Shown here: positions 1 through 53,673 of the stretch, piece after piece
Layout of the letters: every line of letters starts with the position of its first letter
Position numbering within the stretch: position 1 is the first letter of the stretch
DNA from: Candidatus Bathyarchaeota archaeon
GTDB lineage: Archaea > Thermoproteota > Bathyarchaeia > Bathyarchaeales > Bathycorpusculaceae
Assembly: GCA_013388895.1 (NCBI GenBank)
Contig: JACAEK010000009.1
Coordinates: 1-53,673, forward strand
Direction of reading: 5' to 3'
Length of the DNA stretch: 53,673 nucleotides
Notes under the pieces: generated by a model
Databases searched by the model: none
The model's input: the letters and a program-made list of their open reading frames with translations, nothing else
Told to the model about the DNA's origin: nothing
Translations under genes and position numbers: made by a program

Positions 1-2
1 AA

Positions 3-236
3 CCACGATACGTCAGCATAATGGGCATCCGCAAGGCTATGCAAAAACAAATCAAAGTAATGGGCTTAGCAGACACAGGTCTAAGCGAAAACGACGTAGG
101 CGAAGCTGGCTCATGGCTAAAAACAGAAAAGCTCTACGTACCACCAGTCGAAAAACAAGCACAATTCCTCAAAGGCACACCAGACGAAATCGCCACAAAA
201 ATCGCCGAACTACTCAAATCAAAGGGGCTAATCTAA
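3..236 (+). CDS. etfB: Electron transfer flavoprotein beta subunit, C-terminal fragment
   Basis: This is the C-terminal 77 residues of an ETF beta subunit (FixA family); the reading frame runs off the left edge, so the start is outside the window. The segment PRYVSIMGIRKAM matches the ETF-beta signature around the P-R-Y-x-S-x-x-G-I-x-K-A loop, followed by the typical Lys-rich strand and a short C-terminal helical tail. ETF beta binds AMP and pairs with ETF alpha, accepting electrons from acyl-CoA dehydrogenases in the cytoplasm. The alpha-subunit gene starts one base after this stop codon, so the two are translationally coupled. Base composition is very T-poor, as in the next gene. Confidence 0.9.
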   Translation, partial: PRYVSIMGIRKAMQKQIKVMGLADTGLSENDVGEAGSWLKTEKLYVPPVEKQAQFLKGTPDEIATKIAELLKSKGLI

Positions 237-237
237 A

Positions 238-1224
238 ATGACCGAACTATTCGTACTAGCAGAACACAGACAAGGACAAATCCGCGACATAACCTACGAA
301 ATGCTCACCAAAGCACGCGAAATAGCCCAACAAACCAACACACAACTAACCGCCATAATCCTCGGCAAAAACACAAAAGAAAAAGCAAAACCACTCACAG
401 AATACGCACAAAAAATAATAACAGTCGAAGACCAGAAACTAGAAAACTTCACCTCTGATGCTTACCAAAAAGTGCTAACTGCACTAATCAAAGAACACAA
501 GCCACTCCTAACACTAATAGGACACACAAGCTACGGCGTAGAATTAGCCCCACCACTCGCAACCCAACTAAACCTACCACTAGCAACAGACTGCATAGAC
601 TTAACCTTCGAAGGAGACACATTCACAGTCACACGCCAAATATACGGCGGCAAAGTAAACACAAAAGCAACAGCACGCAAAGCAGAAAGCTACCTGGCAA
701 CAGTCCGCCAAGCCGCGTTCCAACCACAAAAACCAACACAGCCACAAAACGCCCACATCACAGAACAGCCATCACCCCTCACAGAAGAACCAGCCACAAA
801 ACACTTCATAGAATACGTTCTGCCACCGCCCGGCGGAGTAGACATAACAGCCGCAGAAAAACTCGTCGGCATAGGACGCGGCATCAAAGACCAAACAAAC
901 ATGCCACAGATAGAAGAACTCGCCAAAACAATAGGCGCAGTTCTCGCTTGCTCACGCCCAATAGTAGACAAAGGCTGGCTACCCAACGACCGCCAAGTAG
1001 GAAGCTCAGGCAAAACAGTAAAACCCAAACTCTACATAGCAGTAGGCATCAGCGGCGCATTCCAGCACGTTCTCGGCATGAAAAACAGCGACCTAATCAT
1101 AGCCATAAACAAAGACCCTAATGCGCCAATCTTCAGCTTCTCAGACTATGGCATAGTAGACGATTTATTCAAGATTGTGCCATCCTTAAAAAACAAGATT
1201 AATGAACTTAAAACACAAAAATAA
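238..1224 (+). CDS. etfA: Electron transfer flavoprotein alpha subunit
   Basis: A 328-residue ETF alpha (FixB), the usual family length. The N-terminal half is the Rossmann-like ETF domain. The C-terminal half (about 200-328) is the FAD-binding domain, with VGSSGKTVKPKLYIA near residue 253, then GISGA, QH and the late AIN-x-DPNAPIF and DYGIVDDL motifs that hold FAD. It forms a heterodimer with ETF beta and carries electrons between acyl-CoA dehydrogenase, encoded 33 bp downstream, and a membrane or bifurcating acceptor. No fused ferredoxin domain is present. The three genes look like one operon. The coding strand is strongly depleted in T (8 T in bases 241-300). Confidence 0.95.
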   Translation: MTELFVLAEHRQGQIRDITYEMLTKAREIAQQTNTQLTAIILGKNTKEKAKPLTEYAQKIITVEDQKLENFTSDAYQKVLTALIKEHKPLLTLIGHTSYGVELAPPLATQLNLPLATDCIDLTFEGDTFTVTRQIYGGKVNTKATARKAESYLATVRQAAFQPQKPTQPQNAHITEQPSPLTEEPATKHFIEYVLPPPGGVDITAAEKLVGIGRGIKDQTNMPQIEELAKTIGAVLACSRPIVDKGWLPNDRQVGSSGKTVKPKLYIAVGISGAFQHVLGMKNSDLIIAINKDPNAPIFSFSDYGIVDDLFKIVPSLKNKINELKTQK

Positions 1225-1257
1225 AAGCTTCACTCAAGAAAGGAGAAAAGAAACAAG

Positions 1258-2412
1258 ATGGAATTCAAACTAAACAACGAGCAAATGGAAATAAAGCGTG
1301 CAGCACGCGAATTCGCGGAAAAAGAATTCACGCCAGAACTCGCATTGGAATATGACCAAAAAGAAGAATTCCCCTTAAGCATATACAAAAATGCGTCGCA
1401 ATTAGGCTTTACGAGCATGCGCATCCCATGCGAATACGGTGGGCAAGGCTACGGTGTACTCGAAGACTGCATCGTCGTCGAAGAACTCTGCCGAGTAGAC
1501 CCAGGCTTAGGCGTAGCCGTCTCGCTTGGCAACTTGATGATTCCAGACGTGCTACTACGACATGGAAACGAAGAACAAAAAAAGAAGTATATCCCGCCGT
1601 TAGCCACGGGCGAAAAAATCGCTGCTGCGGCGTTTACTGAACCAGAGCATGGTAGCGACATAACCCGCATGGACTCAACAGCCAAAAAAGCTGACGATGA
1701 ATGGGTCATAAATGGCGCCAAAGAATTTATAACAAACGCGCCTATTGCGGATACTTTCATAATTCTATGTCAATCAGATCCAAACGCACAGCCTTCGCAT
1801 AGAGGACAGAGCATATTCCTAGCTGAAAAGGGCATGAGTGGCTTAGAAGCAACGAAGCTGCATGGAAAAATGGGCATAAAACCATGTGTAACAGGCTCGC
1901 TCTGCATGAGCGATTTGAAAGTGCCAGACGCTAACTTAGTTGGCGAATTGAACAAGGGCTTCTATTATACGCTGGAGCTTTTTGACGGAACTCGCATAAC
2001 GGTTGCAGCGCAGGCTGTTGGTATGGCGCAGGGCGCTTTTGAAAAGGCTTTGAACTATGCGAAAACGCGTAAGCAGTTTGGGCAGCCTATTATGAATTTT
2101 CAGGCAGTGTCGTTCAAGCTGGTGGATATGGCAGTGAAAATTGAGTCCGCTCGGTTGATGATGTATAAGGCTGCTTGGCTTTACGATAAAGAAAAGCCGA
2201 ATCCTGTGGCTACGTCGATGGCGAAGGCTTACGCTAGTCGTGTGGCAATGGAAGTGACAGACGACGCCATACAAATCTTCGGAGGATACGGCTACCTTGC
2301 AGACTATCATGTGGAGCGTTTTCATCGTTGCGCAAAAATAACCGAAATCTACGAGGGAACCAGCGAAATACAGAAGCTAACAATAGTCAACTATCTGCAA
2401 AAACAGCCTTAG
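1258..2412 (+). CDS. Acyl-CoA dehydrogenase
   Basis: A 384-residue acyl-CoA dehydrogenase, full length for the family. It catalyses FAD-dependent alpha,beta-dehydrogenation of an acyl-CoA (or the reverse), with ETF as partner. Visible features are the FAD-binding FTEPEHGSD segment near residue 125, the middle beta-domain, and the C-terminal helical domain with YEGTSEIQ, where Glu366 is the expected catalytic base in the short/medium-chain type. The start follows a good ribosome site (AAGGAGAAAAG). Chain-length specificity cannot be read from the sequence; a butyryl/short-chain type is plausible. Codon composition changes sharply inside the gene, with a T/G-rich block at about 1960-2260 between A/C-rich ends. 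Confidence 0.95.
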   Translation: MEFKLNNEQMEIKRAAREFAEKEFTPELALEYDQKEEFPLSIYKNASQLGFTSMRIPCEYGGQGYGVLEDCIVVEELCRVDPGLGVAVSLGNLMIPDVLLRHGNEEQKKKYIPPLATGEKIAAAAFTEPEHGSDITRMDSTAKKADDEWVINGAKEFITNAPIADTFIILCQSDPNAQPSHRGQSIFLAEKGMSGLEATKLHGKMGIKPCVTGSLCMSDLKVPDANLVGELNKGFYYTLELFDGTRITVAAQAVGMAQGAFEKALNYAKTRKQFGQPIMNFQAVSFKLVDMAVKIESARLMMYKAAWLYDKEKPNPVATSMAKAYASRVAMEVTDDAIQIFGGYGYLADYHVERFHRCAKITEIYEGTSEIQKLTIVNYLQKQP

Positions 2413-2420
2413 ACTTCATC

Positions 2421-2430
2421 TTTTTTCTTT
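2421..2430 (+). terminator. T-rich tract after acyl-CoA dehydrogenase
   Basis: A run of T residues (six T, C, three T) lies just past the acyl-CoA dehydrogenase stop, between convergent genes. Archaeal RNA polymerase commonly terminates at such T-tracts without a hairpin. Assigned from composition and position only. Confidence 0.4.
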
Positions 2431-2435
2431 TATGT

Positions 2436-3554
2436 TTATTTGTTAAATTCCAGCAAAGCAGTTGATGCTGAGAATCCCCATCCATAGCCGAGCATTAGAA
2501 CAGTGTCTCCTTTTGACAGTTTATTCTCTGAAACTGTTTTTTCCAAGATAAAAGGTAGGCTTGCACCTGCCAAGTTGCCATACTCCCGAAGAATATCATG
2601 AGATTCCTTTATTTTCTCTAGCGGAATCTGATAGTGTCTAGCTATGGCGTTCAGTATTTTTTCGCTACCAGTGTGAATCGCCCATTTCTTCGCTGTCTTA
2701 ATAGTGGTTTTAGCGTTTTTTCCGACTAGTTTCTTAAGAGCTATTGAAGAGTATTTGATTCCTAAGTTGGGGATTTCTTTGTCCAAATGTGAGTAGAAAC
2801 CGAATTTGAAAGGTTCGTTCAAGGCTGCCAGTCTAGCGTAACCAGCTGAATGATTTTTTTTGTTGAGGTTTGTAATTTCCGCTATTCTTTTTACAGATAG
2901 TCCTTCTCCATTTTTTGTTGTGATGGCGCTTGCCACTCCGTCTCCGAAGAGAAAGAATTCCATCGCAGCAATCCATTTTCTTAGTTCTGCGTGTCTTCTA
3001 CGTGCGTCTCTTATCAAGTTTATTTTGTCGATTTCCATAACGTCTTTAATGCCCTGCACTTGGTTGTAGAACCAGTAGGAGTTCACTCCAGAAACACAAA
3101 TCAAAACTTGGTCTTTAGGATAAGTGGCAAGATGGCTTTCAGCGAGTCTTAAGGCGCTTGTTAGAGCTCCACAAGCCATTCCTTTAATATTTATATGTTT
3201 GATGTAGGGGCTGAAACCGATTTCGCGGATTAAACGTTGGCTGAGACCTGGGCACAGAATGGGGTTTACATCGTATGCCACTACAAAAAAGTTGATGTCT
3301 CTGATGGATAAACCTGCTTTTTTTATCGCTTTCCAACAAGCTTCTGAGCAAAGGTTGACAAGGTCTGTTTCGTCGAGAAGTGTTTCTGATTTTGACTGTG
3401 GTTGGGTATGGTTAATGAGGTGTCGTTTTGAAACTCCGAGGTTTAGTATGTTCTGTTTGACGCCCTCGGGAATCTGGCAGGGAAAGCGTGTCTGCAGTTC
3501 TTCTGTTGAATATTCGTTCTTGGGTATAGCTGTTGATAACTGCGATATTTGCAT
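2436..3554 (-). CDS. Type III PKS / KAS III-like ketosynthase
   Basis: A 372-residue thiolase-superfamily condensing enzyme. The triad is intact: Cys128 in GMACGALTSALRLAE, His294 in WAIHTGSE and Asn327 in EYGNLAG. The EYGN context and the GYGWGFSAS glycine-rich loop near the C-terminus resemble chalcone synthase/alkylresorcinol synthase type III PKSs and FAE1-like ketoacyl synthases more than bacterial FabH. It would condense acyl-CoA units into a ketoacyl or polyketide product in the cytoplasm. It stands alone, convergent with the acyl-CoA dehydrogenase operon and divergent from hypF, with no acyl carrier protein nearby. Substrate unknown. HMG-CoA synthase and thiolase are less likely because of the EYGN motif. 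Confidence 0.8.
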   Translation of the reverse strand: MQISQLSTAIPKNEYSTEELQTRFPCQIPEGVKQNILNLGVSKRHLINHTQPQSKSETLLDETDLVNLCSEACWKAIKKAGLSIRDINFFVVAYDVNPILCPGLSQRLIREIGFSPYIKHINIKGMACGALTSALRLAESHLATYPKDQVLICVSGVNSYWFYNQVQGIKDVMEIDKINLIRDARRRHAELRKWIAAMEFFLFGDGVASAITTKNGEGLSVKRIAEITNLNKKNHSAGYARLAALNEPFKFGFYSHLDKEIPNLGIKYSSIALKKLVGKNAKTTIKTAKKWAIHTGSEKILNAIARHYQIPLEKIKESHDILREYGNLAGASLPFILEKTVSENKLSKGDTVLMLGYGWGFSASTALLEFNK

Positions 3555-3693
3555 GGCATTAAAAGTACTTAAGGAAGTTATAAAAGGATATAGCCATTTT
3601 GAGCATGTTGTGTCATTCTGATTCTTTGCATGTTAGAAAAAAGTTAATTGGAAAGTTAATGCCTTTCTTTGTATCTACTTCGAAGTAAGAGAG

Positions 3694-5982
3694 ATGCCTG
3701 CATTGCGTGTAAAGATTAATGTTGTTGGCATAGTTCAAGGCGTGGGCTTTCGCCCCTTCATTTACCGAATCGCAGTGGAGAATTGGTTAAAAGGCTATGT
3801 TAGAAACCGCGGTGATGCAGGGGTAGAGGTACTTCTCGAGGGTGAAGAAAGCCGAATAAACCGATTTTTGAAGGATTTAAAGGAGAAGAAGCCGCCCTTA
3901 GCCCAAATTCATGATATCATAACAAAAGAACTTGCAGGTAAAAACGAATATAAAAAATTCACAATTTACAAAAGCTCACAAGAAACCGAGCTCTCGGGCT
4001 CAGTTATCCCGCCTGACATAGCCATCTGCAACGACTGTCTACGAGAACTGCGCGACCCAAACGACCCCAGATACAACTATTTCTTCATCACATGCACGAA
4101 CTGTGGTCCACGATTCACCATAATTGAAAGACTGCCTTACGACCGCGAAAACACGACTATGCACGAATTTCCCATGTGCGGCTTCTGCCAACAAGAATAC
4201 GCTGACCCGTTGAATAGGCGTTTTCACGCTCAGACTGTGGCTTGTCCAAAATGTGGACCAAAAGCATACTTAACAACAGCGAAAGGCAAGGCCATCGAGC
4301 ACGAGGGCCCGATACGAGAGGCAGGCAAACTCCTTTCAGAAGGCTCCATAGTTGCAATAAAAGGCTACGGCGGTTTCCACGTTGCCACATCCACAACCAA
4401 AGACAAGCCATTAACTAGGCTTAGGAAAGTTAAGCACAGACGCCAAAAACCCTTCGCAATAATGGCGCGAAGTCTAAAAGCCATGAAAACTTTCGCTTAC
4501 GTCAGCAAAAACGAAGAAACACTTCTAACTTCGTACACTCGCCCAATTGTTCTGTTAGACAAAAGCAGTGAATATTATTTGTCGGATTTGGTTGCGCCTG
4601 GTTTACATAACATTGGCGTTATGTTACCCTATACTGGTTTGCATTATATGCTGTTTGACAATGTAAGCGATGCGGCTTTTGTGATGACAAGTGCTAACCC
4701 GCCTAACCAGCCCATATTAAAAGACAACGACGAAGCCCTGCAAAAGCTTAGCGGCACAGTGGACTATTTCCTATTCCACAATCGTCAAATAGCCCACAGA
4801 TGCGACGACTCCGTAATTCGCATGCACAACAGCCACCCAACCTTCATCAGACGTTCACGAGGCTACGCACCAACACCCATAATGCTAAAAGAAAAAGCCA
4901 AAAAATGCATACTAGCCTTAGGCGGCGAACAAAACAACACTGCATGCATTCTGCTCGGAAACAAGGCGTTTATTTCACAGCACGTAGGCGACGTCGAAAA
5001 CATCGAAACCAAAGACTTCCTAGAAAACGCAGCAAAACACCTAATCCAACTAACACACAGCAAAGCAGAGGCAGTTGTTTGCGATCTGCATCCAAAATTC
5101 ACAACCACAACACTGGCACAGGAATTAGCCGAAGAAAACGATTGGCAACTGTTTCAGGTTCAGCATCACTATGCGCACGCTGCTGCTCTGATGGCTGAGC
5201 ACAACGTAGAAGAAATCGTTGGCGTTTGTTGTGACGGCTACGGGTACGGCGTGGACGGCGAGGCGTGGGGCGGCGAAATAATCGTCGGCACACGCAAACC
5301 GTATGAGTTCAAACGAGTAGCCCATCTTGAAAAACAGCCTTTAATAGGTGGAGATTTAGCCACCCGTTATCCACTGAGAGTGGCCGCTGGAATACTCCAC
5401 AAAAAAGCAGGTGTGGCTGATTGGCTTCTCCAAAACAAGCGACACTTTCCCCACGGAGAAAAAGAAGTCCAAATAATTCTTCAACAACTTGAAAAAGGCA
5501 ACAACATAATTAAAACAACTAGTTGTGGAAGAGTCTTAGACGCAATTGCAGCAGTTTTAGGAATATGTTATGAACGCACTTATGAGGGCGAGCCCGCCAT
5601 GAAACTTGAGTCGGCTGCCATAAAAGGCAAAGATGTGCTTAAGCTGAAGCCCGTAATGAAAGGTGACGTATTGAACACTTCTGAAATGATAATGGAAATT
5701 TTCAAAAATACACAAGAACTTCCATGGGCGGATTTGGCTTACTCTGCCCATGTTTATCTTGCCAAAGGCTTAGCTGAATTAGCCATTGAAAGGGCATTAA
5801 AAAACAAAATTAAGACGATCGGCTTTACGGGAGGAGTCGCATGCAATCAAATAATGGCTTTAGCTATGCGGAAAATTGTGGAATCTGCGGGCGTGCGGTT
5901 CCTGGTTCATAGGGCTGTTCCGCCAGGCGACGGCGGCTTATCATTCGGTCAAGCAGTTGCATGCGGATTTTCCCAATTTTAA
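3694..5982 (+). CDS. hypF: Carbamoyltransferase HypF ([NiFe] hydrogenase maturation)
   Basis: A 762-residue HypF, normal length. Domains in order: acylphosphatase (1-90; GVGFRPF with Arg20, and Asn38 in YVRNRG), two tandem C-x2-C zinc fingers (about 109-200; CNDC, CTNC, CGFC, CPKC), a YrdC-like nucleotide-binding domain (about 205-385), and a Kae1/carbamoyltransferase domain (about 400-762) with the metal-binding HHYAHAAALMAEH and GFTGGVACN motifs. It makes carbamoyl-AMP from carbamoyl phosphate and passes the carbamoyl group to HypE Cys for conversion to cyanide. hypC and hypD follow directly. Its substrate hydrogenase is probably the one encoded at 42465-44743. Confidence 0.97.
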   Translation: MPALRVKINVVGIVQGVGFRPFIYRIAVENWLKGYVRNRGDAGVEVLLEGEESRINRFLKDLKEKKPPLAQIHDIITKELAGKNEYKKFTIYKSSQETELSGSVIPPDIAICNDCLRELRDPNDPRYNYFFITCTNCGPRFTIIERLPYDRENTTMHEFPMCGFCQQEYADPLNRRFHAQTVACPKCGPKAYLTTAKGKAIEHEGPIREAGKLLSEGSIVAIKGYGGFHVATSTTKDKPLTRLRKVKHRRQKPFAIMARSLKAMKTFAYVSKNEETLLTSYTRPIVLLDKSSEYYLSDLVAPGLHNIGVMLPYTGLHYMLFDNVSDAAFVMTSANPPNQPILKDNDEALQKLSGTVDYFLFHNRQIAHRCDDSVIRMHNSHPTFIRRSRGYAPTPIMLKEKAKKCILALGGEQNNTACILLGNKAFISQHVGDVENIETKDFLENAAKHLIQLTHSKAEAVVCDLHPKFTTTTLAQELAEENDWQLFQVQHHYAHAAALMAEHNVEEIVGVCCDGYGYGVDGEAWGGEIIVGTRKPYEFKRVAHLEKQPLIGGDLATRYPLRVAAGILHKKAGVADWLLQNKRHFPHGEKEVQIILQQLEKGNNIIKTTSCGRVLDAIAAVLGICYERTYEGEPAMKLESAAIKGKDVLKLKPVMKGDVLNTSEMIMEIFKNTQELPWADLAYSAHVYLAKGLAELAIERALKNKIKTIGFTGGVACNQIMALAMRKIVESAGVRFLVHRAVPPGDGGLSFGQAVACGFSQF

Positions 5983-6028
5983 ACCATAACCAATTTATCA
6001 TCGTTTTTTCTGGTTAATGTTGATAGTA

Positions 6029-6262
6029 ATGTGTTTGGCTATTCCAGCGAAAGTCATAAGCCTAAAAGAAGACAAGGCTCAAGTGGATTTTGGCGAGGGC
6101 GTTTTAAGAGAAGTTAATGTAACGCTTGTGAACGCTAAAGTGGGCGACTACGTTTTGGTGCATGCGGGCTACGCTATTCAAGTTGTGGACGCAAAAGAGG
6201 CTTTAGAAACCATAAAGTTGTGGAATGAGATTCTTCAAGTGGAACCCGAAGCCAACATCTAA
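6029..6262 (+). CDS. hypC: Hydrogenase maturation chaperone HypC
   Basis: A small HypC/HupF/HybG chaperone. I choose ATG at 6029 rather than the in-frame ATG at 6017, because the family requires an N-terminal Met-Cys (MCLAIPAKV) whose Cys becomes the iron ligand after Met removal; the four extra residues from 6017 would bury it. This gives 77 residues, a normal size, forming the OB-like barrel. HypC carries the Fe(CN)2CO group with HypD and delivers it to the large subunit. It lies between hypF and hypD in the same direction with short gaps, consistent with one operon. Confidence 0.93.
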   Translation: MCLAIPAKVISLKEDKAQVDFGEGVLREVNVTLVNAKVGDYVLVHAGYAIQVVDAKEALETIKLWNEILQVEPEANI

Positions 6263-6280
6263 GAATAAGTTGAATCGGAA

Positions 6281-7357
6281 ATGATTGAAAAATTAAGGTT
6301 CAGAGACCCCGAATTGGCGAAACGTGTAGCCAAAAAGATTCACACTGTTACACCTAAAGAGGGCACTGTTAAGATTTGTCACGTCTGCGGCACACATGAA
6401 TGGACCATTACACATTTTGGTCTACGCAATCTTTTGCCTTTAAACGTTGAAGTTATTGCGGGACCTGGCTGTCCAGTCTGCGTAACGCCCGCATCAGAAA
6501 TCGACGAAGCAGTGCAATTAGCACTAAAAGGCGTGGTTGTCATGTGTTTTGGCGATGTCCTGCGAGTTTCTGGTTCAGAAATGTCGCTTCTAGATGCTAA
6601 AGCAAAAGGCGCTGATGTGCGCATTGTTTATGGAGTTAGCGACGCTGTCAAAATGGCTCAGAAAGAGCCGAAGAAAGATTTTGTGTTTCTTGCCATTGGT
6701 TTTGAAACAACCGCTCCTTCCACGGCAGTAGAAATCTTGAACAAGCCACCAAATAATTTCAGCTTCCTAGTATCTCACCGAGTAATTCCACCTGCCATGA
6801 AGCTGTTGGCTGAAATGGAAGACTTAAGTCTAAACGGTTTCATAGCGCCAGGACACGTAAGCACGATTATTGGGCTTGAGCCTTACGAGGTTTTTCCGAA
6901 GGTTTATGGCATGCCGACGGTAGTTGCTGGTTTTGAGCCTATTGACGTCTTGTTCGGAGTTTACATGATTCTGAAGCAGTTGAGAGAAAATAAGCCGCGT
7001 TTGGAGAACGAGTACGCACGTGTTGTGAGTTGGGAAGGCAATATGAAGGCTCAAGAGCTAATGCAAAAGGTTTTCAGTGTTGCGGATGGCAATTGGCGAG
7101 GATTAGGCAATATTCCCTCTTCTAAATTCATGCTGAACCGAGAATATGCGTCTTACGATGCACATCTGAAACATGATGTGAACGTTGAACATGGCATCGA
7201 CATACAACATGGCTGCAAATGCCACTTAGTCATAATTGGCAAGATTAAACCAACCGAATGCCCACTATTCATGAAAGCTTGCACTCCGCAAAAGCCTGTA
7301 GGCGCGTGCATGGTAAGCATCGAAGGAACATGCCGCATATGGGCGAAGGCTACATAA
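6281..7357 (+). CDS. hypD: Hydrogenase maturation protein HypD
   Basis: A 358-residue HypD, the Fe-S scaffold on which Fe(CN)2CO is assembled with HypC. Conserved motifs are visible: CHVCGTHEW near residue 34, GPGCPVCVTP near 61, GFETTAP near 147, and the C-terminal Cys cluster (HGCKCH, TECPLF, ACTPQKPVGAC, GTCRIW) that binds the [4Fe-4S] cluster. Full length with no missing Cys. It begins 18 bp after hypC and ends the maturation run on this strand. hypE is on the other strand 1.7 kb further on. Confidence 0.97.
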   Translation: MIEKLRFRDPELAKRVAKKIHTVTPKEGTVKICHVCGTHEWTITHFGLRNLLPLNVEVIAGPGCPVCVTPASEIDEAVQLALKGVVVMCFGDVLRVSGSEMSLLDAKAKGADVRIVYGVSDAVKMAQKEPKKDFVFLAIGFETTAPSTAVEILNKPPNNFSFLVSHRVIPPAMKLLAEMEDLSLNGFIAPGHVSTIIGLEPYEVFPKVYGMPTVVAGFEPIDVLFGVYMILKQLRENKPRLENEYARVVSWEGNMKAQELMQKVFSVADGNWRGLGNIPSSKFMLNREYASYDAHLKHDVNVEHGIDIQHGCKCHLVIIGKIKPTECPLFMKACTPQKPVGACMVSIEGTCRIWAKAT

Positions 7358-7425
7358 ATGGGTTATATTTCTTAGAAAAGCTTTTATTTAAACAGCCTCA
7401 AACCGTTCTGCGATGTATTTAAAAA

Positions 7426-8046
7426 ATGAACTTAGAAACAAGCAGAATGTTGGGTGGCATCGGCGCAATCCTAATGTTTATCATGCCCTTCTTAGGCGCA
7501 TACACAGGAATACTTGGATTAATTGGCTTGATAATGGTTCTTATAGCCATGAAAGGATTAGCAGACAACTACAGTGAACAAGGCATATTCAATAACGCAC
7601 TTTATGGAGTAATCGCAGCCATAGTGGGTGGCGTAATCTCTGCAGCAGTGATTTTTGTGGCAGCTTTTGATATGTTTGCAGCCTTGGGCATCGCCATTGC
7701 CCAGTGGACTGATTGGCAGATGCTTCAACAACTCGATTGGTCGGCGCTCATGAGCACTGAAATTCTTACGACATTCCTCATATACATCGTCGCGAGTCTC
7801 GTTGTCCTTTTCGTATTCATCATAATCACGGCCATTTTCCTAAGAAAGTCGTTAAATCTTATCTCGGCGAAGTCAGGAGTCGGCTTGTTTGGCACTACTG
7901 GGCTTTTGGTACTGATAGGCGCAATTTTAACCATAATCGCCATCGGCTTATTGCTTATCTGGATTGCTTTGATACTTCTTGCAGTAGCATTCTTCTCCAT
8001 CAGACCAACGGCGGCTCAACCGGCACCTGCACCACCGCCTCAATAG
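7426..8046 (+). CDS. DUF996-type multi-pass membrane protein
   Basis: A 206-residue integral membrane protein of the archaeal DUF996 type: it begins with the characteristic NLETSRMLGGIGAIL segment and has about five hydrophobic helices (around 8-45, 60-85, 115-140 and 155-190). It ends in a Pro/Ala-rich cytosolic tail (TAAQPAPAPPPQ). No enzymatic motif is seen. Function unknown. A T/A-rich promoter-like stretch (CTTTTATTTAAAC) lies 35-45 bp upstream, suggesting a transcription unit separate from hypD. Confidence 0.8.
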   Translation: MNLETSRMLGGIGAILMFIMPFLGAYTGILGLIGLIMVLIAMKGLADNYSEQGIFNNALYGVIAAIVGGVISAAVIFVAAFDMFAALGIAIAQWTDWQMLQQLDWSALMSTEILTTFLIYIVASLVVLFVFIIITAIFLRKSLNLISAKSGVGLFGTTGLLVLIGAILTIIAIGLLLIWIALILLAVAFFSIRPTAAQPAPAPPPQ

Positions 8047-8061
8047 TAACAAGAAACTCCA

Positions 8062-8067
8062 TTTTTT
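8062..8067 (+). terminator. T-tract after DUF996 gene
   Basis: Six consecutive T residues 16 bp after the stop codon, in an A/T-rich gap before the next gene. This fits an archaeal intrinsic T-tract terminator; positional evidence only. Confidence 0.35.
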
Positions 8068-8138
8068 CTTTATTAATTCCTATTTTGGCAAGTCTTAAAC
8101 ATGGGAATCGCATACTAAGACTAGAAGTGTATGTCTAA

Positions 8139-8351
8139 ATGTGTGCGGAATCAGATAAAGCCTACATTGGCAAATGCGTAGACTGCGGTTCACCATTAGT
8201 CTTGTACGAAGTTGACTTTGAAAAGAATAGACGAATACTGCAGTGTACTCAATGCGGGTTATTTCATTTTTACAAGAAGGATTTTTTTGGCAAATTGAAA
8301 CTCGTAAAAGCCAGTCGAGTTAGTGACTTATGGAAGAAAAAATTGAAATAA
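8139..8351 (+). CDS. Small zinc-ribbon protein
   Basis: A 70-residue protein with paired C-x2-C knuckles (KCVDCG near residue 12, QCTQCG near 35) separated by a 20-residue beta-rich segment, followed by a basic tail rich in Lys. This is the layout of a single zinc ribbon, common in small archaeal nucleic-acid-binding or regulatory proteins. It is transcribed alone between two membrane-protein genes and convergent with the next. No specific family recognised. Confidence 0.7.
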   Translation: MCAESDKAYIGKCVDCGSPLVLYEVDFEKNRRILQCTQCGLFHFYKKDFFGKLKLVKASRVSDLWKKKLK

Positions 8352-8416
8352 CATAGCAATTTATTAAAATCAGTATTCATTGAGAAAGAAAAATTATGGA
8401 ATAAAGAAACACAACT

Positions 8417-8932
8417 TTAACTCTGCGTTGGTGATGGTTGGGCAGCTTTTTCTTGTGGCTTTATTGTTACAGCAACAAACATTAGGATCATTGCAACCAA
8501 AGCTATCCAGAAACCATAGGATAAGTATGATGAATAACCCATCGTGTTTGTGAATATGTGGATTACTCCTCCAGATGACGAAAGCCACATTTGTAAACCC
8601 GCTGCAAAGATTATTATCGAAAGCAGCGTAAAGACTCCTCCGCCAATAAGCATTTTATCGCCGTACCCTGTTACGCTGCCAATTATGCCGAGTATACCGC
8701 CTATTATGACGAATGCGAGAGCCACCCAACAGAACCAAGAATCAGATGTGTTAAGAGCGACAGTTCCAAAAGTTCCGCTGATTTGATAAAGGTATAGATT
8801 TGTCGAGCTAGTGATTATTTCTAACAGATTTATTGACAATGTCCACCATGGCAAGGCTATACTAAAAAGAGCAAGTATAGATCCAATAATGCCGATGTAA
8901 TTTAGTTTCAAACGTTTTTCTCCTTTTTTCAT
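8417..8932 (-). CDS. Four-helix membrane protein of unknown function
   Basis: A 171-residue hydrophobic protein with four predicted transmembrane helices (about 10-30, 55-82, 90-110 and 130-155) and a short Pro/Ser/Gln tail. The layout of an N-terminal helix, an extracytoplasmic loop with aromatic residues and then three helices recalls small archaeal membrane proteins next to DUF996 genes, but I do not recognise the family. The ATG at 8932 has little ribosome site. A TTG at 8911 is preceded by GGAG and could be the true start, giving a protein that begins LKLNYIGIIG. Confidence 0.65.
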   Translation of the reverse strand: MKKGEKRLKLNYIGIIGSILALFSIALPWWTLSINLLEIITSSTNLYLYQISGTFGTVALNTSDSWFCWVALAFVIIGGILGIIGSVTGYGDKMLIGGGVFTLLSIIIFAAGLQMWLSSSGGVIHIFTNTMGYSSYLSYGFWIALVAMILMFVAVTIKPQEKAAQPSPTQS

Positions 8933-9029
8933 ATCATATTTTTGGTGTTGCTGTCTATAACCGTCAACATATAAGACTTTTTAAAGTTAAATCTAAAACT
9001 CAAACCGTATGAATAATAGTTACCTGATC

Positions 9030-10115
9030 CTAACAAATTCTAGGGACAGGGTCTCCAACTGGTCTAGCTATTATTCTTTTGCCACCAACCACAGTCTGCA
9101 TAGCCACGCCTTTGAAGACTGATGCTGTTTCGCCGATTATTTCTGCTTCTTTTCCTTCTCTTGTTGTCTTCAAAAACTCCAAGGTTTCTTCCGCCCTTTC
9201 TTCGACTACGCCTATGATTATTTTTCCTTCGTTTCCAACTTCAAGCGGGTCTAAACCCAACATTTCACACGCCACTCTCACGTTTTCCTGTATAGGAATC
9301 TTGTCTTCGTGAATCAATATGCCTAAATGCGATTTTTCGCTGAACTCGTTTAAGGCGTCAGATAAACCACCACGAGTTGGGTCTTTCATTGCAACTATTC
9401 CACCAACCTCATCGAGCAAACGTTGAATCATGCGGTTTAATGGTTTAACGTCAGATTTTATGCCGCTTCCAAAGCTTAGTCCTTCTTGGGCAGACAGAAC
9501 AGCTAAGCCATGGTCTCCGATTGTTCCTGACAATATTATTTTGTCGCCTCCGTTGAGGTTTGAATCCAGAATCCATCTGGACTTAAGAGTGTGATTGTAC
9601 TGTTTGGCGATAGTGAGATTTTTTTCTAAGGCTGGTGTTCTTCTGCCAATTCCTGAAGTGTTTATTACGCAGCCGCCTAGGCTTCCTTTCTCAACGACCT
9701 TAGTGTCGCCAGTAACGATGCTAACTTTTGCTTCTCTGCATGTTTGTTGCATGCTAGCCAATATTCTTTCGAAATCTTTCAGGGCTAGTCCCTCTTCTAG
9801 GACAAAGCCGCACGTGAGAGCATATGGTTCCGCGCCTAAAACTGCGATATCGTTGACTGTGCCAGAGACTGATAGGCGTCCAATGTCTCCGCCTGGGAAA
9901 AATATGGGTTTAACAGCATGAGAATCGCTTTTAAGTACTATGTTGCCTATTACGGCTGCATCATCTAAGGCTTCAAGCGGAACCTCGGCGTCGACCACAC
10001 CATCACCGAAATATTTTACAATGTAATTTCTGACTAGTTCATGCATGACTGATCCGCCAGCCCCATGCAACATAGTGATGCGTTCATTCTCTACTTTCAA
10101 TCGTTTCACACTCAT
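9030..10115 (-). CDS. hypE: Hydrogenase maturation protein HypE
   Basis: A HypE of about 361 residues (AIR synthase/PurM fold). I choose the ATG at 10115 (MSVKRLKVENERITMLHG) because HypE proteins start just before the ITMLHGAGG motif; the longer frame would add 26 unrelated residues. It ends in PRIC, the canonical C-terminal Cys that is carbamoylated by HypF and dehydrated to thiocyanate. ATP-binding segments include TGDTKVVEKGSLGG and DPTRGGL. It donates cyanide to HypC-HypD. It is divergent from the DMT permease and separated from hypFCD by three unrelated genes. Confidence 0.96.
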   Translation of the reverse strand: MSVKRLKVENERITMLHGAGGSVMHELVRNYIVKYFGDGVVDAEVPLEALDDAAVIGNIVLKSDSHAVKPIFFPGGDIGRLSVSGTVNDIAVLGAEPYALTCGFVLEEGLALKDFERILASMQQTCREAKVSIVTGDTKVVEKGSLGGCVINTSGIGRRTPALEKNLTIAKQYNHTLKSRWILDSNLNGGDKIILSGTIGDHGLAVLSAQEGLSFGSGIKSDVKPLNRMIQRLLDEVGGIVAMKDPTRGGLSDALNEFSEKSHLGILIHEDKIPIQENVRVACEMLGLDPLEVGNEGKIIIGVVEERAEETLEFLKTTREGKEAEIIGETASVFKGVAMQTVVGGKRIIARPVGDPVPRIC

Positions 10116-10206
10116 CTCAATCGCATATCTAACTTCAAAGGTAAAACATAAACAAATCGTCAAGTAAGCCATATTTTTAAAAGGAAGAAACACTCTCTAG
10201 CGGATT

Positions 10207-11094
10207 ATGAAGGAAGCTTATGGTTATCTCTTGATTGTAGTAGCCTCGCTGTTATGGGGAACCATGGGGGTTCTAGGAAAACTTGCCTTTGAATATGGCA
10301 TCAATCCTGTAACGCTGACTGCCCTTAGACTGCTCATATCTTCTCTAACGATTCTTGTGCCCATACTTTTGTCCAAAAAAGAATCATTTAGAATTTACAA
10401 AAAAGACCTATCTCAATTCTTAGTTCTCGGCATTTTCGCTATTGCTCTTCAAAGAATAGCTTATTTTTATGCTGTCAACTTGACAACAGCCACAATCGCT
10501 GCCATACTGTTCTACATGTACCCCATTTTCATCACAATCTACTGTGCATCAATGCTTAAGGAAAAGGTAACGCTTCCAATTGTGTTTGCAATAATTTTGA
10601 CGTTTTCTGGCGTTGCCTTAGTGGTGAAAATCTATGAAGCTGCATCGTTAAGCACAAGTTTTGTAGGAATAGTGTTCGGAATGTTGTCAAGTGTTCTCTT
10701 TGCTCTTTACTTCCTTACTGTCAAGAAATTGAGAAGCCACTATGCAAATTGGACTTTGATGCTCTATGGTGATGGAATAGGTGCGGCTGTTCTAGCGCCA
10801 GTGATTGCTTCAACATTTTCTGAGATTCTCAGTTTTTCTCCGCAACTATGGCTCATTATACTGACCATAGCTTGGTTTCCTTCATTGTTGGCATACTTCA
10901 TATACTCCCACGCATTGAAACACGTTGAATCCTCAAAAGGAAGCATATTGTCGGCTATCGAGCCTCTATCAGCAGCAGTTTTTTCAGCAACTATACTTAG
11001 AGAGAATTTTGAGCTTTTGCAGGTTGTAGGCGTAATACTCGCATTGACAGGAGTAATTGTGCTCTTTTATAAACCCAAATTCAAAATTAGGTAA
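10207..11094 (+). CDS. EamA/DMT-family permease
   Basis: A 295-residue drug/metabolite transporter with ten predicted transmembrane helices arranged as two EamA repeats (about 1-140 and 150-290). The opening LLWGTMGVLGKLAFEYG and the repeat-two counterpart around SSVLFALYFLTVKKL are typical. Such carriers export metabolites or amino acids at the cytoplasmic membrane; the substrate cannot be predicted. It is divergent from hypE and precedes the ribosomal operon with a 168 bp gap, so it is probably a separate unit. Confidence 0.9.
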   Translation: MKEAYGYLLIVVASLLWGTMGVLGKLAFEYGINPVTLTALRLLISSLTILVPILLSKKESFRIYKKDLSQFLVLGIFAIALQRIAYFYAVNLTTATIAAILFYMYPIFITIYCASMLKEKVTLPIVFAIILTFSGVALVVKIYEAASLSTSFVGIVFGMLSSVLFALYFLTVKKLRSHYANWTLMLYGDGIGAAVLAPVIASTFSEILSFSPQLWLIILTIAWFPSLLAYFIYSHALKHVESSKGSILSAIEPLSAAVFSATILRENFELLQVVGVILALTGVIVLFYKPKFKIR

Positions 11095-11222
11095 GCTACA
11101 CATCTTATTGGCAAAAGTGAAAGCTGTCCAAAACCTTAGATTATTAACTTAACGAGAAAAAGGACAGTTCAACCTTTTAGAAAATGCGAAAAAATCGGAA
11201 AATGTTGATACTAATGGAAAGC

Positions 11223-11231
11223 CATATAAAT
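11223..11231 (+). promoter_or_regulatory. TATA box of the ribosomal operon
   Basis: CATATAAAT lies 40-52 bp upstream of the L22 start region. Transcription would start about 25 bp downstream (near 11250), leaving a short leader that includes the GGAG at 11260-11263. No ribosomal gene lies upstream, so this is the likely main promoter for the whole cluster. Confidence 0.6.
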
Positions 11232-11274
11232 CGCTGTTACGCTGTTCAATTGCACAGTTGGAGTGAATATAAAA

Positions 11275-11760
11275 GTGCCAAACTGGGGATACTCGATAAC
11301 AGAAGAACTGGACCCGGAAAAAACCGTGAAGGCCAGCGCACGAGAGGTTAGAGTATCCCATAAACATGCGAGAGAAGTATGTAAAACAATTAAGGGAATG
11401 ATGCTTACACAAGCGAAACAATACCTGAGAGACGTTATAGCTAAAAAACGGGCTGTTCCTTATACCCGATTTAGAAAAAAAGCTGGGCATAGGCACGGGC
11501 TTGTAAAAGCTTGTGCGGGCAGGTATCCTGTAAAAACATCCAAAATTGTTCTGAAATTGTTGGAAAGCGCAGAATCTAACAGTGAGTATAAGGGCTTAGA
11601 CACTGAAAGACTCCGCATAATCCATGCATCTGCATATCCTGGAATCAAGGTTAAGCGATTCATGCGAAGAGCTCAAGGAAGGGCTACGCCAAAATTCCAA
11701 ACGGTGTGCCACATCGAATTAGCCTTAGAAGAAAAGCCAGAAGCACGAGGAGAAGTCTAA
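11275..11760 (+). CDS. rpl22: 50S ribosomal protein L22 (uL22)
   Basis: Archaeal L22, about 161 residues. The GTG at 11275 (VPNWGYSITEELDPEKTVKA) has GGAG at 11260-11263 at a suitable distance and matches the family start; a GTG at 11263 would add four residues. Conserved features are the ASAREVRVSHKHAREVCKTIKG helix region (about 20-40) and the long hairpin reaching into the exit tunnel, ending RFMRRAQGRATPKFQTVCH. It is the first gene of the operon: L3, L4, L23, L2 and S19, which usually precede it, are absent. Its TAA overlaps the S3 ATG. Confidence 0.95.
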   Translation: MPNWGYSITEELDPEKTVKASAREVRVSHKHAREVCKTIKGMMLTQAKQYLRDVIAKKRAVPYTRFRKKAGHRHGLVKACAGRYPVKTSKIVLKLLESAESNSEYKGLDTERLRIIHASAYPGIKVKRFMRRAQGRATPKFQTVCHIELALEEKPEARGEV

Positions 11761-12524
11761 TGGCAGTTGTCAAACATTTCATAACGGAATCGGTGAAGAG
11801 AACAGAGATTGACGAGTTTTTGCAGAAAAAACTTGAAAGAGCCGGATACGGCGGAGTGTCAATATCGAAAACACCGTTGGGAACGCACATAGTCATTTAT
11901 GCAATGCGTCCTGGTCTAGTAATAGGACGCGGCGGAACAACGATAAAAGAACTTGCCACTATCTTGGAGGAAAAATTCAAAGTTTCTAACCCACAGATTT
12001 CTGTTTCCGAAATCGAGATTCCAGAATTAAACGCTTATGTTGTTGCCTCACGTGTGGCGTCAGCCTTACAGAGGGGCATCCATTTCAGGCGTGCTGGTTT
12101 CTGGGCACTAAATCAAGTGATGGATGCTGGAGCTTTAGGCGTAGAAATAACTATAAGCGGCAAATTAAGAACCGAAAGGGCAAGATTTGAAAAATTCCGC
12201 ATCGGATATTTACCGAGATGTGGCGATCCGCCCCTAAAGTATATGCGAAGAGCTGAAGTTCACGTTCAGCTGAAACCTGGCATATTTGGCATAAGAGTCA
12301 GGATAATGCCACCGGACGTAGTTTTTCCAGACAAAATTGAAATCATCGAGGCTGCCCCAGCGTCAGAAGAAGAAAAGCTGGAAGAAGCTGGGAAAACCGA
12401 AGAAACATTAGAGGAGATAACGCCAACGGAGGAAGAGGCAACAGAAGCCGCAGAAACCGAAGGTGAAGAAAAAGTTACAGAGGCCTCTAAAGAGACGAGC
12501 GAAGAAACGGAGGGAGTCGAATAG
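11760..12524 (+). CDS. rps3: 30S ribosomal protein S3 (uS3)
   Basis: Archaeal S3 starting MAVVKHFITESVKRTEIDEF at the ATG that overlaps the L22 stop. The KH domain is visible (RPGLVIGRGGTTIKEL, about residues 43-60), as is the C-terminal S3 domain ending near residue 200. It binds mRNA at the entry site of the small subunit. It carries an acidic tail of more than 50 residues (from about 200) made almost only of Glu, Thr, Ala and Lys, longer than in many archaeal S3 proteins. The stop overlaps the L29 GTG by one base. Confidence 0.97.
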   Translation: MAVVKHFITESVKRTEIDEFLQKKLERAGYGGVSISKTPLGTHIVIYAMRPGLVIGRGGTTIKELATILEEKFKVSNPQISVSEIEIPELNAYVVASRVASALQRGIHFRRAGFWALNQVMDAGALGVEITISGKLRTERARFEKFRIGYLPRCGDPPLKYMRRAEVHVQLKPGIFGIRVRIMPPDVVFPDKIEIIEAAPASEEEKLEEAGKTEETLEEITPTEEEATEAAETEGEEKVTEASKETSEETEGVE

Positions 12525-12826
12525 TGCCGATACTACGAGTGAAAGAAATACGGGGTATGCCTCATGAAGAACGGATGAAGCGTCTCGACGAATTTCGAAC
12601 AGAGCTTTTGAGACTGAAAACCATGATTCGAGCAGGTGGTACGGTAGAACATCCATCAAGAATTAAAGAGCTGCGTAGAACAGTTGCTCGCATACTAACC
12701 ATAGAAAACGAGCCAAAGCCCGCACAGAAAAAGAAACAAAAAACCACAACGAAAAAAGCAGAAGCAAAACCAAAATCGAAGAAAGCAAAGGCAACAGCAA
12801 AGGTTAAGGAGAAAAAAGAGAAATGA
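12524..12826 (+). CDS. rpl29: 50S ribosomal protein L29 (uL29) with basic tail
   Basis: L29, starting at a GTG fused to the S3 stop (TAGTG). Residues 1-65 form the normal two-helix L29 fold (VKEIRGMPHEERMKRLDEF, then the GGTVEHPSRIKELRRTVARILT segment). Residues 66-100 are a Lys/Ala/Thr low-complexity extension resembling a histone H1 tail, absent from most L29 proteins, which end near residue 70. L29 sits near the tunnel exit where SRP docks, so the tail could be exposed. It overlaps rnp1 by four bases (ATGA). Confidence 0.95.
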   Translation: MPILRVKEIRGMPHEERMKRLDEFRTELLRLKTMIRAGGTVEHPSRIKELRRTVARILTIENEPKPAQKKKQKTTTKKAEAKPKSKKAKATAKVKEKKEK

Positions 12827-13104
12827 AGATCACGCCCGACATAATTCGCCACGAATTCATCAACATAGAAACAAAAGTTTGTAGAAAACCACAGGCCAGC
12901 TACGCTAAAATATCGGGCAAAATCATAGATGAAACACGAAACACTTTTGTAATCTTGCACAAAGGAAAAAAGAAAACAATCATAAAGGATTTAGCAATTT
13001 TTCAATTCAAGTTTTCTGATGGAACAATTGCTGAAATCGATGGCAAACTTCTTGTTGGAAGACCTGAAGACCGCCTCAAAAGGCATGTTAGGAGACTCTG
13101 GTAA
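12823..13104 (+). CDS. rnp1: RNase P protein component 1 (Rpp29/Pop4)
   Basis: A 93-residue archaeal Rpp29 (Rnp1), the small Sm-like barrel that binds RNase P RNA with Rpp21 and helps in tRNA 5' maturation. The start MKITPDIIRHEFINIETKV and the central GKIIDETRNTFVI segment are typical. It overlaps L29 by ATGA and the S17 ATG by one base, the usual archaeal position between L29 and S17. Confidence 0.93.
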   Translation: MKITPDIIRHEFINIETKVCRKPQASYAKISGKIIDETRNTFVILHKGKKKTIIKDLAIFQFKFSDGTIAEIDGKLLVGRPEDRLKRHVRRLW

Positions 13105-13433
13105 TGTCACTGACTTTCAAAAAGCCCAAGAAGACTTGTGATGACAGAAATTGTCCCTTTCATGGAAGTCTTCCAATAAGAGGTCGCATATTTGAAGGTG
13201 CAGTTGTAAGCGCAAAAATGGATAAAACAGTCATCGTAAAACGCGATTATCTGCATTATATTCCAAAGTTTATGCGCTATGAAAGAAGACACAGTCGAAT
13301 TCCATCCCATAACCCGCCTTGCATTGACGTGAAAGAAGGCGACCGCGTAGCAATAGCTGAATGTCGACCATTAAGCAAAACCGTGTCCTTTGTTGTCGTT
13401 GAGAAACTGGAGGAAAAGAAGAATGGCGGCTAA
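13104..13433 (+). CDS. rps17: 30S ribosomal protein S17 (uS17)
   Basis: A 109-residue archaeal S17 with an N-terminal archaeal extension ([20 protein letters not shown]) and the OB-fold core ([51 protein letters not shown]). It binds 16S rRNA early in assembly. The ATG at 13104 shares a base with the rnp1 stop (TAATG). It overlaps the L14 start by 11 bases. Confidence 0.97.
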
Positions 13434-13863
13434 GGCAAAACAAAGGGCGCTAGTTGCTAAAGGAATGATCGGACATGGACCCAAACTCTCCAGGGGACTG
13501 CTTGCTGGGTCAGTACTTAAATGTGCGGACAACACAGGCGCTAGAAAACTGCGTCTAGTTCAAGTCATGGGATATAAGGGACGGTTACGCCGTTATCCGT
13601 CTGCTTCATTAGGCGATAGAGTTACTGTTTCTGTCAGACAAGGAACGCCAGATATGCGAAAGAAGATTTTCCAAGGTGTTATTGTGAGACAGAGAAAGCC
13701 CTTCAGAAGAGTTGACGGCATGTGGATTCAATTCGAAGATAATGCGGCTGTAATAATAACGCCAGACGGCGAAATGAAAGGTTCAGAAATTCGAGGGCCA
13801 GTAGCAAAAGAGGCGGCTGAAAGATGGCCGAGAATAGCAAGTGCTGCCAGCATAATTATCTGA
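13423..13863 (+). CDS. rpl14: 50S ribosomal protein L14 (uL14)
   Basis: L14, 146 residues from the ATG at 13423 ([20 protein letters not shown]). The start lies inside the S17 C-terminal codons and follows GGAGGAAAAGAAG. The conserved L14 core is [23 protein letters not shown], then [21 protein letters not shown] and [21 protein letters not shown]. It forms part of the intersubunit bridge region. The following gene has a strong GAGGTGA ribosome site straddling this stop. Confidence 0.97.
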
Positions 13864-13872
13864 GGTGAAAAA

Positions 13873-14478
13873 ATGCAAGCAACAAAACCAGTAACGAAGC
13901 CGTCGAAACAAAGAAAAATGGTCTTCCAAGCACCTGCTCACATAAGGTACAAGCTTTTTTCCGCACATCTTTCACCAGAGTTGAAGTCTTCACACGGAGT
14001 CAACAGTCTTCCAGTCAGACGCGGCGATACAGTTCGCGTCATGCGTGGCGACAACAAAGGATTTGAAGGAAAAATCACGAATGTCAACAGGAAAAGATAT
14101 AAAATTTATGTTGAAGGCTTAACACGCGAAAAAGTTGACGGAACTACCATATTCATTCCGATACATCCGTCAAAAGTCATGATTACCGCCCTTAATCTGG
14201 ACGACAAGTGGCGAAAAAAAATTCTTCAAAGAAAGAAGGCTGTTTCAGAGAAGGAAGAGGCTAAAGTTAAACCTCTCAAGAAAGAGGTTACGGAAGTAAA
14301 AGAAAAGATGGTTGAAGAGAAACTGCCAGAAGAAAAACCGAGAAGAAGAAAGAAAAAAGCACCAGCCAAAAAACTAACCGTGAAAGAAACCCAAGAAAAA
14401 CCCGAAGAAGCCAAACCAAAAACAAAGAAACCGCGAGCCAAACGCAAGGCTGAAAAGAAAACCGAGGAAGGAACATAA
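13873..14478 (+). CDS. rpl24: 50S ribosomal protein L24 (uL24) with long charged tail
   Basis: A 201-residue L24. Residues 1-120 are the normal protein with its KOW domain (LPVRRGDTVRVMRGDNKGFEGKI; GTTIFIPIHPSKVMITAL). The last 80 residues are a Lys/Glu-rich, probably disordered tail, so the protein is far longer than the usual 120-130 residues. The start ATG is preceded by GAGGTGA at 13862-13868, a near-perfect match to the anti-SD sequence at the end of this window's 16S gene. L24 starts large-subunit assembly near the tunnel exit. Confidence 0.96.
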   Translation: MQATKPVTKPSKQRKMVFQAPAHIRYKLFSAHLSPELKSSHGVNSLPVRRGDTVRVMRGDNKGFEGKITNVNRKRYKIYVEGLTREKVDGTTIFIPIHPSKVMITALNLDDKWRKKILQRKKAVSEKEEAKVKPLKKEVTEVKEKMVEEKLPEEKPRRRKKKAPAKKLTVKETQEKPEEAKPKTKKPRAKRKAEKKTEEGT

Positions 14479-14480
14479 AT

Positions 14481-15239
14481 TTGGGTAAGAAAGGAGGATC
14501 AACAGGCTTAAAGCGCAAACCTGCGCCTAGATTCTGGCCAATTCACAGAAAAGAATTCACTTGGGTTGTGAAGCCTTCTCCAGGGCCTCATCCTCTACAA
14601 GAAAGTCTTCCTTTGGCTGTTGGTCTGCGTGACATTCTAGGATTTGCCCAAACAAGGAAAGAGGCTAAAACAATAGTCTCGCAAGGAAAAATATATGTTA
14701 ATGGCAAAATCAGACGCAAAGACAGCTTTCCAATTTCTCTAGTGGATGTCATCACGATACCCGATGTTGACAAGAGCTTTCGAATATTGCCATCCGCAAA
14801 AGGCCTAATTCTCTATCCGATCAACAAGGAAGAATCATCATTCAAACTCTGCAGAATAGAGAACAAAACAACCGTGAAAAATGGTCATGTGCAAGTCAAC
14901 ATCAATGATGGTTCAAACATCTTGGTAAAGGTTGCTGATGCGAAGAAGCCGCAGGAAGACGTTTACATGACTCTTGACACTTTAAAAATAAGCCTGCCAG
15001 AGAGGCAGATTATTGAACATGTGAAGATGAAAGAAGATAGTTTTGCGATAATAACTGGTGGAAAAAACATAGGAAAATATGGCAAGATAGTTGAAATTGA
15101 AAAGACAAAAGCAAAGAAACGCAGAAACGCCTTTGTAACGATTGAAGATGCAAAAGGCAATCGTTACCAGACAATCTTGGACTTCGTGTTTGCAATAGGC
15201 GAAACAAAGCAGCTGATAACATTGCCGGAGGCTGTTTAA
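14481..15239 (+). CDS. rps4e: 30S ribosomal protein S4e
   Basis: A 252-residue S4e, an archaeal/eukaryotic-only protein. The start is TTG at 14481, two bases after the L24 stop (MGKKGGSTGLKRKPAPRFWP). It has an S4-like RNA-binding segment (SLPLAVGLRDILGFAQTRKE and GKIYVNGKIRRKDSFPISLVD), a central domain and a C-terminal KOW motif (DSFAIITGGKNIGKYGKIVEIE). It is followed one base later by the L5 TTG, so S4e and L5 are tightly coupled. Confidence 0.97.
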   Translation: MGKKGGSTGLKRKPAPRFWPIHRKEFTWVVKPSPGPHPLQESLPLAVGLRDILGFAQTRKEAKTIVSQGKIYVNGKIRRKDSFPISLVDVITIPDVDKSFRILPSAKGLILYPINKEESSFKLCRIENKTTVKNGHVQVNINDGSNILVKVADAKKPQEDVYMTLDTLKISLPERQIIEHVKMKEDSFAIITGGKNIGKYGKIVEIEKTKAKKRRNAFVTIEDAKGNRYQTILDFVFAIGETKQLITLPEAV

Positions 15240-15240
15240 A

Positions 15241-15780
15241 TTGTCTGAGGAAGAGATTCGCAAGAAGTGGGAACAACAGCCAATGCTTAAACCCAAAATC
15301 ACCAAAGTCGTCGTCAACATCAGCGTAGGAAAATCTGGCGAACCACTCGAAAAAGCCACGAAAGTTTTGAAGGAAATAACTGGGCAAAATCCTTGTAAAA
15401 GAAAAGCCAAGAAAAGCGTAAGGGATTTCGGCATCAGAAAAGGTGAACCAATAGCCTGCATCGTAACCCTTAGAAAAGAGAAGACAACAGAATTCTTGAA
15501 AAAAGTCTTACCTATAATTGACAATAAGCTTTCTAAAGAATGCTTCGACGAGTACGGCAACTTCTCATTTGGAATCAAAGAGCACATCGAAATTCCAGGT
15601 GTAAAATACGACCCTGACATCGGCATATTTGGCATGGACATTTGTGTCTCATTAAGTCGTGCAGGATATCGCGTGAAAAACAGGCGCAGAAAAGAAACAA
15701 GCATCGGCTCAAAACACATTTTGATGTCAGATGAATCCACAGTGTTTGTGAAAGATGCTTTGGGAGTTGAAATTGTATAA
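15241..15780 (+). CDS. rpl5: 50S ribosomal protein L5 (uL5)
   Basis: A 179-residue archaeal L5 from a TTG start directly after S4e. Conserved pieces: [22 protein letters not shown], then the [21 protein letters not shown] strand, and [34 protein letters not shown]. It binds 5S rRNA and the P-site tRNA region. Followed by S14 after 14 bases. Confidence 0.96.
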
Positions 15781-15794
15781 AGCGGAGGGCAAGT

Positions 15795-15959
15795 ATGGGC
15801 AAGCAGAAACCTAAAAAAGAGAGGAAATATGGAAAAGGTGCAAGACCATGTAGTAGATGCGGCTCTTACGGACCCGTTATTCGACGTTACAACTTATATT
15901 TATGTCGGCATTGTTTTAGAGAAGTAGCCAAAAAACTTGGTTTCAAAAAATATGAGTGA
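15795..15959 (+). CDS. rps14: 30S ribosomal protein S14 (uS14), zinc-binding type
   Basis: A 54-residue S14 starting at ATG 15795 ([19 protein letters not shown]), preceded by GGAGGGCAAGT. It has two CxxC knuckles, CSRC and CRHC, so this is the zinc-binding type-Z form found in archaea. Its C-terminal [11 protein letters not shown] is standard. It overlaps the upstream GTG codon of the S8 frame by four bases, though S8 probably starts at 15971. Confidence 0.95.
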
Positions 15960-15970
15960 CGAGGAAAAAC

Positions 15971-16357
15971 ATGATGGACACACTGGCAAATGCTCTGACA
16001 ACTATCATTAACAACGAAATGCGCAACAAACGCGAATGCATTATTAGTCCTGCCTCTAAACTTTTGGGCAGGATTTTGAGGATTATACAGTTGAACGGTT
16101 ACATCGGAGAATTCGAGTTCATAGATGATGGTCGTTCTGGAAAGTTCAAGGTGCAGCTTTTGGGCAGGATAAACAAGTGCGGTGCCATTAGACCTCGCTT
16201 CTCAGTTAGGGTGGACGAATTTGAGGAGTGGGAAAAGAAGTTCCTTCCATCAAGAGAAGTAGGCATACTTGTTGTCTCAACACCAGAAGGAGTGTTATCT
16301 CACAAAGAAGCCATGGAGAAACACACTGGAGGAAGACTCTTAGCTTTTGTCTACTAG
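15971..16357 (+). CDS. rps8: 30S ribosomal protein S8 (uS8)
   Basis: An archaeal S8 of about 128 residues. I prefer the ATG at 15971 ([20 protein letters not shown]): it has GAGG at 15961-15964 and matches the family start, whereas the GTG at 15956 would add MTRKN. Conserved motifs are [24 protein letters not shown] and the C-terminal [23 protein letters not shown]8 binds helix 21 of 16S rRNA and often represses its own operon by binding spc mRNA. Confidence 0.96.
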
Positions 16358-16373
16358 AAACGAGGGGGCTTAT

Positions 16374-16919
16374 GTGCGGGCAGTTGAAATCTCAAAAACC
16401 ATACAAGTTCCAGACAATGTCGAAGTTACCATTGAAGGTCGAAAGGTAATGGTTAAAGGTGCAAAGGGAACATTGACCCGCTATTTTTCTTTCGCTCCCA
16501 TATCTATCGAGCTTAAGGAAAAAATGGTTCGTGTTTGGGCTGAATGGCCCAGAAAAAAAGAATCTGCCTTAGTAGGTACCATTTATTCACATATTCAGAA
16601 CATGATTACAGGCGCTAGTAAAGGTTTTACATATAAGCTCAAGATAGTTTTCTCTCACTTTCCCATTTCAGTAAAAGTTAAGGATAAAGCAATTTTAATC
16701 GAGAATTTCACGGGTGAACGTAACCCAAGAAAAGCTAAGCTGATTGGCAACGCTCAAGTCAAAATTCAAAGCGAAGACGTGATTGTTCAAGGCATAAATT
16801 TGGAAGAGGTAAGTCAAACAGCCTCAAACATTGAGCAAGCCACTAAAGTTAAAAGGAAAGATCCGCGGGTTTTCTTGGACGGCTTGTACGTGTATGAACG
16901 AGTGGAGGGAATGGAGTAA
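16374..16919 (+). CDS. rpl6: 50S ribosomal protein L6 (uL6)
   Basis: L6 of about 181 residues. The GTG at 16374 (RAVEISKTIQVPDNVEVTIE) follows GAGGGGG at 16362-16368 and matches the family start; an in-frame ATG at 16347 lies inside the S8 coding end and is unlikely. Two L6 repeats are visible; the second contains FSHFPISVKVKDKAILIENF and the GERNPRKAKLIGNAQVKI motif. The C-terminus ends with the archaeal KRKDPRVFLDGLYVYERVEG segment. Its stop overlaps the L32e ATG (TAATG). Confidence 0.95.
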   Translation: MRAVEISKTIQVPDNVEVTIEGRKVMVKGAKGTLTRYFSFAPISIELKEKMVRVWAEWPRKKESALVGTIYSHIQNMITGASKGFTYKLKIVFSHFPISVKVKDKAILIENFTGERNPRKAKLIGNAQVKIQSEDVIVQGINLEEVSQTASNIEQATKVKRKDPRVFLDGLYVYERVEGME

Positions 16920-17467
16920 TGAAAAGACCGTCAACTTCCGGGGAAAAAGTACTAAAACTGAGGGCGCGTGTAAAAAAGCAGAAGCCCAGTTTTGTCAGAC
17001 AAGAGAGTTGGCGGCACACGCGCCTAAAGGAAAACTGGCGTAAACCACGTGGCTTAGACAACAAAATGCGAAGAAAGATCAAAGGATGGCCGCGAACCGT
17101 AGAGGTTGGATATAGAGGACCTAAAGTCGCCAGGGGGCTCCATCCATCTGGCTATGAGGAAGTTTTAGTGTATAACGCTGAGCAGCTTTGGGAATTGGAC
17201 CCGAAGACACAAGCCGCGAAAATTGGGCACACTGTGGGCAAGCGGAAAAGGGCTAGAATCATCGTGGAAGCGAAAAAGAGAAAAATAATCATTCTCAATT
17301 TTAAAGAACCTAAAGAAGTTGCTAAAGAAGAATTGGCAGAAGAAGCTGAAAAGAAAGAGGCGATTGAAGAAGAAAAAGCGGAAGAGGCAACAGAAGAGGC
17401 AGAAACGGAAAAAGAAAAGCCGAAACCGAAAAAGAAACGTAAAAGAAGGAGTAAAGAAAAACAATGA
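16919..17467 (+). CDS. rpl32e: 50S ribosomal protein L32e with acidic tail
   Basis: A 182-residue L32e. Residues 1-125 carry the family core (SFVRQESWRHTRLKENWRKP, then GYRGPKVARGLHPSGYEEVLV and IGHTVGKRKRARIIVEAKKR). The last 55 residues are Glu/Lys-rich low complexity, first acidic and then basic (ending KKRKRRSKEKQ), so the protein is longer than most archaeal L32e. Found only in archaea and eukaryotes. It overlaps L19e by four bases (ATGA). Confidence 0.95.
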   Translation: MKRPSTSGEKVLKLRARVKKQKPSFVRQESWRHTRLKENWRKPRGLDNKMRRKIKGWPRTVEVGYRGPKVARGLHPSGYEEVLVYNAEQLWELDPKTQAAKIGHTVGKRKRARIIVEAKKRKIIILNFKEPKEVAKEELAEEAEKKEAIEEEKAEEATEEAETEKEKPKPKKKRKRRSKEKQ

Positions 17468-17919
17468 CGGATCTAAAGAATCAACGCCGTCTAGCATCGC
17501 AAATACTGAAAGTTGGACACAATCGTGTTTGGATAAATCCAGAGAGAATGGAAGATGCGGAAGCTGCGATGACTCGAGAAGAAATCAAAAAACTGATTCA
17601 CGAAGGCCTCATTAAAGCGTTACCTAAAAAAGGCGTAAGTCGTGCAAGAGCGCGAATTATACATGCAAAGAAAAAACAGAAACGGCGATCTGGGCGTGGT
17701 TCCAAGACCGGGTCAAGCCGTGCCAAAATCTCTAAGAAAGAGGCTTGGATGAGTAAGATTCGAGCATTAAGAAAGAGACTTCGCGCATTAAAAGTCAACA
17801 AGACCATCACTGAGAATACTTATCGAAAAGCGTATAAGTTGTCAAGTAGTGGCAAGTTCGTTTCTGTGGCAGATTTAGAGCGTTACTTGAAGACGCATGA
17901 TTTGTGGAGGAAACGTTAA
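17464..17919 (+). CDS. rpl19e: 50S ribosomal protein L19e
   Basis: A 151-residue L19e, archaeal/eukaryotic. The N-terminal LKNQRRLASQILKVGHNRVW, the middle basic helix rich in Arg/Lys (RARARIIHAKKKQKRRSGRG) and the C-terminal NTYRKAYKLSSSGKFVSVADL segment are all typical. It forms an intersubunit bridge. It starts at an ATGA overlap with L32e and shares a base with the L18 ATG. Confidence 0.97.
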   Translation: MTDLKNQRRLASQILKVGHNRVWINPERMEDAEAAMTREEIKKLIHEGLIKALPKKGVSRARARIIHAKKKQKRRSGRGSKTGSSRAKISKKEAWMSKIRALRKRLRALKVNKTITENTYRKAYKLSSSGKFVSVADLERYLKTHDLWRKR

Positions 17920-18524
17920 TGGCTAAAAGTTCAAGTTATCGCCTTCCACTGCATCGAAGAATCGAAGGAAAAACAGATTATTATGCGAGGAAGGCTTTGG
18001 TGCTTTCTGGTAAACCCCGCTTAGTAGCGCGCACTTCTCTCAAAAATGCTATTGCGCAAATAATTGTGGCTAAACCTCGGGGCGACGAAGTTCTGATTTC
18101 AGCCCATAGCAGAGAATTAAAAGAGTATGGCTGGAACGCGCCTGACGGAAATATTCCAGCTGCCTATTTAACTGGGCTCTTATGTGGGTTGAGAGCTAAA
18201 GCTAAAGGCATAACAGAAATCATTTTTGACATAGGCTTACATTCGCCTTCAAAAGGAGCAAGAATCTTTGCCTTGCTGAAAGGAGTTCTAGACGCCGAAA
18301 TATCGGTGCCTTACAGCAAAGAGAAACTACCTGATGATAAAAGAATTGGAGGCGAACACATTGCAAAATATGCAGAAAACTTGGCATCAAATCCAGAAGA
18401 ATACCAATTCAGATTCGCTAAATATTTGGAACAAAAACTTCCACCAGAAAATCTTCCCAAACACTTTGTGGAAATTAAAACCGAAATTTTAGCGGCATTT
18501 AAAAGCGGAGGTAAGAAGAAATGA
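17919..18524 (+). CDS. rpl18: 50S ribosomal protein L18 (uL18)
   Basis: An archaeal L18 of 201 residues. The start is the ATG at 17919 that overlaps the L19e stop (MAKSSSYRLPLHRRIEGKTD); an earlier in-frame ATG at 17904 would cut into L19e. Conserved segments: RKALVLSGKPRLVARTSLKN, IIVAKPRGDEVLISAHSREL and the GLRAKAKGITEIIFDIGLHS region. It binds 5S rRNA with L5. It overlaps the S5 ATG by four bases. Confidence 0.96.
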   Translation: MAKSSSYRLPLHRRIEGKTDYYARKALVLSGKPRLVARTSLKNAIAQIIVAKPRGDEVLISAHSRELKEYGWNAPDGNIPAAYLTGLLCGLRAKAKGITEIIFDIGLHSPSKGARIFALLKGVLDAEISVPYSKEKLPDDKRIGGEHIAKYAENLASNPEEYQFRFAKYLEQKLPPENLPKHFVEIKTEILAAFKSGGKKK

Positions 18525-19180
18525 GCCGTCGCAGAAGAGAGGCACCCAGAAGAGTGGCGCCTGAAAAATCTGAACCGTGGGTTCCTAAAACTCGTCTAGG
18601 AAAGATGATTCAGGAAGGGAGAGTTACGTCCATGGAAGAAGTTTTCATGGGCGGCTTACAATTACGAGAACCACAAATTGTTGACGCGTTGTTGCCTGAT
18701 TTGCAGGAAGAGGTTATAAACATAAACTTGGTTCAAAAGCAGACAGACGCGGGTGAAAAATCAAGGTTTAAAGCTATTGTGGCTGTTGGAAATAGAGACG
18801 GTTACATAGGCTTAGGTGCTGGAAAGGCAAGTCAAGTGCGAACAGCCATAGAAAAAGGTGCTGCAGAGGCACGGTTACATATTGTTCCAGTAAGGCGAGG
18901 ATGTGGAAGTTGGGAATGCGGCTGCGGCAAACCTCATTCAGTACCCTTTCAAATTGAAGGAAAATGTGGAGGAGTGAAGATAGTGATAGTTCCCGGACCC
19001 AGAGGCCTAAGTTTAGTTGCAAGTGAAGGCGCTAAAGTAATTCTAGGTCTAGCTGGCATCAAGGATTGCTGGACTAGAAGTTACGGTGCGACAAGAACTA
19101 TACCATCTTTTGCGTATGCCATTTTTGACGCTCTAAAGAAAAGCTACAGCCTCATAACTCCAGTTGACTGGGTGAAATAG
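18521..19180 (+). CDS. rps5: 30S ribosomal protein S5 (uS5)
   Basis: A 219-residue archaeal S5 with an N-terminal Arg-rich extension. The double-stranded RNA-binding-like domain holds the signature KSRFKAIVAVGNRDGYIGLG and GKASQVRTAIEKGAAEARLH; the second domain holds GPRGLSLVASEGAKVILGLA and GIKDCWTRSYGATRT. It acts in decoding fidelity and mRNA unwinding at the entry site. The ATG overlaps the L18 stop, and L30 follows immediately with a GTG after the TAG. Confidence 0.97.
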   Translation: MSRRRREAPRRVAPEKSEPWVPKTRLGKMIQEGRVTSMEEVFMGGLQLREPQIVDALLPDLQEEVININLVQKQTDAGEKSRFKAIVAVGNRDGYIGLGAGKASQVRTAIEKGAAEARLHIVPVRRGCGSWECGCGKPHSVPFQIEGKCGGVKIVIVPGPRGLSLVASEGAKVILGLAGIKDCWTRSYGATRTIPSFAYAIFDALKKSYSLITPVDWVK

Positions 19181-19666
19181 GTGACAGAAGCCAAAAAACC
19201 CAAATGCATTTGCGCTATAAGAGTCCGCGGAACCGTTAGAGCTTCATTAGATGTTAGAAATACTCTTCAAATGCTCCATTTGACGAGAAACAATCATGCT
19301 ATATTGATTGATGACCGTCCATCCTTCACCGGAATGCTGAAAACAGTGCGCAACTTTGTTACTTGGGGTGAAGCCTCAAAGGAATCAGTGGGTTTGCTAG
19401 TGAAGAAAAAGGGAAAACTCGGCGGAAACAAGAAATTGACAGATGAATACTCGCAAACTGTAGGCGTCAAATCATTAGACGAACTTGCAGAAGCCATATT
19501 TGATGGACGCATCGAATACTGGAATCTTCCAAAGATACAGCCAATTTTCAAGTTGCATCCACCAAGCCGAGGATTCAAAGGAAAAATAAAGAGAAGCTAT
19601 GGCGCTGGTGGCGAGTTGGGCTATCGTGGAGAAAACATCAACGACTTAATAAAGCGAATGCTTTAA
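19181..19666 (+). CDS. rpl30: 50S ribosomal protein L30 (uL30)
   Basis: A 161-residue archaeal L30, starting at GTG directly after the S5 stop. The opening CICAIRVRGTVRASLDVRNT and LHLTRNNHAILIDD are the L30 core; the extended archaeal C-terminus (FKLHPPSRGFKGKIKRSYGA) is present. In most archaea L15 follows directly; here an 80 bp gap and an Hsp20-like gene intervene, and a TATA-like sequence occupies the gap. Confidence 0.96.
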   Translation: MTEAKKPKCICAIRVRGTVRASLDVRNTLQMLHLTRNNHAILIDDRPSFTGMLKTVRNFVTWGEASKESVGLLVKKKGKLGGNKKLTDEYSQTVGVKSLDELAEAIFDGRIEYWNLPKIQPIFKLHPPSRGFKGKIKRSYGAGGELGYRGENINDLIKRML

Positions 19667-19697
19667 GCCTTCAATTTGACATTTTTGTTTGCGATAC

Positions 19698-19706
19698 ATT
19701 TTATAA
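19698..19706 (+). promoter_or_regulatory. Possible internal promoter before the Hsp20-like gene
   Basis: TTTTATAAT sits 40 bp before the TTG start of the Hsp20-like gene, inside the otherwise tightly packed ribosomal cluster. A start of transcription about 25 bp downstream would leave a short leader containing GGAGAGAGGG (19731-19740) as ribosome site. It may allow separate control of the Hsp20-like gene, L15 and secY. Confidence 0.4.
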
Positions 19707-19745
19707 TCACTTTGGAAATGCCATTGTAAAGGAGAGAGGGTTACA

Positions 19746-20201
19746 TTGAGCGCAAAGTGGCGGAGAAACAAGAAACGTTCTAATTGGTCCAAAGTGTTTA
19801 GGACCGCAAAAAAAGTTGAGAATAAAAAGGCCCGCACATTTCGAATCAAAAAATGTGAGACCAAAAGACACGTGTATTCTAACCAATTTCGGCTTGTTAA
19901 GATTCAAAGAGACAAGGATTGGAAGGAACCTGAACCACTAGCTGATGTCATCCAAAATAAGGATGAAGTAATAATTATTGCTGAAGTTGCAGGTTTCAAG
20001 AGGGAAAACCTGAAAATTCAAGTGAAAAATCAGCATCTCGTCCTATCCGCTGAGGTTTCGGACAGAAAATACTATAAAAGTTTAAATCTCCCTATAGGAG
20101 TGATTCCAGACAAAATACGTACAGTATGTAAGAATGGAGTACTTGAAATTCGATTAAAAAAGGCTGTTGAAGAAAAAGCTGTTGATAGAGTAGCGAGTTA
20201 A
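19746..20201 (+). CDS. Hsp20/alpha-crystallin-like protein with basic N-terminus, inside ribosomal operon
   Basis: A 151-residue protein from TTG at 19746 (GGAGAGAGGG ribosome site). Residues 1-60 are extremely rich in Lys/Arg (SAKWRRNKKRSNWSKVFRTA and more), like an RNA-binding ribosomal extension. Residues about 66-140 look like an alpha-crystallin domain: PLADVIQNKDEVIIIAEVAG, NLKIQVKNQHLVLSAEVSD, RKYYKSLNLP and CKNGVLEIRLKK. The C-terminal I-x-I/V oligomerisation motif of true small heat shock proteins is not seen. It lies between L30 and L15, one base before L15. I infer a ribosome- or rRNA-associated chaperone; it could also be a lineage-specific ribosomal or assembly protein. Confidence 0.75.
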   Translation: MSAKWRRNKKRSNWSKVFRTAKKVENKKARTFRIKKCETKRHVYSNQFRLVKIQRDKDWKEPEPLADVIQNKDEVIIIAEVAGFKRENLKIQVKNQHLVLSAEVSDRKYYKSLNLPIGVIPDKIRTVCKNGVLEIRLKKAVEEKAVDRVAS

Positions 20202-20202
20202 A

Positions 20203-20643
20203 ATGCCACATAAACTTAGAAAAATCAGGAAAAAACGCGGTTCAAGAACGCAAGGCTACGGCAGAGTAGGTCAACATAGATGCCGTGGATCTAGAGGCTA
20301 CCGCAAAGCTGGACGACACAAGGGCGGATGGAGCTACGTTTTAAGATACGAACCGGACTATTACGGCAAGAAAGGGTTTGTCTCACCCCAAAGCCTGAGA
20401 CAAAAAGAAAGAATTATAAATCTAAGAGAACTTGACCAAATAGCCGAGAAAATCGCATCAGAAGAAAAAGAAGGCAAGTTTCTGATTGACTTGGAAAAAC
20501 TTGGTTACACCAAACTTCTCGGTGCTGGAAAAGTTACAAAGCCACTAATCGTGAAGATAGCCTCATGCTCGAGTTCTGCTGCTGAGAAGATAAAAGAAGT
20601 TGGCGGAGAAATATTGATTGAATCTGAAGAACATGGAGAGTAG
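20203..20643 (+). CDS. rpl15: 50S ribosomal protein L15 (uL15)
   Basis: A 146-residue archaeal L15. The N-terminal glycine/arginine-rich RNA-binding arm (RKKRGSRTQGYGRVGQHRCR) is followed by the globular domain, with GAGKVTKPLIVKIASCSSSA and AEKIKEVGGE near the end. The ATG is one base after the preceding Hsp20-like gene. secY follows after 10 bp, the normal archaeal and bacterial pairing. Confidence 0.96.
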   Translation: MPHKLRKIRKKRGSRTQGYGRVGQHRCRGSRGYRKAGRHKGGWSYVLRYEPDYYGKKGFVSPQSLRQKERIINLRELDQIAEKIASEEKEGKFLIDLEKLGYTKLLGAGKVTKPLIVKIASCSSSAAEKIKEVGGEILIESEEHGE

Positions 20644-20653
20644 CCGTTAAACC

Positions 20654-22081
20654 ATGGCTGGCAGATTTTTAAGTTTATTCAAACCCATTGCAAGAATTAT
20701 TCCAGAAATAAAAGATCCAGAACGACGTGTGCGATTCAATGAAAAAATCTTCTGGACAGCCCTTGTTCTAATCATCTACTTGATAATGTCAGAAGTTCGC
20801 TTATATGGCGTTCCAACAACAATAGAAGAAAGACTTAGTGCATTAAGAGTAATTTTCGCCTCCAATCGCGGAACACTCATGGAGCTTGGAATAGGTCCTA
20901 TAGTTACAGCTGGATTAATACTACAACTCTTAATCGGTTCAGCAATGGTACAGGCTGACATGTCCAACCCAGAAGACCGAAGCCTTTTCACGACAGCCAG
21001 CAAAGTCTTTGCAATAATCCTCACCGGAGTTCAAGCGATCGCATACATAGTTGGCGGAATGTACAACACGGCAGAAACGACATTGCCAGGCACAGCCGCG
21101 ATAATCATTTTCCTTCAGCTTCTAGCATCTGGACTCATAGTTATGCTACTAGACGAGCTGGTTCAAAAGGGATGGGGATTCGGCAGCGGCATAAGCCTTT
21201 TCATCATGGCTGGTGTTGCGCAGCAAATTTTCTGGCAATGCTTCTCTCCTGGAACTGGCTTGTTTGTCGGGGCACTTTCAGTTATGCTGGGTGGCAACGA
21301 GCCACTAACTTGGTGGATATTTGGAGGAGGCTCATATCCGTCTTTAGTCGGATTCGTAGTCACAATCATTACTTTTCTAATAATAATTTACGTGGAAGGC
21401 GTCAGAGTTGAATTGCGATTATCTTACGCTGGCTACAAAGGCTTCAGAAGCCGCTACCCAATAAAACTCCTATATGTGTCTAACCTACCTGTAATTTTCG
21501 CGTCTGCTCTCTTCGCTAACGTGTATTTGTTCTCTCAACTCTTCTGGAACAACTTCAATCAGAATAACTCGAATTTCTGGCTTAACCTTCTAGGACAATA
21601 TGAATGGATCGAATCATCCGGAGGCGGCGACCAAACACTCCAGCCGATCGGTGGACTTGTGTATTATGTGACCGCACCCCACAGTCTCTCAGATGTTGCC
21701 GCACGCCCTGACAGAGCCTTCGGCTATCTTGCAATTCTTATTGTTTTTTGCATCATTTTTTCACTTACGTGGCTTGAGGTAGGCGGTCTAGGACCATCAA
21801 CAATAGGTAAACAACTTGTTGATGCTGGTATGCAGATTCCTGGCTATAGACGTTCTGGAAGAGCTATGGAATCTATTCTTAAGCGGTACATCCCAACAGT
21901 CACAGTTCTTGGTGGAATAATCGTTGCATTAATCGCAGGGGTCTCGGATTTCTTTGGAGTCTTTGGTTCGGGAATGGGCATTCTGCTTTCCGTAGGCATA
22001 CTCTATCAGTACTATGAGCTGTTGATGCGTGAAAGAGCATCCGAAATGTATCCAGCCTTTAGGCGGTTATTTGGCGAATAA
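20654..22081 (+). CDS. secY: Preprotein translocase subunit SecY
   Basis: A 475-residue SecY/Sec61-alpha with ten transmembrane helices, the pore of the Sec translocon. Archaeal signatures are the start FLSLFKPIARIIPEIKDPER, the plug-region YGVPTT near residue 52, LGIGPIVTAGLILQLL (helix 2b), GFGSGISLFIMAGVAQQIFW and the cytosolic loop ELRLSYAGYKGFRSRYPIKL that contacts the ribosome. The C-terminal YELLMRERASEMYPAFRRLFGE is typical. The gene for adenylate kinase that usually follows secY in archaea is missing here. Confidence 0.97.
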   Translation: MAGRFLSLFKPIARIIPEIKDPERRVRFNEKIFWTALVLIIYLIMSEVRLYGVPTTIEERLSALRVIFASNRGTLMELGIGPIVTAGLILQLLIGSAMVQADMSNPEDRSLFTTASKVFAIILTGVQAIAYIVGGMYNTAETTLPGTAAIIIFLQLLASGLIVMLLDELVQKGWGFGSGISLFIMAGVAQQIFWQCFSPGTGLFVGALSVMLGGNEPLTWWIFGGGSYPSLVGFVVTIITFLIIIYVEGVRVELRLSYAGYKGFRSRYPIKLLYVSNLPVIFASALFANVYLFSQLFWNNFNQNNSNFWLNLLGQYEWIESSGGGDQTLQPIGGLVYYVTAPHSLSDVAARPDRAFGYLAILIVFCIIFSLTWLEVGGLGPSTIGKQLVDAGMQIPGYRRSGRAMESILKRYIPTVTVLGGIIVALIAGVSDFFGVFGSGMGILLSVGILYQYYELLMRERASEMYPAFRRLFGE

Positions 22082-22183
22082 TAAGACCATAAATCTCCCC
22101 TATTTTATACATAAACGATAAAAATAGTTATTAGTGTCGAAAGAAAAAGAAGCAGCCAAGAAGGATGAGAATTTTAGGAGGAG

Positions 22184-22645
22184 ATGGTGACGAGCTTTAC
22201 AGAAGCACCAATAGCTACAATTACTATAATGCTAATTTGCATAGGCGTTTCATTCTTTAACTCATCACTCAATCGCCTTCTAGTGAGCCGCTTTGTAGGC
22301 TGGGAACAATACAGAGACATGCAAAGAGAGACTACTGAATATCGTAAGCAGATGACTCAAGCAACGCGTTCAAAAGACAAGAAAGCTCTTGAAAAACTGA
22401 AAAGGAAAGAGTCGCAAATTCTCAATATGCAGAAGAAAATGGCCAAGCCTCAGCTAGTCTTGTTTGCGATTTCCTTTAGTTATATCTTCATTTGGTGGTT
22501 CATATTAACACCACTATACGGAAGCAATGTTGTTGCTTTCATTCCGGGCTTCGGACCAATATCCGTGTTCTTGTGGTATTTTATTTGTTCATTCCTTTTC
22601 GGGGCACTTTCATCTCGTTTATTAGGCATATTGCCAATAGAATGA
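22184..22645 (+). CDS. DUF106/EMC3-like membrane protein
   Basis: A 153-residue archaeal DUF106 protein, distantly related to EMC3, TMCO1 and the YidC/Oxa1 insertases. It has an N-terminal helix (about 8-28), a charged cytosolic coiled-coil hairpin (about 40-90, Lys/Glu-rich with RKQMTQATRSKDKKALEKLK) and two helices at 90-112 and 125-150. It sits in its usual genomic place after secY, consistent with co-translational membrane insertion beside SecY. ATG 22184 lies directly against AGGAGGAG; the GTG at 22187 has better spacing and may be used. Confidence 0.88.
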   Translation: MVTSFTEAPIATITIMLICIGVSFFNSSLNRLLVSRFVGWEQYRDMQRETTEYRKQMTQATRSKDKKALEKLKRKESQILNMQKKMAKPQLVLFAISFSYIFIWWFILTPLYGSNVVAFIPGFGPISVFLWYFICSFLFGALSSRLLGILPIE

Positions 22646-22658
22646 AAAAGGTGAAACA

Positions 22659-22928
22659 ATGCCCCAACCTCATCTTCGTACAAGAAGCAAAAAGCGCTTG
22701 AAAACGCCTCTGCCAGGCGGCAAAAAACAAGTTCATTACAAAAAGGAAAAGACGTCAGCATCTACATGTGCGATGTGCGGTCAACTTCTCTCAGGAATAT
22801 CGCGACTTACGCCATCAAAGGTTCGCAAACTTAATAGAACAAAACGAAAAATCTGGAGGCTCCACGGCGGAAATCTCTGTCATAACTGCCTCAAAAACGC
22901 TCTAAAACAAGCTGCAAGAACCCTTTAA
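22659..22928 (+). CDS. rpl34e: 50S ribosomal protein L34e
   Basis: An 89-residue L34e, found only in archaea and eukaryotes. The start MPQPHLRTRSKKRLKTPLPG and the zinc-binding CAMCG and CHNC pairs are typical, with GGNLCHNCLKNALKQAARTL at the end. It follows the DUF106 gene after 13 bp and precedes cmk by 24 bp, the common archaeal order. L14e, which often follows, is absent. Confidence 0.95.
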   Translation: MPQPHLRTRSKKRLKTPLPGGKKQVHYKKEKTSASTCAMCGQLLSGISRLTPSKVRKLNRTKRKIWRLHGGNLCHNCLKNALKQAARTL

Positions 22929-22952
22929 GCTCCCGATTTTTGAGGTAAACCG

Positions 22953-23594
22953 ATGGCTAGAAGCGAAAAGGCGAGAAAGAAACCGAAAAAATCCATAATT
23001 GTCTGCGTTTGTGGACTTGCTGGAAGCGGAAAAAGCACCCTAGCAAAGAAGCTTGCAGAAAAATATAAGCTGAAATACTGTTCAGGTGGCAACGCATTAA
23101 AAGATTTGGCCATGCAAGAAGGTTACGAATCTCTCAATCGCGGATGGTGGGAACGCAAGGAAGGGATGCGCTTTCTAGAAGAGCGGTCAGAAGACTCAAA
23201 ATTTGATAAGGCTGTCGACAAGAAGCTTTTGGAACTTGCACGAAAAGGAGATGTGGTTTTAGATAGTTGGACCATGCCGTGGCTGCTTAAAAAGGGCTTC
23301 AAAATATGGTTAGAAGGGTCTCCAAAAAAGAGGGCTGAAAGAATAGCGAAAAGAGATGGAATAAGCGTAAAAGAGGCTTTGAAAGCTCTGCGAATCAAGG
23401 AGAAACAGACTAAGGCTATTTATGAAAAGCTTTATGGTTTCAGTTTAGGTGAAGATTTTGCACCTTTTCATTTGATTCTTGATACGGAGAATTTAGCTGC
23501 TGAGGAAGTATTTCAGGTGCTATGCGCGGTAATCGATAATATGCTCATCGCTTCTTCTGCACAAAAAAGCGAAGTTATTTTTGGCGCGCTTTAG
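22953..23594 (+). CDS. cmk: Cytidylate kinase, archaeal type
   Basis: A 213-residue CMP kinase of the compact archaeal family. The P-loop GLAGSGKST lies at about residues 20-28, the CMP-binding YCSGGNALKDLA at 43-54, LDSWTMPW in the Walker-B-like strand, and the Arg-rich lid KKRAERIAKRDGIS at 129-142. It converts CMP/dCMP to the diphosphate using ATP. The C-terminal 25 residues (LCAVIDNMLIASSAQKSEVI) extend beyond most homologues. It is the last gene of the ribosomal operon. Confidence 0.93.
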   Translation: MARSEKARKKPKKSIIVCVCGLAGSGKSTLAKKLAEKYKLKYCSGGNALKDLAMQEGYESLNRGWWERKEGMRFLEERSEDSKFDKAVDKKLLELARKGDVVLDSWTMPWLLKKGFKIWLEGSPKKRAERIAKRDGISVKEALKALRIKEKQTKAIYEKLYGFSLGEDFAPFHLILDTENLAAEEVFQVLCAVIDNMLIASSAQKSEVIFGAL

Positions 23595-23693
23595 AGGCGT
23601 ATCGTGTATATGCGAAAGTTTTAAGATTCCTCTATAACTTACTTCTATTCTATTCTTCTATAGTTAGCATCCAAAATATAATTTGAAAGGAGA

Positions 23694-24098
23694 ATGAAGA
23701 TGAAAGAACGCACAACTAGAATCAGCTATCCATTTTTGATTTGTTCCCTGCTAAGCATTGCGTTTTGTATATTTCTTTCCCTTGCGTTTATTAATGTAGA
23801 ATCAACGTCAATGCTTATTGTTTTCAACTTACTTTTTGCCTCTCTCATGTTTCCACTGAAAGGAAGCTTCGCAAGGAAGACTTGTCTGCTCCTAATAGGT
23901 AATGTTACTGGTTTGTTCTGGAACTATCTCTTTTCCTCATTCGCTTCTGTAGGCGTCAAAGTCTTTGGGGAGTTCTTCAACGCCATCTATCTAATTCTTA
24001 ACCCATTTGCAAATCTCATATGGATTGTTTCCTTTTGGTCTTTGAGCTTAACAGCGTTAATTGATTTTGAAAATAAGAAACTAGGTGTCAGAACTTGA
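23694..24098 (+). CDS. Small membrane protein of unknown function
   Basis: A 134-residue hydrophobic protein with about four transmembrane helices (12-34, 37-56, 62-85, 100-122). No conserved motif recognised. GGAGAATG just upstream gives a fair ribosome site; the in-frame ATG at 23700 is an alternative. Its stop overlaps the TTG start of the following glycosyltransferase, so the two are coupled and it may be a partner or regulatory membrane subunit of that synthase. Confidence 0.6.
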   Translation: MKMKERTTRISYPFLICSLLSIAFCIFLSLAFINVESTSMLIVFNLLFASLMFPLKGSFARKTCLLLIGNVTGLFWNYLFSSFASVGVKVFGEFFNAIYLILNPFANLIWIVSFWSLSLTALIDFENKKLGVRT

Positions 24099-25380
24099 TT
24101 GCTGAAATTTTGGAAGCCTTATTTCTCATTCTGGCAATTTTCATGGCTGTTTATCTCGTGAGGCATTATATTTTCACTGTAACTGTTCTCAAAAACGTCT
24201 CGCGAAATAGAGAATTGGACGCTGTTACAGCGGTTGAAGCTTGCCCGCCGCAGGTGTTAATCCTAATTCCCGCACATAATGAGGAGCGAGTTATCGGACG
24301 TTTACTTCAAAGAATAACTGAACTAACTTATCCTAAAGAAAAAACGCAGATAATCGTCATCGATGATGCTTCAACAGATGACACTGGAAAAATAGCCAAG
24401 CAATACTCGGCGACGTATACGTATATAAAAACCATACATCGAAACAAAAAAGAAGGTGGACACGGAAAAGCGTCAGCCTTGAACGCTGGGCTTAAACATG
24501 CCGATGGCGAAATTATTCTATGTTTTGATGCTGATTATTATCCTCAAATCGATTTCATAGAAAAATTAACAAGAGAATTTGCTGACCCAGAAGTCGGCGT
24601 AGTACAGGGCAGAATCACCGTTATGAATGAACCGCAGAACACTGTGACTAGACTTGTAGCCTTGGAAAGGATAGGTGGATATGGCGTTGACCAGCAAGCA
24701 CGAGAAGGACTGGGTTTGATAACTCAGTTTGGAGGCACTGCTGGTGGTGTTAGACGTAGCCTACTAGAGCGTCTGGGCGGGTGGGACGAATCGACTTTAG
24801 CTGAAGATACTGATTTGACTTTTCGCGTATATTTAGCGGGTTACAAGTTCGCTATGTGCCTGACGCAGAATGTTACGAGGAGGCAGTTGAAAGCTGGCGA
24901 GATTATTGGCGACAGAGATACAGGTGGGCAAAGGGACATATGCAGTGCGCCTTCAAACACTGGCTTAACGTTTTAACAAGCAGCAAGTTGACGCTTAAAC
25001 AGAAAATTGACGGTTTTATTCTTTTGAACACGTATTTTATGCCCATTCTTGTCTTGTTCTCTTGGTTTGTAGGTGTGCCACTATTTTTCACCATATCTTC
25101 GCAATGGGTTGGCATTATTTGGGCTTCTGTACCAATTTCACTTTATAGTTTCGTTGGAAATTTTGCTCCGTTTTTTGAAGTTGGAGTTGGCACATACTTG
25201 GATGATAGAACCAGAGCTCAATGGTTAATTCCCTTACTAATCTTTACATTTTTATATAATATACCAATCTGCACAAAAGCTCTCGTGGACTTGGCAATAT
25301 CCAAACTATTAAAAAGAAACGCTAATCATTGGGCAAAAACTAAACATTCAGGAAATGGAAACAGTTATATCATGAATTAA
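24095..25380 (+). pseudogene. Processive GT2 glycosyltransferase, split by a frameshift
   Basis: A membrane glycosyltransferase of the cellulose/hyaluronan synthase-like GT2 type, broken into two frames. Frame one (24095-24976) gives the N-terminal membrane helix, nucleotide-sugar binding (VIDDASTDDTGKIAKQYS), FDADYYPQIDF and the EDTDLTFR aspartates. After GGT TAC AAG at about 24847 one base appears lost: reading G24847 again continues VRYVPDAECYEEAVESW and the essential QRYRW motif, then three to four C-terminal membrane helices to 25380. As it stands the frame stops before QxxRW, so the encoded enzyme would be inactive unless the ribosome shifts by -1 or the sequence has an error. It is translationally coupled to the gene before it. 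Confidence 0.88.
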
Positions 25381-25404
25381 GGCATAGATTTCCAAAAGAT
25401 AAGA

Positions 25405-25674
25405 ATGATTCCGAATCCGACCATGACAGTGTTTACCTTGCTTATTTTCGGAGTTTCCGCATCTATTCTTCTCATGCTTTTACCAGCTTTTTACGAGCTA
25501 AAGAAGCCTAAAGACGCTGGACCTAGAAGATTCACGAATGAGACGCTTCTATTACAGCCTAAAATGGCAAAAATCATGCTCATCACCAACATGGAAGAAG
25601 ATTGCAGGCTAAGTAAGCCACCTTTGAACAAGATATTAGATATTGTCGCTGTTTTGCCAAACTTAGAGGCTTAA
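25405..25674 (+). CDS. Small single-helix membrane protein, hypothetical
   Basis: An 89-residue protein with one strong hydrophobic helix (about 8-30, TVFTLLIFGVSASILLMLLP), followed by a short charged tail (ELKKPKDAGPRR) and a polar C-terminal half. It starts 24 bp after the glycosyltransferase reading frame in the same direction, and its end overlaps the convergent radical SAM gene by four bases. The single-helix-plus-tail layout recalls small glycan-synthase accessory proteins, but no family is recognised. Confidence 0.5.
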   Translation: MIPNPTMTVFTLLIFGVSASILLMLLPAFYELKKPKDAGPRRFTNETLLLQPKMAKIMLITNMEEDCRLSKPPLNKILDIVAVLPNLEA

Positions 25675-26717
25675 GGCCTACTTTTTTTCCAGAAAAGCCT
25701 TGCACTTTTCCAATTGTCTTGAACTATTTGGAGGTTGCCCCTTACGCTTCCATGGAGAGAATAGACAATGTAGCAAAGGTAAATGCATCGGTTGCATTCT
25801 CTGTAAACCTTACGCAGCGCATCAAAATTGTTGCTGTTCCAAAGTTTGGGCAATTCGAAAATTGATGATACTGGCCTGCGAAGGTGACAGCCTGCAACTC
25901 TGCCCAGGTGGTCTATCATGAAGAAATTTTGAAGGGCACGACATTTCCACAGCCTTTTTCCATCTAGAAACAGCCTTTTCATAGCGTTCAAAGTTTGAGT
26001 TGTTATAAGAATGTTATCATCTTTCTTTTTCATATTTGCAAGTGTATCACAAAGTCTAATCATGGCTTCTTTGTCAGCTATTTCGAACTCGTCATCTGGT
26101 TTTCCTATCTTGAAAAGTTGATCTGAATCCGCGGTGGTGTCATGGGAATATAAGCAGTACCAAACTGGAATTCCCCTTCCTGAGAAATACTTGGTCAAGC
26201 TGACGATTTCATGTATGTTAAACTGTGAAATCGTTGGCGACACACCTACATGAATTCCTTCCTTGTGCAGTTTCTCAACAGTTTGCATGGCTTTTTTCCA
26301 CGAACCTTTGATGCCCTTAATGTGGTCATTTTTTTCCTCATGCAAAGTGTCCAAGGATATGGCGACAAAATTCGCATGTCGTAAGGCATCAATTTTTTCC
26401 AAAGCCATACTGCCATTATCATAGATTGTTGTGATGAAAAAGCGTGAAGCGTATTCCAAAATCTCGTCAATGTCATTTCTTAAAAGAGGGTTTCCGCCAG
26501 AAAACACTATGTCTATGACGCCAAGTTCTCTGAGTATGTCTAATCCCCGTATCATTTCTTCCGTGGATAATTCTTTTGTGTCCTGTTCTCGCCAAACATT
26601 GCATCCTTTACAGCGATAATTACACTTTCTTGTGACAAGCCACTGCACGTGATAGGGTCTGTTAGGTCTTAAAGAGTGCACAGCAATTCTGGCGGCTTTC
26701 TCTAGATTTAACACCAC
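25671..26717 (-). CDS. Radical SAM protein, SPASM-like, in glycan region
   Basis: A 348-residue radical SAM enzyme. The [4Fe-4S]/SAM motif is CNYRCKGC (about residues 32-39, C-x3-C-x2-C), followed by the SAM-contact GGNPLL motif near 74. The C-terminal third has more cysteines (WKCRAL, GRVAGCH, YRECNRCIYLC) in a SPASM/Twitch-like layout that would bind an auxiliary cluster. The family includes peptide-modifying and cofactor-forming enzymes and the HpnH/MoaA-like group; the substrate here is unknown. It lies alone on the minus strand among glycosyltransferases, so action on a lipid, sugar or surface polymer is possible. No precursor peptide was seen nearby. Confidence 0.85.
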   Translation of the reverse strand: MVLNLEKAARIAVHSLRPNRPYHVQWLVTRKCNYRCKGCNVWREQDTKELSTEEMIRGLDILRELGVIDIVFSGGNPLLRNDIDEILEYASRFFITTIYDNGSMALEKIDALRHANFVAISLDTLHEEKNDHIKGIKGSWKKAMQTVEKLHKEGIHVGVSPTISQFNIHEIVSLTKYFSGRGIPVWYCLYSHDTTADSDQLFKIGKPDDEFEIADKEAMIRLCDTLANMKKKDDNILITTQTLNAMKRLFLDGKRLWKCRALQNFFMIDHLGRVAGCHLRRPVSSIFELPKLWNSNNFDALRKVYRECNRCIYLCYIVYSLHGSVRGNLQIVQDNWKSARLFWKKSRP

Positions 26718-26918
26718 GGAGCGTCACTTCTCTGCTGTCTCTGCTTCTAAACCTTTAGTTCATTAGTATTTTAAAGTAGCGTAATTAAAGAATTAGTGCA
26801 CTATTTAAACAAACTGATCTGTGATGTTCAATCTTTTTTTGTTTATCTCGCAAAAGCTAAAAACATCTTGACCAAATTACACGTAGCAATCGCACAATAT
26901 ATGGTTGGAGTTTGTCAC

Positions 26919-28028
26919 ATGCAAGTTTACGTGGTCATTGCATCCATAAACCGGTTAGAAAACCTCAAAAACCTTGAAGACATAATTGCCGATTACACAA
27001 TCAAGGTTTTGGTTATAGATGAAGGCGACGCCAAGATTCGCAGAGAAAATGCCAAAATACTGTCCAGTGTTCCTTTCGAGTTTTATGGTCCTAAAGAGCG
27101 AGAACAGTGGTTTAAGGACAAGTTTGGACAAGCATTTCCTAAGTATCTGGAAATAATCCCGCAAAGATGCCACGCTGAAACCTCCTTCGGATTTTTGAGG
27201 GCTTACGAAGATCAAGCAGAGGTGACGCTGGAAATCGACGATGATGTCTACATTTCAAACGGTTTCTTGAAGGAGCATTTAGATAACCTATCCAATAGTA
27301 GTGGCGTGACTGTTAGCTCTTCTGGAAAATGGTACAATACTATTGACAACCTTCAGTTGAGTACTAATCAAAGAGTTTTTCCTCGTGGCCATCCTTACAG
27401 TCCAATGTGTAGAAACGAAAACTATGCGTGGACCAGAGAAGGAGGAAGATGCGTGTTAAACATGGGTTTGTGGAGCGGTCAGCCGGATTTGGACGCGTTG
27501 ACGATTCTTTATCACGGTGGGTTAGATGGAAGGTGCAAAATGGAAAGCAAAGGCTGCAAAAAAGAAAAAATCGTTTTGGCAAGAGGCACATACTTTGCGG
27601 TTTGCAGTATGAACACTGCGTTTTTTACAAAAATTGTTCCCTCTTTTTATCAGCTTTACATGAATTTCTTAGGTGTGGATAGGTTTGACGACATTTGGTC
27701 TGGCGTGTTTTTGAAACGAGTAGCTGACTGCGTTGGTGATGCATTGTGCTTAGGTGAACCTGTCGGGTTGCATCTGAAAAGATCCAGAAATACTTTCAAG
27801 GATTTGAAGAGTGAAATAAACGGACTTGACATGAACGAGCAAGTTTGGCGTATGTGTGAAGAAGCAGAGTTATCAGCGAAAACCTATGCCGACTGCTATT
27901 TGGAGCTAGCTGATTACATAGAAAAGAACGTGAAGAAATTGTCTGCTTCACCTGTGCAGATGGATTTCTGGCATGCGCAAACAGAGAGAATGAGAAAGTG
28001 GGTTGAAGTAACAGATAAGATATCTTAA
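26919..28028 (+). CDS. Reversibly-glycosylated-polypeptide-like (GT75) protein
   Basis: About 369 residues from ATG 26919 (MQVYVVIASINRLENLKN), chosen because GGAG at 26907-26910 precedes it and the domain begins there; upstream in-frame starts lack support. Similarity to plant RGP/UDP-arabinopyranose mutases and alpha-1,4-glucan-protein synthases (GT75) is seen in order: a DxD-type EIDDDVYI, the GHPYSP and VLNMGLWSGQPDLDALT segments, GTYFAVCSMNTAFF, then VDRFDDIWSGVFLKRV and GEPVGLHLKRSRNTFKDLK. Plant members interconvert UDP-arabinose ring forms and self-glycosylate at an Arg. Here it probably makes an activated sugar for surface glycans. The next GT2 gene begins 23 bp on. Confidence 0.75.
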   Translation: MQVYVVIASINRLENLKNLEDIIADYTIKVLVIDEGDAKIRRENAKILSSVPFEFYGPKEREQWFKDKFGQAFPKYLEIIPQRCHAETSFGFLRAYEDQAEVTLEIDDDVYISNGFLKEHLDNLSNSSGVTVSSSGKWYNTIDNLQLSTNQRVFPRGHPYSPMCRNENYAWTREGGRCVLNMGLWSGQPDLDALTILYHGGLDGRCKMESKGCKKEKIVLARGTYFAVCSMNTAFFTKIVPSFYQLYMNFLGVDRFDDIWSGVFLKRVADCVGDALCLGEPVGLHLKRSRNTFKDLKSEINGLDMNEQVWRMCEEAELSAKTYADCYLELADYIEKNVKKLSASPVQMDFWHAQTERMRKWVEVTDKIS

Positions 28029-28072
28029 GCTTGTCACAATCCAAACACTAGGTGTTCTCTTTGGAACAGAAT

Positions 28073-29074
28073 ATGCCAAAAGTTTCGGTTGTCATAATCA
28101 ACGCAAAGGGAATTCAGCGTCTGGAAAAATGCTTAAAATCATTAGCGCAAACAAACTATCCAAACTTTGAAGTTACTGTTGTTGACTGTCTTACCCCAAA
28201 TCTTTCAACGTGGATAGAAAAACATTTCCCCAAAACCAAAGTGATTCATTATGACATTGACATTGGACCTTCAGCTTCGCACAACGTAGAAGAGCGATTC
28301 ATTGACTTCAAAAGCGAATATTTGGCTTTCCTCGACAACGACTCCTACGTCACGGAAAATTGGCTCACAGAACTTCTGAAAATCGTGGAGAAAGACAAAA
28401 AGATAGGTGTGGCTCAAGCAAAAATAGTCCTGCTTCGAGACAAGCAACGTTTGGATCACGGTGGAATGGCAATTGACGCTTTGGGCACTTGGTACACGAC
28501 TCGAAACCTTCACACCGGCAAGTTTGAGAAAGTCTTCGATATTTTTGCAGCTTCTTCTGCGGCATGCATTGTTCGGCGCGAAGTTTTTTATGAAGTTGGT
28601 GGCTTTGATCCAGACTATTTTATTTACGATGATGACACTGACTTCTCATTTAGGGTGCATCTGCTCGGATACAGAATAATCTATGTTCCATCAGCCATCG
28701 TATTCCATGAAGGTGAAACTGCTCGCTCGCTAAACCCGAGAAAACTTTATCATGGAGCTAAAAACAGAATGTGCACTATACTCAAAAATTACGAGTTAAA
28801 AAATGCTTTGTGGCGATTCTCATTGTATCTAAGTTTGGCTTTTCTATCAGGAATAGGCTTGTTTCTAGCAAGGAAAACCGCTGAAGCGAAGGCAATGTTC
28901 AGAAGCATAGTTTATCCAGTTGTTAATATTAAGCGAATATTGATTAAACGCGCGCTGATACAGCATCAGAGACGAGTCGCGGACAGCGAACTATTTCAAA
29001 AGTGTTTCATAATGAATAACATCCGACCAACTGTATCTGATTTGATGTCAAAACTCCAGCTTCTCCAAAAATAA
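28073..29074 (+). CDS. GT2 glycosyltransferase, rhamnosyltransferase-like
   Basis: About 333 residues from ATG 28073 (MPKVSVVIINAKGIQRLEKC); a GTG at 28052 would add seven residues. GT-A fold: the first strand SVVIINAKG, then LAFLDNDSYVTENWL with the DxD-like acid pair, FDPDYFIYDDDTDFSFRVHL, and a basic C-terminal tail with one hydrophobic stretch (LSLAFLSGIGLFLARK). Typical of enzymes that transfer rhamnose or other sugars to lipid- or protein-linked glycans at the cytoplasmic face. It follows the GT75-like gene in the same direction. Confidence 0.88.
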   Translation: MPKVSVVIINAKGIQRLEKCLKSLAQTNYPNFEVTVVDCLTPNLSTWIEKHFPKTKVIHYDIDIGPSASHNVEERFIDFKSEYLAFLDNDSYVTENWLTELLKIVEKDKKIGVAQAKIVLLRDKQRLDHGGMAIDALGTWYTTRNLHTGKFEKVFDIFAASSAACIVRREVFYEVGGFDPDYFIYDDDTDFSFRVHLLGYRIIYVPSAIVFHEGETARSLNPRKLYHGAKNRMCTILKNYELKNALWRFSLYLSLAFLSGIGLFLARKTAEAKAMFRSIVYPVVNIKRILIKRALIQHQRRVADSELFQKCFIMNNIRPTVSDLMSKLQLLQK

Positions 29075-29090
29075 ACTTGTTAAGCCCGTT

Positions 29091-30119
29091 TTACCTTTTT
29101 TCAACAGTTTGATATATCATTCCAAACATGAAAGCTATCATTCTTGCAATATCAATGAAAGGATAAGTCAAAATGTTGCAATATTTTCCAAGTCGTTTTT
29201 TCGTCTGATAAGCATAAAATATCATTAGTCCGACTGGTGGAAGCAGAAGCATAATAATCAATACTAATAGGGGCATTAGTGAAAGTGTAAGCAGCGTGTA
29301 AGCAGTAAAGGACAATATTAATGCACTCCAAGATATGAAGCCTGCGAGACATAGAACTGCCCATTTTGAAAATGCGCTCTCAAGTGCTTTTATCTTTAGC
29401 AAATTGCCAAGTCCCCGTCCATACGTAAAGGTTTGTTTCAAAAGATTCTGTATTGAGGCACGATGTTTATGCATGATTAGAACTTCTGGGTCTAAAACCA
29501 TTTTGTATCCTTTTTTACAGATTCTTTCGACAAGCTCATCCTCGTCAAAACCATACTTGACGCTTTCGTCGAAGAGTCCGGCTTTTTCTATGGCTTCCCG
29601 TTTGAATGCCATGTTACATCCAGCCGGATAATGCATCGGAGGCTTGACAGAATCTAACTCTTCTCGTTTTTTGAATATCCTCATTACTGGCATTATGCTT
29701 TCGTCAGCATATTGCGAAAGAAAATCCTCGTAGTATCCGTGAACGTTTCCTCCAACGCAGCCAACTTTTGAGTTCTGAAAGTTTTCAATAATTTTTGTTA
29801 TCCAGTTTTTGGGTATTACGCAATCGAAATCAGTAAACGCTATAATCTCTCCACTGCTATGCCTTAAACCAGTGTTTCTCGCACCGTTCAGACCTGGTTT
29901 TTCTTCTGTAAAAAGCTGAACTGGGTACTGTGTGACAATTTCTCTTGTTTTGTCTGTAGATTTTCCATCAACAACTACAATTTCCATTTTGTCCTTTTCA
30001 TAGCCAACTTGCATCAGCGAATCCAAAAGCTCTCGAACGTGATTAGCACCGTTTTTAACAGGAATTACCACCGAAACTTTTGGGTAAAATTGGCTTTTTT
30101 CCTGCAAGGCTTTCATTCC
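29091..30119 (-). CDS. GT2 glycosyltransferase with C-terminal membrane helices
   Basis: About 342 residues from ATG 30119 (MKALQEKSQFYPKVSVVIPV); an upstream ATG at 30185 is in frame but would overlap the epimerase gene by 73 bp. The GT-A motifs are IVVDGKSTDKTREIV, NGARNTGLRHSSGEIIAFTD with FDCVIP, and YGFDEDELVERI. Two or three hydrophobic helices follow from residue 245 (WAVLCLAGFISWSALILSFT). It overlaps the epimerase by seven bases and is probably the second gene of that operon, building or extending a surface glycan. Confidence 0.88.
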   Translation of the reverse strand, partial: GMKALQEKSQFYPKVSVVIPVKNGANHVRELLDSLMQVGYEKDKMEIVVVDGKSTDKTREIVTQYPVQLFTEEKPGLNGARNTGLRHSSGEIIAFTDFDCVIPKNWITKIIENFQNSKVGCVGGNVHGYYEDFLSQYADESIMPVMRIFKKREELDSVKPPMHYPAGCNMAFKREAIEKAGLFDESVKYGFDEDELVERICKKGYKMVLDPEVLIMHKHRASIQNLLKQTFTYGRGLGNLLKIKALESAFSKWAVLCLAGFISWSALILSFTAYTLLTLSLMPLLVLIIMLLLPPVGLMIFYAYQTKKRLGKYCNILTYPFIDIARMIAFMFGMIYQTVEKR

Positions 30120-31084
30120 TTTTGTTGCAGTAGGGCTTTTGTGGTTTTTTCTACTGCTTGGTGACTGTTTAAACGGGGCTTCCATCCTAGAGCTTTGATT
30201 TTTTCGATGTCTAGTAGCATGATTTTGACGTCTCCTTTCCAGCCTCTTCCTCCGTCAACTCCGCCAGTATAGACATATTCAACATTTTTTAAGCCCATTT
30301 CTCTGCAGACTATATCCGCTATTTTTTTCACGTTGATTTTGTCCTCTGAACCTATATTGTATGCTTCAACTCTGATAGGTTGGCTAATTCCTGTAAGCAT
30401 CGCGTTTACACAGTCTTCAACGTCCAAATAGGATTTTGTTTGAGTGCCGTCTCCAAGAATTTCCAATTTTTTCGGATTTTTTCTAAGCTTGTTTATGAAA
30501 TCGCATATTACACCGTGTTGAGTTCTCGGTCCTATAATATTAGCCAGCCTACATAAGGCAGCGTTAAACCCATAGGTATAAGCAAAAGATATGATTAGTG
30601 CCTCTGAAGCAAGTTTAGAAGCGCCATAAACAGAGACAGGCTCAAGAGGAGCATAATTTTCCGGAGTTGGAATCTTTTCAGCGTCTCCGTAGACAGTTGA
30701 AGAGGACGTGAAGACGAAATTCTTTACGTTTCCATTTTTGCGAATTGCTTCCAGAAGATTGAAAGTTGTAGCTATGTTCTGTTCATAATGCACTTTTGGG
30801 TCTGTTGAACCTAGTCTAACTTCAGGATTGGCGGCTAAATGAAAAACAGTCTCACAATCAGACAGGTGCTTTTGGATTTTCTCAGGCTTTAACAAGTCAC
30901 TCTGTTTAAACAAAAAATTCGGAGCGTTTAGCCATTGCTTAATGTTTTCAAGTCTTCCAGAACTAAGATTATCAAACACAACAACTTCATTTTTGTTTCT
31001 GCACAGAGCATCTACAGTGTAGCTTCCTATGAATCCTGCTCCTCCCGTTATGAAAACTCTTCCAAGATCTGACGTTGAAAGCAT
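30113..31084 (-). CDS. NAD-dependent sugar epimerase/dehydratase (GalE-like)
   Basis: About 323 residues from ATG 31084 (MLSTSDLGRVFITGGAGFIG); GGGA lies just before it, and the longer frame from 31168 would overlap the upstream gene. An extended SDR: the Rossmann TGGAGFIGSYTVDA, DNLSSGRLENI, SSSTVYGD and the YGASKLASE active site (Tyr-x3-Lys) are intact, then RLANIIGPR. It should interconvert an NDP-sugar such as UDP-glucose/galactose, or dehydrate a hexose. It heads a two-gene unit with the GT2 gene at 29091, with the HypE-like gene upstream in the same direction. Confidence 0.92.
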   Translation of the reverse strand: MLSTSDLGRVFITGGAGFIGSYTVDALCRNKNEVVVFDNLSSGRLENIKQWLNAPNFLFKQSDLLKPEKIQKHLSDCETVFHLAANPEVRLGSTDPKVHYEQNIATTFNLLEAIRKNGNVKNFVFTSSSTVYGDAEKIPTPENYAPLEPVSVYGASKLASEALIISFAYTYGFNAALCRLANIIGPRTQHGVICDFINKLRKNPKKLEILGDGTQTKSYLDVEDCVNAMLTGISQPIRVEAYNIGSEDKINVKKIADIVCREMGLKNVEYVYTGGVDGGRGWKGDVKIMLLDIEKIKALGWKPRLNSHQAVEKTTKALLQQKE

Positions 31085-31140
31085 AATTTTCCCGCTTGTT
31101 AGGGATATTTTCAATGATTTTATTATAAGTTTTGATTGTT

Positions 31141-32154
31141 TCAGAGTTTTTTCTGTAAGGCTTGCCACAAATGGTCATATTCTGGTCGAACCAAGCTTGT
31201 TTCTTTACCATCTTTGCGCATTAGCAAACGTGTGTTTGGAGATTTGAGGAATTCGCCAATTACAGACGCCCCAATTTTCTGTTTCTTCAAGCTTTCGAGA
31301 GTTTTCTCTAAAGAGTTTGGCTTAACGGCGATAAGCAATGCTCCAGAGCTCATCAGCTGCAGTGGGTCTATTTTGAAAAACTTGCAGATTTCCGTTGTTT
31401 CTTCAGCTATGAGAATTTCGCTTTCAGAAATCCTCACGCCCGTTCTGGAGGCGTCAGCCATTTCATGTATTCCTCCGAATATGCCTCCCTCCGTTGGATC
31501 ATGCATAGCTGTGACACCGCCCGTTTTGAAGGCTGTGATTGCGTCTTTAACTACGCTTATTTGACAGTAGAAATTCTTGGCGCTTTCAAGCAACATAGGC
31601 ACTAATGCTCTCTTCAGCTGTTTCTCTCTGTCTGCTGCAAGAATTGCGGTTCCTTCAATTCCCGCACTTTTTGTGAATAACAGCTTATCGCCGGGTTTGG
31701 CTCCGCCAGCCGTTACGTAATTTCCTTTTTCTGTTACACTCATGGTACAGCCTATGACTATGGGGTTTGGCAGTTCTGGGGTCACCTCACAGTGGCCTCC
31801 GATGATGGCTATTCCCAACTCTTTAGCGTCTTTATCCATTTGTGTGCATATTGTTTCGACAATTTTTCTGTCAGTTTTTTCCGGGAGAAGAATGCATGAT
31901 AAAAAGAACATGGGTTCTGCGCCGAAAGTTGCAACGTCATTTGCGTTAATGTTTACGGCAAGCCAGCCTATTCGTTCTAGTGCGCCTGTAATAGGATCCA
32001 TAGCCGTAATTAAAGACTTATTGCCTAAGTCTATAACAGCGCCGTCAATTCCTGCTGAAGGACCTAAGATGACTTCTTTGCGTTTGATGCCGAGATTTTT
32101 GAAAACCACTTCTTCTAGAATGTCTTTGGGAATTTTCCCTGGCGGCAGTCTCAT
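31141..32154 (-). CDS. HypE-like AIR-synthase-family protein
   Basis: About 337 residues from ATG 32154 (MRLPPGKIPKDILEEVVFKN), preceded by GAGGGTC; this start avoids running into the transporter gene. The PurM/AIR synthase fold is clear: ATP-binding GPSAGIDGAVIDLG and NANDVATFGAEP, GGHCEVTPELPNP and HDPTEGGIFGGIHEMA. It lacks the C-terminal Cys (PRIC) of HypE, ending in a plain LQKKL tail, so it cannot serve in cyanide synthesis. The family (archaeal HypE/ThiL relatives) has no settled function. It sits between an ECF transporter subunit and an epimerase, which suggests a cofactor or vitamin kinase role. Confidence 0.8.
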   Translation of the reverse strand: MRLPPGKIPKDILEEVVFKNLGIKRKEVILGPSAGIDGAVIDLGNKSLITAMDPITGALERIGWLAVNINANDVATFGAEPMFFLSCILLPEKTDRKIVETICTQMDKDAKELGIAIIGGHCEVTPELPNPIVIGCTMSVTEKGNYVTAGGAKPGDKLLFTKSAGIEGTAILAADREKQLKRALVPMLLESAKNFYCQISVVKDAITAFKTGGVTAMHDPTEGGIFGGIHEMADASRTGVRISESEILIAEETTEICKFFKIDPLQLMSSGALLIAVKPNSLEKTLESLKKQKIGASVIGEFLKSPNTRLLMRKDGKETSLVRPEYDHLWQALQKKL

Positions 32155-32182
32155 CTTTGACCCTCTTATAGGTAATTTACTT

Positions 32183-32947
32183 TCAGCTTTTAAGTTGGGG
32201 GAAGCTACGCATAGCAATCTTTGCGATTGGAATTGCAACAACTAATCCAATTAGCATCTGTGCAACATTGAAGGGGATTTCAGCTTCCGCTATAGTTTCG
32301 ATTCCAAATAATGGGAACAAGAGAAATTTTTGGTAGAGGAAATATCCTGTAACCATTATTGTGCCGCCTATGAGTAGTGTGAAAACTAGCCAACCGAAAT
32401 CTGACTCCCAAACAAAACCTGTTAAAGCTATCAGTATAACGACTAATGCGCCTAGCACATACCAGAATTCTGGCGGAACCGTGAAAATTAAGTTTGGATT
32501 CTCTGGAGGTGGAATTCCAAGTCTCAATTCAACTATGCCGCTGTAGTAGAGGGAACCGATGCCGCCTAGAAGAACGCCAACAATCAAACCAATAGTAAAT
32601 GTAAAGCCTTTCCAAAGTTTTGGGTTAAGTTTAGGGCGTAAACCGCCAAGAAAACCTACCAGTCCGCCTTCCAATCCCTTTATGACTAGGGTAGCTGGTG
32701 CATAATACCAGAAACCTAATAACAAATCAGCAAGACTGGAACCGACGCCTCCTGCAAAAGAGCCGACGAACGGTCCAAACAGCAAAGCCGTAGTGTATAC
32801 CATGGTTTCACCAATATTGAAGAAGCCTCTAGTTTGCGGAACATACAAAGAAAAAACCATGGTGACTGCGGCAACAAGAGATGTGAAAATTGCTGTCATA
32901 GCTAATCGCATTGTGGTTGACATTGAAATTCTTCGCAACATACTCAT
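32183..32947 (-). CDS. ECF transporter S component-like membrane protein
   Basis: A 254-residue membrane protein with about six helices. The segment FNIGETMVYTTALLFGPFVG, with the following SFAGGVGSSLADLLLGFWY and APATLVIKGLEGG, matches the substrate-binding S components of energy-coupling factor transporters (riboflavin/vitamin group). The S component captures a vitamin or cofactor precursor and works with EcfT and EcfA ATPases, which are not in the window. It lies just upstream of the HypE-like gene on the same strand, with 28 bp between, so the two are probably co-expressed. The substrate is unknown. Confidence 0.78.
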   Translation of the reverse strand: MSMLRRISMSTTMRLAMTAIFTSLVAAVTMVFSLYVPQTRGFFNIGETMVYTTALLFGPFVGSFAGGVGSSLADLLLGFWYYAPATLVIKGLEGGLVGFLGGLRPKLNPKLWKGFTFTIGLIVGVLLGGIGSLYYSGIVELRLGIPPPENPNLIFTVPPEFWYVLGALVVILIALTGFVWESDFGWLVFTLLIGGTIMVTGYFLYQKFLLFPLFGIETIAEAEIPFNVAQMLIGLVVAIPIAKIAMRSFPQLKS

Positions 32948-32968
32948 CGCATCCTAGATTTCAACACT

Positions 32969-33697
32969 TCACTTATTTCGGGTAAACATTATTTGAAAGT
33001 TTTCATAGAAAATCTTCCTTTTAACCTTCTGAGACACTTCAGACGCCTCAACGACTGCTATTTGGGCTGGGTAGCGATAATAGGGCACGTCGGAACCAAA
33101 CAATATTCTATTTTCGTCTATATCCGCCGAAAGTTCAATAAAGTCGGGCAGAGTGCCAGAAGTCTCAACATAAACATTCTCACATTCTTTAAGGGCACTA
33201 ACTGCTGATTCTCGCAGATGTGCCAGAATTATCGGCAGTTTTGGATATTTTTTGGCAATTTTTAAGATAAGCCCCGGCGAAGAAAAACCATCACCTGAAT
33301 GAAATAATATTGGAAGACTTAACTCGTTAATTCTTTTGAAGAACTTTGCAAAAAATGGGTGGTCTGGTCTGAAACATTCCACAAATGGATGCAACTTAAG
33401 CCCGGTCAAGCCTAGCTTGTTTCTTATGCGGGTTAACTCTTTTGCAGCATCGTCTCTTCTTGGGTCAACACGTCCAAAACCAACAAAGCGTCTCGGATAT
33501 TTCTTCACTGATTCTGCAATGTAATCGTTCATTTCTGGATATTTGTCGCTTACATTTGGGTTTGGGAAAACTATGGCTCTTTCCACATTGTATTCGTCAA
33601 ACAGTCGAATAAGCTCGTCCACATAGACAGTTGGGTTAATGTAGGGTTGCCAAGGTCCAGATTTTCCCAAATGCACGTGGGCATCACAGATTTTCAT
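32969..33697 (-). CDS. Amidohydrolase-2 family metal-dependent hydrolase
   Basis: A 242-residue TIM-barrel hydrolase of the amidohydrolase-2 (PF04909-like) group. Metal-binding residues are visible: the start ICDAHVHLGKSG (HxH), GLKLHPF, LPILFHSGDG, PIILAHL and the late FGSDVPY Asp. The family hydrolyses or decarboxylates cyclic amides and aromatic acids. The gene is directly upstream of the ECF transporter gene on the same strand (21 bp gap), so it may process the imported compound or a related metabolite. The exact substrate cannot be told. Confidence 0.85.
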   Translation of the reverse strand: MKICDAHVHLGKSGPWQPYINPTVYVDELIRLFDEYNVERAIVFPNPNVSDKYPEMNDYIAESVKKYPRRFVGFGRVDPRRDDAAKELTRIRNKLGLTGLKLHPFVECFRPDHPFFAKFFKRINELSLPILFHSGDGFSSPGLILKIAKKYPKLPIILAHLRESAVSALKECENVYVETSGTLPDFIELSADIDENRILFGSDVPYYRYPAQIAVVEASEVSQKVKRKIFYENFQIMFTRNK

Positions 33698-33799
33698 AAA
33701 GCTTTTCTCCGTGTTTTAATGCTAATCTTATTCGTTGTGCGATCCTTTTAATGTTAACTTTCGAACCTCTCGAAACGGGAAAGTCTAAATGGGAGTTTA

Positions 33800-34216
33800 A
33801 TGCAGATACATAGCAATTCGGAGTTGACTGACGTGGCAGAAAAAGTGAAAGAAGACCCAGTTAAGCTGCATAAAGAAGCAAACACGATGTACGAAGTTGG
33901 CAAATATAAAGAAGCTGAAGAAAAAGCACTACGCGCATCTGAATTATATCTTAAGGCAAACAACTTCTTTGACTCTGCCTCCATGCTGTATAAGGCTGGC
34001 GAAAGCTCATTAATGCTCAAAGATTACGAAAAAGCTGTCGAATATTTCGCGAAATCAGCTGAGCTATCCTTCAATAAAGGATTTGACAGATACGGCGTCA
34101 GCGCATTGGAATATGCCAGAGACTGCTACAACGCTCTCAAAAACAAAGGAAAAGTCAAGGAAATCGAGAAGAAGATAAAAGAAGTGAAAGCCAGACTGGA
34201 AGAAGCTTCATTCTAA
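33800..34216 (+). CDS. TPR-repeat protein
   Basis: A 138-residue all-helical protein with about three tetratricopeptide-like repeats (YEVGKYKEAEEKALRASELY near residue 32, then DSASMLYKAGESSLMLKDYE and YGVSALEYARDCYNALKNKG) and a Lys/Glu coiled-coil end. TPR proteins mediate protein-protein contacts. It is divergent from the amidohydrolase gene and stands alone. No catalytic domain; partner unknown. Confidence 0.75.
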   Translation: MQIHSNSELTDVAEKVKEDPVKLHKEANTMYEVGKYKEAEEKALRASELYLKANNFFDSASMLYKAGESSLMLKDYEKAVEYFAKSAELSFNKGFDRYGVSALEYARDCYNALKNKGKVKEIEKKIKEVKARLEEASF

Positions 34217-34529
34217 AAAATGGAAATACCAATCACCTCTCTTTTTCCAAATATTCGTCATTTCACATTCGATTTCTTATATGCAAATTCTACACTAGGC
34301 ATATAAAATAGAATGAAAGTCTTTTATGAAGAGAACGTTGACATCTAAATTGTGCTTTACTAGAATTATAACAAGCGCAGAAAAACCCTAAAGATTTTGT
34401 TAGCTGTGCTTGTGATTTTGCATTTTTAGATGATGAAAAGAGCAGGGAATTGAACGTTCCGGCTGTGATGATAGAAAAAAGTTACTGATGAAATCTTTCT
34501 CCATTTTTTCTTCAATAAATCTGTCGTTG
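34217..34529. other. Gene-free interval with a coding-like remnant or sRNA-like stretch
   Basis: About 310 bp with no intact gene. Bases 34372-34488 on the plus strand read in one frame as a 38-codon peptide (NPKDFVSCACDFAFLDDEKS, then RELNVPAVMIEKSY and stop), with a stop codon just upstream, which looks like the C-terminal end of a decayed gene. The same stretch also holds ATGATGA, GTGATGA and CTGA elements in the order and near spacing of a C/D-box sRNA. Neither reading is certain. Upstream bases 34217-34370 show nothing beyond A/T-rich sequence. Confidence 0.3.
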
Positions 34530-35012
34530 CTAGAGCATAATTCTGAATCTGCATTGGTTGTCTCCGCTGATTATCGATTTCTCCAACAGAACTTCAATGG
34601 GCCTTCCTAATGCTCCTTCAAACAATGCTTTTGCCCATCCACGAGAACAGTTGCAGTATGTTCCAGACAGTTTCCCTTTAGGGATTTTGTTCACTTGGGA
34701 ACAGTAGCATCGAGGATAGATGATGTAGACTTTTTCGCCTTCCCTATGCAAATGCTTGTAGACTTGCCCGAACTTTTCAAGGAATTCGTCAACGCTCTTG
34801 GATTTTTCGTAGATGTTTTTGGCTTTCTTGACTAAAATAGACGATTGACATTGTCGCCCACACTGTTCCAATATCAGAGCTTTAGTTTTTTCGTCAACAT
34901 GTTGACTCAAGCCATCTACTAGACATGCAATCCACTTCTCCCTTCTTCCAACCATGTTAATCACATCAGACAATGCGGCTATATCATTGTGAAAGAATGT
35001 GCCAACGAGCAT
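34530..35012 (-). CDS. Cys-rich protein, possibly DUF6144/V4R-related
   Basis: A 160-residue protein with seven cysteines in its second half of the chain (EQCGRQCQSS, YPRCYCSQ, GTYCNCSRGW, NQCRFRI) and a C-terminal segment GALGRPIEVLLEKSIISGDN that resembles the V4R/heme-NO-binding-like small-molecule sensor tail. The Cys pairs suggest metal or Fe-S binding. It has no DNA-binding domain. I recall similar archaeal proteins annotated DUF6144, but am not certain. A GTP- or redox-sensing role is possible. It is divergent from the DNA ligase. Confidence 0.6.
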   Translation of the reverse strand: MLVGTFFHNDIAALSDVINMVGRREKWIACLVDGLSQHVDEKTKALILEQCGRQCQSSILVKKAKNIYEKSKSVDEFLEKFGQVYKHLHREGEKVYIIYPRCYCSQVNKIPKGKLSGTYCNCSRGWAKALFEGALGRPIEVLLEKSIISGDNQCRFRIML

Positions 35013-35112
35013 TAGAAGTTTGCGTTTATGAAACTTGTTTTCAACTTCACCGGAAGAGCGAATATATCTAAAAATAAGAGATTACAATACACATCCCTTA
35101 TAGGTTAAGTGC

Positions 35113-36807
35113 ATGCCGACATCTTTCAAAGCACTAGCTGAACTGTGCGAAAAACTGGAAGCAACTCGCAAACGTCTTCTTATGATCGACATGGTTGCAG
35201 ACTTTTTGAAGAACTTGGACTCGCAAGAGGTTGAGCCAGCTGTTTCCATGATTCTTGGAAGAGCCTTTCCCAAATGGAGTCAACAAACACTTGAAGTCAG
35301 TTGGACAACTTTGAGCGAAATAATAAAACGCATAACTGGGATTGAATGGAAAGTTTTCTCGGAAGCTTTCGGCGAAACTGGCGACGTTGGTTCAGCCATT
35401 AAAACAGTTTTCGAAAGGAGCAAAGTTAGGAGACAAGCGACGCTCTTTGAGAGAACTTTGACTGTAGCAGAAGTTAGACGCAGCTTAGAGGCGATAGCCG
35501 AAACTACTGGGTTTGGCTCGCGAGAAAAGAAAGATCGCTTAATAGAAGCATTGTTAAGCTTAGCCTCACCCTTAGAAGCCAAATATTTAATTAAAATTTT
35601 CGTTGGAGAAATGCGGACTGGTTTTCACGAAGGATTAATGGAACAGGCAGTCGCTGACGCCTTTCAAATCCCATTGGATGCTGTGCAAAAGTCAAGCATG
35701 ACCCTTGGCGACATAGGCGAGGTAGCTGTTATGGCGAAAACAGAAGGCGAAGAAGGCTTATCAAAAATTAGGTTCAAAATTTTTAGACCTGTTGGACTTA
35801 TGTTGGCTCAGATGGCAGATCGCATCGCCGAAGTTTTGGATGAGCATGAGGGAAAAACCGCCTTTGAGTACAAGTTAGACGGGGCTAGGGTTCAAATTCA
35901 TAAGCTGGGCGACGAAGTGAAAATTTTCAGCAGAAGATTGACGGACGTGACTGAGAGTTTGCCGGAAATCGTTGAAACAGCCAGAAAAAACATCGTGGCG
36001 AAAGAGGCAATTTTGGAAGGTGAAGTAATAGCAGTTGACGACCGCGGTTATCCTATTCCTTTTCAGCATTTGATGCGCAGATTTCGAAGGGTTCATGCAA
36101 TAGAGGGCGCGGCTGAGCGGATACCTACTAGGCTGTATCTATTTGACATTTTATATCTCAATGGCGATAGCCTGGTCCCTCTTCCATATGCGCAGCGAAG
36201 GCAGATATTGAAAGAAAATGTTGGGAAAATTTCCTTAACAAAACAGTTGGTAACAGATAAGCTTGAAGATGCTGAGCAGTTTCTTAAAGAGGCTATTGAT
36301 GCTGGACATGAAGGGTTGATGGCAAAAAAGCTTGACAGTCCTTATACGCCGGGAATCCGTGGAAAACGGTGGCTGAAAATTAAACCCGTTCTCGAGCCTT
36401 TAGATTTGGTCATTGTCACGGCGGAGTATGGTTATGGTCGGAGGCATGAGTGGCTTTCAGACTATTATTTGGCAGCGCGGGATGCAGAAACTGGAGATTT
36501 CTTGCCAGTGGGCAAAACGTTTAAAGGATTAACTGACGCGGAAATCATCGAGATGACTAAACGTCTTAAGGAATTAGCCACAAAAGAGGAGCATAGAAGA
36601 GTATTTGTTATACCAACAATAGTTGTTGAAGTAACATACAACGAAGTTCAGAAAAGCCCGAAATACAAGTGCGGCATGGCTCTGCGTTTTGCCAGAATAA
36701 ACCGCATAAGAGACGACAAAACAGCAGAAGAGGCTGACACCATTCAGAGAGTTAAGGAAATTTATGAAAAACAGTTTTTGAAAAAAGGTAGATATAAGAC
36801 TGAATGA
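35113..36807 (+). CDS. lig: ATP-dependent DNA ligase
   Basis: A 564-residue archaeal ATP-dependent DNA ligase that joins Okazaki fragments with the sliding clamp. Domains in order: N-terminal DNA-binding domain (1-220), adenylation domain with motif I EYKLDGARVQIHK (Lys254 takes AMP), motif III RLYLFDILYLNG, motif IV HEGLMAKKLDSPY, motif V GKRWLKIKP, and an OB domain ending in the motif VI region LRFARINRIRDDK. Full length. It is co-directional with the E1-like gene 20 bp on, which suggests one operon. Confidence 0.96.
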   Translation: MPTSFKALAELCEKLEATRKRLLMIDMVADFLKNLDSQEVEPAVSMILGRAFPKWSQQTLEVSWTTLSEIIKRITGIEWKVFSEAFGETGDVGSAIKTVFERSKVRRQATLFERTLTVAEVRRSLEAIAETTGFGSREKKDRLIEALLSLASPLEAKYLIKIFVGEMRTGFHEGLMEQAVADAFQIPLDAVQKSSMTLGDIGEVAVMAKTEGEEGLSKIRFKIFRPVGLMLAQMADRIAEVLDEHEGKTAFEYKLDGARVQIHKLGDEVKIFSRRLTDVTESLPEIVETARKNIVAKEAILEGEVIAVDDRGYPIPFQHLMRRFRRVHAIEGAAERIPTRLYLFDILYLNGDSLVPLPYAQRRQILKENVGKISLTKQLVTDKLEDAEQFLKEAIDAGHEGLMAKKLDSPYTPGIRGKRWLKIKPVLEPLDLVIVTAEYGYGRRHEWLSDYYLAARDAETGDFLPVGKTFKGLTDAEIIEMTKRLKELATKEEHRRVFVIPTIVVEVTYNEVQKSPKYKCGMALRFARINRIRDDKTAEEADTIQRVKEIYEKQFLKKGRYKTE

Positions 36808-36827
36808 AGCAATGTTAGAAGTAGGGA

Positions 36828-37877
36828 ATGTTCAGAATGCTTAAAACTGAGAAAGAATCGCTTTACAATGAATTTTACAGCCGCCAAATCATCATGAAAG
36901 AGCTCGGCAAGAAGGGGCAAAAGAAACTTGCAGATTCAAAGGTTGCGGTTGTTGGGCTCGGCGGCTTAGGCACCATTTCATCGCTTTATCTGGCTCTTGC
37001 TGGAGTGGGCTATTTGCGGTTAATAGACCAAGACACTGTGGAGATTCAAAATTTACATAGGCAAGTGTTGTACAATCCAGACGATTTGCACTATCCAAAG
37101 GTTGAGGTTTCAGCGAAAAGATTGAGCAAAACTAATCCCTTGGTGGAGGTTGAGGCTATTCCTGAAAACTTGAACGCGAATAACGTGGAGAAGCTTCTTT
37201 CTGGAGTGGACTGCGTTGTCGACGGCTTAGATAACATGCACACTCGTTACTTAGTCAATCGAACATGCGCGAAGCTTGGCGTACCTTATGTTTTTGGAGC
37301 AGCTATTGGCGTTGAAGGCAATCTTTCGGTTTTCGCTCCACCAAAAACGCCATGTTTAGAATGCGTTCTTCCAAACATTACGGACGATTACCTGTTAACG
37401 TGTGATGTTCGTGGAGTGCTGAGCGTTACTCCAGGCATCATTGGAACAATGCAAGCCATGGAAACAATAAAAGTTTTGACAGGAATCGGCTCTGCTTTGA
37501 AGGGCAAGTTTATGATTTGCGATTTCAGCGACATGTATTTCACTACGATAGACATTTTCAAGAGAACAGATTGTCCGGCATGCTTGGGCGCAGCGGCTTT
37601 GCCAGAACAGCAGAGCAAGCTTGTTTGGTTGTGTGGGCGAGACACTGTTAACGTTAATCCTGAAAAACCATTGAAAATGAGCTTCAGCGAATTATATGAA
37701 ACCATTAAACAGCATTTTAGGATTCGCATCAAATCCTCGCTGGCGATAATTTTTGACTATAAGGATTTCGAAATCAGCCTATTCAACGGCGGACGCATGC
37801 TAATAAAAAATGTTAAAGATGAAAAATCAGCATTAACAGTTTACAAAGAAATCACCAAGAAGCTTGGAATAGCCTAA
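36828..37877 (+). CDS. E1-like ThiF/MoeB family adenylyltransferase
   Basis: A 349-residue E1-like enzyme that adenylates the C-terminal glycine of a ubiquitin-like sulfur carrier (MoaD/ThiS/SAMP type). The ATP loop KVAVVGLGGLGTISSLYLA lies near residue 38, followed by RLIDQDTVEIQNLHRQVLY. Zinc-binding pairs are CLEC and CPAC, and TCDVRGVLSVTPG marks the crossover loop. The last 85 residues are the small C-terminal domain seen on many ThiF proteins (LCGRDTVNVNPEKPLKM; DFEISLFNGGRMLIKNVKDE). No carrier gene is adjacent. An ATG at 36837 is an alternative start. Confidence 0.9.
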   Translation: MFRMLKTEKESLYNEFYSRQIIMKELGKKGQKKLADSKVAVVGLGGLGTISSLYLALAGVGYLRLIDQDTVEIQNLHRQVLYNPDDLHYPKVEVSAKRLSKTNPLVEVEAIPENLNANNVEKLLSGVDCVVDGLDNMHTRYLVNRTCAKLGVPYVFGAAIGVEGNLSVFAPPKTPCLECVLPNITDDYLLTCDVRGVLSVTPGIIGTMQAMETIKVLTGIGSALKGKFMICDFSDMYFTTIDIFKRTDCPACLGAAALPEQQSKLVWLCGRDTVNVNPEKPLKMSFSELYETIKQHFRIRIKSSLAIIFDYKDFEISLFNGGRMLIKNVKDEKSALTVYKEITKKLGIA

Positions 37878-37920
37878 AAAATATTTATTACAGTCTACGA
37901 CGAAGTTTCTTTGGCGAAGT

Positions 37921-37996
37921 GCTGGGGTGGCCGAACGGTTCAGGCGGCGGCCTGCAGAGCCGCTATATGTGGGTTCAATTCCCATCCCCAGCTCCA
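37921..37996 (+). tRNA. tRNA-Cys (GCA)
   Basis: A full cloverleaf without intron. Acceptor GCTGGGG pairs perfectly with CCCCAGC; D-arm GCC/GGC; anticodon stem GCGGC/GCCGC with loop CTGCAGA (anticodon GCA at 37954-37956); T-arm GTGGG/CCCAT with loop TTCAATT. The discriminator is T73, as expected for tRNA-Cys, and CCA is encoded at 37994-37996. It is 43 bp downstream of the E1-like gene. A degenerate copy of its 3' half lies 0.8 kb downstream. Confidence 0.95.
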
Positions 37997-38041
37997 CAAC
38001 AGAAATCACTTAGAATTATGCAAGACAGATGTATGGTACGG

Positions 38042-38668
38042 TTATTTCAGGATCTCTTTTTTCTCCGACAGCGCAATTAGGTGTCCACTGAACCCAGCGA
38101 GCCAAGTGAGCGTGGGATAGACGATCATGCGTTCCATTCCTCCAGGACCTATACCCAAGAAGAGATCGCTGACTGGCGTTTCATTGCTTGTGTAGGCTCC
38201 ACTTGTCAAGAGGCCACCTGCGAAAAGAGCCAACGCTCCAAGTGTGATCAATCCCAGTATCACACTGATTGCAGACAAAGGCATCTTTAATACTTTAAAC
38301 GAGGCTATGGCTGACAACCCGCTGAATAGAAAAGCTATTGAAGATACGGCACTGTGAGTTATGGTAAATGTTTTCGTGATGATGCCGGCACCCATGGTTC
38401 CAATTGCCATTAAGACGAGTAGTATGGTTAAAGTTCTAAAATTAATGGTGCGTGGCAGAAAGTATGTTCCGATGATTGATAGAAGCCCCAGAAGGAAGAC
38501 GGAAGAGTTGAAGATCATTGAGGAAGGTCCGATGCCAAGATCGCTTATGTAATTGTCCGCTATGCTGTAGCCTGGATACAACGCTTCCGCAGCGATAAGA
38601 CCTAAGACGAACTGGGTACTTGCGATGAAAAATAGGGCTCCTGCCGTTTTTGTGCTTGGATGTATCAT
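38042..38668 (-). CDS. DUF998 membrane protein
   Basis: A 208-residue membrane protein with six helices. The segment ALYPGYSIADNYISDLGIGP after helix one is the DUF998 hallmark. Later helices include ILLVLMAIGTMGAGIITKTF and a loop HSAVSSIAFLFSG with the conserved His. Function unknown. It is the only gene in the 0.8 kb segment between tRNA-Cys and the degenerate tRNA 3' fragment, and is transcribed toward the tRNA. Confidence 0.85.
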   Translation of the reverse strand: MIHPSTKTAGALFFIASTQFVLGLIAAEALYPGYSIADNYISDLGIGPSSMIFNSSVFLLGLLSIIGTYFLPRTINFRTLTILLVLMAIGTMGAGIITKTFTITHSAVSSIAFLFSGLSAIASFKVLKMPLSAISVILGLITLGALALFAGGLLTSGAYTSNETPVSDLFLGIGPGGMERMIVYPTLTWLAGFSGHLIALSEKKEILK

Positions 38669-38760
38669 ATATTGTTGTGTTAGTTCTTGGACAGATAAAA
38701 CTTGTGCAAACGTTGTTCACCATAGACAAAAAAAGAGAATTTCGCGGATATATCTACGTA

Positions 38761-38789
38761 GTATGGGGTCAACTCCCATCCCCCGCTCT
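38761..38789 (+). pseudogene. Degenerate 3' half of tRNA-Cys
   Basis: These 29 bases align without gaps to 37967-37995 of tRNA-Cys with 23 identities, covering the T-arm (GGGGTCAACTCCCAT) and the acceptor 3' strand (CCCCCGCTC). The upstream 5' half cannot be recognised. A partial tRNA 3' copy a short way from the intact gene is the trace expected from site-specific integration and later loss, or from an old duplication. Confidence 0.55.
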
Positions 38790-38844
38790 TTGGCAGAAGT
38801 TTCATATCCCTCGCTTCTGCTAATGACTAATGTCGTGATGCTTT

Positions 38845-39288
38845 ATGTCAAAAATTCTTGTTCTCTACTATAGTCGGACTGGAAACACGGAGAAGATGGC
38901 TAAAGCTGTGGAAGAAGGCGCCAAAACAATTCAAAGCGTTGAAGTTGAATTGGAATATCATGTGCTACCTGAGATGTTGAGCAACTTTGACGCCATAGCT
39001 ATTGGCGTTCCAACGTATCATCATGACATGACTATTGACATCAAAAACCTATTTGAAGAAGCCGCAATCAAAAACATTAATTTGAGAGACAAAATAGGTG
39101 CAGCCTTTGGGTCGTATGGATGGAGTGGTGAAGCACCTCGATTGACTTTGGAGATTATGAAGAACAAGTTTGAAATGCAACCTATTGAGCCGCCGCTTCT
39201 AATCAAATACACGCCAGACCAGATTGGTTTAGAAAAATGCAGAGAACTGGGAAGACGGATTGCCGAAAGACTTATGCATAAAGCCTAG
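38845..39288 (+). CDS. Flavodoxin-like FMN protein
   Basis: A 147-residue flavodoxin fold. The phosphate loop SRTGNTEKMAKAVEEGA near residue 10 binds FMN, followed by AIAIGVPTYHHD (the second FMN loop) and FGSYGWSGEA near residue 89. This spacing matches the flavodoxin domain of A-type flavoproteins (F420H2 oxidase/ROO) as a stand-alone protein. It carries electrons one or two at a time in the cytoplasm, perhaps to the ferritin-like neighbour 31 bp downstream. Confidence 0.9.
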   Translation: MSKILVLYYSRTGNTEKMAKAVEEGAKTIQSVEVELEYHVLPEMLSNFDAIAIGVPTYHHDMTIDIKNLFEEAAIKNINLRDKIGAAFGSYGWSGEAPRLTLEIMKNKFEMQPIEPPLLIKYTPDQIGLEKCRELGRRIAERLMHKA

Positions 39289-39319
39289 CATGTTCCTATT
39301 GAAGAAAGAGGGTTAACAT

Positions 39320-39799
39320 TTGAAATCAAAAGATGACTTAATAAAATTCATGAAAGCCCAAATTCTAGTCGAAAATGAGATTGTAGACTCGTTAAACAAT
39401 GCCCTAATTGGCATGAAGAATCCTCCTGTCAAGGGCGTTTTGAAAGGTATATCTTTAGATTCGGTTAAGCATGCGGAAATGTACGCTGCAGCCGCTGAAC
39501 TGTTGACAACTGTTTCTCAGGCTCTTACGCAAGAGCATTTAGACATGCAAAAAGCTGTTGTAGAAAAGCACATTCGCATGGAAGCGGAATTAATCATGAA
39601 AATCAGCAAGATACTGCCAACAGTTGAGAATGATAAAGTTAAGCTTCTCTTAAATGCTATTTTGGCGGATGAGAAAAGACATCACGAACTGCTAAAAATG
39701 GTGTTGGAAATTCTTGTACGTGGAGAAACCATAACAGAAGAAGACTGGTGGGAACTTCTTTGGAAGAATGTCCCATTTCACGGAGCTCCTGGAGGATAA
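39320..39799 (+). CDS. Ferritin-like four-helix protein
   Basis: A 159-residue helical protein from a TTG start at 39320. Its Glu/His pattern matches ferritin-like diiron proteins: ENEIVDSL, DSVKHAEMYAAA, KHIRMEAELIMK and ADEKRHHELLKMV give E and ExxH pairs on four helices. It has no C-terminal rubredoxin domain, so it is not a classical rubrerythrin. It probably binds iron or reduces peroxide/oxygen, using electrons from the flavodoxin encoded just upstream. A metal-handling P-type ATPase gene follows. Confidence 0.8.
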   Translation: MKSKDDLIKFMKAQILVENEIVDSLNNALIGMKNPPVKGVLKGISLDSVKHAEMYAAAAELLTTVSQALTQEHLDMQKAVVEKHIRMEAELIMKISKILPTVENDKVKLLLNAILADEKRHHELLKMVLEILVRGETITEEDWWELLWKNVPFHGAPGG

Positions 39800-39986
39800 A
39801 CACGCCATTAACCAACATGAATAAGGCAACCGTTCATTTTTTTACTATATGCTTACACCTTCTGTTGGACATGAAATTCTGCAGTTCAGAAACACAGGTC
39901 AGTCTCTTTCAATGAAATTTAGACTGAATCGCAAAACCGAAATATGAAAGAACAAAGAAAACAAAAATAGGCAAGGGAGAACATCA

Positions 39987-42158
39987 ATGCAGCACAGCCA
40001 CCATAGTCATGCACAGCACATGCAACAATTCAAAAACAGATTTTTTGTTTCACTCACACTCACAATTCCCATCCTATTACTTTCTGAAATGATTCAAACA
40101 TGGCTTAACCTCACATGGATACAGATACCCTTTCAAAAAGAAGTCTTGTTTCTCTTATCTCTCGTTACTTATCTTTATGGTGGATGGCCTTTTCTCAAAG
40201 GCTTAGTTCAAGAAATAAGAGCGCACCAGCCTGGAATGATGACGCTTGTTGGCACTGCTATATCTGTAGCCTTTTTCTATTCAGCTGCAACCGTTTTCGT
40301 CATCGCTGGAAGAGATTTTTTCTGGGAACTTGCTACACTAATAGACGTGATGCTTCTTGGGCATTGGATAGAAGCAAAAAGTGTCTTAGGTGCTTCTATG
40401 GCGCTGGAAGAACTTGTCAAAGTCATGCCTACAACGGCTCATCTCATGGAGAACGGCAAAATAGTAGACGTTTCAGTTTCACAATTAAAGAAAGAAAACA
40501 TAGTTTTTATTCGTCCAGGCGAAAAAATTCCCTCCGATGGCATCGTCGTTGAAGGTGAATCTTTTGTCAACGAAGCATTGTTAACAGGCGAATCAAAACC
40601 AGTTCACAAAGAAGCAAATTTTAAGGTTATAGGCGGAGCAATAAACGGCGAAGGCGTTCTGAAAGTAAGGATAGAAAAAACTGGGGAGGCGACCTATTTA
40701 TCTCAAGTAATCAAGCTTGTAAGACAAGCGCAAGAAAGTAAATCAAAAACTCAAGATTTGGCTAATAGAGCGGCGGCTCTTCTCTTTTATGTGGCTTTTG
40801 CTGTGGGAATAATAACCTACAGTGTATGGTTCCTTCTCGGTAATCCAGATTTTGCCCTTGAGCGATCTGTAACGGTTCTTGTTATTGCTTGTCCTCACGC
40901 TCTTGGCTTGGCTATACCTTTGGTTGTTGCGCTTTCTACGTCTATAACTGCGAAGAGTGGAATCCTCATTAGAGATAGAAGAGCGTTTGAAATGGTAAAA
41001 GATGTTGACACTGTTGTTTTTGACAAGACTGGCACGTTAACATTCGGCAAATTCGGCGTAAGCGACCTAGTTTCCTTCATTTCAGAAGACGAACTTCTAA
41101 GATTAACTGCAAGTGTTGAACTCAATTCAGAACACATAATCGCAAAAGCCATCGTAGACTATGCAAAAGAAAGAGAGTTGTTGGAATTCTCTCAAGCCAA
41201 AGAGTTTAAGGCAATACCTGGCAAAGGCGCCTATGGAAAAATTGGAAAAAAAGAAGTTTATGTGGGAAGCCCAAATCTTCTGAACGAGATGAAAATAGAG
41301 GCAAACAATGCGAAAATAAAAGAGCTGCAGGAACAGGGCAAGACAGTTGTCTTCACAATAGCAGATGGAAAACTTGCAGGCGCCTTTGCTCTTTCTGATA
41401 AAATAAGAACAGAATCGCATGAAGCGGTAGACAAGCTGAAACAAAATGGGATAACTGTTTACATGCTCACAGGAGACTCTGAGGAAGTAGCCAGATGGGT
41501 AGCCAAAGAACTTGCCATAGACGATTATTTCGCACAGGTTTTGCCAGACAAAAAAGCAGAGAAAATCAAGATTCTGAAGGAAAAAGGCTATAGAGTTGCC
41601 ATGATCGGTGACGGCATCAACGACGCACCAGCCCTAGTCACAGCGGATGTAGGCATAGCCATAGGTGCTGGAACCGACGTAGCCATCGAAAGCGCAGACA
41701 TAATCCTCGTAAGAAACGACCCGCGAGACGTTCCTAGAGCTATTGACCTTTCACAGAAGACTTATTCAAAGATGGTTCAGAATCTCTGGTGGGCATCCGG
41801 CTATAATATAGTCGCTATACCGTTAGCCGCTGGAATCCTATACAACATAGGCATAATACTAAGTCCAGCAATAGGCGCAATAGTCATGTCTCTAAGCACA
41901 GTCATAGTCGCTCTTAACAGTCAAACCTTGAGAAGATATGAACCAAAAACGGCAGAATTTAAAGAGAAACACGTAACGACAGACCCTGTTTGCGGAATGA
42001 AACTGGAACCAGAAACCGCTTATAGCAAACTAGAGCTTGAAGGCTACGTCCTCTACTTTTGTTCACAACGTTGCGAAGAAGAATTCAAGAAAAATCCAAA
42101 GAAATACATGGCGAAACTTGGAAAAAAAGAACAAAAAGAACATGAACATCACCATTAA
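39987..42158 (+). CDS. CopB-type heavy-metal P-type ATPase with C-terminal YHS domain
   Basis: A 723-residue P1B ATPase. The N-terminus is His-rich (HSHHSHAQHM). Helices follow, with the actuator motif LLTGESKPVHKE, the ion-site CPHALGLA (Cys302-Pro-His, typical of CopB/P1B-3 copper or silver pumps), phosphorylation Asp346 in DKTGTLTFGK, MLTGDSEEVARW and GDGINDAPALV. Residues about 665-712 form a YHS domain (DPVCGMKLEPETAY; VLYFCSQRCEEEFKKNP) usually at the N-terminus or separate, and the protein ends KEHEHHH. It exports metal ions across the membrane. The ATG is preceded by AAGGGAGAACATC. Confidence 0.95.
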   Translation: MQHSHHSHAQHMQQFKNRFFVSLTLTIPILLLSEMIQTWLNLTWIQIPFQKEVLFLLSLVTYLYGGWPFLKGLVQEIRAHQPGMMTLVGTAISVAFFYSAATVFVIAGRDFFWELATLIDVMLLGHWIEAKSVLGASMALEELVKVMPTTAHLMENGKIVDVSVSQLKKENIVFIRPGEKIPSDGIVVEGESFVNEALLTGESKPVHKEANFKVIGGAINGEGVLKVRIEKTGEATYLSQVIKLVRQAQESKSKTQDLANRAAALLFYVAFAVGIITYSVWFLLGNPDFALERSVTVLVIACPHALGLAIPLVVALSTSITAKSGILIRDRRAFEMVKDVDTVVFDKTGTLTFGKFGVSDLVSFISEDELLRLTASVELNSEHIIAKAIVDYAKERELLEFSQAKEFKAIPGKGAYGKIGKKEVYVGSPNLLNEMKIEANNAKIKELQEQGKTVVFTIADGKLAGAFALSDKIRTESHEAVDKLKQNGITVYMLTGDSEEVARWVAKELAIDDYFAQVLPDKKAEKIKILKEKGYRVAMIGDGINDAPALVTADVGIAIGAGTDVAIESADIILVRNDPRDVPRAIDLSQKTYSKMVQNLWWASGYNIVAIPLAAGILYNIGIILSPAIGAIVMSLSTVIVALNSQTLRRYEPKTAEFKEKHVTTDPVCGMKLEPETAYSKLELEGYVLYFCSQRCEEEFKKNPKKYMAKLGKKEQKEHEHHH

Positions 42159-42191
42159 TGGACATTCAACATAGGACTAGGAGAAAAACTT

Positions 42192-42218
42192 CTAACTATA
42201 AATTTAGGAATTAGTTAG
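42192..42218 (+). promoter_or_regulatory. TATA box and inverted repeat before ferredoxin
   Basis: TATAAATT (42197-42204) is a good archaeal TATA box. It is flanked by CTAACT (42192-42197) and AGTTAG (42213-42218), a 6-bp inverted repeat with a 15-base spacer. A repressor bound here would block TBP. Start of transcription near 42229 would give a leader of about 36 bases. Confidence 0.45.
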
Positions 42219-42264
42219 AGCTAGGAATAACAAGGTTTAATAGTTTCAAAAAGTTAGTCCCAAA

Positions 42265-42468
42265 ATGGTCAGCAAATTGGTCAAAATAGTGATAGACTAC
42301 ACTAAGTGTGTTGGAGATGCTGATAAAATCTGCGTGGAAATCTGTCCAGTTTCAGTTTTTCTGGATAGCAAGTCGGAAAAACCAAAAATTGTGAATGAAA
42401 AACATTGTATCCAGTGCAGAACATGCGAGGTTAACTGTCCAAGTCAAGCCATCAAAATTCTAACTTAA
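42265..42468 (+). CDS. Small ferredoxin with one incomplete cluster motif
   Basis: A 67-residue ferredoxin. The C-terminal motif CIQCRTCEVNCP is a complete C-x2-C-x2-C-x3-C-P. The N-terminal motif is CVGDADKICVEICP, in which one Cys of the usual four is absent, so the first site may hold a [3Fe-4S] cluster or none. The layout recalls FixX-like and small archaeal ferredoxins. It is convergent with the hydrogenase large subunit, overlapping its end by four bases, and could exchange electrons with it. Confidence 0.88.
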   Translation: MVSKLVKIVIDYTKCVGDADKICVEICPVSVFLDSKSEKPKIVNEKHCIQCRTCEVNCPSQAIKILT

Positions 42469-43883
42469 CTTCCTAAAATCCTCAGCAATTCACCTTTACC
42501 ATTTCTTATTTCCACTTTCAGTTTTTCATTTGCTTGTCTTGTGGCGCATTTTATGCATGGGTCGTAGGCTCTTATCACCATCTCTATTCTGTTCAAAAGT
42601 CCAGGTTTAATGTCGCCTTCCTGTATGAATTCTGCTGCCGCGTCTTTGACGTTAAGATTTATTGCAGCATTGTTCACTTGAGTGGGAATTACCAACTTCA
42701 TATTGCGTAAGCGCCCATTTCTATTTATGGTGTACTCGTGGGCAAGAGTGCCTCTAGGCGCTTCTACAACACCAATTCCTCTGCCGCTTTTAGGACTAAC
42801 CTTGACTCTTGTGTCAGTTCGTGTTATGCTCGGTTCTTCTAACAGCTCCTTGGCTCTTTCGCACGCGTACATCAGGTCTATGAGGCGGGCGTAATCAAAA
42901 AGCAAAGTAGCAAACGCGGGACTTCCAAATTTTCGCTTAAACTCTTCTAATTCTTTGTTAGCAATCTCTGTAGCTACCCTTTTGCTCACGTTCATCCTAG
43001 CTGTCGGGCCGACCTGCACTATTCCCTTCGGCAATCCCAATGCTTTCAAATAGGCAAACTTGGCATATGTCCATTCATAGCTTTTTTCTTCAATATGCTC
43101 CATATAATCTTGTGCATCAAATTCGGACAACGCCTCGCATCCAGGGCCTATAATGCGAATTTTTCCGTCATAAAACTCCATGGCATCGTTCCTTATTAAA
43201 GCCATGTAGCAGGTTTTGTAGTCGCCTGCCTTACGGAAATCTGGCCAATTCTTTTCGAAAAGTTCCTTTCCAAGTGTGAGGGCTTCTTTTGTTATTTTGC
43301 AGGCGTTTTCGGCTGATTTGAGCAGTTCTTCACGTTCTTTTTCCTTGAGAGGATTTATCAAACCGCCAGGTATTACAGAGACAATGTGTACTTCACGTTT
43401 TCCAATAACGTCCAATATTTTGGTGCCGAAGCTTCTCAATTCGATGGCTTTCTTACCTATTTCTGGCTTTTCTTGTGTGATTTGGAAGATGTTTCTTTTT
43501 GAAGGATTTTCTTCAGGTGAGAACCAGAAATCTGGCAATGTGAGAAAGAAAAAGACAAGAGACTGGTTAATAATCATCTGTCCCATCAGTAGAAGTTCAC
43601 GAAGCTTTTTCGCAGTTTCAGTTATCTCTGTTTCAAATACGCGTTCTATAGTTTTAACAGAAACTAAAACGTGGGCTGTTGAACAGACGCCGCAGATTCT
43701 TGAAATTATGAATGGCAGTCTCTCTGCATCCATTCCTCTGAGAAAATAATCAAAGCCACGAATTTCTGTGGCATAGAAATAAGCGTCTGAAACATTTCCC
43801 GCCTCGTCAAGTATTATCGTTACTTTTCCATGACCCTCAATCCTCGTAGTCGGCGAGATTGTTATCTCTCTTTTGTTGTTCAA
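42465..43883 (-). CDS. [NiFe] hydrogenase large subunit, Mvh-like group 3
   Basis: A 472-residue catalytic subunit of a cytosolic [NiFe] hydrogenase similar to F420-non-reducing MvhA. The active-site ligands are RICGVC near residue 62 and DPCIKC near residue 442, with the TTRIEGHG N-terminal motif. The residue after the second CxxC pair is Arg (CATR) in place of the more usual His, followed by 23 residues to the end, presumably removed by a maturation protease not seen here. It would bind Ni-Fe(CN)2CO from HypCDEF. It starts four bases inside the small subunit end, so the two form one operon. Confidence 0.93.
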   Translation of the reverse strand: MNNKREITISPTTRIEGHGKVTIILDEAGNVSDAYFYATEIRGFDYFLRGMDAERLPFIISRICGVCSTAHVLVSVKTIERVFETEITETAKKLRELLLMGQMIINQSLVFFFLTLPDFWFSPEENPSKRNIFQITQEKPEIGKKAIELRSFGTKILDVIGKREVHIVSVIPGGLINPLKEKEREELLKSAENACKITKEALTLGKELFEKNWPDFRKAGDYKTCYMALIRNDAMEFYDGKIRIIGPGCEALSEFDAQDYMEHIEEKSYEWTYAKFAYLKALGLPKGIVQVGPTARMNVSKRVATEIANKELEEFKRKFGSPAFATLLFDYARLIDLMYACERAKELLEEPSITRTDTRVKVSPKSGRGIGVVEAPRGTLAHEYTINRNGRLRNMKLVIPTQVNNAAINLNVKDAAAEFIQEGDIKPGLLNRIEMVIRAYDPCIKCATRQANEKLKVEIRNGKGELLRILGS

Positions 43884-44743
43884 ATTACTCTCTCCCTTGC
43901 TTTTGAACGTTCGAACTTTGAAAAAATGAAGGTGTGAAAAATAAACGGGTTGCGATATAACTCTTCTTTAATCTTTTCTTCGGGAATGCCTGTTCGTCTG
44001 GATATGACAGTGATTAGAAAAGAGTACATGTCTCTTGACCTGTACATCAACGAGTCTGGCGGACCTCTGCATCCGAAACATGTGAACCCTGCCCGCGGAC
44101 ATGGTGCGCCGCATCCTTCACGCGTCATTGAGCCTAGACATATGAAGCCTTGGCTTACAAGACACAGTACTGGGTCAGCTTCTTTCTCGTACGTGCCGTA
44201 TAAGCGGTCAAGTTTTGCAGCGATTATTTTTCTGTGGCATTCTGTGCAAACCACGCTTTGATGACGAACTGGTGATTTTCCACTTACTATGCTTTTCAAC
44301 GTGTGGACAATTAGGAAAGGCATGGGTGGACATCCAGGAATATAGTAGTCCACATCTACAAAGTTGCATATGGGATACATTAGGTCCTCTAATTCTGGAA
44401 GTTTACTCGTATCAAGAATGAAGTATTCTTTTTCCAACAGCTTCTTGAGAGATGCAATGTTACCTAGGCTTGTTACTCCTCCATGGGTTGCGCAAATTCC
44501 TAAGGCAACGAGAGTTTTGGATTTAGCCCGAACTTCTCGAATCAGTTTCTCATCTGCCTCTGTTCTGACGCCGCCTTCCACTATTGCCAAGTCGACTTCG
44601 GGAACTTCTTTCAAATCCATGAAGGTGGGCGAATAAACTATTTCGAAGTCTCCGAAAAGAATCTCCAACAGAGCATCGCCGGCATTTAGAAGCGAAGACA
44701 CGCATCCAGCGCAACAAGTTAAAGAAACAACGCTAACTTTCAA
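43880..44743 (-). CDS. [NiFe] hydrogenase small subunit, MvhG-like
   Basis: A 287-residue electron-transfer subunit. Fe-S ligands appear in order: TCCAGCVSSLL and GICATHGGVTS with PGCPPMP for the proximal cluster, then VCTECHRK with the following ADPVLCLVSQGFICLG, and GCGAPCPRAGFTCFGCRGPP for the medial and distal clusters. No Tat signal peptide is present, so it is cytosolic, as in group 3 enzymes. MvhD and heterodisulfide reductase genes are not adjacent. A TATA-like ATATATT lies upstream at about 44784-44790 on this strand. Confidence 0.93.
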   Translation of the reverse strand: MKVSVVSLTCCAGCVSSLLNAGDALLEILFGDFEIVYSPTFMDLKEVPEVDLAIVEGGVRTEADEKLIREVRAKSKTLVALGICATHGGVTSLGNIASLKKLLEKEYFILDTSKLPELEDLMYPICNFVDVDYYIPGCPPMPFLIVHTLKSIVSGKSPVRHQSVVCTECHRKIIAAKLDRLYGTYEKEADPVLCLVSQGFICLGSMTREGCGAPCPRAGFTCFGCRGPPDSLMYRSRDMYSFLITVISRRTGIPEEKIKEELYRNPFIFHTFIFSKFERSKARERVI

Positions 44744-44836
44744 ACGTTATTCCCCTTTAAGTATTCAAGATACGCTTAAGAAAATATATTCTTAACCTTC
44801 GTCTCATCGAATCTGCAAAAGATAGAAAAAATTGGC

Positions 44837-45781
44837 TCAGTTGTTGTTGATGGTTTGAGCGACTATTGTGAATACTTCCAAAGCTAAGTCATGTAGTTCC
44901 TTCAACATGGTTGCCAATTGGATTCCTTTTGTGGTTAGCATGTAGACTTTGGGTTTTTTTCTTGTGAATACAAGTTTTTTTCCCTTTAATCTTCGCAGAT
45001 ACTTATACGTCCTTCGTAGCGAAATTTTTGTTTTTTCACATAGTTTACGCGCTGATATGCCGCCTTCTGGAATGTTTTGATAGATTCTCTCTTCAGTTGG
45101 TGAAAACTCTGCTTTGTGTAAATCTCGCTTTGTTCGGAAAAAGAAAATGTAATCGTTTTCCTTAGTTGTTTGAACAAGGTTCGCTTTTTGAAGGCGATTC
45201 AAAGTTCGCGCGATGCTTTTTGTGGGAACTACGCCTTCGAAATCCTCGTAGGTTCTTGATTTGGTCAACATCATATCCAGAACAATTTCTTCATAACATT
45301 CAGAATGTGCGGGCAGAATATCGTCGATATCATGGTGGTTCTTTGTTATTTCTTTGAGTTGACAGCCGAAAAGAGTTGAAGAATAAAGGTTCTCGTTTTC
45401 TTTGGCTAATCCAACATTGATCAGCGGCATAAGATATTCTTTAGCTATGGTTTGTTGACTGTGATAATATCCTGAAATTTTTAGTTCTTTTTGAAGCCTT
45501 GGTACTGATTGTTTACTTTTTGAGATTAGGTCCAATATTTGTAGTCGTCTCTTGTTCTTTAACGTGTTTAGAAGGTTTATCATGAAGTTTGGGTTTTTCA
45601 TTTTTTCGTATAGAGTTCTTAGCTCGTTTTTTTGTTCCCAAATTTTGCAGCTGGCTATGCAGGTGAGGGGGGTTAAAGGGCGACAGTTTTTACAGTTTTG
45701 TTCCCCTTGGTTTATGATGTTTGTTAAGCTTGTTAGTTCGTCTGTCCCTTGGAGGGCTGTTTGGGCGCTTTCTCTCTTCAT
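44837..45781 (-). CDS. Multi-winged-helix regulator with N-terminal Cys4 site
   Basis: A 314-residue DNA-binding regulator. Near the N-terminus (about 30-45) is CKNCRPLTPLTCIASCKIW, a C-x2-C-x7-C-x3-C set that could bind a metal or Fe-S cluster. Three winged-helix-like domains follow: about 75-130 (KRRLQILDLISKSKQSVPRL), 165-215 (MLTKSRTYEDFEGVVPTKS) and 225-285 (TEERIYQNIPEGGISARKL, the RRTYKYLRRLKGKKLVF helix). It is divergent from the HTH gene at 45942 and shares with it a repeated operator. The hydrogenase operon lies directly downstream on the same strand, so control of hydrogenase by redox or metal is a reasonable guess. Confidence 0.75.
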   Translation of the reverse strand: MKRESAQTALQGTDELTSLTNIINQGEQNCKNCRPLTPLTCIASCKIWEQKNELRTLYEKMKNPNFMINLLNTLKNKRRLQILDLISKSKQSVPRLQKELKISGYYHSQQTIAKEYLMPLINVGLAKENENLYSSTLFGCQLKEITKNHHDIDDILPAHSECYEEIVLDMMLTKSRTYEDFEGVVPTKSIARTLNRLQKANLVQTTKENDYIFFFRTKRDLHKAEFSPTEERIYQNIPEGGISARKLCEKTKISLRRTYKYLRRLKGKKLVFTRKKPKVYMLTTKGIQLATMLKELHDLALEVFTIVAQTINNN

Positions 45782-45861
45782 GTTGGAGTTCTTCCGACGT
45801 TGTCATGACGGTTCCGGGGAGAAAGGAGAGGGTGTTAGAAGTAAGTCTGTTCGACTCTCCG

Positions 45862-45875
45862 TCATGACATACGTC
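45862..45875 (+). promoter_or_regulatory. Operator copy 1
   Basis: ATGACATACGTCAT, an inverted repeat ATGAC/GTCAT with a 4-base centre. An identical copy starts exactly 20 bp downstream, which puts both on the same helix face. The GTCATGAC palindrome at 45859-45866 overlaps its left end. Confidence 0.7.
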
Positions 45876-45881
45876 ATAATT

Positions 45882-45895
45882 ATATGACATACGTC
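45882..45895 (+). promoter_or_regulatory. Operator copy 2
   Basis: A second identical ATGACATACGTCAT. Its right end is one base from the plus-strand TATA box, so a bound dimer would compete with TBP. The A/T-rich gap between the two copies can serve as TATA box for the minus-strand regulator. Confidence 0.7.
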
Positions 45896-45896
45896 A

Positions 45897-45904
45897 TGTT
45901 TATA
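45897..45904 (+). promoter_or_regulatory. TATA box for the HTH gene at 45942
   Basis: TTTATATA directly after operator copy 2. The predicted transcription start is near 45927-45930, about 12-15 bases before the GTG start codon at 45942. Confidence 0.6.
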
Positions 45905-45928
45905 TACTTTTCCCACATGAATAAACTA

Positions 45929-45943
45929 ACGTGATGCTCACGT
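45929..45943 (+). promoter_or_regulatory. Palindrome over the start codon
   Basis: ACGTGATGCTCACGT: a perfect 6-bp inverted repeat with a 3-base centre, covering the predicted transcription start and the first two bases of the GTG start codon at 45942. It is different in sequence from the two upstream operators, so it may bind a second protein, perhaps the gene's own product. Confidence 0.5.
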
Positions 45944-46343
45944 GATAATTCCCTGCGAAGTAGCAGTAAAATCCGTCGTCCCCGCTGTAAAAGCCTTGAT
46001 GGCGAAACAACTTGTGGAAAAACACGGCTTGAAACAGGATGAAGTTGCTGAACTTTTAGGAATCTCCCAATCCGCAGTCAGCAAATACACCCGAAAAGTC
46101 AGAGGCTACGTGATAAAAATCGACGAAGTACAAGAATTAGAACCATCAATCCAAAAGATGATAAATCTAGTCGTCAACGGCTCCCCCGAAAGAACAGAAT
46201 TCTTAAAAGCTTTTTGTCAAACATGCATGGTAATACGAAAAACAAACCTTATGTGCCAATTCTGTCAACAAGCAGACCCAAACATAAAAACAGAAAAATG
46301 CAACTTTTGTAAATCAATAAACTTTTCCGAAAAACGGATCTAA
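45942..46343 (+). CDS. HTH regulator with C-terminal zinc knuckles
   Basis: A 133-residue regulator of the archaeal COG2522 kind, from GTG 45942. Residues about 20-55 form a helix-turn-helix (LVEKHGLKQDEVAELLGISQ, then SAVSKYTRKVRGY). The C-terminus holds paired Cys sites FCQTC, MCQFCQQ and KCNFCKS for one or two zinc ions. Divergent from the winged-helix regulator, with repeated operators between them. A TATA box lies directly upstream, giving a very short leader. It probably represses itself and its neighbour; the signal is unknown. Confidence 0.8.
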   Translation: MIIPCEVAVKSVVPAVKALMAKQLVEKHGLKQDEVAELLGISQSAVSKYTRKVRGYVIKIDEVQELEPSIQKMINLVVNGSPERTEFLKAFCQTCMVIRKTNLMCQFCQQADPNIKTEKCNFCKSINFSEKRI

Positions 46344-46373
46344 TTACAGTTCAGCTCGTTTCTGTCTATCTTT

Positions 46374-46880
46374 TCATTCTTCGTCATTTGCCAAATAATT
46401 CAGGTTTAGAGTCTTCATCTTGAATCCCGGACCGAGGCTGACGAGAAACGTTTCAAATGTGGATACTATGTGACCCCATTCTAACGCGTATTTTCGCATA
46501 AAATTTGTGTACTTGATGAAGTCTTTGTGGATAGATATCATGATGACGTCTTTTCCTCCGAGTCCTTCACCATCTGAAGCGAAAATTACGTTTGGATATT
46601 TGTTTACCCATTCTGTGGCTTGCTTTGCGATTTTTGTAGAGTCTTCTGGCGTAGGATAAGACTTTAACTTGCTAAATGTGAACGCCATAATTTGATAACC
46701 TAGTTTTGTGAAGTCTGGAATAATTGTGTAGGTTTTTATGTAACCTTCCTTCTCTAATTTCGTTCTTAATCTTGTAACTGTTGGTTGGGAAAATCCCAGA
46801 AGTCTTGCGAGTTCTCTGTCACTTTTTCTAGAGTTCTTCAGTAGCTGTTTAATCAGCATGATTGGTTTTTGGTTTTTCAT
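46374..46880 (-). CDS. Lrp/AsnC-like transcriptional regulator
   Basis: A 168-residue protein. The N-terminal winged helix (NSRKSDRELARLLGFSQPTV, then TRLRTKLEKEGYIKTYTIIP) is Lrp/AsnC-type. The C-terminal half is a divergent alpha/beta effector domain (FTKLGYQIMAFTFSKLKSYP, ATEWVNKYPNVIFASDGEGL), longer than the usual RAM domain and without its clear glycine motif. It is convergent with the HTH gene. The ligand is unknown. A TTTTAAAAG promoter-like element lies upstream at about 46904-46912 on its strand. Confidence 0.8.
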   Translation of the reverse strand: MKNQKPIMLIKQLLKNSRKSDRELARLLGFSQPTVTRLRTKLEKEGYIKTYTIIPDFTKLGYQIMAFTFSKLKSYPTPEDSTKIAKQATEWVNKYPNVIFASDGEGLGGKDVIMISIHKDFIKYTNFMRKYALEWGHIVSTFETFLVSLGPGFKMKTLNLNYLANDEE

Positions 46881-47056
46881 AGGCTAAATGTTCTAGCGAT
46901 ATCTTTTAAAAGCTTTTGGACCATATCCGGAATAATAAAACTGGCGATTTTTCTTTTTGAACGATATTTCTCTCAGTTTAGACTAAAATAGCAATTATAT
47001 GAGAAAAACTGGATAATAGAAACGTATTAATAAGTGCACTTCGAATCGTCTCAAAA

Positions 47057-48019
47057 TTGAGAATTGTTCAGGATGGTGGAAGCTTGTCCTCATTTGACGA
47101 AAAAAAAGTGCTTGATATTTTAGAAGAAGTAAGCAAAAGTGTTGTCAACATAAGTACGATTAAGATTGTTCATCACATGTTTTATCAAGCAGTTCCTGTG
47201 AAAGGTATGGGTTCTGGAACGATAATCGATACGAAAGGCTACATTTTAACCAATAATCATGTAGTTGGGGGCGCTGAGAAGATAGGTGTAACTTTGTGGA
47301 ATGGCGAAATCATAGAGGGACGCCTCGTAGGTTCATGCGCGGTTCATGACGCAGCCGTGGTGAAAGTCGATAGGAAAGATTTAACAGCCGCAGAACTTGG
47401 AGATTCCGAGAAGTTGAGAGTTGGTCAAAGAGTCTACGCTATTGGAAATCCCTTCGGATTATCCGGCGGTCCCACCGTAACTTCAGGCGTTATAAGTGCG
47501 ATAAACCGAACAATAGAGTCGGAAAGAGGCCTCATAGAGAATCTAGTTCAGACAGACGCTTCGATAAATCCGGGTAACAGTGGTGGCCCACTTGTGGATT
47601 TGGAGGGAAAAGTTGTTGCGATTAACACTGCCATCATTCCGTATGCTCAGGGCATCGGATTTGCAATTCCCATAAATTCAGCAAAAAAATGTACAGGCGA
47701 AATGATTAGAACTGGGGTCTTCGAAAGACCTTGGCTTGGCATAGTTGGCTTAAGCATTACCGAAGAAATAGCCAGCTACTATGATTTACCTGTTAACAGC
47801 GGGGTCTTAGTAACAAAAGTTGCAGACGACAGTCCTGCTGCACGAACAGGAATCCTTGCAGGCGACATAATTCTAAGAATGGACAGCGGAGCAATCAACA
47901 GCATAGAAGACTTGCTCAGCGAAATTCACAACAGAAAAATCGGCGACAAAGTACGAATCGCCATATATCGCAGAGGAAGAGAATACACCTTCGAAGTTAT
48001 ACTGAGCAAAATGCCTTAA
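47057..48019 (+). CDS. HtrA/DegP-like serine protease with PDZ domain
   Basis: A 320-residue trypsin-fold protease from a TTG start. The catalytic triad is His68 (LTNNHVV), Asp98 (HDAAVVKV) and Ser175 (GNSGGPLVD). One PDZ domain follows (about 225-318; PWLGIVGLSITEE, DDSPAARTGILAGDIILRMD). No signal peptide or membrane anchor is seen, so it is likely cytoplasmic, unlike bacterial DegP. It degrades or holds misfolded proteins. The promoter-like ATTAATAAG at 47029 is about 25 bp from the start codon, suggesting a nearly leaderless message. Confidence 0.9.
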   Translation: MRIVQDGGSLSSFDEKKVLDILEEVSKSVVNISTIKIVHHMFYQAVPVKGMGSGTIIDTKGYILTNNHVVGGAEKIGVTLWNGEIIEGRLVGSCAVHDAAVVKVDRKDLTAAELGDSEKLRVGQRVYAIGNPFGLSGGPTVTSGVISAINRTIESERGLIENLVQTDASINPGNSGGPLVDLEGKVVAINTAIIPYAQGIGFAIPINSAKKCTGEMIRTGVFERPWLGIVGLSITEEIASYYDLPVNSGVLVTKVADDSPAARTGILAGDIILRMDSGAINSIEDLLSEIHNRKIGDKVRIAIYRRGREYTFEVILSKMP

Positions 48020-48029
48020 CTAACCATGC

Positions 48030-48371
48030 TCACTTTTCCTGAAATTTCAGGTCTGGATTTTCACCCTTTGCTTTTTCTTCCAGCAATGCTTTGGTGCCAA
48101 TCTTTTTTCTGTAGACAAGCTGTCCAGCCCGATAGAAGACACGCCATCTTCCTTCGCTGGGATCATAAGTTGAAAGATAATAGGCACATGGAAATTCGCT
48201 GCATAAACCACAGTGTTCAACGCCTTTTTCTCTTACACAAGAGTAAAAGTGGCAGTCACCCCAAAACGGCTTTCCTTTCACGTAACCACAGCCCAGACAT
48301 TTGTTTTTGTAAAATCTGCATTCAGCACAGTATAAGCCACAAGGAGATATTAGATTCGCATCATTTGTCAT
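48030..48371 (-). CDS. DUF3795 Cys-rich protein
   Basis: A 113-residue protein with the DUF3795 pattern: SPCGLYCAECRFYKNKCLGC, then DCHFYSCVREKGVEHCGLCS and EFPCAYY. About ten cysteines in the first 65 residues suggest two zinc sites. Function unknown; homologues are widespread in anaerobes. Convergent with the HtrA-like gene, the ends separated by 10 bp. Confidence 0.85.
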   Translation of the reverse strand: MTNDANLISPCGLYCAECRFYKNKCLGCGYVKGKPFWGDCHFYSCVREKGVEHCGLCSEFPCAYYLSTYDPSEGRWRVFYRAGQLVYRKKIGTKALLEEKAKGENPDLKFQEK

Positions 48372-48465
48372 TTTGAAACAGCCTCGTATGGCATAAGACT
48401 TTTAACAAAAACATATAAGCATAGCTGAAAGACAGCTTCAAACTCTGTTGAGCGTGTCCAGCATT

Positions 48466-49050
48466 ATGGCAGGCAAAGAGGAGATCAAGGAAAAACCTAA
48501 CCTTTCAGTATTAGCCATGATTTCTTTCATTTCCTCTTTCGCCGTCGCTAGGGTATTCTCCAGCCTCTATCCCAAAACGATTTTGGAAGTTAGCGGTCTT
48601 CACATTCACCATTTCTGGTATGGCATAGCATTGCTTGCCGTGGGTGGCTGGCTAGGAATAAGTTGTGAAAACGAAAAAATAGACCGTCTAGCCGCCATAC
48701 TTTTTGGTGCAGGAGGCGGGCTGATAGGCGACCAAGTTGGGCTTTTGCTTACTCTTAATGCGCATGCATATTGGGCAGATGTTACATACACGTTTGTAAT
48801 TGTGTTTGTAACACTTGGTTCGATGCTGATTTTGTTGAACAGATACCGCAAGGTCATACGCACAGAATTCGCTCAGTTTTTACTCAATAATGCAAGCCTC
48901 TATTTTGGGGTCTTTATGGCTGTTGTCTCAATAGCCTTCATTCTGGAAACTGACAACATAATTATCATCGCAATATCAGGTGTGCTAACAACGGTAGCTT
49001 GTATAATTATCCTTGCTTACTTTATCCAACGCATCCGCATAAAACGTTGA
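48466..49050 (+). CDS. Membrane protein of unknown function
   Basis: About 194 residues from ATG 48466 (MAGKEEIKEKPNLSVLAMIS); a GTG at 48448 would add six residues. It has about six hydrophobic helices (18-40, 50-68, 78-96, 105-125, 140-160, 165-188). A notable HIHHFWYGIALLAVGGWLG segment puts three His residues at the membrane edge, which could bind a metal. A short cytosolic loop (NRYRKVIRTEF) precedes the last helix pair. No family recognised. Confidence 0.65.
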   Translation: MAGKEEIKEKPNLSVLAMISFISSFAVARVFSSLYPKTILEVSGLHIHHFWYGIALLAVGGWLGISCENEKIDRLAAILFGAGGGLIGDQVGLLLTLNAHAYWADVTYTFVIVFVTLGSMLILLNRYRKVIRTEFAQFLLNNASLYFGVFMAVVSIAFILETDNIIIIAISGVLTTVACIIILAYFIQRIRIKR

Positions 49051-49072
49051 TTCGCCAAGGTGCAACTTCTAC

Positions 49073-49864
49073 TTAGAGCAAGGATTTGATGAAACCGCCG
49101 TCTACTTGCATAACAGTTCCCGTTATGTAGCTGGCTTTTTCAGAAGCCAAGAAAACAACGAGATTGGCAATTTCTTCTGGTTCAGCCAATCGATTAAGAG
49201 GTATGCTGTTTGCCCATTCAGCTATTGCTGCTTCGTAAGTTTTTCCCGTTTTAGCGGCTATTGATTTGGCCAGTTCTTCAACTCTTCTGGTGAGAGTCCA
49301 TCCGGGGCAGACAGCGTTGACTAGTATGCCGTATTCTGCCAACTCGTTTGACATGGTTTTAGTTAGACCCAGCACTGCTGCTCTGATAGAATTAGATAAA
49401 ATCAGTCTCTCTGCAGGTTGTTTTACAGCGAAAGAGGTCATGTTGATGATTCGGCCCCACTTACGTTCTTTCATGAAAGGTATGACTTCTCTGCAGCAGT
49501 TAATGACGCTCATCAACAACAAATCCACGGTTCTGCGCCAATCTTCTTCTGATGTTTCTACAAAAAGAGCTGTCGGTGGGCCTCCGGTGTTATTGACTAA
49601 TATATCCACTCCACCAAATCTTTCTACAGTAGTTTTTACTAACGACTTAACATCTTTCTCATTCGTCAGGTCGGTGCGCACAGGCAAAACTTCTGAACCA
49701 GTTAAAGATTCAATTTCCTTTGCCGCTTTTTTTAACACGTCCTCATTTCTTGCACATATAGTAACCTTGACATGTTCTATAGCCAAACCAAATGCAATGG
49801 CTTTTCCTATTCCCTGACTTGAACCAGTCACTATGGCAACGCGCTTAGCAATTCCTAAGTCCAC
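49073..49864 (-). CDS. SDR-family oxidoreductase, non-canonical active site
   Basis: A 263-residue short-chain dehydrogenase/reductase. The coenzyme site is TGSSQGIGKAIAFGL near residue 14, with NNTGGPPTALF near 90. The expected Tyr-x3-Lys is not found: the segment reads PAERLILSNSIRAAVLGLTK, with Leu or Ile at the Tyr position and Arg where Lys would be. Ser is retained just before (NMTSFAV). This Tyr-less ILSNxxR form recurs in an FabG-like subfamily, so it may be functional by another route. The C-terminus (YITGTVMQVDGGFIKSLL) is standard. Confidence 0.88.
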   Translation of the reverse strand: MDLGIAKRVAIVTGSSQGIGKAIAFGLAIEHVKVTICARNEDVLKKAAKEIESLTGSEVLPVRTDLTNEKDVKSLVKTTVERFGGVDILVNNTGGPPTALFVETSEEDWRRTVDLLLMSVINCCREVIPFMKERKWGRIINMTSFAVKQPAERLILSNSIRAAVLGLTKTMSNELAEYGILVNAVCPGWTLTRRVEELAKSIAAKTGKTYEAAIAEWANSIPLNRLAEPEEIANLVVFLASEKASYITGTVMQVDGGFIKSLL

Positions 49865-49985
49865 ATTCTCACCATCAACAGTAATTCGCGACTATTGTTT
49901 TTAAGCTGTGATTAGACTTATAGATTTAGTGAAAAATTGGTTTCAGATTTTTCTGCGCATAAGCAAGTGGTAGCGAAACGTGATT

Positions 49986-50552
49986 TTATTCTGCTTTCAA
50001 TCTTCTAGTCCAGTCAACGAGGCTCTCCAGCAATTTCTCTATCTTTTTCTTTGTATCTGCATCTGTCAAATTGCCGTTTTCGTCGAATTTATCGTCTGCG
50101 TATGGCACCATAACTTCTGGCCAGTTTAACGTATGTATGTCAAGAGTCACAAAAGCCTGGCGAAGATGATATTGCGCTCTTGCTCCTCCAAGCATCCCAA
50201 TAGAAGCGCTCATTACAGCAACTGGTTTATCTTCAAACGCATTATCGCCATAAGGTCGTGAAGCCCAATCAATCGCGTTCTTAAGAACGCCTGGCATTGA
50301 GTAATTGTATTCTGGTGTCGCAATTAGTAGCGCATCTGCTGCCCTAATCTTTGCCTTAAATTCCTTGACTTTTTCGGGCGGTTGTTTCTCATAATCTTGG
50401 TTAAAAGGCGGAATTCCTTCAATGTCGAAAATCTCTAGTTTCACTCCGTCTGGCACTAGAGTTGCAGCTGCACGCAATAATCCTTTGTTGTACGAACCCC
50501 TGCGTAGACTTCCAGCAAAACCGAGAATTTTTGTAGACTTAGACTTGTTCAT
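49986..50552 (-). CDS. NADPH-dependent FMN reductase
   Basis: A 188-residue flavodoxin-fold reductase (ArsH/SsuE/azoreductase group). The FMN phosphate loop GFAGSLRRGSYNKGLLRAA lies near residue 11; PEYNYSMPGVLKNAIDWASR near 80 binds the isoalloxazine ring. Uses NAD(P)H to reduce FMN or quinones, acting in the cytoplasm against redox stress. It stands alone between the SDR and the AmrS gene, all on the minus strand with wide gaps. Confidence 0.92.
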   Translation of the reverse strand: MNKSKSTKILGFAGSLRRGSYNKGLLRAAATLVPDGVKLEIFDIEGIPPFNQDYEKQPPEKVKEFKAKIRAADALLIATPEYNYSMPGVLKNAIDWASRPYGDNAFEDKPVAVMSASIGMLGGARAQYHLRQAFVTLDIHTLNWPEVMVPYADDKFDENGNLTDADTKKKIEKLLESLVDWTRRLKAE

Positions 50553-50645
50553 AATTTTTCCTTATTCTATCTTAGCAATTTACGAGTTTCCATATCTAAC
50601 AGAGTCTGTAGCTTCAATTCTGAACTAAGTGATATGTTTGCCCTA

Positions 50646-51665
50646 TTACCATACGCCACCAATCTTTGTGTTACAGTAGGGGCATTTTGAGTCTTTGACG
50701 CTGTTTTGTGTAACCTCATAGCCGTATCTTTCAATCAACAGCCGGCCACAATTGGGACAAAACGTATTCTCTCCATCTCCAGGGACATTACCTTGGTAAA
50801 TATATTTCAATCCAACTTCTGCGCCGATTTTTTTAGCCTTATCCAGAGTTTCAACAGGTGTCGGCGGCTGATCGTGAAGCTTGTAGGCTGGATAGAATCG
50901 TGATACATGCCACGGAATATTCTCATCGAGACTTTTGATGAATTCAGCGATTTTTCTGAAATTTTCTTCTGAATCATTCAGCGAAGGAATCACAAGCGTT
51001 GTTATTTCAATCCAAATGCCTAATTCTTTATGCAAGCGTATAGCGTTTAAAATTGGTTCCAGCCGAGCTCCGCATATCTTTCTATAAAATTCGTCACTGA
51101 AACTTTTCAGGTCTATGTTGTTCGCGTCTAGAAAAGGAGCTATAACTCTTAAGGCTTCTTCTGTAATGTAGCCGTTGGAAACAAACACGTTCTTGATGTC
51201 TTCTTTCTTGGCTAATTTAGCTGTGTCGTATGCATATTCAAAGAATATTGTTGGTTCCGTATAGGTGTAAGCGATGCTTTTGCATTTGTAGTGTTTAGCT
51301 ATTTTGACTACTTCTTCTGGAGCCACTTCGTCTCCATAAATGGATCTTTTTGGTTTTGGCATCTGCGAAATGTCATAGTTTTGACAGTTAAGGCAGCTGA
51401 AATTGCAGCCTACGGTGGCTATGGAGTACGCAGATGAGCTTGGAAGAAAGTGGAAAAGAGGTTTTTTCTCTATTGGATCTAGGGCGCTGGCTATTAATTT
51501 ACCATAAACAAGTGAGTAAAGTGTTCCATCGATGTTTTCGCGGACACTGCAGATTCCTCTCTTGCCTTCGCTGATCCTGCAGTGATGACTGCATAGGTAG
51601 CAGTGGACCATGTTTTCTTTCAGTTTTTCGTAAAACATGGCTTCTTTAATTGCGGTTTCCTCCAA
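50646..51665 (-). CDS. amrS: AmmeMemoRadiSam-type radical SAM enzyme
   Basis: A 339-residue AmrS/PflA-related enzyme (COG1180). The N-terminal zinc-like CYLCSHHCRISEGKRGIC is followed by GCNFSCLNCQN (C-x3-C-x2-C cluster) near residue 91. The C-terminus carries a CPNCG and CPYCN pair. The usual partners Memo and AMMECR1 are not in the window. Its substrate is unknown in the family; a glycyl radical activation or an RNA/protein modification has been suggested. It reads away from the XRE-like gene. Confidence 0.9.
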   Translation of the reverse strand: MEETAIKEAMFYEKLKENMVHCYLCSHHCRISEGKRGICSVRENIDGTLYSLVYGKLIASALDPIEKKPLFHFLPSSSAYSIATVGCNFSCLNCQNYDISQMPKPKRSIYGDEVAPEEVVKIAKHYKCKSIAYTYTEPTIFFEYAYDTAKLAKKEDIKNVFVSNGYITEEALRVIAPFLDANNIDLKSFSDEFYRKICGARLEPILNAIRLHKELGIWIEITTLVIPSLNDSEENFRKIAEFIKSLDENIPWHVSRFYPAYKLHDQPPTPVETLDKAKKIGAEVGLKYIYQGNVPGDGENTFCPNCGRLLIERYGYEVTQNSVKDSKCPYCNTKIGGVW

Positions 51666-51858
51666 TCTAAATATTGTGTGCGGATGGAATTATAAGTGCT
51701 TATCAAATTAACGTCAATGGCTGTTCCATTTAACAGTGAACAACTCTATGGAAATCCATTCATTTCTTCATTCTTTGTTTAAATTTATCTAAAGCGGTAC
51801 AGTTTTATACTTCTCTCTTTTTAAAGGGTGATTCGATGGACTGAAGGGCAGCGTTTAC

Positions 51859-52626
51859 ATGTCTGTGTCTCCTAGTGTGCGTGAAGTTCTGGCAAGAAGA
51901 ATCGCTGGCGAGATTATCCTCTCAAACAAGCCAGGAGCAACAATGCGTAAATGGCGTGAGCTTTTTGCTGTTTCGCAAACAAGCCTTTCAGATAAGATGG
52001 TGGTTTCATCATCCGTTATAAGCGATTATGAGAGTGGGAGAAGGCAAAGTCCAGGAACGAAGTTTGTGCGTAGATTCGTGTGGGCTTTGTTGAAAATTGA
52101 CGAAGAACGTGGAAGCCGCTTCATACGTGAGTTCGCTAAATTGACAAGTTCGCCGAGCACGGCTGTTTTGGATCTTCGTGAGTTTCCGATTCCCGTTCGT
52201 GTGGAATACTTGTGCAAAGCTATTAGGGGCGAGATTGTGGCGTGTTCTAGTGCTTATGTTAAGGAGATTAACGGGTATACGGTTGTTGATGGGAAGAAGG
52301 CTGTTGAAACGCTTTCTGGGTTGGAGTATTCTCAGCTTTTTGGGGCTACGACTGAGCGGGCGTTGGTTTTCACTAACATAGGCAATGAGAATTCGCCTAT
52401 GATGATTGTGCGCATAAACAGCCTGAAACCGCGTGTGGTGGTTTTTCACGGCGTCAAGCCGGATGAGCATTCGATGCGGTTAGCGGAGTATGACCGTATT
52501 CCTCTCATATATTCGAGCATACCCAGCGTAGAGCAACTGGTAAAATCGTTGAGGAAGCTTTATCGCATTGCGTTGCGGAGAAAACTTGGCAGACCGATTC
52601 GTCCGCCTCCTAAAATAAGTGCTTAA
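51859..52626 (+). CDS. XRE-like transcriptional regulator (COG1709-type)
   Basis: A 255-residue regulator. The helix-turn-helix is at about 35-70 (WRELFAVSQTSLSDKMVVSS, then SVISDYESGRRQSPG), followed by an alpha/beta ligand-like domain (about 100-235) ending in a very basic tail (ALRRKLGRPIRPPP). This matches archaeal COG1709-type regulators. A TATA-like TTTTATACT lies near 51811-51819, giving a leader of under 20 bases. It overlaps the convergent UDG gene by four bases. The middle of the gene (about 52230-52390) is T/G-rich compared with its ends. Confidence 0.85.
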   Translation: MSVSPSVREVLARRIAGEIILSNKPGATMRKWRELFAVSQTSLSDKMVVSSSVISDYESGRRQSPGTKFVRRFVWALLKIDEERGSRFIREFAKLTSSPSTAVLDLREFPIPVRVEYLCKAIRGEIVACSSAYVKEINGYTVVDGKKAVETLSGLEYSQLFGATTERALVFTNIGNENSPMMIVRINSLKPRVVVFHGVKPDEHSMRLAEYDRIPLIYSSIPSVEQLVKSLRKLYRIALRRKLGRPIRPPPKISA

Positions 52627-53243
52627 CGTTTGGCATTTCCTCTTTTTATTAACTCTTCTTTTAAAAGCTGAAAATCTTTTGTTATTTGTTCCTTGTATTT
52701 TGCGCTATACAGAGCTGCAGCTGGGTGAAATGTTGGGAACACTGTTATCTTTATGCCTAACAAAGATGCTTCGCAGAATTTTCCACGTGCCTGCGTTATA
52801 CCACTAAATGGTAGATTAGCCTGTGAAAAAATGTATGCTGTTGACTGATTTCCAAGCGTGACAATGAACTTTGGTTTAATCAGCTTAATCTGTCTGTTCA
52901 GATAGGGCGTACAAGTTTCAATTTCGTCAGGCAAAGGTTCACGATTCTTTGGAGGGCGACACCTAACAACGTTGGTGATGAAAACATCACTTCTGGAAAA
53001 GCCGACTTCAGCAATTAAAACAGTGAGGAACCTTCCTGCTGCACCAACGAATGGTTTTCCTTTCATGTCTTCCCAGTAGCCAGGTGCTTCGCCGATAAAC
53101 ATAATTAAGCTGTCTGGGCTGCCTTCGCCTGGAACAGCGTTCTTACGACTTTTTGAAAGCCTACATTTAGGACAAACTATGACTTCAGCTGCGATAGCGT
53201 CCAAAAGCTCGTTTTTAGACAAGGCAGCGTTCTCTCCACGCAA
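52623..53243 (-). CDS. udg: Type 4 uracil-DNA glycosylase
   Basis: A 206-residue family-4 UDG with an Fe-S cluster. Cluster ligands: CPKC near residue 24, RCRPP and EIETC 16 residues later. The catalytic motif 1 GEAPGYWEDMKGKPFVGAAG and the motif 2-like TFHPAA are intact. It removes uracil from DNA formed by cytosine deamination. The start is TTG at 53243; a TATA-like CTTATAAG at 53263-53270 is about 23 bases away, which suggests a leaderless or very short-leader message. Confidence 0.93.
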   Translation of the reverse strand: MRGENAALSKNELLDAIAAEVIVCPKCRLSKSRKNAVPGEGSPDSLIMFIGEAPGYWEDMKGKPFVGAAGRFLTVLIAEVGFSRSDVFITNVVRCRPPKNREPLPDEIETCTPYLNRQIKLIKPKFIVTLGNQSTAYIFSQANLPFSGITQARGKFCEASLLGIKITVFPTFHPAAALYSAKYKEQITKDFQLLKEELIKRGNAKR

Positions 53244-53262
53244 ATTTCCTTTGTAAGCTCTG

Positions 53263-53270
53263 CTTATAAG
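53263..53270 (-). promoter_or_regulatory. TATA-like element for the UDG gene
   Basis: CTTATAAG, a palindromic TATA-like box, centred about 23 bases from the TTG start of the uracil-DNA glycosylase. A second good box, CTTATAAATAG, lies further upstream at about 53351-53361 on the same strand. The interval 53244-53480 otherwise holds no gene. Confidence 0.4.
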
Positions 53271-53480
53271 CTCAATGTCGTTAAGCTTTTTTTCCCGAAC
53301 TGCTTAGTCGAAACAGAAATTCCTTCTCTAATCTAAAGCCGAAGTTCAATCTATTTATAAGGGAGGGGTCTAGTCTCCGCAGACGGCTAAGTCATCCTAT
53401 TTGTAAAATTATTAGAAAGAATTGGACTTCAGCATCTTTTTTCTCCTCCAGTCAGACATTGCAAGGCTATATGTTTTCTT

Positions 53481-53673
<193 letters not shown>

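Follow-up and report, generated by a model that had tools for sequence, protein, structure and literature searches.

A basic Hsp20-like protein with a gene-specific upstream element, encoded between uL30 and uL15 in the ribosomal protein cluster of Bathyarchaeia

The stretch of Candidatus Bathyarchaeota DNA analysed here (53,673 nucleotides, referred to below as the window) carries an archaeal S10-spc type cluster of ribosomal protein genes that runs from uL22 to SecY. Between uL30 and uL15 lies a 151-codon open reading frame with a TTG start codon, coding for a basic Hsp20-like protein (Table 1; the span 19667-20201 takes in the intergenic region together with the gene, the gene alone being 19746-20201). 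As an earlier note on this DNA had pointed out, the gap on the uL30 side is the lone wide one amid tightly packed spc genes: it measures 79 nt, while the other ribosomal protein neighbours overlap or lie 0-14 nt apart, and it holds both of the motifs that the note had picked out, TTTTATAAT at 19699-19707 and GGAGAGAGGG at 19731-19740. Support for the TTG start comes from 82 orthologs, whose alignments begin at nearly the same residue; their own start codons are TTG (41), ATG (34) or GTG (7).

Three further features of the window were recorded. In the region 10207-11263 the cluster begins, at uL22, with an EamA-type transporter gene before it and uL3-uL4-uL23-uL2-uS19 not directly upstream; in archaea the latter genes usually immediately precede uL22. 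The uL15 of the window scores far under the NCBIfam cut-offs (L18e matches best, with 24.8 bits against the 85 required), so that the uL15 of this lineage may escape automatic annotation. At 24095-25380, a family 2 glycosyltransferase gene is apparently split over two frames, with the join near 24860-24980, through either a frameshift or a sequencing error.

Table 1. Positions of the Hsp20-like gene, its upstream signals, its protein segments and its neighbours in the window.
Feature	Position	Strand	Evidence
uL30, upstream neighbour	19181..19666	+	NCBIfam archaeal L30, 5.5e-54
Conserved putative promoter element GCGATACATTTTATA: box at BRE position and TATA box	19691..19705	+	
GCCATTGTA stretch, moderately conserved, about 20-25 nt past the TATA box	19720..19728	+	alignment of upstream regions
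GGAGAGAGGG, Shine-Dalgarno-like	19731..19740	+	sequence; orthologs with GGAG/GGGAG at the equivalent place
Gene for basic Hsp20-like protein, 151 aa, TTG start	19746..20201	+	
N-terminal basic segment, residues 1-59, predicted disordered	19746..19922	+	pLDDT 44-54; MSAKWRRxKK start conserved
Alpha-crystallin domain (ACD), residues about 60-139	19923..20162	+	Pfam; pLDDT 72-90; Foldseek 4rzk
C-terminal tail without I-x-I/V	20163..20198	+	
uL15, 1 nt downstream of the Hsp20-like gene; adjacency never seen broken	20203..20643	+	
SecY, next gene in the presumed transcription unit with the Hsp20-like gene and uL15	20654..22081	+	translation

Within the protein, Pfam HSP20 matches residues 68-144 (E = 2.7e-10; 40.7 bits against a cut-off of 20.8), and the archaeal Hsp20 equivalog of NCBIfam, NF041800, covers residues 58-145 only, at 81.2 bits and thus under its 140-bit cut-off. 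An AlphaFold2 model built with 40 aligned orthologs gave a confident beta sandwich over approximately residues 65-140, with a disordered N-terminus and C-terminal tail. The closest solved fold was that of Saccharolobus solfataricus Hsp20.1 (4rzk), also retrieved by sequence search, and the likeness lies in the compact ACD, with 46% sequence identity across 83 columns, a TM of 0.87 to the target and an rmsd of 1.2. From profile and model together, the window protein is a member of the Hsp20/alpha-crystallin superfamily, and the earlier note's alpha-crystallin-like domain is borne out by structure prediction, which returned an Hsp20 fold. The Lys/Arg-rich N-terminus that it described proved to be present family-wide, and the C-terminal I-x-I/V motif that it had failed to see is missing in the window protein and nearly throughout the family. 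In the ortholog alignment, the N-terminus is poorly conserved after the first dozen or so residues, its middle varying in both length and sequence. Relative to the NF041800 group and Hsp20.1, the window protein lacks the I-x-I tail and has a different, basic N-terminus, and its net charge is opposite to that of its canonical relatives.

All 61 relatives searched have some Hsp20. Near full-length matches came for the most part from the family to which the window belongs (f1, which includes Ca. Bathycorpusculum) and a sister family (f2, which includes UBA233 and JdFR-04), with a longer relative in f4. The gene is not confined to this contig, since f1 and f2 hold 82 distinct orthologs, and these were compared together with one f4 and one f15 locus, giving 84 loci. 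uL15 lies downstream in 83 of them, at 50 nt or less save in f4, where 111 nt lie between it and the aligned end, and the remaining locus is at a contig edge; as the earlier note had proposed, the gene is thus encoded together with ribosomal proteins, uL15 being directly downstream wherever the contig allows. uL30 was found no more than 100 nt upstream at 41 of the 84 loci, at 116 nt in f4, at 281-1932 nt in 14, and not within the available stretch in 28, some of which are at contig ends. These counts show that linkage is strict to uL15 and not to uL30. At eight loci from Bathycorpusculum and several relatives (L036, L155, L157, L163, L166, L177, L182 and L186), 0.3-1.9 kb of mostly unconserved sequence parts uL30 from the Hsp20-uL15 unit, so that the spc operon would there be split exactly at the gene's putative promoter. 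The survey of the L30-L15 interval suggested in the earlier note therefore finds the arrangement conserved in f1 and f2 and an Hsp20 in the same slot in other Bathyarchaeia and beyond; the recurrence of the same gene, slot and upstream element in tens of species takes the arrangement far beyond chance. The orthologs come from Bathycorpusculum, from bog, fen and sediment metagenome-assembled genomes and from other sources, which makes a purely heat-related role unlikely.

The start codon is preceded, mostly at 53-60 nt, by the element GCGATAYNTTTTATA (small variants allowed) in 81 of the 84 loci, the search pattern itself having been derived from these loci; the element is retained also where uL30 has moved off. 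Its information content was computed on sequences selected by the box and is not independent, so that the count over the loci is the fairer measure. Independent evidence for a gene-specific element came from an exact scan of 37 genomes, which returned 20 sites, one per genome and each before the Hsp20-like gene, against none in the reversed control. Judged by its boxes and position, the element would drive the Hsp20-like gene, uL15 and SecY as a BRE/TATA-type promoter of their own, and the spacing of the GCCATTGTA stretch makes this the likely transcription start region. The slot-borne Hsp20 of f6 has related boxes ahead of it (CGATAC-A-TTTATA, GCGATAATCTTTATAG), CGATA and TATA standing upstream there as they do at the f1/f2 gene. 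The promoter-like element that the earlier note had seen in the gap is thus upheld, while the separate response to stress that it attached to the gene is unsupported: the canonical Hsp20 paralog of the same genomes has a different conserved promoter, GCATAAAATTTATAG, which the element does not resemble, and no HSR1-type CTAAC-N5-GTTAG was seen in it by eye.

Two other roles for the upstream region were considered and rejected. A regulon with a common element was rejected since, at two mismatches or fewer, the window's genome gave 14 matches and the reversed control also 14; two further element sites were inspected and neither was properly placed before a gene. RNAalifold on 78 aligned leaders returned no structure that would make the 79-nt gap an RNA leader or riboregulator, and single-sequence folding of the leader gave z = -1.9.

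The surroundings of uL15 were examined in some 60 further members of the class and in 40 genomes outside it. Within the class, an Hsp20 occupies the uL30-uL15 slot in f1, f2, f4, f6, f10, f12, f21 and one of two f23 genomes, and in f15 it lies directly before uL15, uL30 not being seen. Outside the class the slot is filled in five families: f34 (three genomes), f30 (one of two), f49, f51 and f54. It is empty, with uL30 adjoining uL15, in f3, f7, f8, f9 and many more of the families surveyed. In a full-length tree from which the fast-evolving f4, f10, f23 and f51 rows were left out, a single split, with support of 99/96, separates slot-borne Hsp20s from the unlinked ones that these lineages also carry; an ACD-only tree that includes those rows has no clean split (6 label changes versus 1) and carries long-branch warnings. 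A 2023 survey places an Hsp20 within the S10-spc cluster of two Asgard groups, Thor- and Odinarchaeota, and suggests that it came by horizontal transfer (PMC10833476). The wide spread across families suggests an older and mostly vertical association with the slot, at least within this phylum, and the simplest reading would be that the slot-borne lineage is old and was lost many times, though transfers may still have played a part. On this reading, Hsp20 has been a neighbour of ribosomal protein genes from early in the evolution of archaea, as a long-standing lineage of the uL30-uL15 slot.

Two families hold divergent forms in this slot. The f10 copies (L104:1461-1910 and L105:1470-1910, reverse-complement coordinates) are 146-149 aa long, with a TTG start, a short basic N-terminus and no I-x-I, and are possibly a second, independent reduction; only long branches draw them together with the copy in f23. 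The latter (L093:1149-1649) is a strongly diverged Hsp20 of 166 aa, Pro-rich at the N-terminus and carrying a VIPI stretch at the C-terminus.

The changes in f1 and f2 were measured by comparing 80 of their proteins with 28 unlinked paralogs and 11 canonical slot-borne copies; a canonical paralog occurs elsewhere in the same genomes. The canonical slot-borne proteins (f6, f12, f15 and f21 in Bathyarchaeia; f30, f34, f49, f51 and f54 outside) share the slot and a homologous ACD, but are about 185 aa long, with a pI of about 6. In the order f1/f2, unlinked and canonical slot-borne, the lengths are 149, 197 and 185 aa, the pI values 10.3, 7.0 and 6.2, and the mean net charges of the N-terminus +15.4, +2.1 and +0.5. 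FILMVW residues make up 22% of the N-terminal arm in f1/f2, against 29-31% in the comparison groups, so that the arm is not a hydrophobic one. While the N-terminal arm is variable across small heat shock proteins, the C-terminal I-x-I/V is their usual, though not universal, oligomer motif. An I-x-I-like tail was found in 4 of 80 f1/f2 proteins, as against 28/28 unlinked and 11/11 canonical slot-borne ones. Three of these four belong to f2, whose members look like a middle stage of the remodelling, and the f4 copy still terminates in KIFVK. The ACD has kept the 76-residue length of its canonical relatives, while its net charge has gone from -3.3/-3.9 in these to +5.3 in f1/f2, with 14 family-specific changes, several of which remove acids or add lysines. 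Taken together, the alignments indicate a neofunctionalised Hsp20, in which the I-x-I tail was lost, a disordered basic N-terminus replaced a hydrophobic one and the charge of the ACD was reversed.

Purifying selection on the Hsp20-like gene equals that on uL15 and uL30, with dN/dS values between the two closest genomes of 0.14 (0.16 for the N-terminus), 0.14 and 0.13, respectively. The codon-usage index of the gene (0.71) is under that of most window genes and carries no signature like that of ribosomal protein genes; codon usage was dropped as a sign of ribosomal protein-like expression, being uninformative.

Our preferred reading, held tentatively, is that the protein may be an RNA- or ribosome-associated holdase chaperone, derived from Hsp20 and made with uL15 and SecY. 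It would stay small, as a dimer or monomer; the basic tail and a basic face of the ACD would hold it on rRNA or the large subunit; and the open ACD groove could act as an ATP-free holdase for co-made ribosomal proteins or nascent chains, with the canonical paralog elsewhere in the genome presumably doing general heat-shock work. Binding to rRNA or the ribosome, a reasonable inference in the earlier note, is consistent with the pI of 10.3 and the conserved basic tail. E. coli IbpA acts on its own mRNA leader, and its gene is not known to lie in a ribosomal operon. It is like the window protein in being a small heat shock protein, and its demonstrated RNA-binding role provides a precedent (PMC10474464). 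The chaperone reading is weakened by the codon-usage index, which is not ribosomal protein-like, and by the poor conservation of the basic N-terminal sequence beyond its start. It is weakened too by the fact that the dedicated ribosomal protein chaperones of eukaryotes are mostly acidic, whereas the window protein is basic.

The main rival reading makes it a lineage-specific ribosomal protein, which would be built stoichiometrically into the large subunit, the ACD forming its globular body and the basic tail reaching into rRNA. The high pI, the pairing of a globular domain with a disordered basic extension, the loss of I-x-I, the strict linkage to uL15 and selection equal to that on uL15 and uL30 all speak for it, although of these the genomic linkage, basic pI and strong purifying selection, as traits of ribosomal proteins, are suggestive only. 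We consider it rather unlikely, given that the middle of the tail varies more in length and sequence than is usual in rRNA-contacting extensions, that the slot is filled in its relatives by plain acidic Hsp20s and that the gene is missing from sister families. The broader proposition, that a small heat shock protein was captured by the ribosome, as either a ribosomal protein or a ribosome-bound assembly chaperone built on the ACD, and arose stepwise in the slot from a canonical Hsp20, is possible, if somewhat doubtful.

It is unlikely that the gene codes for an ordinary small heat shock protein, whose location would be a historical accident preserved by operon inertia and whose basicity would reflect drift or solubility needs. 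Membership of Pfam HSP20 and the canonical Hsp20s in the slot of other lineages fit such a protein, but the charge of both segments has changed directionally and I-x-I has been lost in 76/80, while unlinked paralogs of the same genomes keep both features; the promoter, moreover, is gene-specific, and retention is not automatic, since most other families have no gene in the slot. We regard it as very unlikely that the protein binds RNA or DNA to regulate the uL15-SecY unit by feedback, with the ACD sensing misfolded protein. The gene's place as the first of its own presumed transcription unit, its basic tail and the highly conserved gene-specific element would suit such a role, which has a precedent in IbpA self-repression (PMC10474464); the element, however, looks like a core promoter and is followed by only a short leader, in which RNAalifold gave no conserved structure, the single sequence folding with the z value stated above.

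The earlier note had called the protein an undescribed component, and this stands in part. An Hsp20 in the S10-spc cluster, and hence in the same conserved ribosomal protein cluster, was published in 2023 for Thor- and Odinarchaeota (PMC10833476), in a text whose excerpt names no exact slot, no basic reduced form and no promoter. In the library searched, we found no paper on a basic, I-x-I-less, promoter-bearing Hsp20, nor on the spread of the slot-borne Hsp20 in Bathyarchaeia.

This gene bears on the question of how archaea, which are not known to have a trigger factor, shield ribosomal proteins and nascent chains. With a chaperone gene kept beside uL15-SecY in several archaeal lineages and remodelled in one family, and with apparent intermediate stages still extant in f6, f4 and f2, the locus offers a concrete case in which the passage of a chaperone onto the ribosome can be put to the test.
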